Made by a program: the position numbers and the translations under genes
Assembly (NCBI RefSeq): GCF_000165425.1
Contig: NW_001799001.1
Coordinates: forward strand, 1-64,000
Length of the DNA: 64,000 bases
Origin: Paramecium tetraurelia
Taxonomy: Eukaryota > Ciliophora > Oligohymenophorea > Peniculida > Parameciidae
Direction: 5' to 3'
Shown: piece by piece, positions 1 through 64,000 of the stretch
How positions within the stretch are numbered: the stretch's first letter is position 1
Layout of the letters: the number at the start of each line of letters is the position of its first letter
The notes under the pieces: model-generated
Databases searched by the model: none
Told to the model about the DNA's origin: nothing
Seen by the model: the letters and a program-made list of their open reading frames with translations, nothing else

Positions 1-46
1 ACCCCAAACTCAAACCCAAACCCAAACCCAAACCCAAACCCAAACC
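1..46. repeat. Macronuclear telomere repeat, C-rich strand
   Basis: About seven units of CCCAAA with one CCCCAAA, read from the chromosome end inward. This mix of C3A3 and C4A2 is what Paramecium telomerase adds to macronuclear chromosomes. One unit reads CTCAAA, a single-base variant that fits an error-prone telomerase. The window therefore begins at a physical chromosome end and everything to the right is subtelomeric or internal. Very sure of the telomere; Paramecium is inferred from the repeat together with the genetic code and the tiny introns. Confidence 0.97.
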
Positions 47-805
47 TTTATTTTAATATATGAAGAGAATTTGTTCCACATTATATGTATCTCTCATCAA
101 AGGCTGTAAGATGAACTAAAAATTTTAAAAATTCTATAATTTTCTTTTCCTATGATATTTTAATGAACAGATTTTTTTTAATTTCTTCATATTCATCCAT
201 CGAGTAATTCTGTTCATTAAATTCATGATCCTTCGTTTTTTTGAGAACATTGATAATTCTCTTAATGTTATTGTCTCCAACATTGACCATATATTTCTGA
301 CCAAAAAGCGATTATATTTCTACCTATTATATTTCTTATCCGACTTGCCTTAAATTTAGATCTTATGAAAGAAATTCTAGGCAGTCTTAAATTTTCTCTC
401 TTTTTAATATTTTAATTAGGTTAGGGAAGATTAAATCATCAACAACTTTAGATAAAGCCAAAACCCCATACAATTCTACTTTTTTGTTGCAATTCATTTT
501 CTTTTTTTTTACAAAATAATTCTTAATTTCTATTATTTTATTTAAAGATTTTAAATTATAAACCAAAAACAGTTCGCATATTTTTAAAAGGAAGAATATC
601 AAAATTATTTTGAATATGATTGATTTTAATTATAATTAAACTTGTACAGAGCTTGATCTTTTATGAAAATAGAAATAAAAATACAAAACGAATTATTAAC
701 AATAACAGCACACAATCACCAAGATTTCTAAGTTTAAACAGCAATATTAAAGTTCAATTTCATGAAGGATTTAAATTCGGTGGATCTGCATATTGATTAA
801 CAATC
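47..805. other. Subtelomeric AT-rich sequence, no gene seen
   Basis: Between the telomere repeat and the first recognisable coding remnant. I found no reading frame with protein-like composition on either strand using the ciliate code, only short frames of low complexity. It is the normal spacer next to a Paramecium telomere. Confidence 0.5.
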
Positions 806-1101
806 TTTTTAGATTCATTTATGATTTAAAAGGAAGATTTAAAATTATTTTAATAGATTTTGGCATAATTAAATAAACAAGATAAAAGAAGATATGGATA
901 AACAATTTATAAAAATAAGTAAAGTTTGATAGCTTATAGTTTATAAAAGTTAATTTTCAATATATTATTTCTGCTTTATTATCTATTCATCAAATATTTG
1001 ATGCAGGAAATGTTTTAAGATTAAAAACTAATACGAAATATATTTAAATGATTTATCATCAATACTTTTTCTAATTTAATATGTAAAATAGAATAAAATG
1101 A
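806..1101 (+). pseudogene. Protein kinase remnant with DFG motif
   Basis: With TAA/TAG read as Gln, a frame of about 95 codons stays open to a TGA at 1099-1101. It contains LIDFGII (near 850-870), which has the form of the magnesium-binding DFG motif at the start of a kinase activation segment. The residues after it do not give a clear APE motif and no HRD loop lies upstream in any frame, so only a decayed piece survives. Its place beside the telomere and the coiled-coil piece 700 bp on suggest one broken kinase gene with a coiled-coil tail. Identification rests on one short motif. Confidence 0.4.
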
Positions 1102-1816
1102 TTCTATGATTCAAAAAGGTAGAACTATCGAAAAAATTAATTAGTAGTGGAATCGTTCCAAGAAATAGTAGGATAGAATATTTTCTGATTTAAGGATGAA
1201 GAGATAAGAAAAATAGGAAAAATTAAATTAATAGATTTCTATAATGACCAAAAAATAAGACTATTAATAAATTTAAATAAACTTCACTATAACACTTAAG
1301 TAATGAGGAATTACTTTAAAATATTAATGAAATGATTCTAAACGAAAAAAAAATTTTGGTTTCAGACTCAAGAATTGAGTATTTGAATTCTAAAGATACT
1401 TTATTTAAAAAAAGAGATTGAGAGCAAATTAGAAAATTTAAAATAACACGATCAATAGATATTTAAGAATCTATATATTTTGAAAGATGTATAGAGTAAT
1501 TAATTATGTTATATTTAGATGATAGCCAAATCTAGAGAATTGTTCAATTATCATAATGAATTAAAGGTAGTACAAAAGCAAATTAAGAATAACTAATCTT
1601 GAATAAGATTTAGATGAACTCATAAATTCTCAAAATATATTTATTGTTAAAAGAGTTTACTAAATGAATCAATTCAGAAATTTTAAGAACACTTTACAAA
1701 AATATAAACTTTGGGTAGCAAAATGCAATAAATCCCAGATAATTAACTTATTGCAAACTTAAACACTTAAACAAAAGATTATTAAAATACATTTGAAAAA
1801 GAATTTTCAATAGTTT

Positions 1817-2065
1817 ATGAATTTTTGTGAAATATAAAAAGTTGAGAAAAATTTTGAAACGTTACAATAAGACTATAAGAAATTATAATTAGAGAGTATG
1901 AATATTTTCAATAAATTAGATAAACAATATTAGGAATCAATTGAGAAAGACTACTAATTGGAGATCTAAAAGTAGAATGAGATGACTGAAGAGCTTAAAT
2001 AACTTATAAAAGATACTGAATTTAAACTTAAATAGAAAGAGAGTAATTGTTAAATGAAAAGCTGA
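1817..2065 (+). pseudogene. Coiled-coil fragment, probably part of a decayed gene
   Basis: An 83-codon frame in the ciliate code, rich in Glu, Lys, Gln and Leu with heptad-like spacing (for example the run EEISL-like segments around EIQKQNEMTEELKQL). It ends at TGA 2063-2065. Upstream sequence from about 1,300 has similar composition but is broken into different frames. I read it as the coiled-coil tail of a gene that has lost its frame, possibly the same gene as the DFG fragment at 806-1101. Exact boundaries of the original gene cannot be given. Confidence 0.4.
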
Positions 2066-2446
2066 AATAGGAAATGCTAATAATGTTAATTTTCAATTAA
2101 AATTAAATGACTCGTAAGTTAAAAATGAGAATGAAATAAAATCACTAAATGAAAAGGTAAATTAATTGGAAATGTAATCTTTTTTTTTGCATCTATACTA
2201 GATTGAAATTAAAATGAAAAATAATTTTTGATTAAGAATTTTATTTTCTATCCATTTAAAAACAAAAATTCTTTTCATCTTAAATATTTTTAAGGTAACA
2301 ATTTACTAATATATGTTAAATTAAAAATAGCCAAAATAATGAATTGTTATTAAAGTTTTCCTATTAATCGATGATAAAATAGCAATTCGAGAATAAAATT
2401 TCAATGAATTATTAAAGAGTATTTGCTATTCAATTATTATTTTAGC

Positions 2447-2742
2447 CAATTGGCATCAGGAGATGCGAAAAATTACCATTTCAAGAGCAATTTCCTAAAT
2501 GATGCATAATATTTAGAATCAAAGGAACGACTAAACAATTAGAAGGGCATGAACAGTCTCACATTTAAATGCTGGTCAATTTCCCACTCATGTGATTCAA
2601 TGTATCTTCCTTTTATTAATGCTGCCTAGATTTGGAATGGAGGTGGGCTTTGCAGAAAGAAAAAGTACAGTAACAAAATAATATTACTGATGAATTCTGA
2701 TTTAATTATACAATATTTATAACTTGATTAATAATAATTGAT
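2447..2742 (+). pseudogene. Unidentified coding-like fragment
   Basis: About 100 codons with mixed, protein-like composition and three cysteines, including the stretch INAAQIWNGGGLCRKKK. There is no start codon in a sensible place and the frame drifts into AT-rich low-complexity sequence after about 2,740. I do not recognise a family. It is recorded as a gene remnant because its amino-acid composition differs from the surrounding spacer, and it lies between other decayed pieces. Confidence 0.3.
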
Positions 2743-2984
2743 AACCACCTCAACTGCCTTTAAGATCAAAAATAATTTTTATCCAATCATTTTAACTGTG
2801 AAATTGAAATAAATCAGTATCATTAAATTCATATAGTAGGAAAACTCCATTTTTAATTTATGTCATCCCTAATAAAGCTATACATCTTTCTAATTGATGA
2901 TTTGGGATGTTTTAAATATGTTATTTATAATGATTTTTTAGCCTTCAAGGTTACTCTATTATATCTGTCAATTATTATATTCCT

Positions 2985-3576
2985 TAATTGATAAAATCAT
3001 TTAATATATGGCCTACTTACCTGTATGTAATAATCTTTTATATATAATTTCCTAAATTCTGCTTTTTTATCAATTAAGTAAATGCAGTATCTCTAAGATT
3101 TCTACAAAGGTCCCTGACCCACTTCCTATTCATTGCATTTTTTATTGTAATTCATCTGCAAATTTATACAATCCAGATAATAATTCAGTACTGGATGATC
3201 AGCAAATATGGATTTCTACTATTTTATTTGGATAGAGAAGTGAGGTTAAAGGCAAAACTTTCCCATACTTATTGATTTGCATGAAATACCTTCAGATCTT
3301 TTATAATTTCATTTGTCCAATCTAATGATACATCACATCTTACTTTACCCAGACATCATATACTGATTTACAATTATATTTGAAAAATAAATTACTTTTA
3401 AGAAAATTATGTTTTGGATAAGCATTACTCTTAGATGATTCAACTATTATAATTTCCATCGCCATAAGAGCCTTGCATATAAGCTGAATGAGATTGATAT
3501 AGATGTGATAAATAGAATCTCTGTTTAGAGATAATACCAAATATATAAAAATGTCAAATGTGGAACTTGAGCACAA
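2985..3576 (-). pseudogene. Unidentified minus-strand gene or remnant
   Basis: Two coding-like blocks on the minus strand. The upstream one (3292-3576) starts at ATG, has a hydrophobic first third and is 94 codons long to TGA. The lower one (about 2,990-3,190) includes EVGQGPLQKSQRYCIYLIDK and is clearly not random AT sequence. I could not join them: no GTA...TAG/AAG intron of normal size restores one frame. The gene is either broken or has an intron arrangement I cannot resolve. No family recognised. Confidence 0.35.
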
Positions 3577-4592
3577 TTTAGCTGATATACGGATAAATTA
3601 TCTCTCGACTGATTTGTTTGAATTTAGAATTGATAGGTGCTTAAGCATTTATAAATGGCACTCTGTTTACAAAAATTGACTCAGATAGTGGCCAATATTA
3701 CTTGGAATTTCATGTAAGTGAAACCTTCTCATAAAGTTTGAAATACTAATGAGTCATTTTTTTTGAGAAATGTAATGAAGTATTAGCGAAATTCAAACAA
3801 TGAGAATACATTAAAATATTTTTGGATCTATTTATTTAATTCTTGATTGGTCAGGGGATTTAAAAAATGTTGGAATAGGAAATGTAGATTAAGAATTTTA
3901 TAAGATTCCAGTAATGATGATAACCTAGAAAAGAGTAGATTTAAAAGTGAATATAGGTTTTGGCAAATCAAAAGTAAGAAGGAAGAATATTCAATTTTGG
4001 AAGTCTTGGTTGAATGGAACAGGTATATTTCACCAGATGGAAATGAAGGAATTACAACTTGAGAGTATCTCTAGATTTCGAATATTCATAAAATGACTCC
4101 TTAAAACACAGAACCTATTAACTAAATTTTCTTAAATCTTCTAAACGTTTATAAGTCTGATAATTAATTGAAGCAAAACAAAGTAAGGGAAATTAATAGT
4201 TATTTCTATCAAAAAGGTCAGAGGAGGAGTAATTCTTTCAATATGCTTATATCAAAGTCGAAAAATGAAGTGGTTCTGGATTTATAAATCTTGAAAATTT
4301 AATCAAGAAGTAGTCGATCATTAAGTTAAGTTTTTCTTTTCCTTTTTCTTTCTAAGTGTCAATTACAAATTAATTTATCTTTCTCTTCTCTCTAATTCTA
4401 GCCTCTCTCCTTATTTTTCTGAAAGTCTTAAGCTTTTGAATTTGTCAATATTAAATCATATATTAACAATTTCGTGATCCTTGGAAAGATTTATCCTCAA
4501 AATAATGGTTTTGATCAAATATATTAAATAATTACAATCATATGCTAAAAGTAAAATGCTTCTTTATTAAAATTGTTTTTATATACAATTTA
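3577..4592. other. Subtelomeric spacer with scattered ORF fragments
   Basis: Short frames occur on both strands, for example a plus-strand frame near 3,850-4,080 and a minus-strand frame ending near 4,243, but none has a start codon, a recognisable domain and a TGA stop together. Treated as decayed or non-coding sequence. Confidence 0.35.
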
Positions 4593-5735
4593 TCAAACCG
4601 GCATTAAGATGATATTGTTTTCCTTTGAAGTCTCAATTTGCTTGGCAACAACCCTATCAACTATCAACATGTAGGCTATTGAGATTAAATCATTCACATC
4701 CCACAAGATCTGGGCACTAATTATTAATCTTTTATTCTTATCTACTATGTTTTGCATCACGTCGTATCTTTGAGCTCCTCAATAACTTAATCAAAAGATT
4801 TCAAAATAGGTTATCCCCTGATAATCCTAATATTAATCTAATTTTTTAATTCTCTAATTGCTCACATATTTAGATTCATTTTAAAAATCAATATATTACT
4901 TCATCTTTAAAGTCCCACTTTAAAATTACTTGAGAAAGTATGTCTCATTAGCAATACTATTAGCTTTCCTCAATACTCTTATTATATTATTAGATTTCAA
5001 GTTTTCTGATCAAATACTCCAAAAGAGCTTAGTTTCAACGCTGAATACAAAACCTATTTTAATCTGAGCCAATCCTTTTGTTACATCTCTTCTACCTAAC
5101 CACTTAATTTATTGAGCTGCTCTGAATCAAGATTTATCTCATATTCTAACACTCTCAGTCATGATGCCCTTTGATTAAATCAGATTTATCTTAACATACT
5201 TGCTATACTCCAACAATTTATCAATATTAAGTAATATCTAATCCTTCCCCTTCTAAAAGTTGCCAAAAATTGAAAATTATTGGATATATAGCCACATGAA
5301 AATCATTACTCAAGAATCATGATTCTAATAGTTAGGTTTATTTCAAATCAGAAAACTATACAATCTCTAGAAAATAATATTGCACATATCTTACTAAAAC
5401 AATTTTTATCTTTATTTTATTTGTTATATTGCCTGTAATCAAATATTTGACCACATTTGTTTCCCATTAGATTCATCTTATCTCTTCTTCTTGTTCCTTA
5501 ATTAAATTTGTCCTAATTTTGATTTCTTAGATTACTTGTATCCTTTTGAATTTCCTAATTCCTATTTTTTTACCAGACCTCAAACTAAACCTAAAGCTAG
5601 GGGTGACCTAGTAATTTTATCCGTATTGGATAGATAACTCTTCAAGAATGAAGAAATATACTTAACTCTCTATCACGCTTTGAACACTGTTAGCTTTGAA
5701 TTCACCCAAATCCTCTAAGGCTCTATAGAAAGAGT
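4593..5735 (-). pseudogene. Unidentified minus-strand gene with several in-frame TGA
   Basis: Coding-like segments run down the minus strand from about 5,735 to a TGA at 4593-4595. They include DSFYRALEDLGEF at the upstream end, FWQLLEGEGLDI in the middle, a helical Glu/Leu-rich stretch (RVLEYEINLDSEQL) and a C-terminal block ending ENNIILMPV. One frame is kept over long distances but is cut by at least three TGA codons, and other joins need frame changes that no normal Paramecium intron supplies. I read it as a recent pseudogene. The family is unknown. Less decayed than the pieces nearer the telomere. Confidence 0.4.
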
Positions 5736-6214
5736 CAAATAATCAGATAAATTAGCTTAAGAGATATGCTAAAGTAAATTCTTATTCTATTTTCTCCATA
5801 ATAAAACAACAAAATTAATAATAGGTATAAACATTGTGATGATGTAACTAATTTGATAATAATGAAAAGATCGAATATATTTATACCAGCTAGTGATGAT
5901 GAATTGATGTATATATGTACAAATATCAAAATACATCTCTATTTTATGGATGATCAATATTGTTGTAAATCTTAACTCTTAAAGAAAAATGATTAAATCA
6001 AAACATTTTCCCTAAGATAGGACATTTTGATATGAGAATAATAAACAAATTGATTTGTAATCTTTTAAGGAAAAAGTGTGAGTTATTGTAAAATACCAAT
6101 CACAAAATGTAATAGAAAACATAATATTTATAGCACGAATCAAAATTATTAAGTCATAAAGTGAATAAACTTTTATAACAGAAAGTAATAAAATTAGGAA
6201 AAAATCTACAAAAA

Positions 6215-7143
6215 TCAAGAAAATAGATCAAGATTGGTTTGTTTCTTAGTTAAAATTTTTATTACAAAATCCTCTTTGACAGTTAATACTGGGGCTGAAT
6301 TGGATTTATAGATTCTTTTCTTATCCAATTTTAATTTTAAAGTTTTTTGGGCAACTTTAAATTCATTAATGTTCCATCTTAACACTTTAGTAATTGAAAT
6401 AATTTCCATAACTAATGCCAGTAAGAGGATCTATATTATTAATCCAATAAAGAAACTAAGTACAATTCCAATGATGCATGCAATAATAAAATTCTCATTT
6501 TCGTATATTATAACTCCGAGGGTAATCCCTAATCCATATAAAAAAAGGCTTAGTATTAAAAAGCTTAGCAAACAATATTTTTAATTTTTCGGAATTCTTA
6601 ACAGCTATGAAAATTCGTATTTTTATTCAAATTATACTTCACAATCAAAGGATTTTTTGCATAACTCACAAAAGACCTAAAGCATAAGTAGAAACCTACT
6701 CTATTTGCTGCTATTTCGTCAATTTTGTGATTTCTTAATAGCCAGGTTTTTAAGCAATCCTCATGAACATACTGAATAGAACCTTTGCATTCACATGGCT
6801 TAATAAATGCATTCATTTGACCATCCTCTAAGCATATTCTACATATCAGCTTATCAGTATTAATCTAATCAAAAATATAACTTACTTCAGCATGCTATAG
6901 ATGTAATTAACCTTTTTATGCTTAATTGTTCAAATACATTTTGACTTTTTTCACAGTCTAAGGATTAAGATTGACATGAATACTCTTGTTTTAAGTATCC
7001 TAGAAAAAGAACTGTAATTACTTTAACAACAATAGTTTGCATTAACATTTTTTGAGACTCAATTCTTGGAACAAAAAGTATCTAGCCAGTTTAAAATCCC
7101 AATTCAATTAAATCCTATTCCAAAGTATTATGCTATTATCCAT
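6215..7143 (-). CDS. RINGv (RING-CH/MARCH-type) membrane E3 ubiquitin ligase
   Basis: Predicted 294-residue protein; start ATG at 7143, TGA at 6215. Two introns (21 and 23 bp, GTA...TAG) restore a complete RINGv zinc finger: C-x2-C (ICRIC), C-x-C (PCECKGS), H-x2-C (HEDCLKTW), then C-x2-C (FCELCKKSF). The second intron sits inside the finger; without it the last cysteine pair is lost. Two hydrophobic segments follow, then a basic C-terminal tail. This order is that of MARCH-type ligases, which put ubiquitin on membrane proteins in the endomembrane system. The residues before the finger are not conserved, so the start is the least sure part. Confidence 0.85.
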
Positions 7144-7255
7144 TGTTTTCGCTCTAATCTAGAGATTATTACTTAACAAAGACTCTATTTTTATGGCAAA
7201 ATTACATATATTATTTTATATCATAATATAAGTGAATAAGTATTCCTTTTTAAAA

Positions 7256-8735
7256 TCAAACTCTTTTAAAAAACATATCAATAAATTCTAAATATTCAAT
7301 TTCTCCATCGTAATCTCTATCAACTTCACTAATTAATAAGGAGCAATATTCCTTAGTGATGTACTTATAATTCTCTAGCTTAGATAAAATTTCCCATAAG
7401 TTTTCATTGGAAATTTTGCCTTTGTTATTCAAATCAAACATTTTAAAGGTTTTATATATTCTTTCTTCATCCACAAATACCCTTTTTTCTAATATCTAAT
7501 TCATAAAATCTAATATGAATTTAATTCGGCTATACCTAAATAATTAATGGTTCCATCTTCAGTCTAAATATATTTAAGTAACTTAAGAATTTCTTCATAT
7601 TCTTGATGTTTTTCAAGGGATTTTTAAATTAAATCAATTTTGATAAATCCACTACCTGTAGTGTCTAATTAATCAAAGATTATTCTTAGATTGTCAGCAA
7701 ATCCTTATTTGACTTAATCAGCAACATACCCCCTCATAATCTAAGTTAAAAATTTGTTACTTTTTAGAGAAAATTATTTTGAGTAAGCAATTTTAACTTG
7801 GAAAAGTTTAAGTCCAAAGTTTCTTCCTCTTCAGAAAATTATTAATTCATCCATAAATGTTTTTAAATCTAAAATATTTCGTATCTTTTATCTTGTGGTT
7901 TTAAGATTTTTTCAATGAGATCAGAGACAATTCCTTTTGTTTTTATTTGAATTTTATTATCTTGAATATTCTTATAAATTTCATTCTCATCTTTTCCATC
8001 AAAAGGCAATTCACCTGTAAGCAGTACATGCAAAATGACTCCGGATGCCCATATTTCACTCTTCTCTGTCAATTTTCCATTAAATATTTCTGGAGCTGTA
8101 AAATATAACTTAGAAAAATAGTTGATTTTATACTTTTCCTTATCGAGAGGTTTCAATAATTTGATTATTTGATTTCTTGAGATAATCATCAACATATATG
8201 AGTTAAAATCCAAGATCGATTAATTTGATATCAAGATTATTTATATCTCTATTAATGAAATGGAATGATTCAGGCTAGCAAATAAACTTTGTTAATTACT
8301 CTTAAATCCCTTTAACAAATTGCAGACCTATGTGCAATATTGAGAGAATTTATGATTTATTAAAATAGATATCTTGCCTCGCTTTATTTAAGATAATATC
8401 TCAATAAAATCTTTTCAAACAATGATCCTCCATCACAATATCTAAGTTATCTTTAGTCTTTACTCTAAAACAAAATAAAGGTTTTTATCATCCTCAAATA
8501 ATTCAATCAACCTCGTAATATTTTCATGATTCTAAATTCATTCAAATTTTACTAAATATCGCATTTAGTTAATTTCCTATTTGAATCTAGAATGATTGAT
8601 AACTTTAGTTTTTGGCACAACTCTAACAGTTCGAATTTAACCATCCTTTTTTTTCTCTTTGTATTTAATCACCAGACCATATTTTGAAGGACCTAATGAC
8701 TTAGATATCATATTTCGACATTACTTTTCTTCCAT
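7256..8735 (-). pseudogene. Calcium-dependent protein kinase (CDPK), decayed
   Basis: Order is that of a CDPK: glycine loop (GPSKYGLV), kinase lobes with YCDGGSLFEK, IDLGF in place of DFG, TAPEIF in place of APE, then a linker and EF-hands ending at TGA 7256. At least four frame changes and in-frame TGAs separate these pieces and no intron of normal form repairs them. Key residues are also gone: the ATP-anchoring Lys is Arg (VRVVPK), and the HRD loop reads QRDLR in one frame. The last EF-hand (EVDRDYDGEIEYLEF) still looks intact. I conclude a recent pseudogene; the family assignment is firm. Confidence 0.82.
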
Positions 8736-8816
8736 CTATTTCATAACGATCCTTCAATTTGTTTTATTTACTCCATGCAAACCATAAATTAGATAAATTT
8801 AACATAAATATTATTT

Positions 8817-9428
8817 TCACATTAGGACTAAAAATATATTGCAAACAAAAAATAGTAGAAATGAAAGCAGAAACAGTTAAAATTCTATTATATTGCCTTC
8901 GCCGATGCATTTTCCCACCCAAGGACAATGATGATCATAACCTCTAACACAAATGTCACATTCATAACAATGATGGGTTCCTAATTCTTTTTTGAGTTTG
9001 CATGGTTAACATGATTCTTGATTATATAAAATCGATACTCTCAGTTCTTGTAACTTCTGTTAATGTAAAATTGACTCCAGGGTTTTTTAGAAAAACTCTT
9101 AGAAAACTTACTTCCAATATTAAGCCACTGAGTATAGATGCTAAACTAGCCCAGATACCAGATTTGAGGTATATAGTAGTACTAATAAAATACGTTCCCA
9201 CTATTATAGAAACCATCACACATAGACTCAAAGGCCCTAGAGATATCAAAATGGCATACAGTGAGGACCTATCGTTATTTATGGTTGACCATCAGAAAAT
9301 TTAAACATAAAGGTATTTCCAAAATGTGGCTTAAATGGTTGGTCATTTTCTACTTCAAGGATACCATTTGTCTCTTCTTTTTGTATCTAACATGATTCCT
9401 CTTGAAAGAATGCTTCTTATTATTTCAT
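8817..9428 (-). CDS. DHHC-type palmitoyltransferase
   Basis: Predicted 188-residue protein, ATG at 9428, TGA at 8817. The zinc-finger core is plain: SCQPCKLKK, THHCYECDIC, then GYDHHCPWVGKC with the catalytic DHHC cysteine. It is preceded by IGPHWP and two hydrophobic segments, as in ciliate ZDHHC proteins, which S-acylate proteins at membranes. Two introns are needed: 23 bp (GTA...TAG) that creates IGPHWP, and 22 bp ending AAG that joins the membrane part to the finger. Length divides by three after splicing. It ends soon after the finger with one hydrophobic segment, so the usual last membrane span and TTxE motif are missing; the end may be truncated next to the broken kinase gene. Confidence 0.8.
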
Positions 9429-9468
9429 CCTCTTAGTCGATTTTACAATAATTATAAATAAATAATAT

Positions 9469-9844
9469 TCAAATCATTGCTGGATTTATCTAATTAAGAA
9501 ATAATTAGGTCTGATCTATGCATTGCTAGGCCTATTCCGTTAATTCCTCATTCATCATTCCTAATTCTACTACTTGATCAATCAATTTTTGATTGATTTC
9601 TTCCAATCTTTAAAATGTATTTGGTAACATGCTCTTTGATTCAACTAATAATTCATTCTATGATAGAATGGAGAATTTTTACTTGTTTCTTTAATTTTAA
9701 TGCATTTTCTTCATTATCTTCGATCCCTTATATAGCATTTTCAAATAATTGAATTTCATTTTTGTATGCTAAGTATTCTTTTTAAATTCTTTTGGATGCT
9801 GCCATCAATACTTTGATCTTTTTCTCTAAAGGTGCTTCAGCCAT
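9469..9844 (-). CDS. TBCA: Tubulin-specific chaperone A (tubulin folding cofactor A)
   Basis: Predicted 116 residues, the usual size of cofactor A. A 25-bp GTA...TAG intron in the middle gives KKQNELLVESKSMLP, which lines up with the KKQAEILQESRMMIP region of animal TBCA, and the N-terminal part has the same position of KKIKVL...RIQKEYLAYKNEI. The fold is a three-helix coiled bundle that holds beta-tubulin during folding. The start is ATG 9844, with an AT-rich leader. A short extra C-terminal stretch ends at TGA 9469. The assignment rests on sequence pattern and length. Confidence 0.8.
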
Positions 9845-9991
9845 TTTAATTAATTTAATTATTTATGTATTCCTTTTAGTTAAATAGAGCACCTTCTGAA
9901 ATTATCATAAAATTTCTTTTATAATTTTTATAATCAATTCTGTTAAATTATTACTTCCCTTATTTGTATTATATATAAAATTTCATTTAAT

Positions 9992-10543
9992 ATGAAACGA
10001 AAGTACAACAAACTCTTTAAAACTGAGGTAGAATCAGATGCTTTTGGAGACCTTGAGACATTTCAAGACTTCGAATCAAAGTTAAAAACTTTTATTGATA
10101 ATTCTTCAAAATTCACTAAAGGGAAATAGAAAGTGTAAATTAAAGAATCAATTTCATAAACCGATTTAGACTTTTAATCTATTTTGTTAGATAAAATTAT
10201 AAGAAAATCAATGACTAAAAAAGACCTCAAAACAAAATATATAGATGTTTGTTCAGAATTTGGGATTGATTATTATCAATTACTTAAGCTCGAAACTCTA
10301 GAATTGAAATAAAATTATGCGATCCAATGTGCTACTAAGTCAATATCTAAAAGTTTAGAGACTTTGTTAGCCAAGTATAAACAGGAAAAGAACGAACCTT
10401 CTGTTCCAAATAGCAGTAAACAATTAGATCTGTATGGGTGGATGAAGGTGAAATCTCAATATAAGAAACTCAAGAAAATCCTACAATATGCTCTAGTAGA
10501 GCTTGTTTAATAAAATTCTAATCAGGATAAAGTAATTATTTGA
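9992..10543 (+). CDS. Hypothetical protein, 183 residues
   Basis: One open frame without introns from ATG 9992 to TGA 10541-10543 in the ciliate code. The protein is lysine- and leucine-rich, mostly helical by composition, with an acidic first fifth and a C-terminal part (YGWMKVKSQYKKLKKILQYALVELV) that looks like one long helix. No signal peptide, membrane segment or zinc ligands. It stops only 18 bp before the next start on the same strand. Family not recognised. Confidence 0.7.
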
Positions 10544-10561
10544 TAGTTATGTAAGATTAAA

Positions 10562-12866
10562 ATGTTTTTTGCATACATTAATCATTTTATATAAAAACGA
10601 CACAAAACAACAGAGAGTCTAAATTTCAGTACTGCTCACACTTCAAGAATTCGTACATAGCAAAATTTTGAAGAGAAATTATATTTAGATCCTCCTCAAT
10701 TTCAATTTTCCAAGCCAGATCTATTTTTTGAATGGAATTAGGCAATTGAATAAGGCTTTTTTTTAAATGACAATAATATTCATAGAGTTGGATATGAATT
10801 AATGAAGAAACAAAATAGCAAGGGCGTTAATTATTAAAAGAGAGAAAAATTATTAGATTAATGTTAGGAAGGAAATTATTTGACTGCTGAAGAATTAAAG
10901 TATTTAGCATCAACTTCCTTTCTAATAAATAAATGTTTGGACAAGTAGTTTATTCAGAGAGCAATTAATTTTTTGGATTCTCAAGTAAATAGTATCTTGA
11001 AGTTTAGGTCATTCATTAAATTGAAATGAATATAGCTGAACAAATATTATAGACTTTTTATTATTTGAAGAAAAACCTTACCAAATATAGAAAGGAATGG
11101 TTAGAAAAAGTTAATATTGAGAAACGAAAGAATATTAGTAAAAACTAAAAATAGATATTATAGAAATCAATTCAGAGCTAAATTAAAAGAAAAATTAATT
11201 GCTTTCAAATTCGAACCAAATAAGAAATATCAAAAAGAAAATTATCAATTAATTAAGAGATGTTGCAAAGAAAAAACAGCTATAAAGTGAAGCAGAAAGA
11301 AAAAAAGAGAAATATTTAAGAATATAACGAAGAATGGGCAATCCATTAGCAAATATATATGTCCAAAAGTTCAAAGAAATTGTGCTTTAAGTGATAAGTA
11401 AAATTAGAGAAGTATTTAATTTGATTAAAATAGAAAAAAGTGTCAGATAAAGAAAGATAAAAGGAATTTTTGGAAAGGAATGAAGCTAAACCACCTCCAA
11501 AAGCCATTTACACCATTGGAAACGAAATATATGATGTAACTAAATCAAAGAGAGCTTTTCATCCACCTTCCAAAATAATGACAACTTTATCAGAAGATAA
11601 ATTTAAGGTGTAAAAGCCAGATATTTAGAAACAAGAGGTAAGGAGATATAAGTTAGGAATAAGAAATTATACAGTTACATAAGATCAATTTAAGAATTAC
11701 TATGCTGGTGGACCTTAATTACCAAGAAAATTTCAATCTCCAGAGTTATAACATTTAATTAAACATGATGATTCAGATACTAATTTTCCAAGAAAAAATA
11801 ATTGGATAACTTCAGAAGCAGAGGTTTAAGCTGCAAATAAGATCAAATTTGCTATTAAAAGGTATATCCAGAAGAAAGCCTTAAATAAGTTAATTGTAAA
11901 AAGTGAAGTAAAAAAAAACAGGGATATTGAAATTAAAATTAGAAAATGCATGTAAGCAAAAAAGTTCTTTGAAGAACTTCACAAAGAATTAGATAAAAGA
12001 TAAAGTGAAAGACTTAAAGATATTTCAAGTCATTAACCGCCAAAATTACCAATAGATAAACTTGAAAAGGTTCCATCTTCTGGTGCTTTGAGCATAGGTG
12101 TAAAAAGTAGTGGCCAAATTTCCTAAACGTAAAGGACAACTAAGAGGTTATAATCTCATAGATTAAGTCTTTATAAATATATGCCACCACAAGAAAAAGT
12201 TGACGAAAACTCATTGGTAATTGTAGCATTGTTATTAAGTTAAGGATACAGCTAGAAGGGCAGAACTAGAAATAAAGGAAATCGCCAGAAAAAAGAAATT
12301 GATGAAATTCTCTAAGCAAAAGGAAATGAGTGAGGCAAAATTGAAAAACAGGAAATTGATTGTTGCTGCTAAAATGAAGAATTTATAGGTCGCAATGACT
12401 TCAGGATTTTAATACAATCAAAGAGATACACAATTATGTGATAGATTTGGAAATACTCCACTTTATTATTGCGCTAAAAATGGAGATGAATTGTTTTGTA
12501 GATATTTACTCAATTTGGGTGCAAATGTGAATTAACAATGCGAGAATCTCAATACTCCATTGCATATGGCATTTTAATCAGAAAGCAAATAAATTATCAT
12601 TGATTTTATAAACAAAGGAGGTAATCTCAATATGGTCAATGCAGATAAATGTACTCCATTGGCATTTGGTTCAGAGGAATTATTAAAATCTTTGAATCTA
12701 TGCAATCTTGTTGCAACTGTAAGAAATTAACTATTTTTAGACAAAACATTAAAATTTAGAATCTGATAATAATAATGTATTTTCAAGGAAAGAAGCAAAA
12801 TGGATGGACTAATAATTTGAGGATGCATTAATATACGATAGATACAAATATAAAACAATAATTTGA
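10562..12866 (+). CDS. Ankyrin-repeat protein with coiled coil and IQ-like motif
   Basis: Predicted 727 residues after removal of five introns (23, 26, 22, 28, 22 bp); spliced length divides by three. The N-terminal half is helical and basic with long Lys/Glu/Gln stretches. A helix with IQ-like spacing (KIKFAIKRYIQKKALNK) lies in the middle and could bind calmodulin. The C-terminal 150 residues hold ankyrin repeats: FGNTPLYYCAKNGDEL, then NTPLHMAF and KCTPLAFGS. Ankyrin repeats bind other proteins, so a scaffold role is likely. The fourth intron ends AAG. The first ATG follows the previous stop closely; an alternative downstream start is possible. Confidence 0.78.
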
Positions 12867-12875
12867 TTATATATA

Positions 12876-14307
12876 ATGAGTTATGAAGATAGATTTTAAT
12901 ATTTTAAATATTCAACATTAAATATTAGAATGAAGAGATATGCTAACTTAGGAAAGGTCTTATATATGAATATAGTTCTAACATTTCATTTATCTTAATG
13001 CTTGGCTTTGGCCAGTCTTTTGCCTCAAATTGTCGATTAGAACAACTATTCATACTTAGGCGGTCTAGGATTGATTTGTATATATACAGTAAATCTAATT
13101 TTCAACCTAGTTGGTATGATTATAATATAATAATGTTAGCCCCACTTTATTTAACTAAAATGAAATACCGATACGGATTTGCTTTTTAAGCAGGATTAGT
13201 ATTGCCTTCTTTTATTCCTGCTTATATTATATCAAGGTGTGATGGAAATGATGTCTAAGATTTAATTTGCAACCCAATTATATTGATTCCTCTAACTTTG
13301 ATCGGATGTGTCTTTTTAGGAGCAGGGTTGGGCGGATATTTTGTTCTCTAAAATACATATGTTAGTCACTGTTCCACAGACAAAAATAAGCAGTTGTTTT
13401 TTGGTGTAACTTACATGTTACTTGGAAGTTCATATTTGTTGAATGGGGTGACTTCTAATTAATTATTATCATACATAGGTCGAGAGAATTACTTTTTGTA
13501 TAGTGGATTGTTTGAGTGCATATTATCTCTATTGTTTATTTTCGTTTAACAACCCGATAAGGGTAATCAAAATTAAATTTCTGAAGCCAATCAATGTCTC
13601 ATCCAGAATGATTCTGTTGATAAACCTGAAGAATAGATGGCCAACATTAACAAGAAGTTTGCCAAAATAGGATTCAAAGCATAAATCAAGTAGATTAAAT
13701 AAAAATTTTAATTGAAGGAAATGAAATTTTTGTTTTCTTTATTTATTTCTACAGGTGTAGTTGTAGGTTTTGAATTTGGGATCTTTCATAAATTTATTTC
13801 AGCATCTCTACCTGGCGAAGATGAGATAACAGTAAATGTTAAAACAGCCAGAATCTTTCTATTTGTTGGAGTGGCTTAAATATTGAGTGGGATCTGTAAT
13901 GGGGTATCTAGATACTTCTTTGGAATTATTTAAAATTCAATCTTTTATGGGAATGTGTTCTAATGCTTGAATATAATTTCTATTATTAGTGCATTTTAAT
14001 AAAATTATAATATCAATATCATTTTAGGCTTTTTGATGTATGAATTTTATTGACATTTTTTAGAGGATTTACAGACAATTCAGGATAATTCAATTCCGCT
14101 GTCATCATCTCAGATATTTGGAATGAAGATATGGCAATTTTTGGTTTATATTTATTTTGTCAAAATTTTGGAGTAATGTTTACCAATCTTGTTGCTATAT
14201 TTCTTGACGGATAATCCCTATTTTATTATTTGATATTGTTGATTGCTCTACAATGTGCTACTAGTTTTTCATAACAATAATTTAAAAGATCATTAGAAAA
14301 AGAATGA
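12876..14307 (+). CDS. UNC-93-like major facilitator protein
   Basis: Predicted 459 residues, two 26-bp introns, eleven or so hydrophobic segments. The central part matches the UNC-93 pattern: a glycine-rich helix (FLGAGLGGYF), then a cysteine loop and DKNKQLFFGVTYMLLG, close to the family's ENKGLFFG motif. A long charged cytoplasmic loop rich in Gln and Lys separates two membrane halves, and TDNSGQFNSAVI opens a late helix. UNC-93 proteins are MFS-fold proteins that regulate channels or traffic receptors; a transport substrate is not known. Starts 10 bp after the previous stop. Confidence 0.72.
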
Positions 14308-14334
14308 TTACATAATAAGAAATATTTATATTTT

Positions 14335-15241
14335 TCATTATTCTTCTGCTTCATCCTCAATGACATAGTCTGGTGGAAGGATAATTCTGATAAAGTCTTC
14401 CATTCCTAATTTTCCATCTTTGTCCAAATCATGTAATCGAAATAAATCTTCAACTTCTTTACCAGTAAAACCATAAGTAAAAGTCTTTTTAAGATCTTCC
14501 AGAGATATATCTAATTTTAGTATAAAGATCTATCTTACATCCTTTGTTGTCTTGATCGATCAAATCATAAATCTGTTTGATTCTGATCATACTGCTCTTT
14601 GGTAATACTCTCTTTCTTTTCAATTGTTTTGTATCATTGTTTTTAAGAACTTCCAACTCGATGCTTTCCTTAGAACTCTTAGAGAAAACCTCATTATATT
14701 ATTTGATCCAATTATTAATAATTTCCAATTACAATTTTGTTAATGAAGGGTAAAGTTTCAGCATCAATTAGTCAAAAGTGACAAATCCCTTTTATTTCGA
14801 ATCTAAGTAATTGTACAGACTAGCTGTGACCCTTTTCATGTGAGGTTTATTCTAAAACGCTTTTGTAAAATCCTTAACACCAATAACCTTATTATTATCA
14901 GATAGCGAGTCAAAATAATTCTTTACTCGAAAGATCTCATTCCTTGTTAATGTGCACCCTTTAGTTATAATAATGTTTTTCATTATCCTACCTTAGCTTT
15001 TTATTCTCTTGCCTAATGAAATAGGATTTTAAGCAGGATGATGCAGACTTTAAGATGGTTTTTCTGTTGATAAATCATATTTCTTTTGGTGTTAATCTAA
15101 TGCTTTTTCTAAAATATTTAACTCTTCCAATTCTTCTTCCATATTTAATTATTTTTAAGCTTAAATTTTAGGTAAAGACTAATTTCTTTATTATTAGATA
15201 GAATATATTTATTGTTATTATTAACTTTTTGTATTTGCCAT
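14335..15241 (-). CDS. EF-hand protein (downstream of two linked frames)
   Basis: From ATG 15241 the spliced protein is 292 residues; from the second in-frame ATG (15142, MEEEL) it is 259. One 28-bp intron lies inside the third EF-hand and its removal gives DQDNKGYISLEDLKK. The fourth loop (DLDKDGKLGMEDF) is canonical with Asp at positions 1, 3 and 5; the first two (FDSLSDNNKV, LDSKQKGFVTFD) are degenerate. So it should bind one or two calcium ions, like centrin or calmodulin-like proteins of the cortex. The segment between the two ATGs is Gln-rich because AT-rich spacer is being translated, so the second ATG is the likelier start. No TGA separates it from the next gene upstream. Confidence 0.7.
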
Positions 15242-16095
15242 ATAACTAAATTTATTCCTTTTACCAACTTAATCATTAAGGCTTTTCATATAGTATTCAT
15301 TCTTATTGGATTTAGTTATCATTTCTAACATATTCTCTGCCTCTTGTTCAGTGTAGGCTCGAAAAGAACGAAATGCTTCAAAGGGCTCTTGTACCTTCTG
15401 CTTAGGTTCATACATTTGAAATAATTGTAAACCTGTAGGATTATTATCCAGCCACTCTATTATCCTAAGGTTATGTAATGTATTACTCGCTGAGCTCCAA
15501 TGAATTATCTACTTAGATATCACTTTTGAGAAACATTAATTTTGCGAACTTCTCCAATTAGATGTAAGATGGTAACTCAGCTTCTGTTAACTTGCAGTAT
15601 CCTAATATAATCGATTTAAATATAATCAGTAGCTCATTAAGACTTATGTTTCCACTACAATCTAGGTCGAAAACGATATACAAGACTAGCAATTATGTTG
15701 AGCTTAATAAATACAATGAACTTTGTGGATATATTGGGTGTAGGCAGTAATTGTCAGAATACATATTAATTCATAAATGGAGAGAACTTTGTTTCCGACA
15801 CAAAATTAATCGAAGATAAAGCTTGCATTTGATCTGCTAAAAGGTACAATCTTACAGAAAATGTTTTTATCAATAAACGGAGAAGTTGATCTTCTCTGAA
15901 ATTATTCATATACCTATCTGATTTCCATCAATGACCCTATTATACTAATTTTCCATTACAATGCAATAGTTGTTTAAGGTTTGGATTGACTTCTTTTGTA
16001 ATGTCAAATTTCAATTCCATCCTCCTAAGATGCATAGGAAGATTGCTTATAGTACCAGTCTCGTCAGCATTAGGATTTGATGAAACACTTCCCAT
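15242..16095 (-). CDS. EF-hand protein, N-terminal MGSVSS, no own stop codon found
   Basis: Starts ATG 16095 with MGSVSSN, a typical N-myristoylation signal. Three introns (32, 29 and 22 bp) restore one frame through an EF-hand (DLDCSGNISLNELL) and a C-terminal region ending NEYYMKSLND. After that the frame has no TGA: it runs, still in frame, into the EF-hand gene at 14335-15241. Either the two form one protein of about 550 residues, or the true stop has been lost or hidden by an unrecognised intron. Composition changes at about 15,270 to Gln-rich, spacer-like sequence, which argues for two genes. Function: calcium-binding, possibly membrane-anchored. Confidence 0.6.
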
Positions 16096-16268
16096 TAATA
16101 AATAATAACAATATAATTAAAACTGACTAGATATATCTATTCTTTTTTAATGCTTTCGTAGTGATAATCATAAAGTTGTTCTAATTTTAAAGGTTTTTTG
16201 GAGATTCGACATTTGATATTAGTATCGAAAGTAAAATTTTATGATATTAATTTTCGTTAAAAATAAAT

Positions 16269-16631
16269 ATGCTATATGTTTAGGAAAGCAGTGGTTACAG
16301 GAAATCTGTACGAAATAGTTTATCTTCCAGTCGAAATCAATCAAAAAAGAAAAAAGCTAGTTAATAATGTGAAGATATTTTACTTAATATCAATTCAATG
16401 ATGAATAGATTAGATTACTTGCAGTAGGCAATTGAAAATAGAAATCAAGAGACTAGAGCCTAGATAAAGAAATACATACCTCCAAATTATTACATCTAAG
16501 AAGCTTACTTTACAGAAGATAAAGAAAATAATTATGAAAAGCTGAATTGTTATCATTTAATGAAGAAATTTGAAACAGAAAAAAATCATCCTAGATCTGA
16601 GTTTTCTCGAAGAAGGTCATTTGCTAATTGA
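16269..16631 (+). CDS. Hypothetical protein, 120 residues
   Basis: Intronless frame from ATG 16269 to TGA 16629-16631. The first 35 residues are Ser/Arg/Lys-rich, then a short helix (MMNRLDYLQQAIENRNQ), then a tail rich in Lys, Glu and aromatic residues ending RRRSFAN. No membrane segment or known domain. The basic ends suggest a nucleic-acid or cytoskeletal partner, but that is only a guess. Sits between two minus-strand genes. Confidence 0.65.
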
Positions 16632-16745
16632 GAATCTTTAGTTAGACTTAAATTATCAGCTTAATTTAATTTTAAATTATTAATTACAAATAACAAAGAG
16701 AAATGATGGTGGTATTATATGATAATGTTCCATAAATTGACTAAC

Positions 16746-17427
16746 TCAATCTCTCTTTTAGTTTCCTCCTCCTCTTGTTCTATTTCCTTATGGTCTTCTT
16801 TAACCTCTGTTATCTCTATTGTCTCTGTTGTCTCTATTATCTCTGTTATCTCTATTGTCTCTGTTATCTCTATTGTCTCTGTTATCTCTGTTATCTCTGT
16901 TGTCTCTGTTATCTCTATTGTCTCTTCTGTTTGTATTTGGTCTGGCATCCTTTCTCACATATTCAATATCAGAGTATTTCTTGCCATTTTAGTTGACAAC
17001 AACTAAATCATCCTGATATATAAATTGCATATTTACTTTTTCAGGAGTTATGCGTCCGAATTAATCAAGTGAGAGTCTGTGTCTTTCTTATATGACTTCA
17101 GACAATCCGTTTCTCCATGCATAACATTTACCTTTCTCAAGAATATTGGCATATTCTCCAACAACTCTGAATCTGATGACTCCTGTATCATCTCCAGCCA
17201 AACCTTCAGCAACAACCAAAAGTGAACCGTCATATCTTTTAATTTATTCTTTCTTGATATCTTCAACCTAGGATATAGATATTTTATTCTTACTTTGACG
17301 AAGGTATTATATCCATGAATTCCTGGTTTGACATCGCTGAGTTTGTCAACTAGTAGGTTAAACTAATACAAATACATTTTGGTTTGGTCAATTGACGAGT
17401 TTAAGGTGGTCTATTTTAGGAAGCCAT
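16746..17427 (-). CDS. OB-fold nucleic-acid-binding protein with RDN-repeat tail
   Basis: Predicted 209 residues; two 26-bp introns, length divides by three. Residues 25-135 look like the OB-fold of SOSS-B/hSSB single-strand binding proteins: KPGIHGYNTFVKVEDI, then DDTGVIRFRVVGEYANIL, then GKCYAWRNGLSE, the same order as in SOSS-B1. The C-terminal third is about a dozen tandem Arg-Asp-Asn triplets followed by a Gly/Arg stretch (GNRTRGGGNQKRD), which resembles RGG-type RNA-binding tails. Likely role: binding single-stranded DNA or RNA. Ciliates have many OB-fold proteins, so the exact partner is open. Confidence 0.72.
16804..16924 (-). repeat. Tandem 9-bp coding repeat (Arg-Asp-Asn)
   Basis: About twelve copies of GAY-AAY-AGA read on the minus strand, inside the C-terminus of the OB-fold gene. 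Third codon positions vary between C and T while the amino acids stay the same, which points to selection on the protein rather than recent slippage alone. On the plus strand it appears as a CTCTRTTGT-type repeat and produces long false frames. Confidence 0.85.
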
Positions 17428-18083
17428 TGAATAAATATATTAAAAGATTTAAATACCTTGATTAATATTTAATTTTTTTTTGAGATTTATATTGTAAAAA
17501 CATATGGTGTACACAATTCAAAACAAAATAATTATTAATTAGACAAAGAAATCTTAATAATTTCCTATTATTCATCAAATATCTGAAAAACCCTTACTCC
17601 TTATCATGCAAAGTTGAACACTTTATGTTATAGAATCCTTTCAACTTTTTTATTCTGTGTTGATGCGTAGCATAATTTACTAAATGAGATATAGGTCTTG
17701 AATTTAGAAAAGCCCAAATATTTCTTATTGTTTCTCTCTAGTTTATAACATAAAATAACTAAGTATAATTTCTAATATTTTGTTCTATATCTTCAAATAA
17801 AGTGATAATAACTTTATCAATCTTAGCCTTGGCATTTATACTTTTATACTAGTGTCCTGTTTCTTTTCAAATTATCTAGACTTAGTAATCTGTCGATGAT
17901 TTTACCTGAAATAGTAAAAATATGAGATTAATTAGATTAATATTTTAATCTAAAAACTTACTGTTGCTCTTATGTTTTACTTCCACTACCAATTGTAATA
18001 TATTTCAAAGTTTTATAATAATATGTATATATGTCACAACTTAATCAATTTTATTAATCATTTAATCTTTATTAATTAATTTG
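17428..18083. other. Spacer, with a possible minus-strand gene remnant at 17,560-17,880
   Basis: On the minus strand a frame with protein-like composition (for example KIDKVIITLFEDIEQNI and HLVNYATHQHRIKKL) stays open for over 100 codons. It has a TGA just upstream, no start codon, and its lower end runs into the OB-fold gene in another frame. It may be the body of a decayed gene. The rest is AT-rich spacer, including the promoter side of the esterase gene. Confidence 0.3.
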
Positions 18084-19358
18084 ATGATGAATTATATTTC
18101 CACCATCTTAATAATATGCTTATCTTTGCAAATAACATATTCAACTCATACACTCAACTTAGTCTAAGATGAATAAGCCTTATGCTTGGATGGATCAAGA
18201 GGAGTATTATTTTTTTATAATTAAAGTCTTTTTATTTCGATAGAGGAAGTGGAAGTGGAGCTAAGTCATGGATTATTTATTTCCAAGGAGGAGGTTGGAT
18301 TGGTGGAAGCACTTTGGAAGCTACAAAGAATAGTGCTTTATCTAGATCAAAAACAGATATAGGGTCATCTAAAAATAAGGCCCAATCAGTCAATATAGGT
18401 GGAATCTTCTCAAGGGATTCTAAAGTAAATCCTGTTTTGTACAACTGGAATTCCATTTACATCAACTATTGTGATGGAACAGGTAATTATTTAATGTAAA
18501 TCTCTTAGGACATTAAGGATATGCCAAAGATCCAATCGTTGTTAGTGGAACCAATATTTATTTTAGAGGTAATTCAATTACAAGATCTATAATAAATTAA
18601 TTTTTGGATGAATTGAAATAAGCTGACAAAGTGATTGTATCTGGATGCTCAGCAGGTGGATTAGCTTCTTTTACTTGGGTATAAACTATTAGAGATTTAT
18701 TACCACCAAGTGTAACCGTATTAAAGTATTTTACTTTATGTATCTAGTGTTCCAGATTCCGGAGTGTTCTAGGATTTGTCAACCTATGATGGTTCCATTA
18801 CTTATAAAAATACATATCATACTAACTTTATGTAATTGTCCAATAAAGAAATTTCTCCCCCAAATACTCAATGTGTCTAGTCAAATCCTAATGAATAATG
18901 GAAATGCTTATTTGCCCAATATTTAATTGAGTACATTGATACTCCAATTTTCTTTGTGCAATCCCCATATGATTCATGGTGTATCCCAAATATATTGAAG
19001 TTATCATGTGCAAATGATGGAACCTTATAAAACTGCAATCAAAGCTAAGTTAACTTTATAGAAAGTCATGCCATAAGTATGGAAGTGATGATGAAATCAA
19101 GATTTTCGACTCATTTTAATACTGGAGGATTTGGTCCTGCCTGTTTATAACATTGGTAAATATAGTGTTAATTGTAATAGTTTCCTAGAAGGTTCAAACT
19201 ACTATGGAACTAAGTTCTAAGTCCCAACTGGATCAGGAAACACTATTGCTAAGACTTTGTCTGCCTGGGTTTTAGATTAATCAGTTTCTTCTAATTACTT
19301 AGATAATGTATCATGGCCTGATAATGTTGGATGCAATAATTTATCAATAGAGATGTGA
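18084..19358 (+). CDS. Secreted pectin-acetylesterase/Notum-family hydrolase
   Basis: Predicted 392 residues with four introns (23, 26, 22, 25 bp). An N-terminal signal peptide (IISTILIICLSLQ-type core after MMNY) directs secretion. Family motifs follow in order: CLDGSRGS, GSGSGAKSW, the oxyanion strand FQGGGW, the nucleophile elbow SGCSAGGLAS (catalytic Ser), VPDSGVF (catalytic Asp) and the C-terminal His near ACLQHCF. All three catalytic residues are present. Paramecium has several such genes, probably secreted or food-vacuole esterases that remove acyl groups from polysaccharide or lipidated substrates. The first intron ends AAG. The two adjacent start ATGs are in frame; the first is used here. 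Confidence 0.88.
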
Positions 19359-19397
19359 GTTAAAATTCATATAAGCAATTTAATTATTATTATTGTT

Positions 19398-21121
19398 TCA
19401 TATAAATTATAATTTTTCATTTTATTTTCTTAATTCATATATTTTCAATCTTGCCAGCTTTGTGTTCTTTTAATCTTGTGAAGTAATAATTGATCTATGA
19501 TTGATTAATTTATCTTCTTATTTTTGGGTTCTTTAATTTAGATTCAACTGCTATTGGTTTTTTAGTTGGTTCATCTTTGTAGCCATGTTGTGTTGAACCT
19601 ATACTAAGAGTTCACTGATTTTTGATTAGCATGCTTAGCAAATCCAGTTCTTTTAACAAGATATATGATATGAATGGCCACAATTAAATGTCACTACATT
19701 TTCTATCTCTATAAATAACTGTTTTTATAACCTCCAATCTAATCAATTATCATGTTTCCTAATAATTAGCATTATTAACATATTATTTCAACTCTCTTGC
19801 CTTAATTTCTATTTTTATGGAGTATATCCTTTATTAGGGTATTTGTTTTATTAATTTCAATATTGCCAAGCCTTAGAATATGCTAATAACAATGGAAATC
19901 CAAGAAAACAGCTCTGAAACAATAAAATTGAAATCCTAAATTTAGTTTCGAGTAATTATTGATCAATTCATCAATAAATAACTCAACATCCGTGGAATAC
20001 AACAATTTAATTAGAATCTCAGGAGTATTCGTTCTAAAATGATTGATGATCGTTAATATTTCAATTTTTGTATTGTCTAATTTATAAGCTTAATACAACA
20101 TTTATTACCAATCGATAATTTGATTGAATACTTAAAAATACAAAATATCAATATTGTTGTGCAACTTATTGTTATCTAGAAGTATTTTCATATTGTTTAA
20201 TAGCTATTATAGAGTAGAGATTAATTGACTAAGATTATTAATTATTAAATATGGTTTCTTCCTCTTGGATATTTATACAGGCAATCTCACCACCTCTCTT
20301 AGATAACGTTTCAATAGATCATCCATGAATTCTAAATAAATCTAAATGCTTTCATCCACCTTGTTCATCTTCTCTAATAAGATAGCAGTTCCCTCATAAA
20401 TATTATAAGCTTTTGTCAAATAAATAGAGTCGAAGATTGGATATTTACCAGATCTTAAAAAGTTAGGTACCTGTTCGGGTTTGTGTTTGCACAACAATTC
20501 TACATGCTTTACTAAGATTTGAGACTCAGATATATCATGCCAAATAAAATTGATATAATCTAATTGGAATTAAGGATCATCTATAGAGTCGATAACTTCA
20601 TTGTACTTTTATTAATGGTGCGATTGTATTTATGTTTCAGAATGCAATAGTTAATTTAAAGTAATCTAAGTGATAATAATTAATTTCAATACATCTAATA
20701 GTTATTTTTAAATTTCTTTTTATTAGTTATCTTGTTATAATTTATTCCAATACCATGATTCCAATTCTAAATCATTATCTACTTCATCTTCCTCTTCTGG
20801 ACATTAATTGCAATCATTAGAACTCTTTTCAGATTTACTATTACACTCATTTTATGAGTTTTCTTCCTCCTCTTCTTCTTAGCTTTCTTCATAATATTCC
20901 ACTTCTTCCTCATTTTCATTGTCGTCCTCTTCATCCTCCTCATCTTCTTCTTCTTATGAATTCTGGGCCTCATGTTCTGAATTACTTGAATCTTCATCGG
21001 AATTCTCACTTTCACTCTTTTCTTTTTATGGTTTATTTATAAATGCATTCATAATTGAATTTTAAGGTGGAGGTTTGTCATCCATTACAAATGATACAAA
21101 TTTAGAAAATAAGCTACTCAT
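19398..21121 (-). CDS. Vps8/Vps41-type membrane-tethering protein, C-terminal half with RING
   Basis: Predicted 566 residues. The N-terminus is acidic and low-complexity (runs of Glu/Asp near 20,800-20,990). The middle is an alpha-solenoid with the Vps8-like stretch KAYNIYEGTAILLEKM (compare the family's A-A-YLLERMGD). A RING-type finger ends it: CQQCQ, FNCGHSYHISC, WICQACQS. A 23-bp intron that begins GTT is needed inside the finger. CORVET/HOPS subunits tether endosomes and lysosomes; the protein is far shorter than Vps8 of animals (over 1,200 residues) and lacks a beta-propeller, so it may be a paralogue. Confidence 0.65.
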
Positions 21122-21154
21122 TATGATTAAATAATTTATATTTATTAAGCTAAG

Positions 21155-22374
21155 ATGAGTCTTATGACAAAAAGAATATTAAAAGAACTTGAATAACTTA
21201 GAAATGATCCACCATCATCCTTTGTGGCTCAATGCATAAATAATAACCTATATGAATGGCATTTTACAATAAGGGGTCCAGAGGAATCTGATTATGAAGA
21301 AGGAATTTATCATGGAAAAATAGAGCTTCCTGTTGATTATCCAATCAAACCTCCCAACATTTATTTTTTGACTCCAAATGGTAGATTTGAAGTGAAAACC
21401 AAAATTTGTTTAAGTATAACAAAGTTTCATCCTGAAAATTGGAATCCAAGTTGGACAAGTAAAATCTATTATACATTTTCTTTAGTTAGAACTATGATAG
21501 AAGGAATTATATAGCATTTTCATGTGTCAGACTTTGCAGTGGGTTCAATAAAATACACGTCAACTTAAATAAAAAGTTTAGCTTAAGCAAGTCATAAATG
21601 GGAATGCGAACTATGTGGGCCCATTGCGAAATAAATTGCTCCTAAAATCAAACAAGAAAAGAAGGAGCAATAGCCATAACCTAAAAAAGATGAATAAATT
21701 TAAAATAGGAATGAAGATAAAAAGCCTGAAAATACAAATATATTAAATAGCAAAAATTCAGAATAGGATTAATAGAAATCTCCATAAGCAAAAGAATAGT
21801 CATAAGTGAAAGAATAACCATAAGCGAAAGAATAAGTCCAATAATAATAGAAATAGGTGATTAAATAAGCAGAATAAAAATAAAAGAGAGAAAGCGAGAG
21901 AAAAAGAGAGATGTAAGAGAATGATTATTCTGATGATGAATAAGAGATTCCTATGACTAAAAAATAAACAGTGGAGTTGGAAAGACTTCTTTGGAAGGCT
22001 ATCAATCCAGACTTTTTGTAAAATCATTTTTCATTGAGAACTTAGAATTAGTAATAAGATCATTTTCATCCATAATAACTTCAGTACTTCGATTAAAGTA
22101 ATTCTATATCATATGATAAACAGTTTATAAAATGATGGAAGAGGAGGACAAAGTCTAAAAGTCTTTAGTGCTTAATAAGCAAAGAGATTAAGAGGTCAAT
22201 AAGAGAGAAGCTGCAGAGGAAGTTGAGAAGCCATAAGTAGTAAATATAAATAAATACTAATCCTAAATTAAGTTGATAAATATAATTCTATGGGCTTTAA
22301 TATTTGGAATTGTGTTTGTAAATTTCGGAGAACAAATTGAATAGAAGTTTAAAGAATGGTTGTTAATTGAATGA
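21155..22374 (+). CDS. Tail-anchored ubiquitin-conjugating enzyme, UBE2J/Ubc6 type
   Basis: Predicted 397 residues. The UBC fold opens with KRILKELEQLRNDPP and has the active-site segment KICLSITKFHPENWNPSWT, where Cys follows Ile as in UBE2J/Ubc6 rather than HPN-x-Cys type E2s. A long Gln/Lys/Glu spacer follows, then one hydrophobic helix (INIILWALIFGIVFVNF) at the very C-terminus, the tail anchor that holds this family on the endoplasmic reticulum for protein quality control. The anchor is joined by a 26-bp intron ending CAG; without it the frame stops at TGA and the anchor would be a separate ORF. Splicing gives a length divisible by three. Confidence 0.85.
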
Positions 22375-22407
22375 AATTTATTATTTTAATATAATATTGG
22401 ATGTAAA

Positions 22408-22830
22408 TCAGGATATCATTTGTCTAAATACTGATTTAGTAATAGGTTGATCCTTAACATTAGTGTATTGGATCATAATCTTCATGTCTTGATCAGTCAA
22501 TCCGAATTTGTATTTCTAATTGGCTGCTTTTAATCCTTCGAAAGTGATTTTGCCTTTGCCTTATTCTAAGACTTCATAGATGCAGTCGAAGTTTTCAGGT
22601 TCAGACAATTCGAAGTTGAATTGTTATGAAAATTCGTCTTAATCCAATTTCTAATTTTTCCTCCTTTGTAATTTCTTTAATAATAAGGAGCATTGTTCTC
22701 CGCAGGCAGCTTCAACAACTGGGATAAAGTCTTCCACGATCAGTTTCTCCTCAAAAGCATCGACAAATTCTTAGTATAATTGTTACACTTCTGGTGTTTA
22801 TGAATAATCGAACTCTTTTTGTTAAAACAT
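22408..22830 (-). CDS. Calmodulin/centrin-like EF-hand protein, degenerate
   Basis: Intronless, 140 residues, ATG 22830, TGA 22408. Size and helix pattern are those of the calmodulin/centrin family (PEVQQLYQEFVDAF at the start, GLTDQDMKIMIQYTN near the end). The loops lack the usual Asp/Glu ligands; only one (EQGKGKITFEG) keeps the shape. It probably acts as a structural light chain rather than a calcium sensor. Paramecium has a very large family of such small proteins in its contractile and cortical networks. Confidence 0.65.
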
Positions 22831-22878
22831 TGCTTATAATAATTAAATATTTAGATATCATGAATAAATATTCACCTG

Positions 22879-24246
22879 ATGGCCTAGTAAATTTATAATA
22901 AATTGTAATAGAAATGCCTTTTAGGTGCAGTGTTAGTAAAGGCAGGATAAGCACTATTAATGACATGGGGAAAGTCTAATGTTTATTATTATTCATATTT
23001 CAAAATGAATGATCCTGACTTGTCAGTTGCCTACAACACATTACCAATCGCATTAATGGGTATACCATTGGCAGCGGCATCAGTCTATTCATTAAAGATC
23101 GCTGATAGAATAGGCTATGAGAAACTAATAAAGATCACGACATCATTATAATTTTTGTCATTCCTCCTAGCGTTACACGCTAACTCTTATTTGGAGTTCA
23201 TAATATTTTATTTGGGTTTTATTGGCTTAGGATACGCATTAATGGCATTTCCATTGTTGAAATGCTTATGGAGTCACTTTTCAGAGGAGGAAGGAATGGT
23301 CACAGGCATTTTATTTGGAGTATTTGGATTCGCCACTTTTTTCTATCTGTTGTTGGTTACATATATAGTGAATCCCAATAACGAATAAGCCACTCTATCA
23401 GTAATGGTTTATTTATTACATAGATGTAAGTAGGTTCATAGTAGTATCTGTATTTCTCTGAGCACGTTGCAGTTAACACACATGAAGCCATTAAGTATGC
23501 TGGATTCATAGCAGGTACTTTAAGTGTCTGTGGCAGTCTATTAATAAACTAAAGAAAATTGGAAGGGGCAGAAGAGTAGGAATTATAGATTTTGACCAGT
23601 GAAATCTAGAACATTAAAATTGCTTCAAATGATCCTCTTTTGCAAGTGGTCAGAACTCCCTAATTCAAAATAATTCTGGGATCTTACTTTACTGTTTTCT
23701 TTTTTGAAGTAACATTGGGATTAAACTATAAAACATATGTTCTACAAAAGGTAGATATATATTTATAGTTTAAGAGATTAATAATGATCAATTGATTACA
23801 TGGGTTGACACACTTGGAATCATTCTTGGATCAATTGCTAATTTCGTCTTTGGTAAGATGGCTGATTCGATTACATTCACTGTCTTACTCCACAAATTAT
23901 TGATAATGATGAGTATAATAGCTGTAATGATTCCGATTTCTTTGAATATTTCAAAAGATTTATTCATTATTGGTAAGTTTCTCATCTAAACATAGATTAT
24001 CTATTATTATCCATTGTATCAAAAGGAATTATAGTAATCTTAGGTCCAGGATTACTGTAGATTTTTGGCAAGAAAACAGGTGCAGATATACTCCCAATAG
24101 TCAATTTTAGTGGATTGTTAGGCTTCATTATATCAGCTCTCTCAATATTGCTAATAGTCCCAATGTTGAGATTTGATGGCACATTCATTTTCCAAGGTTT
24201 ATTGATCGGATTAGCTGCCTATAGTACTAAAAAGCTCAATTAATGA
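22879..24246 (+). CDS. Major facilitator transporter, oxalate/formate-antiporter-like
   Basis: About 440 residues with twelve hydrophobic segments. Matches the OFA/nodulin-like MFS pattern: TWGKSNVYYYSYF after the first helix, LPIALMGIPLAAASVY, GYALMAFPLLKCLWSHF with the following EEGMVTGILFG, and LGPGLLQIFGKKTGADILP in the second half. Two 23-bp introns are clear. Near 23,750 the frame slips by one base (after YKTYVLQK, before EINNDQLITW): the GTA...TAG and GTA...AAG candidates there are 18 and 24 bp and neither restores the frame. So this copy may carry a frameshift. Substrate cannot be told from sequence. Confidence 0.68.
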
Positions 24247-24302
24247 ATGATTATAATAATATCCATTTATTACAACTAAAATTTAAAATAAATAAAATAA
24301 TC

Positions 24303-25036
24303 ATGAGTAATTATGTGATCAGTGCAGCAGATCAACTAATCATTCAATCAGGTAGAATCAACTATCCAACTCCTAGGAACACCATTTAATTGTGAAATTG
24401 TACATCCAGGTAAATCTTGTGAAATGAACATTTTATCTAAGTATTATTGGAAATAACTTATTAAAGTCTTCCTCGAATTATGAGATCCAATTCTAAAGTG
24501 TACTTGCCAGTTCATCTGATCCCATTTCTACTTTACAAGCGAAAATAATTCATGAAGAAGTAACAATAATACCCTTAACCAAATAGTCCTTTATCAACAT
24601 TGGGCAGAGCACTTGTTTCATATTTTAAGAGCATATGTTTCCTCTCCTTTATGGTTCAAATCCTCCGTTACAATTGGTGCAAACAAAAAAATCTCCTTAA
24701 AAAGGTTGATCCATTTGTTCCATTGTCTGGTGGTTTCATAAGCTCATTTGCTCTTCTTCTTGAGTCTAATACTAGGTATTTTTGGAATCTAAATGTAGAG
24801 CAATGGAAATTTGTTTAAGCATTGTTCCGAGATTTTGCGAAACAATTATAAACCTATTAAAGAGCAGGGGGAAGATGATAGACATTCCTCGAGGGGATGT
24901 TATTGTTTTCTCATTTGTTATCGCCATCATCCATTACTATTATTAACATGATGTAATATAGCTTGTTTAACAATAGCCAAAATCTTTAAAAAACACATAT
25001 TACAAAGTATTTGAAAAAATATGGGGAATAAATTGA
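24303..25036 (+). CDS. TMEM135-like membrane protein
   Basis: Predicted 217 residues with introns of 25, 32 and 23 bp. It matches the TMEM135 family in order: KVYLPVHLIPFLLYKRK, a cysteine-rich membrane stretch (SICFLSFMVQILRYNW), PLSGGFISSFALLLESNTR, then IVPRFCETIINLLKSRG and RGDVIVFSFVIAIIHYYYQH. The third intron is what brings the last two motifs into one frame. TMEM135 proteins act in lipid and mitochondrial/peroxisomal dynamics. The copy is shorter than the animal protein (about 450 residues), covering its C-terminal half. Confidence 0.8.
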
Positions 25037-25275
25037 TTCTATAATTTGTATTTATTGGAATAAACATTATTCATTCGTTTTATTTGTTGATTTAGATAGC
25101 TTGTACATTTGTGCTTAAATGAGGGTGAGTTAATATTTGTAAAAATTGTCAAACACTAATAAAATTTAATTATAATATTTTTAATAATTTTATTTCATAT
25201 TACATTGCTAAGTATTCAATGCTTTCCATGAAATAATTCATTTCTAAAGATAATTTATGTATAAATATTTATTCA

Positions 25276-27086
25276 TCAATTTAAGATTCTTTATTTTGTT
25301 TTTTGAATGTACTTAATTACCTTTAGATCTTAAAGTTTTTCACATTTCTTGTGTTTTTTTAATTTCTCATGTTGCAATTTCATCATTGCTATTTTTTCCT
25401 GTATTTTTTTATGTTGCTTTTTGCCATTATACACATAATCCACAGTCGATCCATTTTATTGATTATGAGAATTGGATGATTCTATGTTCAACCCGACAAT
25501 GAACTCATCCAAAAGTTGTCTGCTATCTACTATTCTGTTATTTGGTTCAGGATTTATTTGCACCTTCAATTTGAGTTGCTGTTTCAATTCACACGTTGTC
25601 TCTCCCACATAATTGCTACACAACAATTTTGAGCATTAAACTCTATCAGCCTGTATAAGACATCTCAACTGTGCAATGTGATATTTCATGTAAACTATGT
25701 CTTCATCATCAATATAACAATCTGGACAATAAATTACCCAATCTTTAATGAATTAAAAGAATATAAAGATTTCCTTATAGCATTTGGTGCAAATCAATAC
25801 ATCCTTCGAGGATATAAATAATTTAAACTGAGTTGGATTACTTTTAGATAATTAACGTTCAAGTTCTTGATCTATAAAATATGTCAAATACTCCCTTAAA
25901 ATGGGTAATTTCTCATGGATGAAGATATCCAAGAATAAATTTCTGATTGCTATCACACTCCAAAGTTTGAAATTATCATTCCTAATTTGTCTCAAGAATA
26001 TTTGTTGCATAGAGAAATCATCCATCATTAAAAAGTTGAATGAAGTGTGTATTGAATTTCCTATATTCTTAGCTTAAAAGAAGCTTCCAGCCCCAATTAT
26101 CAAGATATCCCCTTACTTTTAGATTACTTACTTAACAGGTATTTTGTTTTGTAGGAAATACGTAATATTTACATACCATCTTCCCTCCTTCTTATACAAA
26201 TCAGGAATTATTTTCAACAACTAATCCACATGGCATGCATCGATAATGGTCCATAAGCAATCTCCTGGTCCATGATTTATATTGATTTAACTCATACCTT
26301 AAAAATCCTATTATCCTCCAATCCAACAATTGGCAGCTCTCATATATATTTCTGGTACGTTTGCTCCTTTACAGTTCTATCTCAAATACTTCAATCCGTT
26401 GTTTAATAAAAAGAATTTTGGAAAGAAATCAAACAGTCTTTATATTTCATCCTTCCAGTTCTCCATGTCTACATTTACTGCCTAATAAACTTTGTCCTTC
26501 CTATAATTAGTATTATTTAAAAGAAATGCAATCGGATCCTCAACATAATCTTTGTATTACTAGATTGACATTGTAAAAGCCTAATAAAAATCCCCTTCCT
26601 TTGCCTCGATTGTGTCTGTGAATGGGTTTTGAGCTCTTATATCTATTTTTTGGTTTTTATGATGTTTGACCAAATCTGAGAATGTGAATAGATCTTTATT
26701 GAGTTTATCTATTACGTCTTATGGCATTGACCATAAAATTGCTTAATCTTTTTTGAGCCACTTTTCTGGTGATTCCGTGAAACAATCAAGGGCTTTGTCA
26801 ATTTCAACATAGGCACATCTTTACAAATACTACCCATCAACATTTGTTTTATTCAATTCAAAATTTAATAAGTATTTACAAAACAAATTCAGAAACTCTT
26901 GCTTCTCTTAGCTTTGAAATACATTATACTATTCCGAGTAATACTATATATGGTGTCTTATGATACTTTAATAAACCCGCCTTTTTGCTAAATATTTTCG
27001 TATAATTCTATTAATTCTTAGGATTACAATAACTCTAATTCTTTGCTTGTCGGTCTGAAATTGCTCTTTACAAAGTCAACGTACAT
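25276..27086 (-). CDS. KDM6/UTX-like JmjC protein lacking iron ligands
   Basis: Predicted 595 residues with one 23-bp intron. The JmjC region (about 150-380) follows UTX closely: INHGPGDCLW matches the NIGPGDCEW strand, then QKQGDILIIGAGS matches QRPGDLVWINAGT. At the iron site the His-x-Glu of UTX is Gln-x-Asp (GGQQD, the first Gln a TAA codon) and the distal His is Phe (AGSFFQ). So two of three iron ligands are lost and the third is conservative. The GATA-like zinc domain after it is intact: ICTKC and YCPDC. It should bind its partner or histone tail without demethylating. A basic coiled tail ends it. Confidence 0.82.
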
Positions 27087-27335
27087 CTCTAATAATGAAA
27101 TAATTATTAAAGCTCATCATCCATTTTTCATTCTAATATTTAGGAAAAATAATATCAAGTATCAATATAAATTGATTCTTCGTTTTTCAAGCAATAAAAA
27201 TAGCGCCGATTAGAGAAAGCCATTCCCCAATGACATGAGCACCTCACACAAAATTATGTACATTAGAGCAAGATTAATTAGTAAAAATAATTATATACAT
27301 CTATATTTGAATATATATTTAATAGAATCTGATTC
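27087..27335. ncRNA. GC-richer block in a spacer, weak non-coding RNA candidate
   Basis: Inside the 250-bp spacer between the JmjC and calcineurin genes, about 27,195-27,262 is clearly GC-richer than its flanks and has no coding frame on either strand. Such compact blocks in AT-rich spacers are often small RNA genes. I could not fit a tRNA cloverleaf, a snoRNA box pair or a spliceosomal RNA to it. It may simply be unusual spacer. Confidence 0.15.
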
Positions 27336-29101
27336 TCATTTCTTCTTTGGCTATTGGGTATTATTACTGGGTTTTTTTATGGCTATAGATTGTTAAGGAA
27401 CTTGTGCTTAAGAAGGCATCTTCTCATTAACTATATCAGCAGTTTTGGCGACATTGAAATCAGCAAGTGCTACAATGATCATACATTTTACCATCAGAAA
27501 TAGCTGTTTTACCAGCTGATAGTATACCTTTAGGTAATCTTTTATCAGGACAAGCTCCTTTTAACTTCATAACACTTTCACTTTCTTCTCTAAGTGTTTT
27601 TTGAAGCTTCATCATGGTTGCCACGAATTTCAACTTATTCTTCAACTTCTCAGTACCTAATCAAATAATAAAAAAGTCATTTACTTTTTCCAGTCGAGCC
27701 ACCTGATTACTGTTTATTAAACTGCTTATTCTGACCTGTCATCTATTTGAATTGCTCAATATCCTCTTGGTTAACGTCATCATCGTCATCACCTTGATCT
27801 CCTGCCTAAATGAGATTGTATAGCATTTCAGTAATCTTCTCAGCCACAAAAGGTATTGACCAAGTAAAAATGTCCATGAAGTTCGGTAGTAAATATGGGT
27901 GCGGAGTATACTAGAATTATTAAATATTTAGAGTATTGTTCTATTGGTTTCACTAGTAATTGTTACTTCGAATTTAATAACTGCTCCTCTGTTATTATAA
28001 ACGTCACAATAATTGGGGGCACTGAAGATGGTGATCACGACAGGGAAATCTTACCCTCCATTCCATCGATGCATCTTATATCCATCAAGTTGTGCCTATA
28101 CACTCTATAGAACTCAATTACTTCATGAGCTCTGATGATGCTTATGAGACTGTTTCTTTACAAGAACTTCATGCTGGCATCTATCCCAAAGAACCAACTA
28201 CAACCACGAACCTCGTTGCTTTTCCATTGTCCATCCAAGTTTCCTTAATCATGATCCACTGGATCGCTCCATAGTAGATCGCAAAAGAGGCCACTTCGAG
28301 GTGGTTCGTGGTATCTATCCAATTTTTTGATGTCTTCTATCTAAAAATAAGCATAAAAATTACTGATTTTAAATCTGGGGAGATTCCACCATGAATTGCA
28401 ATAAACTTTGAATTTATTATACATGCCAAGGGGAATAAATCAAAAGAATCCATCAACATCTCGTAGGTTTCCTAATCATATTTGTAAAGACCTATGATTA
28501 CATTAGTAAGTACATTCATCTTTAAAATTAAAAAATGCTGTCAGTTATCTGCATTCATGATTGCCTCTTAAAAAATAAATAGTATTGGGATAATTAAGTT
28601 TTATCGCATAAAGTAAAATGACTACTTCAATTGAATAGGAGCCTCTGTCGACGAAATCTCCCAGAAAGAGATATCTAATAATATTAAGTTGTGTTACTTC
28701 GTCGTTTCTGGGTTGCCACCGACTTTCGGTTCCAATAATTTCAGTAAGTCATAATATTGTCTATTTATATTTGAGAATGTACCCATGGATATCACCAACA
28801 ACAGTAAGTGGATCTTGCAAATATAGAACATTTCCCTCATTTTCTAACAATCAAAATGTCACCTTACTCAATAATTTATTGCAATCAGCTACCAATTTAA
28901 ATAATTCCTCTTTTGCGATTCTTCCTTCCCTTTGAAGGTGATCTTTCAATAATTTCCAATCAGGTTTGTCTAAATAATTTAATTTTGTGACATACTCTTT
29001 AATTTATCTGGAAACATCAGATTTTTTGAGAGTGGTCGATGAGGAGGAGGCTTAAGAGTCTTCACCTATCGATCATTCACAGGGTCTTTGAGAACATCCA
29101 T
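27336..29101 (-). CDS. Calcineurin A (protein phosphatase 2B catalytic subunit)
   Basis: All phosphatase motifs are present: [40 protein letters not shown] and [10 protein letters not shown]. Then comes the calcineurin-B-binding helix, a calmodulin-binding-type basic stretch ([19 protein letters not shown]) and the autoinhibitory tail ([16 protein letters not shown]), the last visible only after splicing. Nine introns of 22-28 bp are needed downstream of residue 40. This enzyme is the calcium/calmodulin-activated Ser/Thr phosphatase; in Paramecium it acts in exocytosis and signalling. The N-terminus is unresolved: ATG 29101 does not reach the core frame with any GT...AG intron, so the true start may lie slightly upstream. 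Confidence 0.9.
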
Positions 29102-29146
29102 TGATATTTATATATAATATTTATTATTATTAATACTTATTCTTCA

Positions 29147-29872
29147 TCAGATGCTCAACTTTTACAATTCTGATCTCAATTTATTCACTCTTGACAACAA
29201 AGAGCAATCCAGGAACTTGTTTCCTGAATACATTTGTAACCCTCCCAAAATGGATGCATCAACTTTGTATTGAACTGAAAATTGCATATTAGGACTTGAT
29301 TCCTTCAAAGCCTAAATTACTTGTGATCTATATTAAATAGCTGTACATGCATACCTTTGCTCTTCGGATAAGTTTTCAGCTGAAATAATAGTGATATTTT
29401 CTTCCTTATTAAAGATTCTATAATATTCAATGAATTTATCGGCTGTCTTGGTTAAATAGAAGATTCTTTGGCTATCAATCATGGAGTTCAACAAATTCTG
29501 AGTTACCTCATGAAATCCTTCCTATTTTATTATGAGTTTCTTCACTTACCTTTGTAAGAGCTTGAATCACATTTCTTTATTGATTTCTCTTGTAGGCTGA
29601 GTTCAACAAAAAGCCTGCAAATACTGGACTCTTGTCAGCCAACTCCTTTAAGTATTTCATGTCCTATAACACCAAATGAAGTGCCTCTCTTTATGATGCT
29701 ATTGAGAATAACACTCCTGCATATTTTCCCTATACGGTATCTTCAAAAGTGGGAGGCTTGTGTCCTAAAATCACTCTCTCATGACGATACCTGGAACTGA
29801 TTTGATTTCAGCCTCAGCCTTGGTGGGGGCAACTGAATATCTGAAACAAGCTCTTTGAATAATTTTAAACAT
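29147..29872 (-). CDS. Mitochondrial ATP synthase OSCP (delta) subunit
   Basis: Predicted 223 residues, two introns (26 and 28 bp). The N-terminus (MFKIIQRACFRYSVA) is a mitochondrial targeting peptide. The body has the six-helix OSCP domain and the C-terminal strand motif ILGGLQMYSGNKFLDCSLLS, matching the family's ILGGLxxxxGDxxxDxS signature, then a final helix with SRVNKLRSELQKL. OSCP is the stalk-to-head connector of F1Fo ATP synthase. Its TGA (29147-29149) overlaps an ATG that would be an alternative start for the calcineurin gene. Confidence 0.85.
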
Positions 29873-29882
29873 TATTTAATTA

Positions 29883-31251
29883 ATGATTTTATCAACTAGG
29901 ATTCTTTAGTGCTTTTCATCTGAAAAGAAGATCCTCAGATTCATCAAAACCTGTAGTAGTCCCAAAGAAATCTACTAGACCTATCACAAAAATTAAGAAC
30001 ATTTTACACCTTTGTTATTTCTTGAGGCTTTGAAACATATGAACACAAATCCAGTCAGAAAGAGATTCGATCTCAATGACGACGCTGCCTTCTATGATGA
30101 ACTAACAGAAGTATTCAAGTAGGTGCCTATGCAGGAAAAATGGAGATTTTGTAAAATTTATAATCTTATTATTAGATAGATGTGCAAGTTGCCAAAATCG
30201 GAAGAAACAAATAATTAATCAAATAATACGGCAGTGACTTGACATGCATCAGAGTCAAATAAATAGCCATCCTATTGTGGGGTTATCATAAGAATGGTAT
30301 CAAGAAGCCCAGACTTGTGATTCATTTGATTGATCAATTACAATAGAATTTAGATTCCCTCATCCCAGTCTCAGAGAAACCTGAAGAATTGACAACTCCA
30401 AAAGAAAATTCAAAACCAGAAAGTCTAGAAGAAAACGAAATCAATTAATCTGATGAGGATGAGGACTTCTTAGAATAACAATTGGAGGAGGATTTGCAAT
30501 CTGAAAAAAGAGTGCTTAGAGACTACAGATTCAAATTCAAAGACTTGGTTCTCATTATATGGGCTATCCAAGATATCAGGTTAGATGCTAGTGCAATATT
30601 GATATACACATTTAAATTAGCCATAAATAATTTTAATAAAAAAGAGTTAATAACTAATAGATCATTAATTCTACTCTTGCAAGCAACTCTCAACATCAAA
30701 GAGAATAAATAAATCAATGCTGTACTTATTTTAATTTAAAATAGTATCAAAAACTTGTCATCCAAAATCTAGCTGAATAAGACCTCTCCAACGAAGGCAT
30801 ACTACAGCTACTATTGCTCTTAAGAACCTTAGGCTAATTGAAGCTAAGTCCAGAATTTGCTTAGAAATTGGCCTATATTATGCTCAAAAACCAAGAGAAA
30901 TCCAATCAGCCCTTTTCTTCAAAGTTTGCATCCATTATGATTTGGAATTTGAATAAGTAAGTCCTATTTTGATTTATTCAAAGACTTGGCATTACAGACA
31001 CAGATATTTACAACAAACTGGGACTACATTTAACAAAAAGCAATGAGTTCAAAGCTATGGATATCAGTTAAGCCATTTTGATTTATTCCCTCCAACAAAC
31101 AAAATCTCCTTAATATTAATAATATTAATTCATTTTGAGATCATTAATAAGCAAAGGGAATATGATTAAATTAGACCCAAGAAGTCAAAGCATTATTAAA
31201 GAATCTTTAGAGTAATATTAACCTCATTTGATCAAATTATTAAAAAAATGA
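29883..31251 (+). CDS. Mitochondrial alpha-helical protein (FASTK/RAP-like), hypothetical
   Basis: Predicted 427 residues after three introns (29, 29, 27 bp). The start MILSTRILQCFSSEKK is a good mitochondrial presequence. The rest is leucine-rich helices in repeated pairs (for example GILQLLLLLRTLGQLKL, KLAYIMLKNQEK), with an acidic Glu/Ser spacer near residues 145-190. The pattern recalls FAST-kinase-domain or PPR-like RNA-handling proteins of mitochondria, but no RAP domain is clear. Shares its promoter region (10 bp) with the divergent OSCP gene, also mitochondrial. Confidence 0.6.
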
Positions 31252-31579
31252 GTTCATATGTTTATATATATTTCAAATATATTCAACAAATAGTATAAAT
31301 ATATATTATATGCACTAGAATACTAGTCTAATTTAATGAAAGTCCCATACTATTAAAAATAATATTGCTTAATTTATAAAGGTTAATTTTTAATAATATT
31401 CATTATTTGATAGTCAAATTCATAAATTTATAATTTTGATAACATTCTAATTCTAATTCATGAATAATATTGAATGATAGATATTCAGAATTTATGATTA
31501 AATAAATATAACAATTGATCATCATTCTATAATAACAAATTTAAAATCATTAATAAGAAAGAATTTTAAATTCAACATC
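31252..31579. other. AT-rich spacer
   Basis: No frame with protein-like composition on either strand. Rich in A/T runs and TATA-like repeats. Downstream of one plus-strand gene and ahead of a possible membrane-protein gene. Confidence 0.6.
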
Positions 31580-32544
31580 TTCTTTTAAGTTATCTGTGTT
31601 TTATTTTCATTTCATCTATCAATTTCATTACTCCTTAATTATTTTAGGAATATTCATTGTGAAAAGTGTTGGCATTCCTTATCTTTTTTTATCTGTTTTA
31701 TATTAGATTAAATGGATTTGATATCTTATCTAATTTGAGATTGTCCAAACTATTTTTTGGAGAAATCTATTAAGAAATGCTAGGTAGAGTATTATTTTTC
31801 TTCATCTTTTTGTCCTAATTTAAAAACAGATAACGTACAATTATAGACAAGGGAGTCAAATACATGACAGGTTATTTTTTATTCGTTATTTTTCTCAACA
31901 TCTTCTCCATATAGAGTGAGACTTATCGTTTTTTTGTACTAGAATTTTAACTATTTATTATTGTGCTGAAATGTTCATTATTGAATGATAGTTTCTCCTT
32001 TATTGAGTCTACTTCAAAACAATCTGTAGCATTTCGTCTAAATTTTATACTCTATTTCTTAACCTTATTATGTTATCAGATGCATTGGGAGACTTAGGAG
32101 ACCTGTGAGAATGCGCTGATTAAATTATCATCGTCCCTCGTTTAACATTCGTTTAAGGATTTCGGAGAAATTATTACAGATATCTCATTTTTTTGTGTTT
32201 TCGAATTTGCTCTGATTTATAAAAAACCAAAAACTAGGCTGCATATCCAGCTATTCTAAAGCGCTTAAAAACTCTTTTCCTTCTTGTATAACTTAGAAAA
32301 AAAATAGAATTTTGACATACGCTGACTCAAATGTTGAAATTTAACTCCATATTTTACTCTAAAACTAGCTCATCTTTCCGCATTACCCACAATTACAACT
32401 TGTATTACATTTCTTTGTCTCATTTTGACTTTGATTCTTTATCAGAAATCTTTCAAGATCATTATATCTGGCAGTTTTCAACCTATTCTTAGTTTCTTTG
32501 GAAATACTTTTTGTGTACTTCAATTGAAAAGCTTATCTAGGTGA
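31580..32544 (+). CDS. Possible polytopic membrane protein, model incomplete
   Basis: On the plus strand one frame stays open in the ciliate code from about 31,680 to 32,330 and encodes several strongly hydrophobic helices (FFIFLSQF, YFLFVIFLNIFS, NFILYFLTLLCYQ) separated by charged loops. After one or two unclear joins a C-terminal part follows (SGSFQPILSFFGNTFCVLQLKS) up to TGA 32542-32544. A credible start ATG could not be placed: upstream frames meet TGA. Likely a seven-helix-type membrane protein, or a gene recently inactivated at its start. Family not recognised. Confidence 0.42.
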
Positions 32545-32865
32545 AATTAACCTAATCCCATGAACAATCTAATACCTCGAAGTACTTAAAAGTAACTTTT
32601 ATTATGTCTATTATTTCATTTTAAACTAATATAATAATAAATCAATTAAAATATATAAAATTAGACATAATCTGATGTTCTAGGTTGAAATTAAATTAGA
32701 TTAAAGCTTATGTTATTGAGTTATTTCAGCCTTTCTAGATTTATAAGACTTAAGTGTTACTCATATAACATTAATTTAAATTTAAATTACAACTTAATAC
32801 ACAGTGGATAATAAATTAAATAAAAATAATTGTTAGTACGGGCTAAAGAATATTAATGATATGAA

Positions 32866-33449
32866 TCAATTAGATATTAAAATATCATTTTGCTTCTTCT
32901 GTTATTAAAATGGAGCCAGTTCCTTTTAATTAAGAAAAGTGTCATACCTTTACCAATAGATCTATTTCTTCACGAAGCGAATCAAATGTGGTTTAAGTTT
33001 CAACTCTTTGCTTGCAAAAGTCTTCATTGAGTTATCTAATTCACATAGAAGTGTACTTTAAATGCTATCTGAGTCTCTTATTTTCATCATTGACTTATTT
33101 GTATTTTGTGGTTAGCTTTTGGTGTTTAAGTTTGTCAGTCTCTGATAAGGCTTAAGGGTCATTCATGATTTTCTCCAGTTCACAATTAAGTGCCTATAAA
33201 GATTCTTTACATTTTTAATATGATGCTTAAAGTGAACGATTATCTTCCATTAACTTTTCTAAGTCTTGCAAATTAAAAGCTTAAGATGATCCAATTAATC
33301 TTACAATTTTAGATTAATCTAACACAAAACTCCTTGCCTATTTTTGATGGAATTTCAAATAATTCGTAAGATTAAGATGATATACACAGAGTTTACTTTA
33401 AGAGTTTATCCTTAATGCTTTATTAAATATCATACAATCTGATTTTCAT
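32866..33449 (-). CDS. Coiled-coil protein, 170 residues
   Basis: Start ATG 33449, three introns (25, 21 and 25 bp; two end AAG), TGA 32866; spliced length divides by three. After a short basic head (MKIRLYDIQQSIKDKLL) most of the protein is one coiled coil: LEKLMEDNRSLQASYQKCKE, LNCELEKIM, KLTTKYKQVNDENKRLRQHLK, LNEDFCKQRVETQTTFDSL. No other domain. Such small coiled-coil proteins are common in the ciliate cortex and basal bodies; the specific role is unknown. Confidence 0.65.
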
Positions 33450-33589
33450 GTCTAACCTAAAAGGCTGGTAACAGAATAGAAACGTAAATTCCTTCAGGCA
33501 TTAATATTATAATTATGTTAATTATTAAAATTATATGCACTATTGAGATTAAATGAATAGATGATCTAAAACAATATAATTAATAACAT

Positions 33590-35472
33590 TCAAGTCTTAT
33601 ATCTACAAGATTTCTATGTATTTTCCAATTCCGTCGTCAATTTCCCTTTTGCTTGAAGCAGTTTGCCAATCAAAAACTTAATTTCGTTATTTATATGTAC
33701 ACTTTTCGATGGCTACTGATTCTCTTTATTCTATTAATACCAATTTTATTTACATATTTGAAAGAATTTGAGTCATTCTAAGTAGATTCATCCTAATTTA
33801 TGTATCTCGCCTTAATTTATTAGATGTGATTAATATGATTATCATTCATTCTCAACGTGGTTTAAGGTTATTGCTAATATAAGCTATATTTAAGATTGTT
33901 TAACTGACCTTAAGTAAAAGATGGAACCTTAAAATGCGAAAATGAAGTGTTATGAGTTTTTTACTAAGTAGATATCGAAGTATTTTAATTTTAATAACTT
34001 TAATCTGTCTATCCCAAAATTTTACTTAAGTTTGTAGTCGAATTAATACTGTGAGCTTTAGTCCCTTATTGTGAATATGATCTTCGTTGATCAACATCAT
34101 TATTAAATCTAGTTGTTTGTTGATTAGATAACTTAAATCTAATGTATTCATCTCCAGCCTCTGTTTCTTCCTTCATGATGCTTGCATCTTAAAGATATGA
34201 GTTAAGATTTAAATTATTCAAAGGGAGAGAATTGGTTGATTAAGATTTTGCTTTTTTGCTCATCATTAGATTAAAATCTTCAATGGGCATAGGGAGAGTG
34301 TCATGATTATTGGCCTTGACCTTTTCAAATGATTAATTGTTTTTTGGAGGTTGAAGCGATTATTTTTAAAGGGATGTTATTGAATTTTTTGGTTGTTAGA
34401 ACGCCTACTTAAAATCAGGTTAGGAGATATGGAAACTTTTACATTAAACTGGACTGTCTTGAGAAACAACTGAGTTCCTAATTTTCATCATATCTACACT
34501 CTTTTTCTTGGAAGTACTGTCGTAATTGTTAGTATTTCTAGAAGGTATATTAAATACGAATTTACATTCTCTGATCATCAATTTATTTATTCAGCATTTT
34601 TTTTTCATATTGAAATTGCACCTATTGTTCATGCATCTCTTATTTTAAGGCTGCAATTTGTTCATCATACTTCTATTGTAATTGTTGAACTTCTTGATTA
34701 GATTCAATATGAGTTTAATATTTTTTAATTGTATTTTGACTTCTTATCAATCTTTATTGTAATTAATCTTTTTCTTTTTCGTATAATTGCGCTAATTATT
34801 GATATCTTTAATCATAATCTGATTGTTTTTCTTGCATATCCTTAAAAAAATTATCCTTGATTTTTTGAATTTCTTATTCGCATTATAATTTGAATACTTG
34901 CTCTCTGGATTTAAAATTTTCCTCTGTTTTTTGTATCTAATCTTTGAATTTAGTAATTTCTTAGTTTAAATACTATTTCTCTGATTCCAAACTCTAAATC
35001 TTGTGATCATAGGTAATTTATTATTTCTGCATCTAAAGTTCAAGATCCTTAATTTAAATTTCCTTTTCGTTTAATTACTCGTTCAGACATCTAAGCTAAA
35101 ACTTATGATTTTATCATACTTTCTCTTCCAGTTTCGTAATGCTTTCTTAGTGCTTTTTGTTATTGACCATCTAGACTTCAATAGATTTTTGAAATTCTGA
35201 ATAACTTTTTTGCTTTATAAAATAGATTTTGAATGATACTTATGACTTTCCTGAAATATCTATTGCCTAAGTAATGGTATCATTCAGTTTCTTTTGATTC
35301 ATTTCTCTTGTTTTATAATCCTCCAATTGCATTTCCAACAATTGTATTTTTTATTCATACAAAGCCCTATCCTTTTTCCATTCATTCTCTCTCAAGGCAT
35401 ACTAAGACATAGGTACAATTCTAATACGTTTTTCTTTAACTAAATATATTCCTCTTATTCATTATTTTCCAT
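33590..35472 (-). CDS. Long coiled-coil protein, 595 residues
   Basis: Start ATG 35472 (MENNEQEEYIQLKKN), TGA 33590. Introns of 26, 18, 28 and 23 bp restore one frame; an extra 27-bp candidate (ends AAG) would remove nine residues without changing frame. Residues 20-330 form a nearly continuous coiled coil rich in Gln/Glu/Lys. The C-terminal 250 residues are Ser/Asn/Gln-rich and probably unfolded (for example the SVVSQDSPVQ and MPIEDFNLMMSKK areas), ending in a short helix. Structure suggests a cytoskeletal or basal-body filament component. No recognised family. Confidence 0.65.
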
Positions 35473-36579
35473 TCAAATTTAACGATTAATTAGAAATTAT
35501 TAATATAGGAAAAAGTAATAAAAACACAATTCTTCTGAGGAGATCTTCTAAATCTTAAAAAGATAAGAGATGAGTCATTTCAAACATTTTATTATATTGC
35601 ATGTATAATTGAAAAGAACAATCATTTTGAAGAATAAAAGCAATTAAATTTCATGAAAGAAAAAGAAAATTCTAGCAATAAGTTTTATTGATGATATGAA
35701 CAATACGTATTGATAATAATTAAGCTATTAGAAAGAATGAAGAAGTTATAGCTGAAGTATCTTAAAATTAAAAGAGAATTTGGATTAAGAAACTTTAACA
35801 ATTAATAATTAAGATGTTTTCTTTTAACATTTCAATCAATGAGTAATAGCATCCAATTTCTATTCCTTATGTTTCTTACTACTTATGATAAAAAATCTGC
35901 AGGAACTGGAAAAGGATAATATTTTAATACATTTTTTGTAGAATCGCCATCCAATCATAGCAAAACAATTAGTCAATTTTGTTGTGTAAGTATTTGTTCT
36001 TCAATCTTCTTAGAAAAATGTATATTAAAAATAAAAATTAAGTTGAGGAAGAGAAGGCTATTTAATATGTCAAGGAAAAAAAATTGTTGGGTAATATCAA
36101 AATAAAAATATTGGAACAGAATATATCACAACATGAAACCAAAATTAAGACAAGGTTCAATTGGAGACTTAGAAGAAATAAATATCAGACTAAATCAACA
36201 AATTGTAATTAGAAAATAAACCTTAAAGTATTTATATGTATTTAAATCACTGTAGAGACAATATAAAGGATGTAGACTAAATATAAAATGTGATAGCACA
36301 ATGAATGAAGAAATACAGGGGCTAAAAAAATGATTACAGAAAGAAGTGTGTTTTAATTGATAGTCATTGTAAACTAAAAAGAAAAAGACTGTTTTGGATG
36401 AAGAATACCCTCTTGATTTAAACTATATTATACTATTTATGATGTATTTTGAAGACTATTTTATGTATTGATTATTTTATTTAAAATGTATTTGGATGGA
36501 TTTTCACAGAAAATATTAATATTTTTAATAACAATTGATGGATTACACAAACTAAAAACATCCATAAAATTATTCATAA
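35473..36579. other. Spacer with a possible decayed coiled-coil gene on the plus strand
   Basis: Between divergent genes. Plus-strand frames of coiled-coil-like composition occur at about 35,690-35,900 and 36,035-36,260 (for example VEEEKAIQYVKEKKLLG and GSIGDLEEINIRLNQQ), but they are in different frames, have no common start and no intron of normal form joins them. An ATG near 35,840 opens a hydrophobic N-terminus. I read the stretch as a gene remnant or an unmodelled gene plus promoter spacer. Confidence 0.35.
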
Positions 36580-37267
36580 ATGGAAGACTTAAAAACATTA
36601 GATTTAGAAGAAAGTGTTTCTGAGACTATTGTAATTGAAATATCTTATATAGATGAGAGACTTGAGAATGATAGCATATAAATTGAAATATGTTTTGATT
36701 CCCAAAGAGTAGGAGGACAATGGAAAAGAATTAAGAAATTGTATATTCTATTTATCTATTTTATAGGGGATTTATGGGGACCATTGATATTTTGTTTGAC
36801 TTTGGCAATGTAAATTACTATTCTATAGAAGGACTCTGAGTTTCAAGGCTGATTCCACAACTTCTAGTTCGAAGTCTGATGTTTTTGCAATCATTTTTGT
36901 TCTTATTTGGGTTGGTGCTTTTGTTGTTACTCTAAATGCTTAGTTACTAGGGGGAAAAGTGTAATGAATCTCTTTTTATGCTTAGATCATTTTTCCAATC
37001 TGTTTGTCTATTGGGTTATTGTGTATTTCCAATCAATATTGAAGCAATAATTATAGCATTTGTCGGATCCTACTTACCTTTTGTCGTGAAATTAATCCCA
37101 GTGATCATTTGCTTTGCTTGGTCTGCCTATTGTAAAATTTGAATTAAATAATTATAGCATCTGTTGGTTTTATGGCATCATTGGTACCACCACATAAAAA
37201 GAAGTTGGCAGTTTACCCTGTATTTTTATTTTATTTGTTTTTGTCATGGTTTTCTTTGATAGTATGA
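36580..37267 (+). CDS. Yip1-family Golgi membrane protein, YIPF6-like
   Basis: Predicted 205 residues; introns of 19, 25 and 26 bp. Matches YIPF6 in order: IGDLWGPLIFCLTLA, LLGGKVSFFQSVCLLGYCVFPI, FAWSAYSSVGFMASLVPPHKK and a last membrane helix (VFLFYLFLSWFSLIV). The acidic N-terminal cytosolic part is followed by five membrane helices. Yip1-family proteins work with Rab GTPases in ER-to-Golgi and Golgi traffic. The third intron is required to join the CFAWSAY and SSVGFMAS halves of one conserved helix. Convergent with the next gene, 27 bp apart. Confidence 0.88.
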
Positions 37268-37294
37268 TTTTAATATATATATACATATTATTAA

Positions 37295-39328
37295 TCAAAT
37301 TCTTCTAATTAATAATCCCATATCCCATTATGCATTTAATCTTCTTTTATCTAAAGTCTCAAACACTCCAACTCCATTAGGCATTCCATTCATAAATACA
37401 CAGGTTACTTTTTCTCCATTACTGAGTTCCAATTACCCGAATCCACAAAATTCCCCTTCTTTGAAATCACCCATATAATGAATCCATTATTAATCCAATT
37501 TTGTAAAATCTTTGTAATCAAATAAATTATTGAAATACTTTGGTTTTGGATTGGTAGCCTTGCCATAACCATCGTATTCTCCAAACTTGAAAGAGCCTTC
37601 ATAAATCAATTTCCCGTTTTAATATAAGGTTCCTTTTCCATGATATTTATCGTTTTTCCAACAGCCATCATAAGAGAACTCATTCGATACGTATTGTCCT
37701 AAGCCATCTCTCAGTCCGTTCAAAACTTCGCCATAATAAGAGCCACCATCATTACAATTCATTTTTCTTTTGTTTCTATTTTCCACTATTAAATTATTCT
37801 TTGTAGTAATTTCTTTGATGTCTTCCATTTATGGCTTTGATTATGGTTCTCCAATAGGAGATACTCTAAAAGAGTTCACATGAGAATAACTCACATTCTT
37901 TGAATTTGCTCTTGATTTTGATATTTTAGTCTCAATTCTTTACTAAACTTCAAAATTGTAAATGATATTGATTGGCTAGATTGGTTGCAACTCACTAATC
38001 TTAGCTTCCAATCTTATCCAATCGGGTCTTATTTCTTAATTGGTAGTCAACATGAATTGCAAATATTAAACCAATTTGTATGAATAATTAGTGTCAACTT
38101 CCTTGATCAATTAATTTAATCGATATTCATCAAACACATTTTAATAGATCTCATAAACAGTCTCATGTTTATGAGGTCCTAAACACAACTATAAAATGCA
38201 CAATCCTAATTAAAACACATCAGATTTCCAAGTTGGCAAGGTTGATTAATCATTCAATAAAAATGCGTTGTATAATTCATTGCTTAATAAGATTTTACTT
38301 TGTTGATTCTAAAATTTCTTCTAAAGTACGTTTGCTTCTTGGTTTATATAAATAAGTTTATACAACTATGAGCTATCTATCAGATGAGTTAGCACAATGT
38401 GATTTAGAGTTACATTGCCATGAACTATGCCTTTTAGATGTAAAGAATATAATGCTTCAACCATATTCTACAGAATCAGCCAAATCTCATGTTCTTGATA
38501 GTGCTTATGCTTTATTGTACTTTCACAATCGGAATGAATATAATCCAATAAGGTACACACTCTGAAAGTGCCAAAACACAAACAAACATATTTTTTGGTA
38601 TGAATCAAATGTATATTTACTAAATTGGCATGAGTTAATTATTGCTTTTACAATTGCAGCAGTTTCTCTTATTATTCATATACTGAATATTTATCAAATA
38701 TGAACACTCGTAGACTCAATTTATATGAGGGATTCAATTTATGAGTTAAAGTATAATGTTAAAGATTAAGAGGATCATTTTACAATTCGGAATCAACGTC
38801 AAAATATTTGTACAATAAAGGCATTTGTGTTTCGTTTAAGGACTAATGAGAAGGCATAGTCTTCAACATTTAAAGGCATGATTCCTCATATTTCATTTTC
38901 AAATAATTTGAATCGTATTAGGTCTTCAATTGCTGTTGTTATTGTAAATACTATTATTACTATTGGAGCAATAATTGCTGCTATTCCAATTATTACTATT
39001 GGAGTAGTTATGCTTATTACTCTAATTATGGATCTTGTTGTTGTTAATCAGGTACAATTGTTTAAAATTATTAATTGTAATTGTCAATGAGTTGCTATTA
39101 TTAGAGCAGGAATTGGTTTTGTTGAGGTTACTGGATGGTTGTAAAGAAAGATTATGACTGATGTATGGGTAAAGTGTTGACTGACAATCCTAACAGCTCT
39201 TCTTGCTATTTTTGAGACCAAGTTTTTATCAAAAATTGCTGTTCTGGTGATAATCTATTGAAATCAAGTGGTGGAGTATTTGAATTACGACTCGTTTCCA
39301 GTGGTTGCAGCCGTTGTGATTAGGCCAT
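37295..39328 (-). CDS. Pseudokinase with poly-Q region fused to MORN repeats
   Basis: Intronless, 677 residues, ATG 39328 (MAQSQRLQPLE) to TGA 37295. Residues 60-140 are poly-Gln from mixed TAA, TAG and CAA codons. A kinase-like fold follows: LVNIHLIHTKKYVCLC, ALYSLHLKGIVHGN in place of the catalytic HRD loop, and SDVFQLGLCILQLCLG matching DVWSLG. HGN has no catalytic Asp and no DFG is seen, so it is a pseudokinase. The C-terminal 170 residues hold MORN-type repeats (YYGEVLNGLRDGLGQYV, YDGCWKNDKYHGKGTLYQNG, YMGDFKEGEFCGFGQLELSNG-like). MORN proteins link to membranes and cortex. A scaffold at the cell cortex is inferred. Confidence 0.8.
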
Positions 39329-39391
39329 GCTTTGTTTGGATGAATCATTTAATGTTTGATTGAATTATCCCAAATACATATAATTATTAAT

Positions 39392-40587
39392 ATGGGAAAT
39401 TGTTAAACTCATTGTTATCAAAAGAGTGCTAGTTAAGTGAATAGCGTTGATTGCACTAAATTAATCATTCATGTGAAAACGTGGCAAAAAGAGGCCTTCT
39501 CATTGTTCGATTATGAGAATGCTGCCAATGTGTAAGAACAAACCTTTTAGGTAAATATATACAATTATAACGGCAGATTAATTCAGATGGTTATTTGGTG
39601 GGTCGAAACTAAGTGGAATGGACTGAAAATGAATCTATCATCAAGGATTAACTTTGCAAGATAAAGAAAAAAAATGAAAATTACTACTTAGTAAATTCCT
39701 TCGTAATGAATGAGGATTAGAAATCAGTAATTTAAGAAAACGAAGAATGTCATACTATTGGAAATAAGTAACAACTCTATATTTATTTTTTAGAACTGTG
39801 TCTGGCAAAATAGGTAACAAAATTTGGAAGGTGATTCATGAAAATGGAATTCCCCTAAAGGAAGGGGATGTAATCAAATTAGGAAGAGTCAAATTCACTA
39901 TCCGATCTATTGTTTTGGATGTTCAACATGTTCAATCCATTTTGGAGTTCGAATCACAATAATCAAGTGTCTCTGATTAATAGATGTGTAGGATCTGTTG
40001 TTCCTCTTAGTAAACTGCTAAGAATCCTCTTTTGAATCCTTGTAAATGTAGTGGGTCTATCAAGTACATTCATTTGGAATGTTTAAAGACTTGGTTGAGA
40101 ATGAAATTAGAAAATCGACAAAGCGAAAATTGTACTGTTTATTTGTGGAAGAACTTGGAATGTGAGTTGTGCAAATTCAATTTTCCACCTAAGTTCAAAA
40201 GTGATGATGCCTACTATGATTTGATTGAATTGAGTAAGCCAAATGATTACCCTTATTTAATGATGGAATTCACCAATAAATAAGTATTATTTAGACTCAA
40301 TTATGAAGGGCTAATAAATTGAATGGAATAACAGTTCGGGTGTCTATATTGTTAAATTCTCGAACTCCAGAGACCTTCGACTTGGAAGGTCCAATGATAC
40401 TGATGTTAGGGTTAATGATATATCAGTAAGCAGGAATCACGCTCGACTTTTTGTTTCTGATAATTAAGTTTATCTTTTCGATAATCATTCTAAATTTGGC
40501 ACACTATAATAAATAAGAGAAGAAAAATTATAAATTTAAAGAGGCCTGGAAGTTTAAATTGGAAGAAGCCTAATTTCCTTTTAATGA
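39392..40587 (+). CDS. FHA-RINGv-FHA protein, predicted E3 ubiquitin ligase
   Basis: Predicted 372 residues, introns of 26, 26 and 25 bp. MGNCQTHC at the start could be myristoylated and palmitoylated. An N-terminal FHA-like region (LVGRNQVEW, HTIGNKTVSG, GDVIKLGRVKFTIR) precedes a RINGv finger with all ligands: MCRICC, PCKCSGS, HLECLKTW, CELCKF. A second, clear FHA domain follows: RLGRSNDTDVRVND, SVSRNHARLFV and FGTL. FHA domains bind phosphothreonine, so this ligase probably recognises phosphorylated targets. The third intron, ending AAG, joins the finger to the second FHA. Confidence 0.83.
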
Positions 40588-40794
40588 AGTTTCATTTTAT
40601 TTATTAAAATCTTTTATAATTTTTGTATTACATTGTTTCACTGTTATTTAAATTGTCATTAAAATTATTACTATTTTAGCCGATGGAAACAACTTACAAA
40701 CCACAATAAACCGAAAAAAATTAAATCTACCCTAAAAATTTTTAGTTTTGATTCACTGAGATTCGAACATATTCATTAATATAAATAAAGTTTG

Positions 40795-41925
40795 ATGTAT
40801 TTATAGAATTCCAATTACAAAATACTCTCAACGCTAGGTGCAGGTTCTGGGCATCAAGTCTTGAAAGTCAAACATAATTAGACGTCTCAAATTTTAGCCT
40901 TAAAAATGGAAAAAAATCCTAACCTAGGCTAGTTAGAAGGAGAAATAAAAAAACTAAAGGAACTTGCTGGGACCTTTGGCATACCATAGTTGATCGATTA
41001 TGGAAAGACTTAGGATTAGAAGTAAATATATTCGTAATTTCAAAGGAGTTATTTAATCACTCCACTTTTAAAAAAAAATCTCCATGAAATCACCAAAGAC
41101 CACCTACTTTCTCAACGTCAGATAATAGCCATTGGATTGTCTCTTATCAATATTTTACAGTAAATTCATAAAAAAGACATTCTACATCTTGACATAAAAC
41201 CAGAAAATATTATGATATCATAACCTTTTATCAACGTTCCGATTGATGAAATTTTAAAACCTGGTTTCATGTATCTTATAGATTTCGGCCTATCTTAAAA
41301 AATAGGTCTCAGACCTTTGTCAAATAAAGTGTTTGTTGGATCTTTAAGATATGCCAGCAGACAGGCCCATAAAGGAAATGCACTTGGGTACAAGGATGAT
41401 TTAGAAAGTCTTCTTTATGTTTTGGTGAATCTAAGAAATTGTAATTATTATGTACTATTTTTAGAGAACTTACCTTGGCAATCGCTAAAATAACAACAGA
41501 CCCAATAAATGGAAATTAAAAAAATTGGTGAAATGAAAGATGCCATTTTTAATACATTAGTTCTGTCCTAGAAATTTCCTCCATAATTTTAATTATTCAA
41601 ATCATATATTGAAACCTTGACTCAAAAGACTATGCCAGATTATGATTACATTAAAAACCTTTTCAAATAGATGCTTTCTATAGGAGATCAATCAACATCT
41701 GCTAAATTAAGTAATTCAGTCACTCTAAGCTAATCAATCAGGGGGACAAAATAAAACAAGAATAATGATTAGATAATGATGCTTTTAGCAAATATACCAA
41801 ATAATGATTCTATTCACATTCCTGAAGATCAGGTAGACACTGAGACTTCGATTGTATACATCTCAGACTTAATAAGTTCATACCCAACTTTCTCCATTAA
41901 ATCAATAACTGATATCAAGTATTGA
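40795..41925 (+). CDS. Casein kinase 1-like protein kinase
   Basis: Predicted 368 residues with one 24-bp intron that keeps frame. Begins MYLQNSNYKIL; kinase motifs: GAGSGHQVLKVK, ALKME (catalytic Lys), HLDIKPENIM in place of HRDLKPEN, LIDFGLS, then the CK1-type substrate loop VGSLRYASRQAHKG and LGYKDDLESLLYVLVNL. Catalytic Asp and DFG are kept; the HRD Arg is Leu, as in several CK1-related kinases. The C-terminal 60 residues are a low-complexity tail with no known domain. Ciliates have many CK1 paralogues; targets unknown. Confidence 0.85.
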
Positions 41926-42013
41926 GAAATTGTTTAATTTATCTTTGATTCATATCTATATCTATATTGTAATTTATTGGTTTATTATAATAGAAATTAA
42001 ATAAATCATAATT

Positions 42014-42386
42014 TCATTTTTAAGGTTTGTATACGGAACAGTAAATCTTTCTCTTACCTTGATACATGTTGAAGGATTTTTCAATTAAACTTTGAGCGTC
42101 TTCGATTCTTTTTTTAGAACCTAAATCTAATTTCGCAGCAAAAAATTTGTCTACTTACTTTCCTATTTATTTTTCTCTAAGCTTAATTTCAATTTAATCA
42201 TCTTGAATTTGTTCATTGTTAAATATTTTTTAATTCAACCATAATTTAATACTCTCTTTGGTTTCATTATTAGGAAATCCTTCAACAATTAAAAATTCTT
42301 TTTCCCAAACTTCTGCTTTTTTTTATTATTATTGTTGTTATTGTTATTATTATTATTATGGTTATTATTATTATTATTACTATTAA

Positions 42387-42422
<36 letters not shown>

Positions 42423-43188
42423 TATTATTATTATTCAACTTATTATACTTATTATACTTATTATTATGGTTTAGTTAATAATGGATCTTCTTTCTAAACA
42501 CCAATCACTTCATCATCAGAATCGTTGATATCTAATGCATCAATATCAAGTGAGATAGTTTGACCATTAATTTCAATGTTGTGTTATTGAATGATTTGCT
42601 CAGCACTCTTTTTGTTAAAGGCGATTATGGTTCCTGTTCCAGTTTTGTAATTTGTGCCATGTTTAAAGTCAAATTATACTGATTTCACATTTTATGCTCC
42701 CATCAATTAAATAATATCCTTGTCTTTTGTATTCCATTTATTATGACTGAATCTAATCTTAATTTCTTCCTGATCTCCATAATGTTTCAATCTCTTGATT
42801 AGCTTATCCATATGTGCTTTATTATGGTACTCTCTACAATAAATCTTATTATTAACCTTTCAAAATCGTCGTCATTATCATCATCACTCTCAGTCCCGCC
42901 GTCATATTAATTTAATAAATCATCTATATCATCTTGAGCATCTATAATAGATCAGATAAGATTAATACATTTGTATTTGATTGAATCCCAAAACTTCAAG
43001 CTATTTTGATTTGGTTTAGTTGGTTCACCATTTGAATTATAGTAATTGCCAAATTCATCAAACCAACCCCTATATTAGTCATAATAGAAATCTATATAAT
43101 CTCCAGCCTCATAAATAGTAAAACCAGAATGATCTTTGAATTCTTCGTACTCCAAGAAACGATCGGGGTCAGCCCTTTTGCGTGCCAT
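42014..43188 (-). CDS. Poly-Q protein with RRM-like region, unknown function
   Basis: Predicted 374 residues; two introns (27 bp, and a 23-bp one that begins GTT). The N-terminus is acidic and aromatic (FYYDQYRGWFDEFGNYYN), then an acidic run. The middle (about 110-190) has the strand-helix spacing of an RRM: IIQLMGAQNVKSVQFDF, GTGTIIAFNKKSAEQIIQ. Next is a poly-Gln/His tract coded almost only by TAA, then a second alpha/beta stretch (EKEFLIVEGFPNNETKES, KFFAAKLDLGSKK). RNA binding is plausible but the RNP motifs are weak. Confidence 0.6.
42320..42474 (-). repeat. (TAA)n microsatellite coding for poly-glutamine
   Basis: A trinucleotide run, ATT on the plus strand and TAA on the minus strand, interrupted by a few CAA, CAT and CCA codons. 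It lies in frame inside the gene at 42014-43188, so it codes for a long poly-Gln tract only because TAA means Gln in this organism. Under the standard code it would be dozens of stop codons. Confidence 0.9.
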
Positions 43189-43884
43189 TAATTAATTTAT
43201 ATTACACAATAAATTATTTAATATTTAATCCAATAATGCCTCGAACATCACTTCTACAAATTCCTAACTTTCTCAAATTAAATAATTTCAATAGCTTCTC
43301 TCCAATCTAATACACATTTCACTTAAAATTTAGAGATGTTAATTTTTTCCAAAAACCCAAGATACCTAAAATACCACATTTAGAGATGCCTACTATTCAA
43401 TCTGATATTCTTTCTTTGTATTAATCAATTCTTATGTTCTAACTTGATGATCAAAATTGTTTTTTCAAAATTTTTATAATTTTTGTTAAGTGCTTTTATT
43501 TTATATAGAAAAGTGATTTCAAAACTTAAAAACGATTAAATATATAGGTATTTAATTATAGATACAATTTATAACTATAAACAAGGATTATTTATAATTT
43601 TAAGATTATAGTGTTTATATTATTATAATATCATATTTCTAGTCGGTTCCAAATCCAGTTTATACCCAATTTCTATATTTTATCGATCAAATGCCTCCAT
43701 TCTGTCTATTCTTACTTATCTTATTAATCAACCCTGATCAAAATATAAAAACAAGTACAGTTTGTAGAGAGCGGTTATGGAATGAAAATTGAATAATTAA
43801 ATAGTTTTTAGTTATTAACTTAAATGATTATGAATTACGACATTATCACAAGTACATATTTTAAAATTAATTTTATATATTTTT
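43189..43884. other. Spacer with two weak ORFs
   Basis: A plus-strand frame starts at ATG 43236 with protein-like sequence for about 80 codons (MPRTSLLQIPNFLKLNNF, then IPKIPHLEMPTIQSD) and then drifts into AT-rich sequence without a stop; it may be the front of a decayed gene. A second, tiny frame at 43691-43792 is listed separately. The rest is AT-rich. Confidence 0.35.
43691..43792 (+). CDS. Very small ORF with a signal-peptide-like start
   Basis: Thirty-three codons from ATG 43691 to TGA 43790-43792. The first fifteen residues (MPPFCLFLLILLINP) look like a secretion signal or a membrane anchor, followed by a short polar tail. It lies in a GC-richer patch of an otherwise AT-rich spacer. 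Too short to be sure it is expressed; no family recognised. Confidence 0.22.
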   Translation: MPPFCLFLLILLINPDQNIKTSTVCRERLWNEN

Positions 43885-44489
43885 ATGGGAAATTTGTTCG
43901 AAAAATTGAAGAATTTATTCTCTACTCAGAAGTTGGAAGTTTGTATGGTTGGATTAGAGAATGTTGGAAAAACTACGATGTTGAATTAACTTTCTATGGG
44001 GGATCCTTCATTTACAGTGCCCACAGTGGGTCTCAATGTCAGAACTGTGAAGAAAGGTGGGGTGACTATGAAAGTAGGGGTATATTTAGAAAATAGATCT
44101 GGGATATTGGTGGCTAAGTACAATATAGGCCAGAATGGGGAAATTATGCTTAAGGTTGTGATGCACTTATATTCCTCGTTGATACAAGCAATGTAAAGAT
44201 GAGTATTATAATAGTAAGCAACTTTGGGTACGTCAAAAAAGGAATTGCATAATTTATTAGATAACAAATCATTGCGAAATATTCCAATATTGATCATAGG
44301 GAATAAGATTGATGTGAATCCTCATCTAAATGAAAAATAATTGATAGAAGGTAACAAATGATTAATGTAGGCTTAAACTTGGATTACATAACATCGAATG
44401 GATGGGCTGTGGCAATGTGCAGTGCATTGACAGGAAATAACATTACTCAAGTGGTGGATTGGTTGATTACTAAATCAAAAAAGCAATGA
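43885..44489 (+). CDS. ARF-like small GTPase, ARL8 type
   Basis: Predicted 179 residues; introns of 23, 22 and 20 bp. GTPase motifs: P-loop GLENVGKTT, switch-I PTVGLNVRTV, WDIGGQ and base-specific GNKID. The KLKNLF start and WDIGG-to-PEWGNYAQG part match ARL8, whose N-terminus is acetylated rather than myristoylated; here MGN could allow either. ARL8 positions lysosomes and other organelles on microtubules. The 23-bp intron falls between the KKGG loop and WDIGG and must be removed to give that motif. Confidence 0.88.
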
Positions 44490-44728
44490 GACTATATATA
44501 GTATTTGTAATTCATTCCGAAATATATATTACAATTAAAGTCAAAGGCCGTCAAAGAGTCTCATTTCCTGTAAAATATGGTGAGTCAAATTTACTTAAAA
44601 TTTGATTGGGCTAATTTTACTAGCATAATTATTATTTATTTTTGCTTGGATTCATTGATAATAATGATTCATTTAATTAAAGTTTATTGCTAAATTGATT
44701 ATTGTAAATTAAGTTTTTAGTATTTATT

Positions 44729-46485
44729 ATGAAAAAAAATATCACTAGCAATGAAATGAGACTGAAAAGTGCTGTTTAATTCAAATTTCAGGAATTCGTT
44801 AACTCAAAACCAGCTCCTAGCGTAACTACTAGATTGCAAACTGGCACGACAACATCCAGGAATATTGAAGATTTTGCCAAACCATTATTTTCAGAACCCA
44901 AATTTCTAGGAGTTTTGAGAAGAGTTAGTTCGTAAGTCAGTCTTGATAAACCTGTAGAGGATGTATATTAATCTTAGAACCAGTCTCTTAAGGCTGTTAG
45001 TTCGGAAAGAACGTAAAAAGTGTGACTATTACTAAAGTACAATCAGGGCCTCATAAAAAATTATAGTAACGTCTGAAAATATGCAAACCTAAGAAATCAA
45101 AAGGCGGATGAAATTTGATCCTTCGATTAGATAGCAAGTCAGCATTTTGAAGATTAAGATTTTGAAAAATGTTCCTTTAAAAAAATTCCTTCTGTATTTA
45201 GTAGGTAAAGAAAAGATTTTATTTGAACTCTTAAGATTAAAACAAATGCCATAAGCTATTGATATAATGTAGAGTATTATAGAGATGGCAATTGGAACAA
45301 AAAGTGTTGTTATTTTTATTGAGATTCTACTGTTCATTGCAGAGACACTTGAAAATTCAAATCAAATTGATTTGGCAATTCACTTTTACAATCAAGTAAG
45401 AATTGGAAGCACATATGGAAAACAAACCCTTGATATATATAAGATGAGATCTCTGGTTGGGTTAGCAAGTTGTTGCATGGAATTTCAATGTTATGAGAGT
45501 GGAGTTAAGTTTTTAAAGAAGTGTTTATAATATGCCTGGATAAATAATAATTAAGAATATGAGAATATTGTTTACTAGAAGTTAGGAATGCTCTATTTCT
45601 ATTTAGGTAACATCGAAAAAGTATAACAAATATAATTTCTAGGCTACTTTCTATCATGAAAGATCTATAAACTATGATTATGAATTGGAAACATCTCCAT
45701 TGAGATAATTAAGTTGCGATACTCTTAAAAATTATCTGAATAAGAATTTTCCAAAAAACAGTGCAGAGAATATGAATAATCTCTTTCTAAGTAAACTCAG
45801 TCTCAAATTCCATGTTGACATTGCTTAATTATCAGAAGAACTTATAAAAGGATCTGAATTGACTCCTTCACCAAGGATATTTCTATCTTCCCAAGATTGT
45901 TCAAGAAGAATGTCTATATCAACTGAGTCTAGAGAATTAGCAAATTTGAAAATAAATGGATAAAAACTAATTACTTAAATTTTAACCTAATAAGAATTTG
46001 ATTTCGAAGTTTATACGCCTAAGCATTCATGTATAATGTACCATTATAATAGTCAGAAATGAAAGTTCCTGTTTTAATTTCCTAAAAAACAAAAAAGTAC
46101 ATCCTTAAGATGTGTTTCATGATTTAAAATACAACAATAATCCATTTTTATTGAATGGCATTGGTGTTGAACCAAATAAAAATTAACTCAATTTTGCGGA
46201 ATATTTAAGCAAATATAAGTTGTCACTTCAAAAAAAAGTAGATCTTAGATTATAATAAAAATTTGATATCAACATCGATCAAAAATTGTAATATGCTGTA
46301 AATAGCAATTATAAGGCTTTTGAAAGGAAAAATAAAATATTGGTATATGATTCATTCTATATAAGTTAACTCACAAAAACTCAGAAAACACAAGAAAAAA
46401 TAAATTGCTAGATGAAACTAAAAAATTTAATAGCATTACTACATTATACCAGTAATTAATTAACAAATTGCTTAGTGTGTAATGA
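44729..46485 (+). CDS. TPR-like helical repeat protein
   Basis: Predicted 554 residues; introns of 25, 22, 22 and 23 bp, two ending AAG; length divides by three. The first 130 residues are basic and unfolded. The middle (about 170-300) has TPR-type helix pairs: IDLAIHFYNQVRIGSTYG, LVGLASCCMEFQCYESGVKFL, IVYQKLGMLYFYLGNIEKA. The rest is Ser/Asn/Lys-rich. TPR proteins are protein-binding scaffolds. This layout is a large family in Paramecium of unknown role. Confidence 0.68.
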
Positions 46486-46784
46486 ATAAAGTAATACTGC
46501 TTATATATTTATTATTTCAAACTCTTAAAATGGAAAAGACCTAATATTCATTTTCTTATATTTATTCTCTTAAACTATTCATAATAAGAATATATTTATT
46601 ATAAGTTTTTCACTTTGCTTCTTGATTCAATATCCTTAATCTAGGATAGAATTATTTAATATTATTTATTTATTTTCTATATTTCTGAATATTGGTCTGA
46701 AAAGAATTAAGCACTTTTAATTGTATTGAATTATTATCAATGTTGAGGTACTAATTATTTTTTTGAAAAATATAAGTATTAAAA
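46486..46784. other. AT-rich spacer
   Basis: No coding-like frame. It contains the promoter side of the next gene; the N-terminal exon of that gene could begin inside it. Confidence 0.5.
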
Positions 46785-48934
46785 ATGCAACAAAAGGTTA
46801 ACTTTTTGGTAGATCTCTGTAGGAAGCTTATTTTCATACAATAAGAGAGATGTTGGTTTAGAGAGATTAGGAGAATTTAATTTAATATTATATTAATTAT
46901 AAATGTAATATGAGAATAGAAAAGTCTATGAGAATGCTATGGATTAATTTAATGAGGCAGATATCAAAGAGTTTCAATTAAAAGATTTCAAAAATTCCAA
47001 CAATCTAGAGCTTTATTCATTATTATTATTAGATATTTAGAATTCATATTATCAGGACAATAATCTAAATGTATCAGAATTCTACAACTCACCACAATTG
47101 ATAAATGCTTTCAACATTGTATAATACAAAATGAATAATTTAAAATTACTTTTTGAATCAAGAGACACTAATCTATTCGGAGTTTGGCTTTGGAAATAAG
47201 GAGAATAATTATTAATATATGCTGATGATTTAATACCATGTAAAAAGAACGGCGATAATTATCAGCTGGCAACAGTAATTTCAAAATACAGATGGCCAAT
47301 AATTTTGGAAAAAGCAATAGGAAAATTATTAGGATTTGAGTATGAGTCCTTTAATATAATATAAAACGATTCAATTGAATTTTATCTCTAAGTAACATTC
47401 AAATTAAATAAGATTAGATGATGACTGGATCAGAAGTATATGAATAGGAATTCCAATCTATTGAAGAATTATAGGAAAAGATTAAAGCTAATTAGGAAAT
47501 TTATTATGTCAAGTACACCTAAGACTCAAAAACGATAGCGGCTGTAATCTCTTTCAATAAAAATAATTAATAAGAAAACGTAAACCTTATTTAATTGATT
47601 GCTCCTAATGAATAGTCTGTTTATAAGAAAGGTAATTTATGCATATATAAATTAAGGGAGGTAAAAACATGAATCATCTTGTTATCTAACTTGGGAAGAA
47701 TTTAAATAGAATTTTTAATCTATTTTCGTTTTAGTTTGGATGGATGATTATAAATACAGAGTGAATTCAATAATATTAAAGAACCCAATAGAGCGAAAAT
47801 CTGATTTTATAGAACACACTTATTGTTATAAGTTTAAAATAAGTGAGGTTGGCAATTATTAGTTGACTTTAAGGTAGAATGATATTCTAATTAATAATGG
47901 TAAGATAGATATAAAAGATTAAAAATTAAAGAATCAATTAGGTTTAATTAGAATGCTCTTGTTTTAAGAATTGGATCAAACGTAATACAAATTTATTGAT
48001 GGAATTTGTGATTTTAAAAATGGTATTTCCATCAATTCAACACTTTAGAAAGGAGAATATTGTATTGTATGTCAAGGCTATTTTAATTATTTTTCAAATT
48101 ATACTGAAAAACAATAATTAGAGTAAGTTAAATTAAATTTGTCAATGGCTGGACTAAACCTTAACTTCAACATAGACCCAGATCATTTGGATGAATAAAA
48201 ATAAATTAAACTAATTACAAGTTTGATAAAAGTAAAATCTCAATAAGAGAAGATAAGATACTTCAATACGATTGGACAGCCCTAAATAAAAGTGACTACT
48301 AGCCAGAATTATGGTTTCTTGTATTTTTATTATGAAAACAGAGGAACAATAGATATTCAAGAAGAAATAGAGTTTATATAATTGGGATACTTGCTCAATT
48401 ATTAATAATTATAAAAATAGAATAAAGACTTAGTAGTAGTCAAGGTGAACAATTTCTAGATTCTATTGTATACTTTAAATCCTAAAATTATCCTTTCGTA
48501 AGATCCAAAAATATTTGAATTTTAATATAAACACAGAATAATAAATGATATCTAATAGTCTGAAGTGATTAATTAAAATGGATAAAATTAATAATAAAAA
48601 GGGATAAATGAAATAATTTAATTATAAAATACTGAGGTTATCTAGTGTGATTCTGTTGTTGCTTACATAAATTAACACGATTAAGGTATATTAAGAATTA
48701 TAATAAGGGATGATCATTTAGTTTGAGAATATATCTGAAAAAAATGTTGAAGTAACTTTATAATTTAGTGTGCTTGAGAACCTGGATGTTGTGGAAAATA
48801 CGAACTTTAATAAGGATGGAATGAAATACTAATTTTCAGTTTAACCATAATCTATTATGGTAATGCTTTTTGATGTCATAGAACCATCAAATCCATATCA
48901 TTATAAAATGAAATTAGATTGTTTTAATAATTGA
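46785..48934 (+). CDS. Calpain-like protein, catalytically degenerate
   Basis: About 690 residues. The catalytic-domain part is recognisable: LFGVWLWKQGEQLLIYADDLIPC matches the calpain FWQFG...VDDRLP segment, followed by WPIILEKAIGKLLGFEYES (family: LLEKAYAKLNGCYE), a QMMTGSEVYE turn (DMTGG) and a calpain C2-like beta domain (SSCYLTWEEFKQNFQSIFVLVW). But no QGxLGDCWF cysteine motif is found, and where RNPWG with the catalytic Asn should be, LIQLIAPNE is read. So it is probably a non-proteolytic calpain relative. Introns of 26, 25 and 22 bp are clear; the first exon is unresolved and the start is provisional. Confidence 0.68.
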
Positions 48935-48991
48935 TAATGAGCATTTTCTATTTATCATTTTTTTAATAATTAAAAAAAATCTTAATTTTCC

Positions 48992-50487
48992 TCATTTTTT
49001 AAATTAATCTATCATTTAAGTGGTTGAAACAACTTTGAAAAGATCGCCTACTCTTTCATCAAGATCAACTTTCACGATATAAATAATTTTCTAAAATCTA
49101 ATTAAATTTAATACATCTCTGCATAAATAGCATTCAGTTTTTTATTTCCAAATATCAATTGCACATTAATAGCAAACACCACCATGTCCACAATTCATAA
49201 ACACTGCATTAGGCCCCCTCTCATAACAAACGATGCAAATATTGCTATTCTAACTAAGATCGGGTTTATAATTTTGAATAGATTCATCCCTATCAGCCTT
49301 TCATATTATAAATATTTACACTTATTAACTAAGAATTACTTTTTTTTTTGTCTACCTAAGATTTTACGATATTAGCAAATTCTTAATTAATTGTGCATGA
49401 TTATTTTTCAAATATCTTAAAATCTATCTCTTGAAGCATTTACGAACCCACGCCTTAACTTGAGAAAGCTCGTTTGTGTCCTTTTGATAATTTCTTTAGA
49501 ACAGGAGATCCATAAATGGAATCCTGAGCAATACTATGTTGTCTTTTAGGAATACTAAAGTAAGCTTTCGATATCTTCTACATTACTTGAGGCACTCTTG
49601 TTCTTGATGAAAGAGTGTTTAAGATCTATAATGTTTGGTTGTTTCCTTGAGTGTTCGCAGATTATTGTTGTTGGTTAGTTAATGGCTCGTCATCTTGGAG
49701 AGTACTAAAAATGTATTCCTTAATTTCTTTATGGAAATAAATAGAATAGAACATTATGATTACAAGTTCAGCCAAAAGGAAATATTAAAGAATTAAGAAT
49801 TTCTTTGTGTAATTTACAGTCTTGGATAAGAAATCTAGGTAACCAAAGGATATGAGACCTATGCATATTGAGACATATATTATTAATTGAGTTAGCCAGA
49901 TGTAGAAGATTACTACATATACAAATATGGATACTTTTTGATTTTTTATAGCTTGATTTGTCAAATAAATATTGAACAATCTTATTGAAAGTTACTATTG
50001 AGCAGGCGACACCGATGCCTATTGAACAGAAGAGACCCAACCATAAATTCCAGAGCACAGCACTCCAGTCCCAATTTATTAGCTTATCCAATTTTAAACT
50101 CACGAATATCGAACAAATCAAAATATATAATCTAACAATTGCTAATGTTCTTTTCAATGTTTTCAATGATTCCAAAATGTCTCTGTTAGAATACTGTGAA
50201 TAGCTATCGACTATTATCGCAATAAACAGGAATGCATTGGAGTATATGTATAAATGGTATTCCTGTTATTCTAATACTAAGAATGATGTTATAAATAAGC
50301 AGTCTAATAGGGTAATAATCAAATAAATGTAGACTCCTTTCATCTTCCTGAATATGAAATGATAATTACCATCGAACATGTTGATGTTTGCATTAAAAGC
50401 ACTGATAAAGAAAATTCAACAACTCAATAAAAAGGTAGGCCAGTAATACGATAAAGATGATGATTTTGTTGAACTATAATTAAACAT
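48992..50487 (-). CDS. Multi-span membrane RING E3 ligase with one in-frame TGA
   Basis: About 483 codons; introns of 22 and 22 bp. At least six hydrophobic helices (VYIYLIITLLDCLF, LFCSIGIGVACSI, VSICIGLISFGYL and others) come first, then a Ser/Gln-rich cytosolic stretch, then a RING-HC finger: ICIVCYERG, NCGHGGVCYQC, ECYLCRDV. Ciliates have a large family with this layout. A TGA at 50416-50418 cuts the frame 24 codons after ATG 50487, while coding-like sequence runs on both sides in the same frame. Either the true start is a later ATG, or the TGA is a recent mutation or is read through. Confidence 0.78.
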
Positions 50488-51205
50488 AAAGGCTAAGGGT
50501 TAGTTATATGAATGTTGTAAATAAAAATTTAATTATTAGTGAATTGTACAAATGCTTTGATCTCATACCATTTCTTAAACTTATGAAAAATGAAGTTACT
50601 TAATTTCTGATAACGAGAGGGCAACATTCGTTTCGTTTTACGTCTGCATAGTAGTAATGTATGTATTTAATTTTTATAAATCAAAATATATTCATAAATT
50701 GATTGATTATATTTAACTGAATTTAGATTGCAGTAGATACTAAAATTAAGTTATTAAAACCATGGCTTAAAAGAAAAGGGCTAATTCTTTGATTACTAAT
50801 CAATTTCAGTAGATTGATTTAAGTAAATAAAGAATATTATTTAAAGTGATGTAAAATTAGTTGCACAATATTTGTATCAATTTTTATTAATAATCAAATT
50901 TAATTCAATTTTAACTATTTAGTTAAACTAGTAGGTGTAATATTTATGTTAAATTTTATGAAAATCCTCAAAACCAGAATAACAACTCAATAAAATATAT
51001 AAATAAATTTTGAAACGTTTTAAGTGGATAGGTAAAATATTACTTCGTATAAAGTAAAATTGATGGTAATCAACGCTATTATTACTATAAGTAGTGGAAC
51101 CATTAAAAATGAAATAATAATACAATATTTATCTTTTTAATTTAACTCTGAGACTTTCTTTTTTTGATCTAATTTATATTGTATAAAATAAATTATTATA
51201 TTTCC
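50488..51205. other. Spacer with a small ORF at 50,762-51,013
   Basis: One ciliate-code frame of 83 codons (MAQKKRANSLITNQFQQIDL at its start) ends at TGA 51011-51013. Its first 25 residues look like a real protein start, the rest drifts to Asn/Ile/Lys-rich spacer composition. It could be a first exon that is no longer used. A GC-richer patch lies at 50,600-50,650. Confidence 0.3.
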
Positions 51206-52219
51206 ATGATATAAATAGGTACAAATCAAGAAGGGGAATTCGTTTTTGATTCAAAAGAATAAGATTACGTTTTATTGGATCTAAATAGCTTACAGGAATA
51301 ATTAGAGTCGGGGAGAAAGAATGAAATTTTTGACTTGTTGCAATAAGTTATGAAATCTAATGAATATTAATCTACGGGTGAAAAAGTGAAAAGCCAAATT
51401 GAATGGGCTTTGTAGACTGTAAACGAGCATCCTTCGGAATAGTATTTTATTCTAAGAGCAATTTAGTTACGAGTTGGAGTAATAATTAGAAAATTAGAGA
51501 TATCCTGATGTGCATTCTGCGAATAAGATCATCGATATGAATATTGGAAAAGTAAAGGCAAGGGTTCAATTTATGTCGTAATAGGAGAGGAGAAATCTTA
51601 TGAAAGTATATTTATTTAAAGTATTGAGACAAAAAGCTTGGAAAGAAGCATTCAATAAATATACTCTTGCAAATAAAATAAATATTATAAGGAGCAATTG
51701 CAACAAAAATACAAATTGATGTAGAAGGACATCATTGATAGAAGGAGGAATGAAATATCGTAGTAAAGATAAAGGCATTTCCACATTATGTAAAGTACTA
51801 AGGGGAAATTGGGATAGATGTAAATTAATTTAATATTAAGGTTACAAATAAAGGTGGAAGAGAACAAGCAATTAAAAGAATCCATTCAATTAGGGTTGTA
51901 TTAGACAATGACTGAATTGAGATCAGATAATGTCAAGGCCTATAGGAGAGTGAAAGTGATGGAATAGGAACAATAAGAGAAACTGTAATTATTTTGGCAG
52001 ACCAAATAAGTAATGGCCAAAACGAATTATAAGAGAAAAGTAGATGATGCTTATATATAAAATATGCAAGCTTAGGATAGACTATTGCAATTAGAATAAT
52101 AAGAGATGGAATTAATGCATAGATTGAGATAGACAGAATAGTAATATTAGATGAGTTCGATCAAATTGGAGAAGATGAAATCGAAATCATATAAGGACTT
52201 GGGAATGATGTGGAGCTGA
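51206..52219 (+). CDS. Coiled-coil protein, 321 residues
   Basis: Start ATG 51206 (MIQIGTNQEGEFVFDSKEQD), introns of 19 and 29 bp (the second ends AAG), TGA 52217-52219; length divides by three. The first 100 residues are mixed and may fold. From about residue 110 the protein is one long Gln/Lys/Glu coiled coil (for example SLERSIQQIYSCKQNKYYKEQ, RLLQLEQQEMELMHRLRQTE). Likely cytoskeletal. No family recognised. Confidence 0.68.
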
Positions 52220-52308
52220 TTGACTTTTTCCTTTTATTTATTTATTTTAAAAGTTAATTCGTATGTTTATGTGGAAATTAAAAAATTTAAAATAAAGATT
52301 TTTAATAA

Positions 52309-52657
52309 ATGGGTGTGAGAGTGACTTATAGAAGAAGAACAAGCTACAATACAAGATCAAATAAGATCAGAAAAGTAAAGACCCCAGGTAAAAAGTGAAT
52401 TAATTGAAGGTGGCAATGTTGTTGTTTAATATCCAAATAAGAAGACAACTGCATCTACATGTGCAGATTCTAATTTGAATGTTGTTTTAAATGGATTAAA
52501 GAGAATCAGACCCACAAAACTAAAGCAACTCGCAAGAAGATAGAGAACAGTTTCAAGACCATATGGTGGAGTATTGAGTGCCGGAGCTCTTAAAAATAGA
52601 ATCATCAGAGCATTTTTAGTAGAGGAAGTCAAAATCGTTAAGTAAATTAAGAAATGA
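52309..52657 (+). CDS. RPL34: Ribosomal protein eL34 (large subunit)
   Basis: Predicted 108 residues with one 22-bp intron ending AAG. It matches eL34 throughout: [59 protein letters not shown]. The zinc-ribbon cysteines present in animal eL34 are mostly absent: only one Cys is seen in the TASTCADS loop. Spliced length divides by three. A basic, highly expressed type of protein; the gene is short and has AT-rich flanks. Confidence 0.92.
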
Positions 52658-53903
52658 TACATTTATACAACAATGAAAAAATAATAACAATCAATGTTCT
52701 GACTGCAAAGGTTCGACCAATTGATCAATAATCAAATCACATTCGGATTGATCATCGATCAAACTTTCTACATTATAGTCTTAAATACTTCCATCAATCA
52801 TAGACAATTGAGAAAGGAAAGAGGAACAACTCTTTGACATTCTGTCATAACAATTTCTTTGGGGCAGCACTCAAATTTCCTTGCACTTTTTTTTTCATTC
52901 TGTTCTATTCATTTCCCAATAACAGGATTTAGAATGATATATACGCATCTCTAAAATACTATCCACTCCATTTATTCAAAAACAAAACCTTCATTAATTC
53001 CTTTCTTCAAATCTAAACCATTAATGTAAATAATATTTCATGATTATTTTTTCATTCCAATCAATTGCAATATACTATACTATTTGATTTCTAATGTTGA
53101 AACATCATTATTCTATAGGTAGTTTAACAATCCAATCTAGTTTATAAATTATTTATTCATAACATTTTTATTGAACTCATTATATTAATTTTATAGCATT
53201 ATATACACAGCCATATAATCTATTCTTTAATTATGTTTTCAATATATCTTATAATATAGACATATAATAATATTGAGACTACTTTTTAGTATTTAAACAT
53301 TCTCACTTTACTATAATTGAAAATCATTTAAAAAAAGATAGAAATTTACTAAAATCCATATTATATTTTTTCATCAATCTTTTGTGAATTAGATTTGAAT
53401 ATCAAATGATATTATGATTAACTAATGATATCAGAATACTTCTTTATCAAATTAAATTTATAAGAGTGTAATTTGTTTACAAAGATAATAAATATAATAT
53501 TAATTTAGTGAATTTATTTATTTTTAAGAATGGGGTATAAATAAAATAATCCTCAAATTTATTAGTTCTAATTTTTTAATTAAGTTCAATTAGTGTTATT
53601 AAAAAGGAACCCCACTTGATATTTTAAATCGGGATTAAATATTTTACATCTCATGCATATTTTGTCTAATTATTAATCAATTTATGACGAATAATTAATA
53701 ATATATCTCTTCAGGGCTGACAGATAAAATAAAGATAGGAGATTGAATTAGATTTATCTCACAAAAATTAAGAATAAGGGTAAAATAAGCAATTCTCTTG
53801 AAAACTTGATTGAAATTTAGTATCTTATGTTTTAATCTGAAACAGTAAGAAAAATCACATTATTGTGAACGATATAAGTATTAAAATATAATTAATATAA
53901 TTT
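52658..53903. other. Long AT-rich spacer; one weak ORF at 52,691-52,840 (minus)
   Basis: A minus-strand frame of 49 codons (MSKSCSSFLSQLSMIDGS at its start) ends at TGA 52691. Just upstream a Cys-containing stretch is read in another frame, so a small gene with an intron is possible. From about 53,000 to 53,900 no coding-like frame is seen on either strand. Confidence 0.4.
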
Positions 53904-55751
53904 ATGAACAACAATAAACTGAATCTCTTGGAGGTTTTAAGAAAGAAACGAATAGAACAACAAAGCGAGTAAATTCCAAAAACTCCGCCTTTATAGAAAC
54001 AAAAATCTAAGGAGGAAATTCGAAAATATTTGCTCCAGAATCCCAAAACTAATCTTATAAGTCTATTCAAAAAGAAGAGAGAGGATGACAATACACCTTG
54101 TACTCGTCAGAATTTGCTTAAATTTTATGACAGCCAAGGCAGAAGTTCCATTCTCTCTCCGATTTGTGCTGCCAACCATGTCCCATAAAAAAGTGTATCA
54201 GATGAGAGTACCAATGCTCTATAGGTATTGTAACTATTATATCAATCATAGATTACGATACCTAAGAGAATGTCACTCGTATCTCCAAGATTGCAGCATT
54301 TAAATTCGCAGACATCAATACTAGAATCTCCAAACGAAATCGAAAGTTTTATAGTGGGTGGATCTAATGCGTCTAAATTAGACTTAGATGAACATTATTT
54401 AAGGATTGAGAATGTTGATGATAATCCACGGATCATGCGATCATAATCATAATGTTAGGATGAAGCTTAGATGGCAATACTTCCGAATACTTTAAGTGTT
54501 CCCATGGGTAAGGGACCAAGGAGATTGCAATCATTTTCAGTAGGTGACCCCTTTAGAAATGGAATAAATGCAGCAGAGTAGAGGAAATCTGTAAGGTTAA
54601 TGAGAGGATTGAGTGGAATCCATTAACCAAAGGAAACATAGATCTTGGAGAGATCTAGAGATGAGGCAGGAAGAAAGAAAATGAATAACTTCGTAATTTT
54701 ACATGAATTGGGCAGAGGTGCCTTTGGAAAAGTGCGTTTAGTTTATAATGAAATTGATTAACAATATTACGCAATGAAAATAGCTGATAAAAACAAGTTG
54801 AAGCGGAAGTTACTAACAAAAGAGACCTCAGCATATTCATTATTAGAATAGGAAGTGGCGATATTAAAAAAAGTTGATCATTAAAATGTAGTTAGATTAG
54901 TGGAGGTTATAGATGATCCAGAAGAGAGGAAGTTATATCTCATAATGGAATATGTGAAGAAGGGATCCATCAATTCAAAATAGTATTGGAAATCTGAAGG
55001 TGTGAATATTGATTGGGATGAAGGAGAAAAGCCGCCTAAAATCACTTGTGAAAAGATCAGGAAGTATTTGAGACATTTCCTACTTGGATTAGATTATTGT
55101 ATTAATACACAGTTATCTATTAAGTACACAACTTTGCCAGAATTGTGCATAGAGATATTAAACCAGATAATTTGTTGATTGATGAGTTTGACAACTTAAA
55201 GATTGCAGATTTTGGTGTAGCATAAATGTATGATAGTTCATCTGCTGATTTGATCTAAGGTGATGTTGGAACCAAAGCCTTCTTGCCTCCAGAAGCATTC
55301 AAGACTTCTTAAGTCAAGGGGAAACCAGCAGATATCTGGGCTGCTGGTATCACATTCTTCATGCTCACTTAAGGAGGACATCCTTTCCCAGCTAAAAATG
55401 TTTAATAACTTAAGGAGGCTGTTTTCAATAATGAGATTAGGTTCTCCAAAGATACTGATCCAGATTTGGCAGATTTCCTAAATTGTTGTCTTAAGAAAGA
55501 CGCAAGATAACGACACACACTTGAGTAACTTATGGTATAATGTGAAGTCTAATTAGGATCATCCATTTATTACAAGGAATGGAGAGGAACCATTAATTGA
55601 ATAAGAGTTTTCGGATGAAAATTTCTTCATCTCTGAAAATGAAATAAGCAAGGCACTCTCCAAAGTTACTATAAGAGCTACTGTGAGAGTCTTTGCCAAA
55701 CTTAAACAGAAACTTAATCAGTCTAGATAGAGAATAAAGAGACAGTAATGA
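53904..55751 (+). CDS. CaMKK/LKB1-like protein kinase
   Basis: Predicted 590 residues; introns of 27, 26 and 22 bp. An unfolded Ser/Arg-rich N-terminal 240 residues is followed by a full kinase domain: [22 protein letters not shown] (catalytic Lys), [59 protein letters not shown]. The GTKAFLPPE loop, the VHRDIKPDN loop and the insert between the lobes are as in CaMKK, which activates AMPK-type kinases. The 26-bp intron (ends AAG) cuts the DYLH...IVHRD region. All catalytic residues are present. Confidence 0.87.
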
Positions 55752-56184
55752 ATATAAACACACGCACTCATTTTTTTATATAATTTATATTAATCATTCA
55801 TACCTTAATATCTCAACAATCTTAATAATCATTTAAAATATCTCAATAAATTTAATCTTATTAAAATTCTAATTAACTGTTTAACTTTCTATTACATCTT
55901 TTAATTTAATACAAAAGATAATGATATACTTATAATGCTTAAAAGAATATAAGCACTCTTTTGAAATCAAAATAATATCTTTATTATTCTTAAAATTTAA
56001 TATGACCTCAGATAAGATGGATATCAATTGGAATATAAGATTTTGGTAATCAATTCTTTGGATATTCACACAATCTAAAATTTGAACTTATAAAGTATGA
56101 ATTAATTATGGTTGTTTAATTTGATTGCCATATTTCAAAAATGAGAGCAAATAAGTTTTATTTTGACTATTATTTAATTTATTT
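55752..56184. other. Spacer with a weak minus-strand ORF
   Basis: On the minus strand a Leu/Ile-rich frame stays open for about 110 codons in the ciliate code between 55,770 and 56,130, but has no ATG start and very high Ile/Lys/Asn content. I take it as AT-rich spacer or a gene relic. Confidence 0.4.
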
Positions 56185-56917
56185 ATGAAAGTCTTACAGG
56201 CACTTAAATCAACAAAATTCCCATTTGCTTCATTCACAAACAGAGATGTCAAATCAGATTTTCAAATGTTGAAACCTCATTTCGAAACACTTATACCTGA
56301 TCTCTATTTGCAAAAGAGACTCAAGTTGCCAGCAGATAAAACTATGAGATAAAGAAGAATGATGAATTATCACATTGAGTTCGATAAGGATGGCAATATG
56401 ACGAGGTTCCATGAAGAATATCGTCTAGACAATTATGACGAAACCAAATGTCTCCAATACGCAAATGTCTACGAAGAACTGACCAAAGAGATGAAGCAAG
56501 ATCAGATCTATAAAGACTTCCTTTACAATACTCTTCAAATTACTTGGCAATTAAAATAATACAAAAAAGCTTAAATCTCTGTCCATGCAGTCAGAACCGT
56601 AATAATATTCTGTATATTTACATTAGATATCATATCCCGATTAACCTGCTCAATCCACTCCAGAAGGACCAAATAGAGATGGAAATGACTTAGAAATCAT
56701 CGGAGTAGTTAATAAGATTAACTGCCAAGGAGCGGATAGCCAAATCTATAGTCCTGATAAAACTAAGTTACTATTTGAAATGAGTCTCGAACCCGGAGAA
56801 GGATACATTATAGACGATAAATCACTCTGGAATTATGCCACTTCCCATAAACCAGTAGATCAAAGCTAGGTTGGAATTCGAGATATATTGGGGTTTGTAC
56901 TTAAAATTGATGAATGA
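56185..56917 (+). CDS. 2OG-Fe(II) dioxygenase-fold protein (PF10014) without iron histidines
   Basis: Predicted 234 residues, one 28-bp intron. It follows PF10014 (the family of bacterial isoleucine hydroxylase): SVHAVRTISYPD, then STPEGPNRDGNDLEIIGVV, NCQGADSQIYSPD, the DDKSLWNYATS turn and RDILGFVL at the end. In active members the metal sites are His-x-Asp (here Asn-Arg-Asp in PNRDG) and a distal His before A-V-T-P (here Asn in LWNYATS). Both His are Asn; the Asp and the 2-oxoglutarate-binding Arg (RDIL) are kept. So the fold is kept but iron binding should fail. Confidence 0.82.
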
Positions 56918-57019
56918 ATATACATAACCACAATTATATATAATACAAGCATTTTAATTTATATTAATTTTAATTCTGCTTATTTATAAGCAAATTATTA
57001 TATCATGCTAATTATAAAT

Positions 57020-57436
57020 TCAATCAAATTAATCAAGCTAAACTTCATAGACTTTCGGCTCCTTTTCAACTGTTGATACGATCTCAGAATCAGAATCAAA
57101 TGATGTTATCTTTATGGTTATCGTGCTGACCTGAGAGAATTTTCGATTCTAATTTGATGCTGTTCGAGGCAAAGGATCCACAGACTACTATTTTTTTTCC
57201 TTCTTTGTAGTCTTGGTCTTTCCTATAGGTTCTGTTGGCTTTTTGGCTGGCGTGACATATTATTGAGCTTGTTTCTTGTAATTTTGCAATATTTTGTGGA
57301 GTGTAGATTACTTCTCATTTTACATAACCTTAGTTAAAATTTTTTGTTTTATTGATTGGAAAGAACTCTTTTACCTAGGTAGTGCTTATATAAAGTATGA
57401 TTAAGTTGTAGGTATTCCATTCAAAATGCTGGCCAT
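57020..57436 (-). CDS. Small basic protein, 138 residues
   Basis: Intronless, ATG 57436 (MASILNGIPTTQSYF) to TGA 57020. Very lysine-, serine- and threonine-rich, with a basic core (KKPTEPIGKTKTTKKEKK) and a hydrophobic/acidic tail (ITSFDSDSEIVSTVEKEPK). Likely intrinsically disordered, possibly nucleic-acid- or microtubule-binding. No family recognised. Confidence 0.6.
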
Positions 57437-57678
57437 CTGAAAATTATAAATAGAAATTTTTATTGTATTTAAATTTAAAGACAAGATTCTTTTTATTATT
57501 TGAGATGATTTAAATTTATTAATTGATTATGATTCCATCAAAATAAACTAAATAAATCAAATTGTAGTTTATTTCAAATAGTATGAAAAGGGATATCTGG
57601 AAATTTGTATATCTTAACTAATAATTGACAGAATATTGATAGGTTGATAGCTAAAATTGTGGGATATAAATAATTTAT
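57437..57678. other. AT-rich spacer
   Basis: Short spacer between two minus-strand genes. No coding-like frame; A/T runs as expected for 3-prime and promoter sequence. Confidence 0.6.
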
Positions 57679-58446
57679 TCATGGTTAATTCTCAACAATG
57701 TTTAATGAATCATCCATATGAATGAAATGACTATCTTAGATCATCTTTTAACCTTCTATAAACTTATTTTGAAACTAGATTAACAATTATTTTTATTCAT
57801 CTTCATTTATGGGCTCAAAAATTGTATCTCTCAAACTGAATGCTTGTGCTTCTGCTAACAATTAATTTCTAAATTCCTCCACATCAAAATCATTTTTCAC
57901 GAACATAATTGATTTATTGCTATTCAGATAAATTGAAAAAGCTTATTTCAAATTTTATTTGTCTTATTCCTCATTGTCGCTTAACTAAAAGTCAGTTATT
58001 ACTATAGTGATCTTCTCTTTGAATTTTTTAAAATACTTATAAAGTTCCAATAGTTTTTTCCTCATTAGATCTGTTCTTTCAAAGTTGACTAAAAAGAAAA
58101 AATGTGCAATATGGTTTTTCTGCATGTATTGCTAAAATATTGTAATGTTGATTTCCCTTTATTCAATGTTTTCAAAATCTAATGCAGGTGTATACACTAA
58201 ATCAATATCCTTCCTTATTAAACATTCTTAAATCCCTTATTCTAGCTAATTTGAGTTTTTCAAAGTATTAACAATTTTTTTAAATAACTTTGTTTTTCCA
58301 ACTCCTGGTGGACCAACGAGAATATATTTGAGTGTTTAGAAACTTTGATTGTTGTTTAACTTTTTGACTTTCTCCTAATAAATTTAATAAAGTGCATAAA
58401 TAGAAACACCAATAGCTAAAACATCTAATAGGTTTTAAGCCTTCAT
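57679..58446 (-). CDS. P-loop NTPase with N-terminal membrane helix (AIG1/AAA-like)
   Basis: Intronless, 255 residues. After MKAQ a hydrophobic helix (LLDVLAIGVSIYALYQIY) may anchor it. Walker A is LVGPPGVGKTKLF; the fold continues with alternating strands and helices (IAHFFFLVNFERTDLMRKKL, KITIVITDFQLSD). The GPPGVGKT form is AAA-like, while the spacing to the VNFERTDLM strand recalls AIG1/septin-like GTPases, and no Walker-B DExx or NKxD is clear. So a nucleotide-binding membrane protein of uncertain class. Confidence 0.62.
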
Positions 58447-58633
58447 CACGCAGGTTAATTTTTTTAATGAATTTTCGAATGTCCTCTGTTTATAAATTTG
58501 AATAATTCTATTAAAGATAATTTAAGAATAGTATGTATAAAAAGTATTTAATAAATATTGAAACTATTGTTTACGAGACAGGAAATGAAAAGAATGATTG
58601 CATAAATATGAATAACAATAATTCAGTGAAAAA

Positions 58634-60299
58634 TCATTTTTTAGGTTTTCTGAGTTTAGCATCTTATCTTTATTGCATTTCTAGATCGTCCTTCTCCTTT
58701 TATGCTTCCTATACTTTGTTGCGTTTAAGTTATCTTAAGTCTATTATAATGTTAACAGAGTACCAGGCCTGAATGATGCATCGCTTAAGAGAAATGGATT
58801 AGGTTTAAACACTTTGCATTCATATGGACGTATGTAATTGACATCCCAATATCTGACTTCTCCGAATTCAATATATCCCATGTAGGTTCCATAGACCTTG
58901 CAGACCTTCTTCCCCCTTTTTTTGATTTCTCCAGACAGGTAATCAGATGCCTTCCATCTGACACTATCCAATTCAACCTAAGCTGAAATATCATTCTTTT
59001 TATCCAAGAAGGTAATCTTGCCTTTGCATTCGACTTTCATGGGTCCCCAGAAACTTCCACTGTATTCTTCTCCTGCAAAATTGTATTCAATTAATTCTCC
59101 ATCAGCAAATTGCAAAAAGCGTTTCCCCTTGTTTTTCAAGGAGAGGGAGTTGACTCCTGCTTTGGCTTCGTAATTATAATAACCATAAAATTTATAACTA
59201 TTTTTGGGACCAATAGTTAGAAAATAACTAACTGGAGGGTGGTGTGAGATCTATTCTACATAGGCAGTGGTGCCATCTTGATAGAACCCGGAAATGGTTT
59301 CGCCCAAGATGGGATTTAAGGGTTTGAGAAAGGAGCAATTCAAATAGAAATTACCTAAGGTGGCACAAATAATTAGCTTCATCTAATAATAGGGTTGATA
59401 CTTTACTCTTTCGATGGGATCTTTCTCGAGGACTGCTCTGTTAATGTAAAGGGGGAAGAGACAACTAGACATCAAGACCTTTTCAAGGGCTGACTTGGGA
59501 ATCATGGCCTTGATAGGGAATGACACGGTTGTTAAATTTAAATTACCAGACAAAATCTGTTTACCAATTTATTTGATCAATTCTTTGCCTATTGCTCTCA
59601 GAGTTCTTATTAATTTTTTGTTTTTGCACACTTTACCTCCGTCTTTGTGTGCTAAGGTTGATCTGGATTCTTCCTTCGATTAAAGTGGTTTAAAATTAGA
59701 GACAGCCTTCAAAATTAATTCTTCAGTATTGTCTGTGTTATAATCGTGTATTTCCCTGGCCCATTTATAGATGGCTGCATTCTTGGCCTCCTCCTCTGAT
59801 ATTTCTCGCTCTTCGTCTTCTTCATCCTCCTCCTATATTACTTCAGGTTGATCAGGGATTTCTTCAAGTTATGATTTGTCGTTTTGGTTATTTTTTACTT
59901 CAGCTTGAATTTGAGGATAACTGACGATCACACTCAAATCTTCCTAAAAGTCGATTTTAATTTCCTCCTGCTATTACGACTCTTTTTTCATATTTTACTA
60001 TTTTTCAAGAAGACTCATAACAAAAAGAGTAAAGGGAGTTTTGCCAACGACGAATGAGGGACATATGGAGGCTGAGACGTTTTCGTCCTGCACTTAATAT
60101 CCGACTGAATTCTTCTTGGGTCTTTCTTCTATTTCTAACTCTACTTCTTGCTATTGATTGGTTCTACAGGATCTAATGTTTAAGTTTATAACTAATCAGA
60201 TTACCTGTCTACTTACTGATTCTCAGGTGCCAACTGTTCCGATATCTCTACTGGTTTTTTGTTTTCATCTTTCTTTTTAGATGATGAGCAGCAAAACAT
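58634..60299 (-). CDS. Oxysterol-binding protein-related protein (ORP)
   Basis: Predicted 536 residues; introns of 32 and 23 bp. The ligand-binding domain (about 250-500) has the family marks LGETISGFYQDG and the fingerprint YVEQISHHPPVSYF, with KVECKGKITFLDKK and FWGPM-type strands after it. The second intron joins FRPD to the typical basic helical end (DLRQLKRNKVQEAQKEKDD). No PH domain; the N-terminal 230 residues are acidic and unfolded, rich in Glu near 59,800. ORPs move sterols and phosphoinositides between membranes at contact sites. MFCC at the start could be acylated. Confidence 0.9.
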
Positions 60300-60589
60300 T
60301 ATTTTTTATATAATTATATTTTGTTATCATTATTGCTTTAATCTTACAAATTTCAGTTTGATGTGATTTGATTATTTGATTGAGTAAGATATCCGAAATT
60401 AATCAACAAAGATGAATTATCTAATTCTTTTGATCAGTAATATTTTGAATTATTGAGTGCTCTCAAAAATTCAGGTGAACTATAAAATTGTTTCAGAATA
60501 ATTAGAACGCTTAAGAATCATTTTTCTAAATTATTCTAATGTAATCATTCCCAAAATATTAATCTTTAATTCTTGTTTATAAAGTTAAT

Positions 60590-61912
60590 ATGTAAAAAAT
60601 TTAATTTAATTGTACTATTTGTTTGAATCATTTAAGCGATCCCACCTGCCTCTCTTGCGGACACACCTTTTGTGAAAAATGTATCAATCATCATTTGAAA
60701 CTCAATCATTCTTGTCCCCTGTGTAGAAAACCCACATTATCAGAATGGCCTGTCAATGAAATGCTCAAGGAAGTACTGTTGATACTTTTTGAACAAGGAC
60801 CTGAAGGTAAATTGTATCTCCCTATTCGACATTTAGTTCTCCAAACAGAATTTCCACAAATAGTATTATGTTTGGATTGTGGCCTTACTCCTATTAATCC
60901 AGTAGTGTTACCTTGCCAACACCTCTTCTGTCTGTAATGTTATCAAAATGACCTGGTTTAACAGTACTGTCCTGTTTGTCTCCAACAATGCATGATTACC
61001 TAGCCCAACATCAATCTTCTTTTCAATTAATTTTTGCAATGGTACTGCGAAACCGATGAAAAGTTCCTCCTCCAAGATTAACAAGTGCATTCCATGCCCA
61101 TTTTTCTATTCGATAAGCAAATATGCTATAGAAGGAATTTCTCTCTCAGAATCGTCGAAGATAGATATAAATAGTTAATAAAATTGGCCTCACATGGATC
61201 AGGTAAATTTCCTGTGGTTCCCCTTACTGACCAATTGCCCGTTTATGCAGATATGGTCGAAATAGTTAGCATAACAGATCAAATAGAAATTGTTGGCTGC
61301 GATAGATTGCTTATTGACGCAATCTATTGCTACATAAACGATGAGAAAATACCCTTCACTCCCAACACCTTCAAGGCTCTACCCAATCAACTGTGGCTCT
61401 GCAATTACACCCTAGTCAAAGATAATCAAGACAAGTCTTAGGTCTCGAACAAAATCAAACAGTTTATCCAAGTGACTTTTGCAGAATTGACGGAGGAGAT
61501 GAAATCGTTATTTGAAAAACCATATCATTTAATGGGCATTTTTGGAACCAAATTTCATTAAGTAAACCCAAGTCTTATTATGATCCAACTATTAAAGATT
61601 ACCAATCAGTAATTCTAAAAACTATATTATTCTAATGATGAATAATTAAGAAATTAATTTATCTGGAATTTCATTAATCAAATTTAATAAAAAATTATTT
61701 AAATTATTGGTAACCAAACTCAAAATGCCAAATTGAAACAATTAAACATGGATGAAGAAATATAATTGCCTAATTTGTAGTTTCATAACATTTACGAAGA
61801 AGAAGAAGAAGGCTTTTCGCAAGATCTAAATGAATCATTCTCAAATATGACAATTACTCAACAAATCATTCTCAACCTGTTTCATCTTCACAAAGTACCA
61901 TTTTTTTAATGA
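60590..61912 (+). CDS. LONRF-like protein: two RING fingers and a LON domain
   Basis: Intronless, 440 residues. A first RING-HC finger opens the protein (CTICLNHL, LSCGHTFCEKC, CPLCRKP); a second lies at about 100-150 (CLDCGLTPINP, LPCQHLFCLQC, CPVCLQQC). Next is the LON substrate-binding domain: MPIFLFDKQICYRRNFSLRI, ASHGSGKFPVV, VGCDRLLIDAI. LONRF proteins combine the same modules and act as ubiquitin ligases in protein quality control. A Glu-rich, helical tail ends it. Two fingers before LON is also the order in animal LONRF2/3, though the TPR repeats of those are absent here. Confidence 0.85.
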
Positions 61913-62742
61913 TTGTTATTTCTTATGTTGTATATCATATACTCGAAATTTTATTTATATCCTACAATAAAATAACAATAAGAGTTATAATATTCAAAAC
62001 TATCCTCCTCCCTTCAATAAGAATTCTATGATCAGTTAGAGAATTAACAATACAATTAATTAATTGTATATATCATTAATGCATTTAATACTAATTTTAC
62101 TTAATATCCTTATATATTTTTTAGCAAAGTATAAAATTAAGCTTAAGGCATAATAGTTTAATAAATCTATAAATCAAGAGATTCAGTTTGTAGACTCTTA
62201 CTAATTTTGGCCTTTTTCAAGTTTTCATATGAAAAACTAAATATAAATTAATCTTCTAATTTAAATTATATTAACTTATAAAATTATCATTAATTTTCTT
62301 TCCTAAATTTGTAAAACCCTATATTTTTCTCTTATTCAAACTATTACAGATGTTTTTGATGCTCAAGTTCTATTTAAATAAATAATATATAAAATGTATT
62401 ATATAATATGACTAGCACAATCTGCCTTTTCAATATCTTTCTTTATTATTCAATATTTTACTACTATTTTCTGCTTCTCATTTTATAGTATTATTATATC
62501 AATGAAGATCTCTTATACTAATTCTCTTTTATTCTAATACTATAATTTCTCTTTATGATATAATTAATTTTTGGAGATAATTAAAAATAAAATATTCTTA
62601 TAGATAATAATAATGTAATGTAGTAATTCATCATTGTTTAGAATTATTTTTCAAATAAATTTATATTCATAAAAATAGCAAATATAAAATATATTAGCAT
62701 TTTAATTACAAATTTTTTTATATAATTAAAAAAAAGAAATCA
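61913..62742. other. Long AT-rich spacer, nothing seen
   Basis: About 830 bp with no coding-like frame on either strand. It holds the downstream side of the LONRF-like gene and the promoter of the dyskerin gene. Short inverted AT repeats occur (for example near 62,040-62,070) but are expected at this base composition. Confidence 0.6.
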
Positions 62743-64000
62743 ATGGCTACAACCAAGGTAAAAAAATCAAAAAAAGTTGAAGAGGTTGAATAGGTTTAAG
62801 ATGAGGATGTGATAAAGTCCACTCATTAGGGACCTAAAATTGATTCCTCAAATTGGCCATTGTTATTGAAGAATTATGAAAAGATGAACATATTGACCTC
62901 ACATTATACACCAATTCCAAGTGGATCAGTAAGGATAGATTATTAATATAATAGACTCCATTAAAGAGACCATTAATAGAACATTTGAAATACGGTGTGA
63001 TAAATCTTGACAAGCCATCAAATCCATCATCACACGAAGTTGTATCATGGATCAAGAGAATATTAAAAGTTGATAAGACCGGCCATTCAGGGACACTTGA
63101 TCCAAAGGTTACAGGAGCATTGATCGTGTGTCTGAATAGAGCAACAAGACTAGTGAAGGCATAGTAATCAGCTGGTAAGGAGTACGTCGGAATAATAAGG
63201 TAAAGATGATGAATAATATTATAGATTACATGATGCAATATCATCAGCAGCTAAGTTGGAGAAGGCTATTTAGGATTTGACAGGAGCTGTATTTTAGAAG
63301 CCACCTGCGATTTCAGCAGTGAAAAGAGAATTAAGAGTTAGAACAATTTATGAGAGTAAATTGTTTGAGTATGACCCTGAAAAGAGATTGGGAATCTTTT
63401 GGATGAGTTGTGAAGCAGGAACATACGTGAGAACTCTATGTGTTCATTTGGGTTTGTTATTGGGAGTAGGAGGTCACATGGAAGAGTTGAGAAGAGTAAG
63501 ATCAGGAATATTGGATGAGAACAAGTACATGGTCTCAATGCATGACGTATTGGATGCCTAATATCGATATGAAAAATTTAAGGATGAATCCTATTTAAGA
63601 CATGTGATCATCCCATTGGAGGTTCTCTTGACCAATTACAAGAGAAGATAGGTCGTTAAGGATTCCACTGTTAATGCTATTTGTTATGGAGCAAAACTAA
63701 TGGTTCCAGGAGTTCTTAGATTTGATGATAAGATCGATATTGGTGATGAAATTGTGTTGATCACAACCAAAGGAGAAGCCATTGCTGTAGCTATTGCGTA
63801 ATTTATTCAGTTTTATATGTTAGTTAAATGACAACAGGTGAGATTGCATCATGTGATCATGGAGTCGTTTGCAAATCCAAGAGAGTCATTATGGACAGAG
63901 AGACCTATCCAAGAAAGTATATTATTGTCTTATCCTTTTTAGATGGGGTACTGGACCAAGAGCTCTTAGAAAGAAGGCTTTGATTAAAGAGGGGTTACTT
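62743..64000 (+). CDS. CBF5: Dyskerin/CBF5, H/ACA pseudouridine synthase (partial)
   Basis: ATG 62743; introns of 26, 25, 26 and 25 bp; runs off the window end. It matches dyskerin throughout: [37 protein letters not shown] with the catalytic Asp, GKEYVG, the PUA-side part ([24 protein letters not shown]) and the PUA domain with [19 protein letters not shown] short basic N-terminus ([10 protein letters not shown]) may be a nucleolar signal. CBF5 is the catalytic subunit of H/ACA particles that modify rRNA and snRNA. The last two introns lie in the PUA region; the last must be removed to read PRKWGTGP. Confidence 0.95.

What the first reader, a model, noticed from the sequence alone, without database searches (positions are those of the whole stretch)
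25276..27086. UTX-like JmjC protein has lost two of three iron ligands
The JmjC core and the following GATA-like zinc domain align well with UTX/KDM6, but His-x-Glu reads Gln-x-Asp and the distal His reads Phe. The first replacement is a TAA codon, glutamine only in this code. The rest of the fold, including the strand GPGDCLW and the zinc cysteines, is kept under selection. A reader or scaffold that binds histone H3 without demethylating it would be a new role for this family in ciliates, where H3K27 methylation guides genome rearrangement.
Basis: partly seen in the sequence, partly recalled or inferred. Interest (0 to 1): 0.75.

Follow-up and report, generated by a model that had tools for sequence, protein, structure and literature searches.

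The report
Iron-less UTX-like protein in Paramecium
A Paramecium relative of the enzymes that erase the histone mark H3K27me3 has lost amino acids that hold the catalytic iron, yet both duplicate copies keep the altered pocket largely unchanged, so it probably works by binding something on chromatin rather than by erasing the mark.

Summary
It is KDM6-like: a family profile hits KDM6A/B/UTY at 1e-31 to 5e-28, JARID2 only at 2e-7. Aligned without gaps to intact paralogues, His-x-Glu reads Gln(TAA)-x-Asp and the distal His reads Phe; two presumed 2-oxoglutarate contacts are replaced too. It is not a lone oddity. Searches find eight KDM6-like genes: three keep HQE...H, five do not, with three replacement sets. 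One clade of all five is rejected (AU p=0.0003), so the site was lost at least twice, three times on the best tree. The 13 other JmjC loci found keep the first motif half; 12 show the distal His. The window gene and its syntenic duplicate share the replacements; dN/dS is about 0.10 overall (dS near saturation), and the former active-site strands are more conserved than the rest (68/76 versus 336/519). Most likely a pseudo-demethylase kept for binding. H3 reading or a DNA-elimination role is untested; no structure could be computed.

The parts
25276..27086 (-). whole gene, KDM6-like pseudo-demethylase, 595 aa
   Evidence: spliced translation open from ATG to TGA; syntenic duplicate with the same structure
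26967..27086 (-). exon 1 (40 codons)
   Evidence: conserved with the duplicate L010
26944..26966 (-). 23-nt intron, GTA...TAG
   Evidence: homologous 23-nt intron in L010; taking it out joins two conserved reading frames
25276..26943 (-). exon 2 with JmjC and zinc domain, TGA stop at 25278-25276
26032..26349 (-). JmjC domain match (Pfam PF02373)
26251..26361 (-). former active-site strands 1 (residues 235-271; boundaries set by me)
   Evidence: 32 of 37 identical in the duplicate
26026..26142 (-). former active-site strands 2 (residues 308-346; boundaries set by me)
   Evidence: 36 of 39 identical in the duplicate
26311..26313 (-). first iron-ligand position: His replaced by Gln (TAA)
26305..26307 (-). 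second iron-ligand position: Glu replaced by Asp (GAT)
26077..26079 (-). distal iron-ligand position: His replaced by Phe (TTT)
26338..26340 (-). 2-oxoglutarate-contact position (role recalled): Lys replaced by Arg
26320..26322 (-). 2-oxoglutarate-contact position (role recalled): Thr replaced by Ile
26047..26049 (-). new His (SIHTSFN) where intact paralogues and KDM6B have Asn; candidate relocated ligand
   Evidence: also His in L010, not in the other six paralogues
25717..25791 (-). zinc-binding knuckle, C-x2-C ... C-x2-C
   Evidence: four Cys invariant in 8 of 8 paralogues; aligned to the KDM6A zinc domain

Best explanation
It is a KDM6-type (UTX/JMJD3-like) JmjC plus zinc-domain protein of a Paramecium that cannot hold the catalytic iron in the usual way. 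It is therefore a pseudo-demethylase, one of five among the eight KDM6-like genes found in this genome. Shown: the ligand loss, its sharing by a syntenic duplicate, at least two losses in the family (if the site is not regained), and purifying selection that is strong on the altered pocket. Inferred: it no longer demethylates; the barrel is held metal-free by bulky side chains (Ile, Phe, Phe) where iron and 2-oxoglutarate would sit; and the module survives as a binding surface, for the H3 tail or for a partner such as a Polycomb-type complex or an active paralogue. In that role it would tune H3K27/K9 methylation, as inactive JARID2 and Epe1 do, by occupancy or recruitment and not by chemistry.
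For: Profile match to KDM6A/B/UTY at 1e-31 to 5e-30 over JmjC and zinc domain, 5e-28 for one shorter KDM6B chain. Gap-free alignment to intact paralogues around both motif halves. Q-x-D...F plus Lys to Arg and Thr to Ile in both duplicates, with identical codons at the three ligand positions. Synteny over at least 6.7 kb at 81.6% nucleotide identity. dN/dS 0.096 overall, 0.052 in JmjC, 0.018 in the pocket strands, each better than neutral by 2dlnL 229.6, 99.0 and 82.4. Pocket strands 68/76 identical against 161/222 in the rest of the core (p=0.0025) and 336/519 in the rest of the protein (p=5e-6). Three paralogues with intact sites remain to do the chemistry. Of 13 non-KDM6 JmjC loci none shows a lost ligand; in one only the first half was seen.
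Against: No biochemistry, expression or localisation data, and no structure. dS between the duplicates is 1.7 to 3.1 by region, near saturation, so the omega values are rough. Constraint is weaker than on the intact pair (JmjC omega 0.062 against 0.017). Asp is kept and a new His is conserved in the second strand set, so some metal binding is not excluded. Nothing computed shows histone binding; the human KDM6 methyl-lysine pocket is polar with the cofactors at its bottom. KDM6's Pro that stacks on H3 P30 (its place in the motif recalled) reads Gly even in the intact paralogues, so the substrate itself may differ. The text of the Paramecium PRC2 pull-down paper names no JmjC subunit (PMC10073204, word counts and passages).
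Confidence: 0.72

Rival explanations
1. Relocated metal site: Asp and the new His at the SIHTSFN position, with Gln as a weak third ligand, still bind a metal and support some oxygenase chemistry.
For: Asp kept; the new His is conserved in both duplicates, ten residues after the lost distal ligand. That it would face the cofactor is recalled from KDM4/KDM6 structures.
Against: The presumed 2-oxoglutarate Lys and Thr are also gone; Phe fills the distal ligand place; the other ligand-less paralogues have no such His (Thr in L014/L015, Ser in L016). No precedent known to me for such a relocation in JmjC proteins.
Confidence: 0.1
2. Regulatory partner: the inactive protein pairs with an intact KDM6 paralogue (L011, L012 or L013) and controls its activity or targeting, as many pseudoenzymes do.
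For: Intact and ligand-less paralogues coexist, and pairs of both kinds are retained.
Against: No evidence here of dimerisation or co-expression; KDM6 enzymes are not known to me as obligate dimers.
Confidence: 0.13
3. Decaying duplicate: an enzyme gene on the way to becoming a pseudogene.
For: The stem branch of the pair is longer (0.70) than that of the intact L012/L013 pair (0.29); dN/dS in JmjC is higher than in the intact pair (0.062 against 0.017).
Against: Both duplicates keep full-length open frames, the same splice site and the same replaced residues; omega is far below 1; the former active-site strands are more conserved than the rest of the protein.
Confidence: 0.02
4. Artefact: wrong frame, splice or alignment hides a normal HxE...H.
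For: The first ligand is a TAA codon, so a wrong code would matter; Paramecium introns are tiny (recalled).
Against: No gap is needed to align either motif half to L011; the duplicate on another contig shows the same residues and codons; 25 in-frame TAA/TAG codons in the long ORF make the ciliate code certain in practice.
Confidence: 0.02

Closest known systems
KDM6A/UTX, KDM6B/JMJD3 and UTY (H3K27 demethylases)
   Same: JmjC domain followed by helical and four-Cys zinc domain; GPGDC-W strand in the window protein; best sequence match by far.
   Different: Those keep His-x-Glu...His; UTY has weak activity but an intact iron site and is active in vitro (PMC4140284, passages). The window protein lacks two ligands.
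JARID2
   Same: JmjC protein whose demethylase residues are substituted and which acts without catalysis on H3K27 methylation through PRC2 (PMC11241480, passages).
   Different: KDM5-like, with JmjN, ARID and C5HC2 zinc finger; profile match of the window family to it is weak (2e-7).
Epe1 of fission yeast
   Same: JmjC protein with a non-canonical HXE...Y iron motif and a non-enzymatic role against heterochromatin (PMC7192584, passages); the Tyr is paralleled by paralogues L014/L015.
   Different: H3K9/HP1 system; keeps His-x-Glu; sequence not compared here.
Tetrahymena Jmj1p
   Same: Ciliate JmjC protein called an H3K27 demethylase that helps confine heterochromatin and small RNAs to eliminated DNA (PMC5357732, passages).
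Intact paralogue L011 in the same genome
   Same: 41% identical, same domain order.
   Different: Has HQE...H and the Lys and Thr of the presumed 2-oxoglutarate site.

Membership tests
KDM6 (UTX/JMJD3) family, by descent | JmjC domain with KDM6-like sequence, closer to KDM6 than to other JmjC families | tested here: met
   among solved structures only: KDM6A/B/UTY 1e-31 to 5e-28, JARID2 2e-7, entry 2ypd (JmjC demethylation protein 2C) 4e-4 with the family profile; single protein 2e-11 to KDM6B
KDM6 (UTX/JMJD3) family, by descent | helical linker and GATA-like zinc domain with four Cys | tested here: met
   by sequence alignment
active JmjC Fe(II)/2-oxoglutarate demethylase | His-x-Asp/Glu...His iron triad | tested here: not met
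   Gln-x-Asp...Phe in both duplicates
active JmjC Fe(II)/2-oxoglutarate demethylase | 2-oxoglutarate-binding Lys and Thr (identity recalled) | tested here: not met
   Arg and Ile; Asn of the NIN strand kept
active JmjC Fe(II)/2-oxoglutarate demethylase | H3K27 demethylase activity | not testable with these tools
   needs purified protein
pseudo-demethylase (JARID2/Epe1 kind, by way of working) | JmjC fold kept under selection without the iron triad | tested here: met
   fold inferred from sequence only
pseudo-demethylase (JARID2/Epe1 kind, by way of working) | non-catalytic effect on chromatin | not testable with these tools
   needs knockdown and pull-down
H3K27me3 reader | binding of methylated H3 tail | not testable with these tools
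   no structure (all 13 attempts met a full queue) and no assay
JARID2 | JmjN, ARID and C5HC2 zinc finger | tested here: not met
   in the window protein (exon 2) Pfam finds only JmjC above its cut-off

The most novel reading that the evidence does not exclude
Paramecium has turned most of its UTX family into metal-free chromatin binders. Five of eight genes lost the iron site in at least two and probably three separate events, each with its own filling of the cavity: a hydrophobic plug (Ile, Phe) in the window pair, a Lys facing the kept Glu in L014/L015, and Ser in L016. These proteins would read or shield H3K27me3/K9me3 tails, or dock on PRC2, to set which germline sequences are eliminated.
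Probability: 0.25. Interest if true: 0.82.

Novelty: new variant of a known kind. Interest (0 to 1): 0.58.

Why it matters
Ciliates use Polycomb-type H3K27/H3K9 methylation to mark DNA for removal, and I found nothing in the library searched on what reverses the mark in Paramecium. A UTX family in which ligand-less members outnumber intact ones (five to three in this genome), with the altered pocket conserved across a duplication, gives concrete genes for asking whether KDM6 proteins can act purely as binders. Demethylase-independent roles of UTX and UTY are known in animals, but there the iron site is intact; here binding and catalysis appear to have been separated more than once in one genome.

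Tried and rejected
Artefact of frame, splice or code: rejected, because the duplicate carries the same residues and codons and the spliced frame is open. Decaying gene: rejected by dN/dS and by the pattern of conservation. A general loss of JmjC ligands in this genome: not seen; the 13 other JmjC loci found keep them as far as seen (in L024 only the first half was seen; the matched exons of L020 and L021 translate identically and those of L018 and L022 nearly so, perhaps duplicate or allelic contigs, so the number of distinct genes may be smaller). The search that found them scores only its best candidates, so both counts, 8 and 13, are lower bounds. All five ligand-less genes as one clade: rejected (AU p=0.00026). 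One shared loss for the window pair and L014/L015: not rejected (p=0.425). I chose these groups from the ligand table after the first tree had been printed. My idea that a shared C-terminal motif ties the window pair to L011 failed against shuffles (window tail 1006 and L010 tail 125 of 2000 shuffles reach the score). The first dN/dS run used a frame that read through the intron at the N-terminus; one search repeats the window pair with the correct exons; the other pairs were not repeated. In one search the window gene against L011 gave no usable dS (saturated). Relatives outside this genome: none confirmed in genome contigs or viral contigs. tRNA and Rfam scans of the window gave nothing (ARAGORN with the bacterial code).

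Full report
What is there. The interval 25276-27086 is one protein-coding gene on the minus strand read with the ciliate code. Comparison with its duplicate shows the ATG at 27086, exon 1 to 26967, a 23-nt GTA...TAG intron at 26966-26944, and exon 2 to a TGA at 25278-25276; the product has 595 residues. The window is part of a 69-Mb genome in 231 contigs. A Paramecium of the aurelia kind is my inference from the genome size, the code, the tiny intron and the paired duplicates; no call names the organism.

Family. Pfam finds JmjC at 52.5 bits. The single protein matches human KDM6B at 2e-11. A profile of eight paralogues matches KDM6A, KDM6B and UTY at 1e-31 to 5e-30 across JmjC, helical and zinc regions (5e-28 for a shorter KDM6B chain), JARID2 only at 2e-7, and entry 2ypd, JmjC demethylation protein 2C, at 4e-4. 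This compares with solved structures only. The four zinc cysteines are invariant in 8 of 8 paralogues.

The ligands. Against KDM6B and three intact paralogues, the window protein and its duplicate L010 read Gln-x-Asp for His-x-Glu and Phe for the distal His. The codons TAA, GAT and TTT are identical in both. The Lys and Thr that I recall as 2-oxoglutarate contacts read Arg and Ile; the Asn of the NIN strand is kept. UTY's iron ligands His1093, Glu1095 and His1173, and its four zinc cysteines, are as given in PMC4140284 (passages). A new His appears in both duplicates at a place where intact paralogues and KDM6B have Asn (SIHTSFN). It is the only sign that I saw of a possible replacement ligand.

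Not alone. Four KDM6-like queries each return the same eight genes and no others at E up to 1; the tool scores only its best candidates, so eight is a lower bound. Three (L011, L012, L013) keep HQE...H with Lys and Thr. Five do not: the window gene and L010 (Q-x-D...F), L014 and L015 (K-x-E...Y), and L016 (S-x-D...S). The 29 JmjC exon matches fall, by my grouping, into 21 loci, eight of them KDM6-like. The other 13 all show the first half of the iron motif and 12 show the distal His; in L024 only the first half was seen. In this genome the loss is confined to the KDM6-like group as far as examined.

How often. On a tree built without the ligand and presumed co-substrate columns the fewest changes are three. 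Forcing all five ligand-less genes together is rejected (p=0.00026), as are the window pair with L016 (p=0.00005) and L014/L015 with L016 (p=0.0023). The window pair with L014/L015 is not rejected (p=0.425). So, if the site is not regained, there were at least two losses and perhaps three. Caveats: the groups were chosen after the first tree was seen, the outgroup fills 35% of the columns on a long branch, L016 is also long, and the branch joining the window pair to L011 is unsupported (36/6).

Selection. The window gene and L010 lie in a collinear block of at least 6.7 kb at 81.6% nucleotide identity (the match runs to the ends of the stretches fetched), as expected of a whole-genome or segmental duplication; the other pairs were not tested for synteny. 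With correct exons, dN/dS is 0.096 over 594 codons, 0.101 in the N-terminal part, 0.052 in JmjC, 0.067 in helical plus zinc, 0.018 in the two former active-site strand sets, and 0.229 in the C-terminal tail; all reject neutrality. dS is 1.7 to 3.1, near saturation, so the values are rough; plain identity agrees for the pocket: strands 68/76, rest of the JmjC-zinc core 161/222 (p=0.0025), rest of protein 336/519 (p=5e-6) (the strand boundaries were my choice). Against the rest of the protein the same excess is seen in L014/L015 (64/76 against 417/688) and in the intact pair (73/76 against 397/474); within the core it is significant only for the window pair (p=0.085 and 0.155 for the others). 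The intact pair evolves more slowly (JmjC omega 0.017 against 0.062 for the window pair and 0.075 for L014/L015), so constraint after the loss is strong but weaker than on the enzyme.

How it most likely works. With two ligands and two presumed co-substrate contacts gone in both duplicates, ordinary Fe(II)/2-oxoglutarate chemistry is very unlikely. The conserved altered pocket says that the module is used. I read the Ile, Phe and Phe replacements as a hydrophobic filling that keeps the barrel folded without metal; this is inference without a structure. The module may bind the H3 tail, since the H3 peptide lies on the JmjC domain and can extend to the zinc domain in UTX (PMC13068663, passages), or a partner. 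The human methyl-lysine cavity is polar and not an aromatic cage, with cofactors at its bottom (same passages), so a reader role needs proof. Precedents for non-catalytic JmjC proteins are JARID2 (PMC11241480, passages) and Epe1 with its HXE...Y motif (PMC7192584, passages). In Tetrahymena the JmjC protein Jmj1p helps confine heterochromatin and DNA elimination (PMC5357732, passages). In Paramecium Ezl1 writes both H3K9 and H3K27 methylation (PMC6586856 and PMC8788455, passages), and PtCAF1 pull-downs list Ezl1, Eed, Suz12, Rnf1 and Rnf2 (PMC10073204, passages; the words JmjC and Jumonji do not occur in that main text; its supplementary tables were not seen). PMC11723920 mentions only the Tetrahymena Jmj1 (passages), and PMC5312943, on Oxytricha, does not mention JmjC.

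Known or new. Inactive JmjC proteins are known, so the kind is known. Searches listed no paper whose title or opening abstract deals with KDM6-like genes of Paramecium or with KDM6 proteins lacking the iron triad. Several lists were capped (20 of 379, 20 of 24, 15 of 23, 25 of 2,417, 15 of 30, 20 of 34), most listed papers were not opened, and the library holds open-licence papers only; the Tetrahymena JMJD3-homologue paper (Chung and Yao 2012) was not held.

What is missing. No structure: the prediction queue was full at all 13 attempts. No other ciliate sequences were available (none confirmed). No expression data.

Noticed in passing
G000 contigs C196, C202, C166 (L014, L015, L016): Further KDM6-like genes lacking the iron triad, with different replacements (K-x-E...Y and S-x-D...S); L014 has a C-terminal tail of about 190 residues against about 100 in the window gene.
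   Followed up: partly
window 25477-25512 (C-terminal tail): In the otherwise diverged tail a short stretch, LDEFIVGLN-x-ES, is identical in the duplicate but for the one residue x: a candidate docking motif.
   Followed up: no
window 37295-39487, minus: ORF of 730 aa with MORN repeats and a kinase-like region that scores below Pfam's cut-off (19.8 bits against 31.7): possibly a divergent or inactive kinase.
   Followed up: no
window 57679-60093, minus: ORF of 804 aa with an oxysterol-binding domain in its first half and a weak NTPase match in the second (below cut-off); may be two genes or a fusion.
   Followed up: no
G000 C118 (15.8 kb) and C146 (11.0 kb): Short contigs carrying JmjC exons whose translations are identical (L021 to L020) or nearly identical (L022 to L018) to those on long contigs; may be alleles or assembly duplicates.
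   Followed up: no
window 27.7-28.5 kb, minus: Neighbouring gene pieces resemble a calcineurin-like phosphatase by eye ([14 protein letters not shown], recalled motif); the two short ORFs tested gave no Pfam match on their own. They are strongly conserved in the syntenic duplicate.
   Followed up: partly
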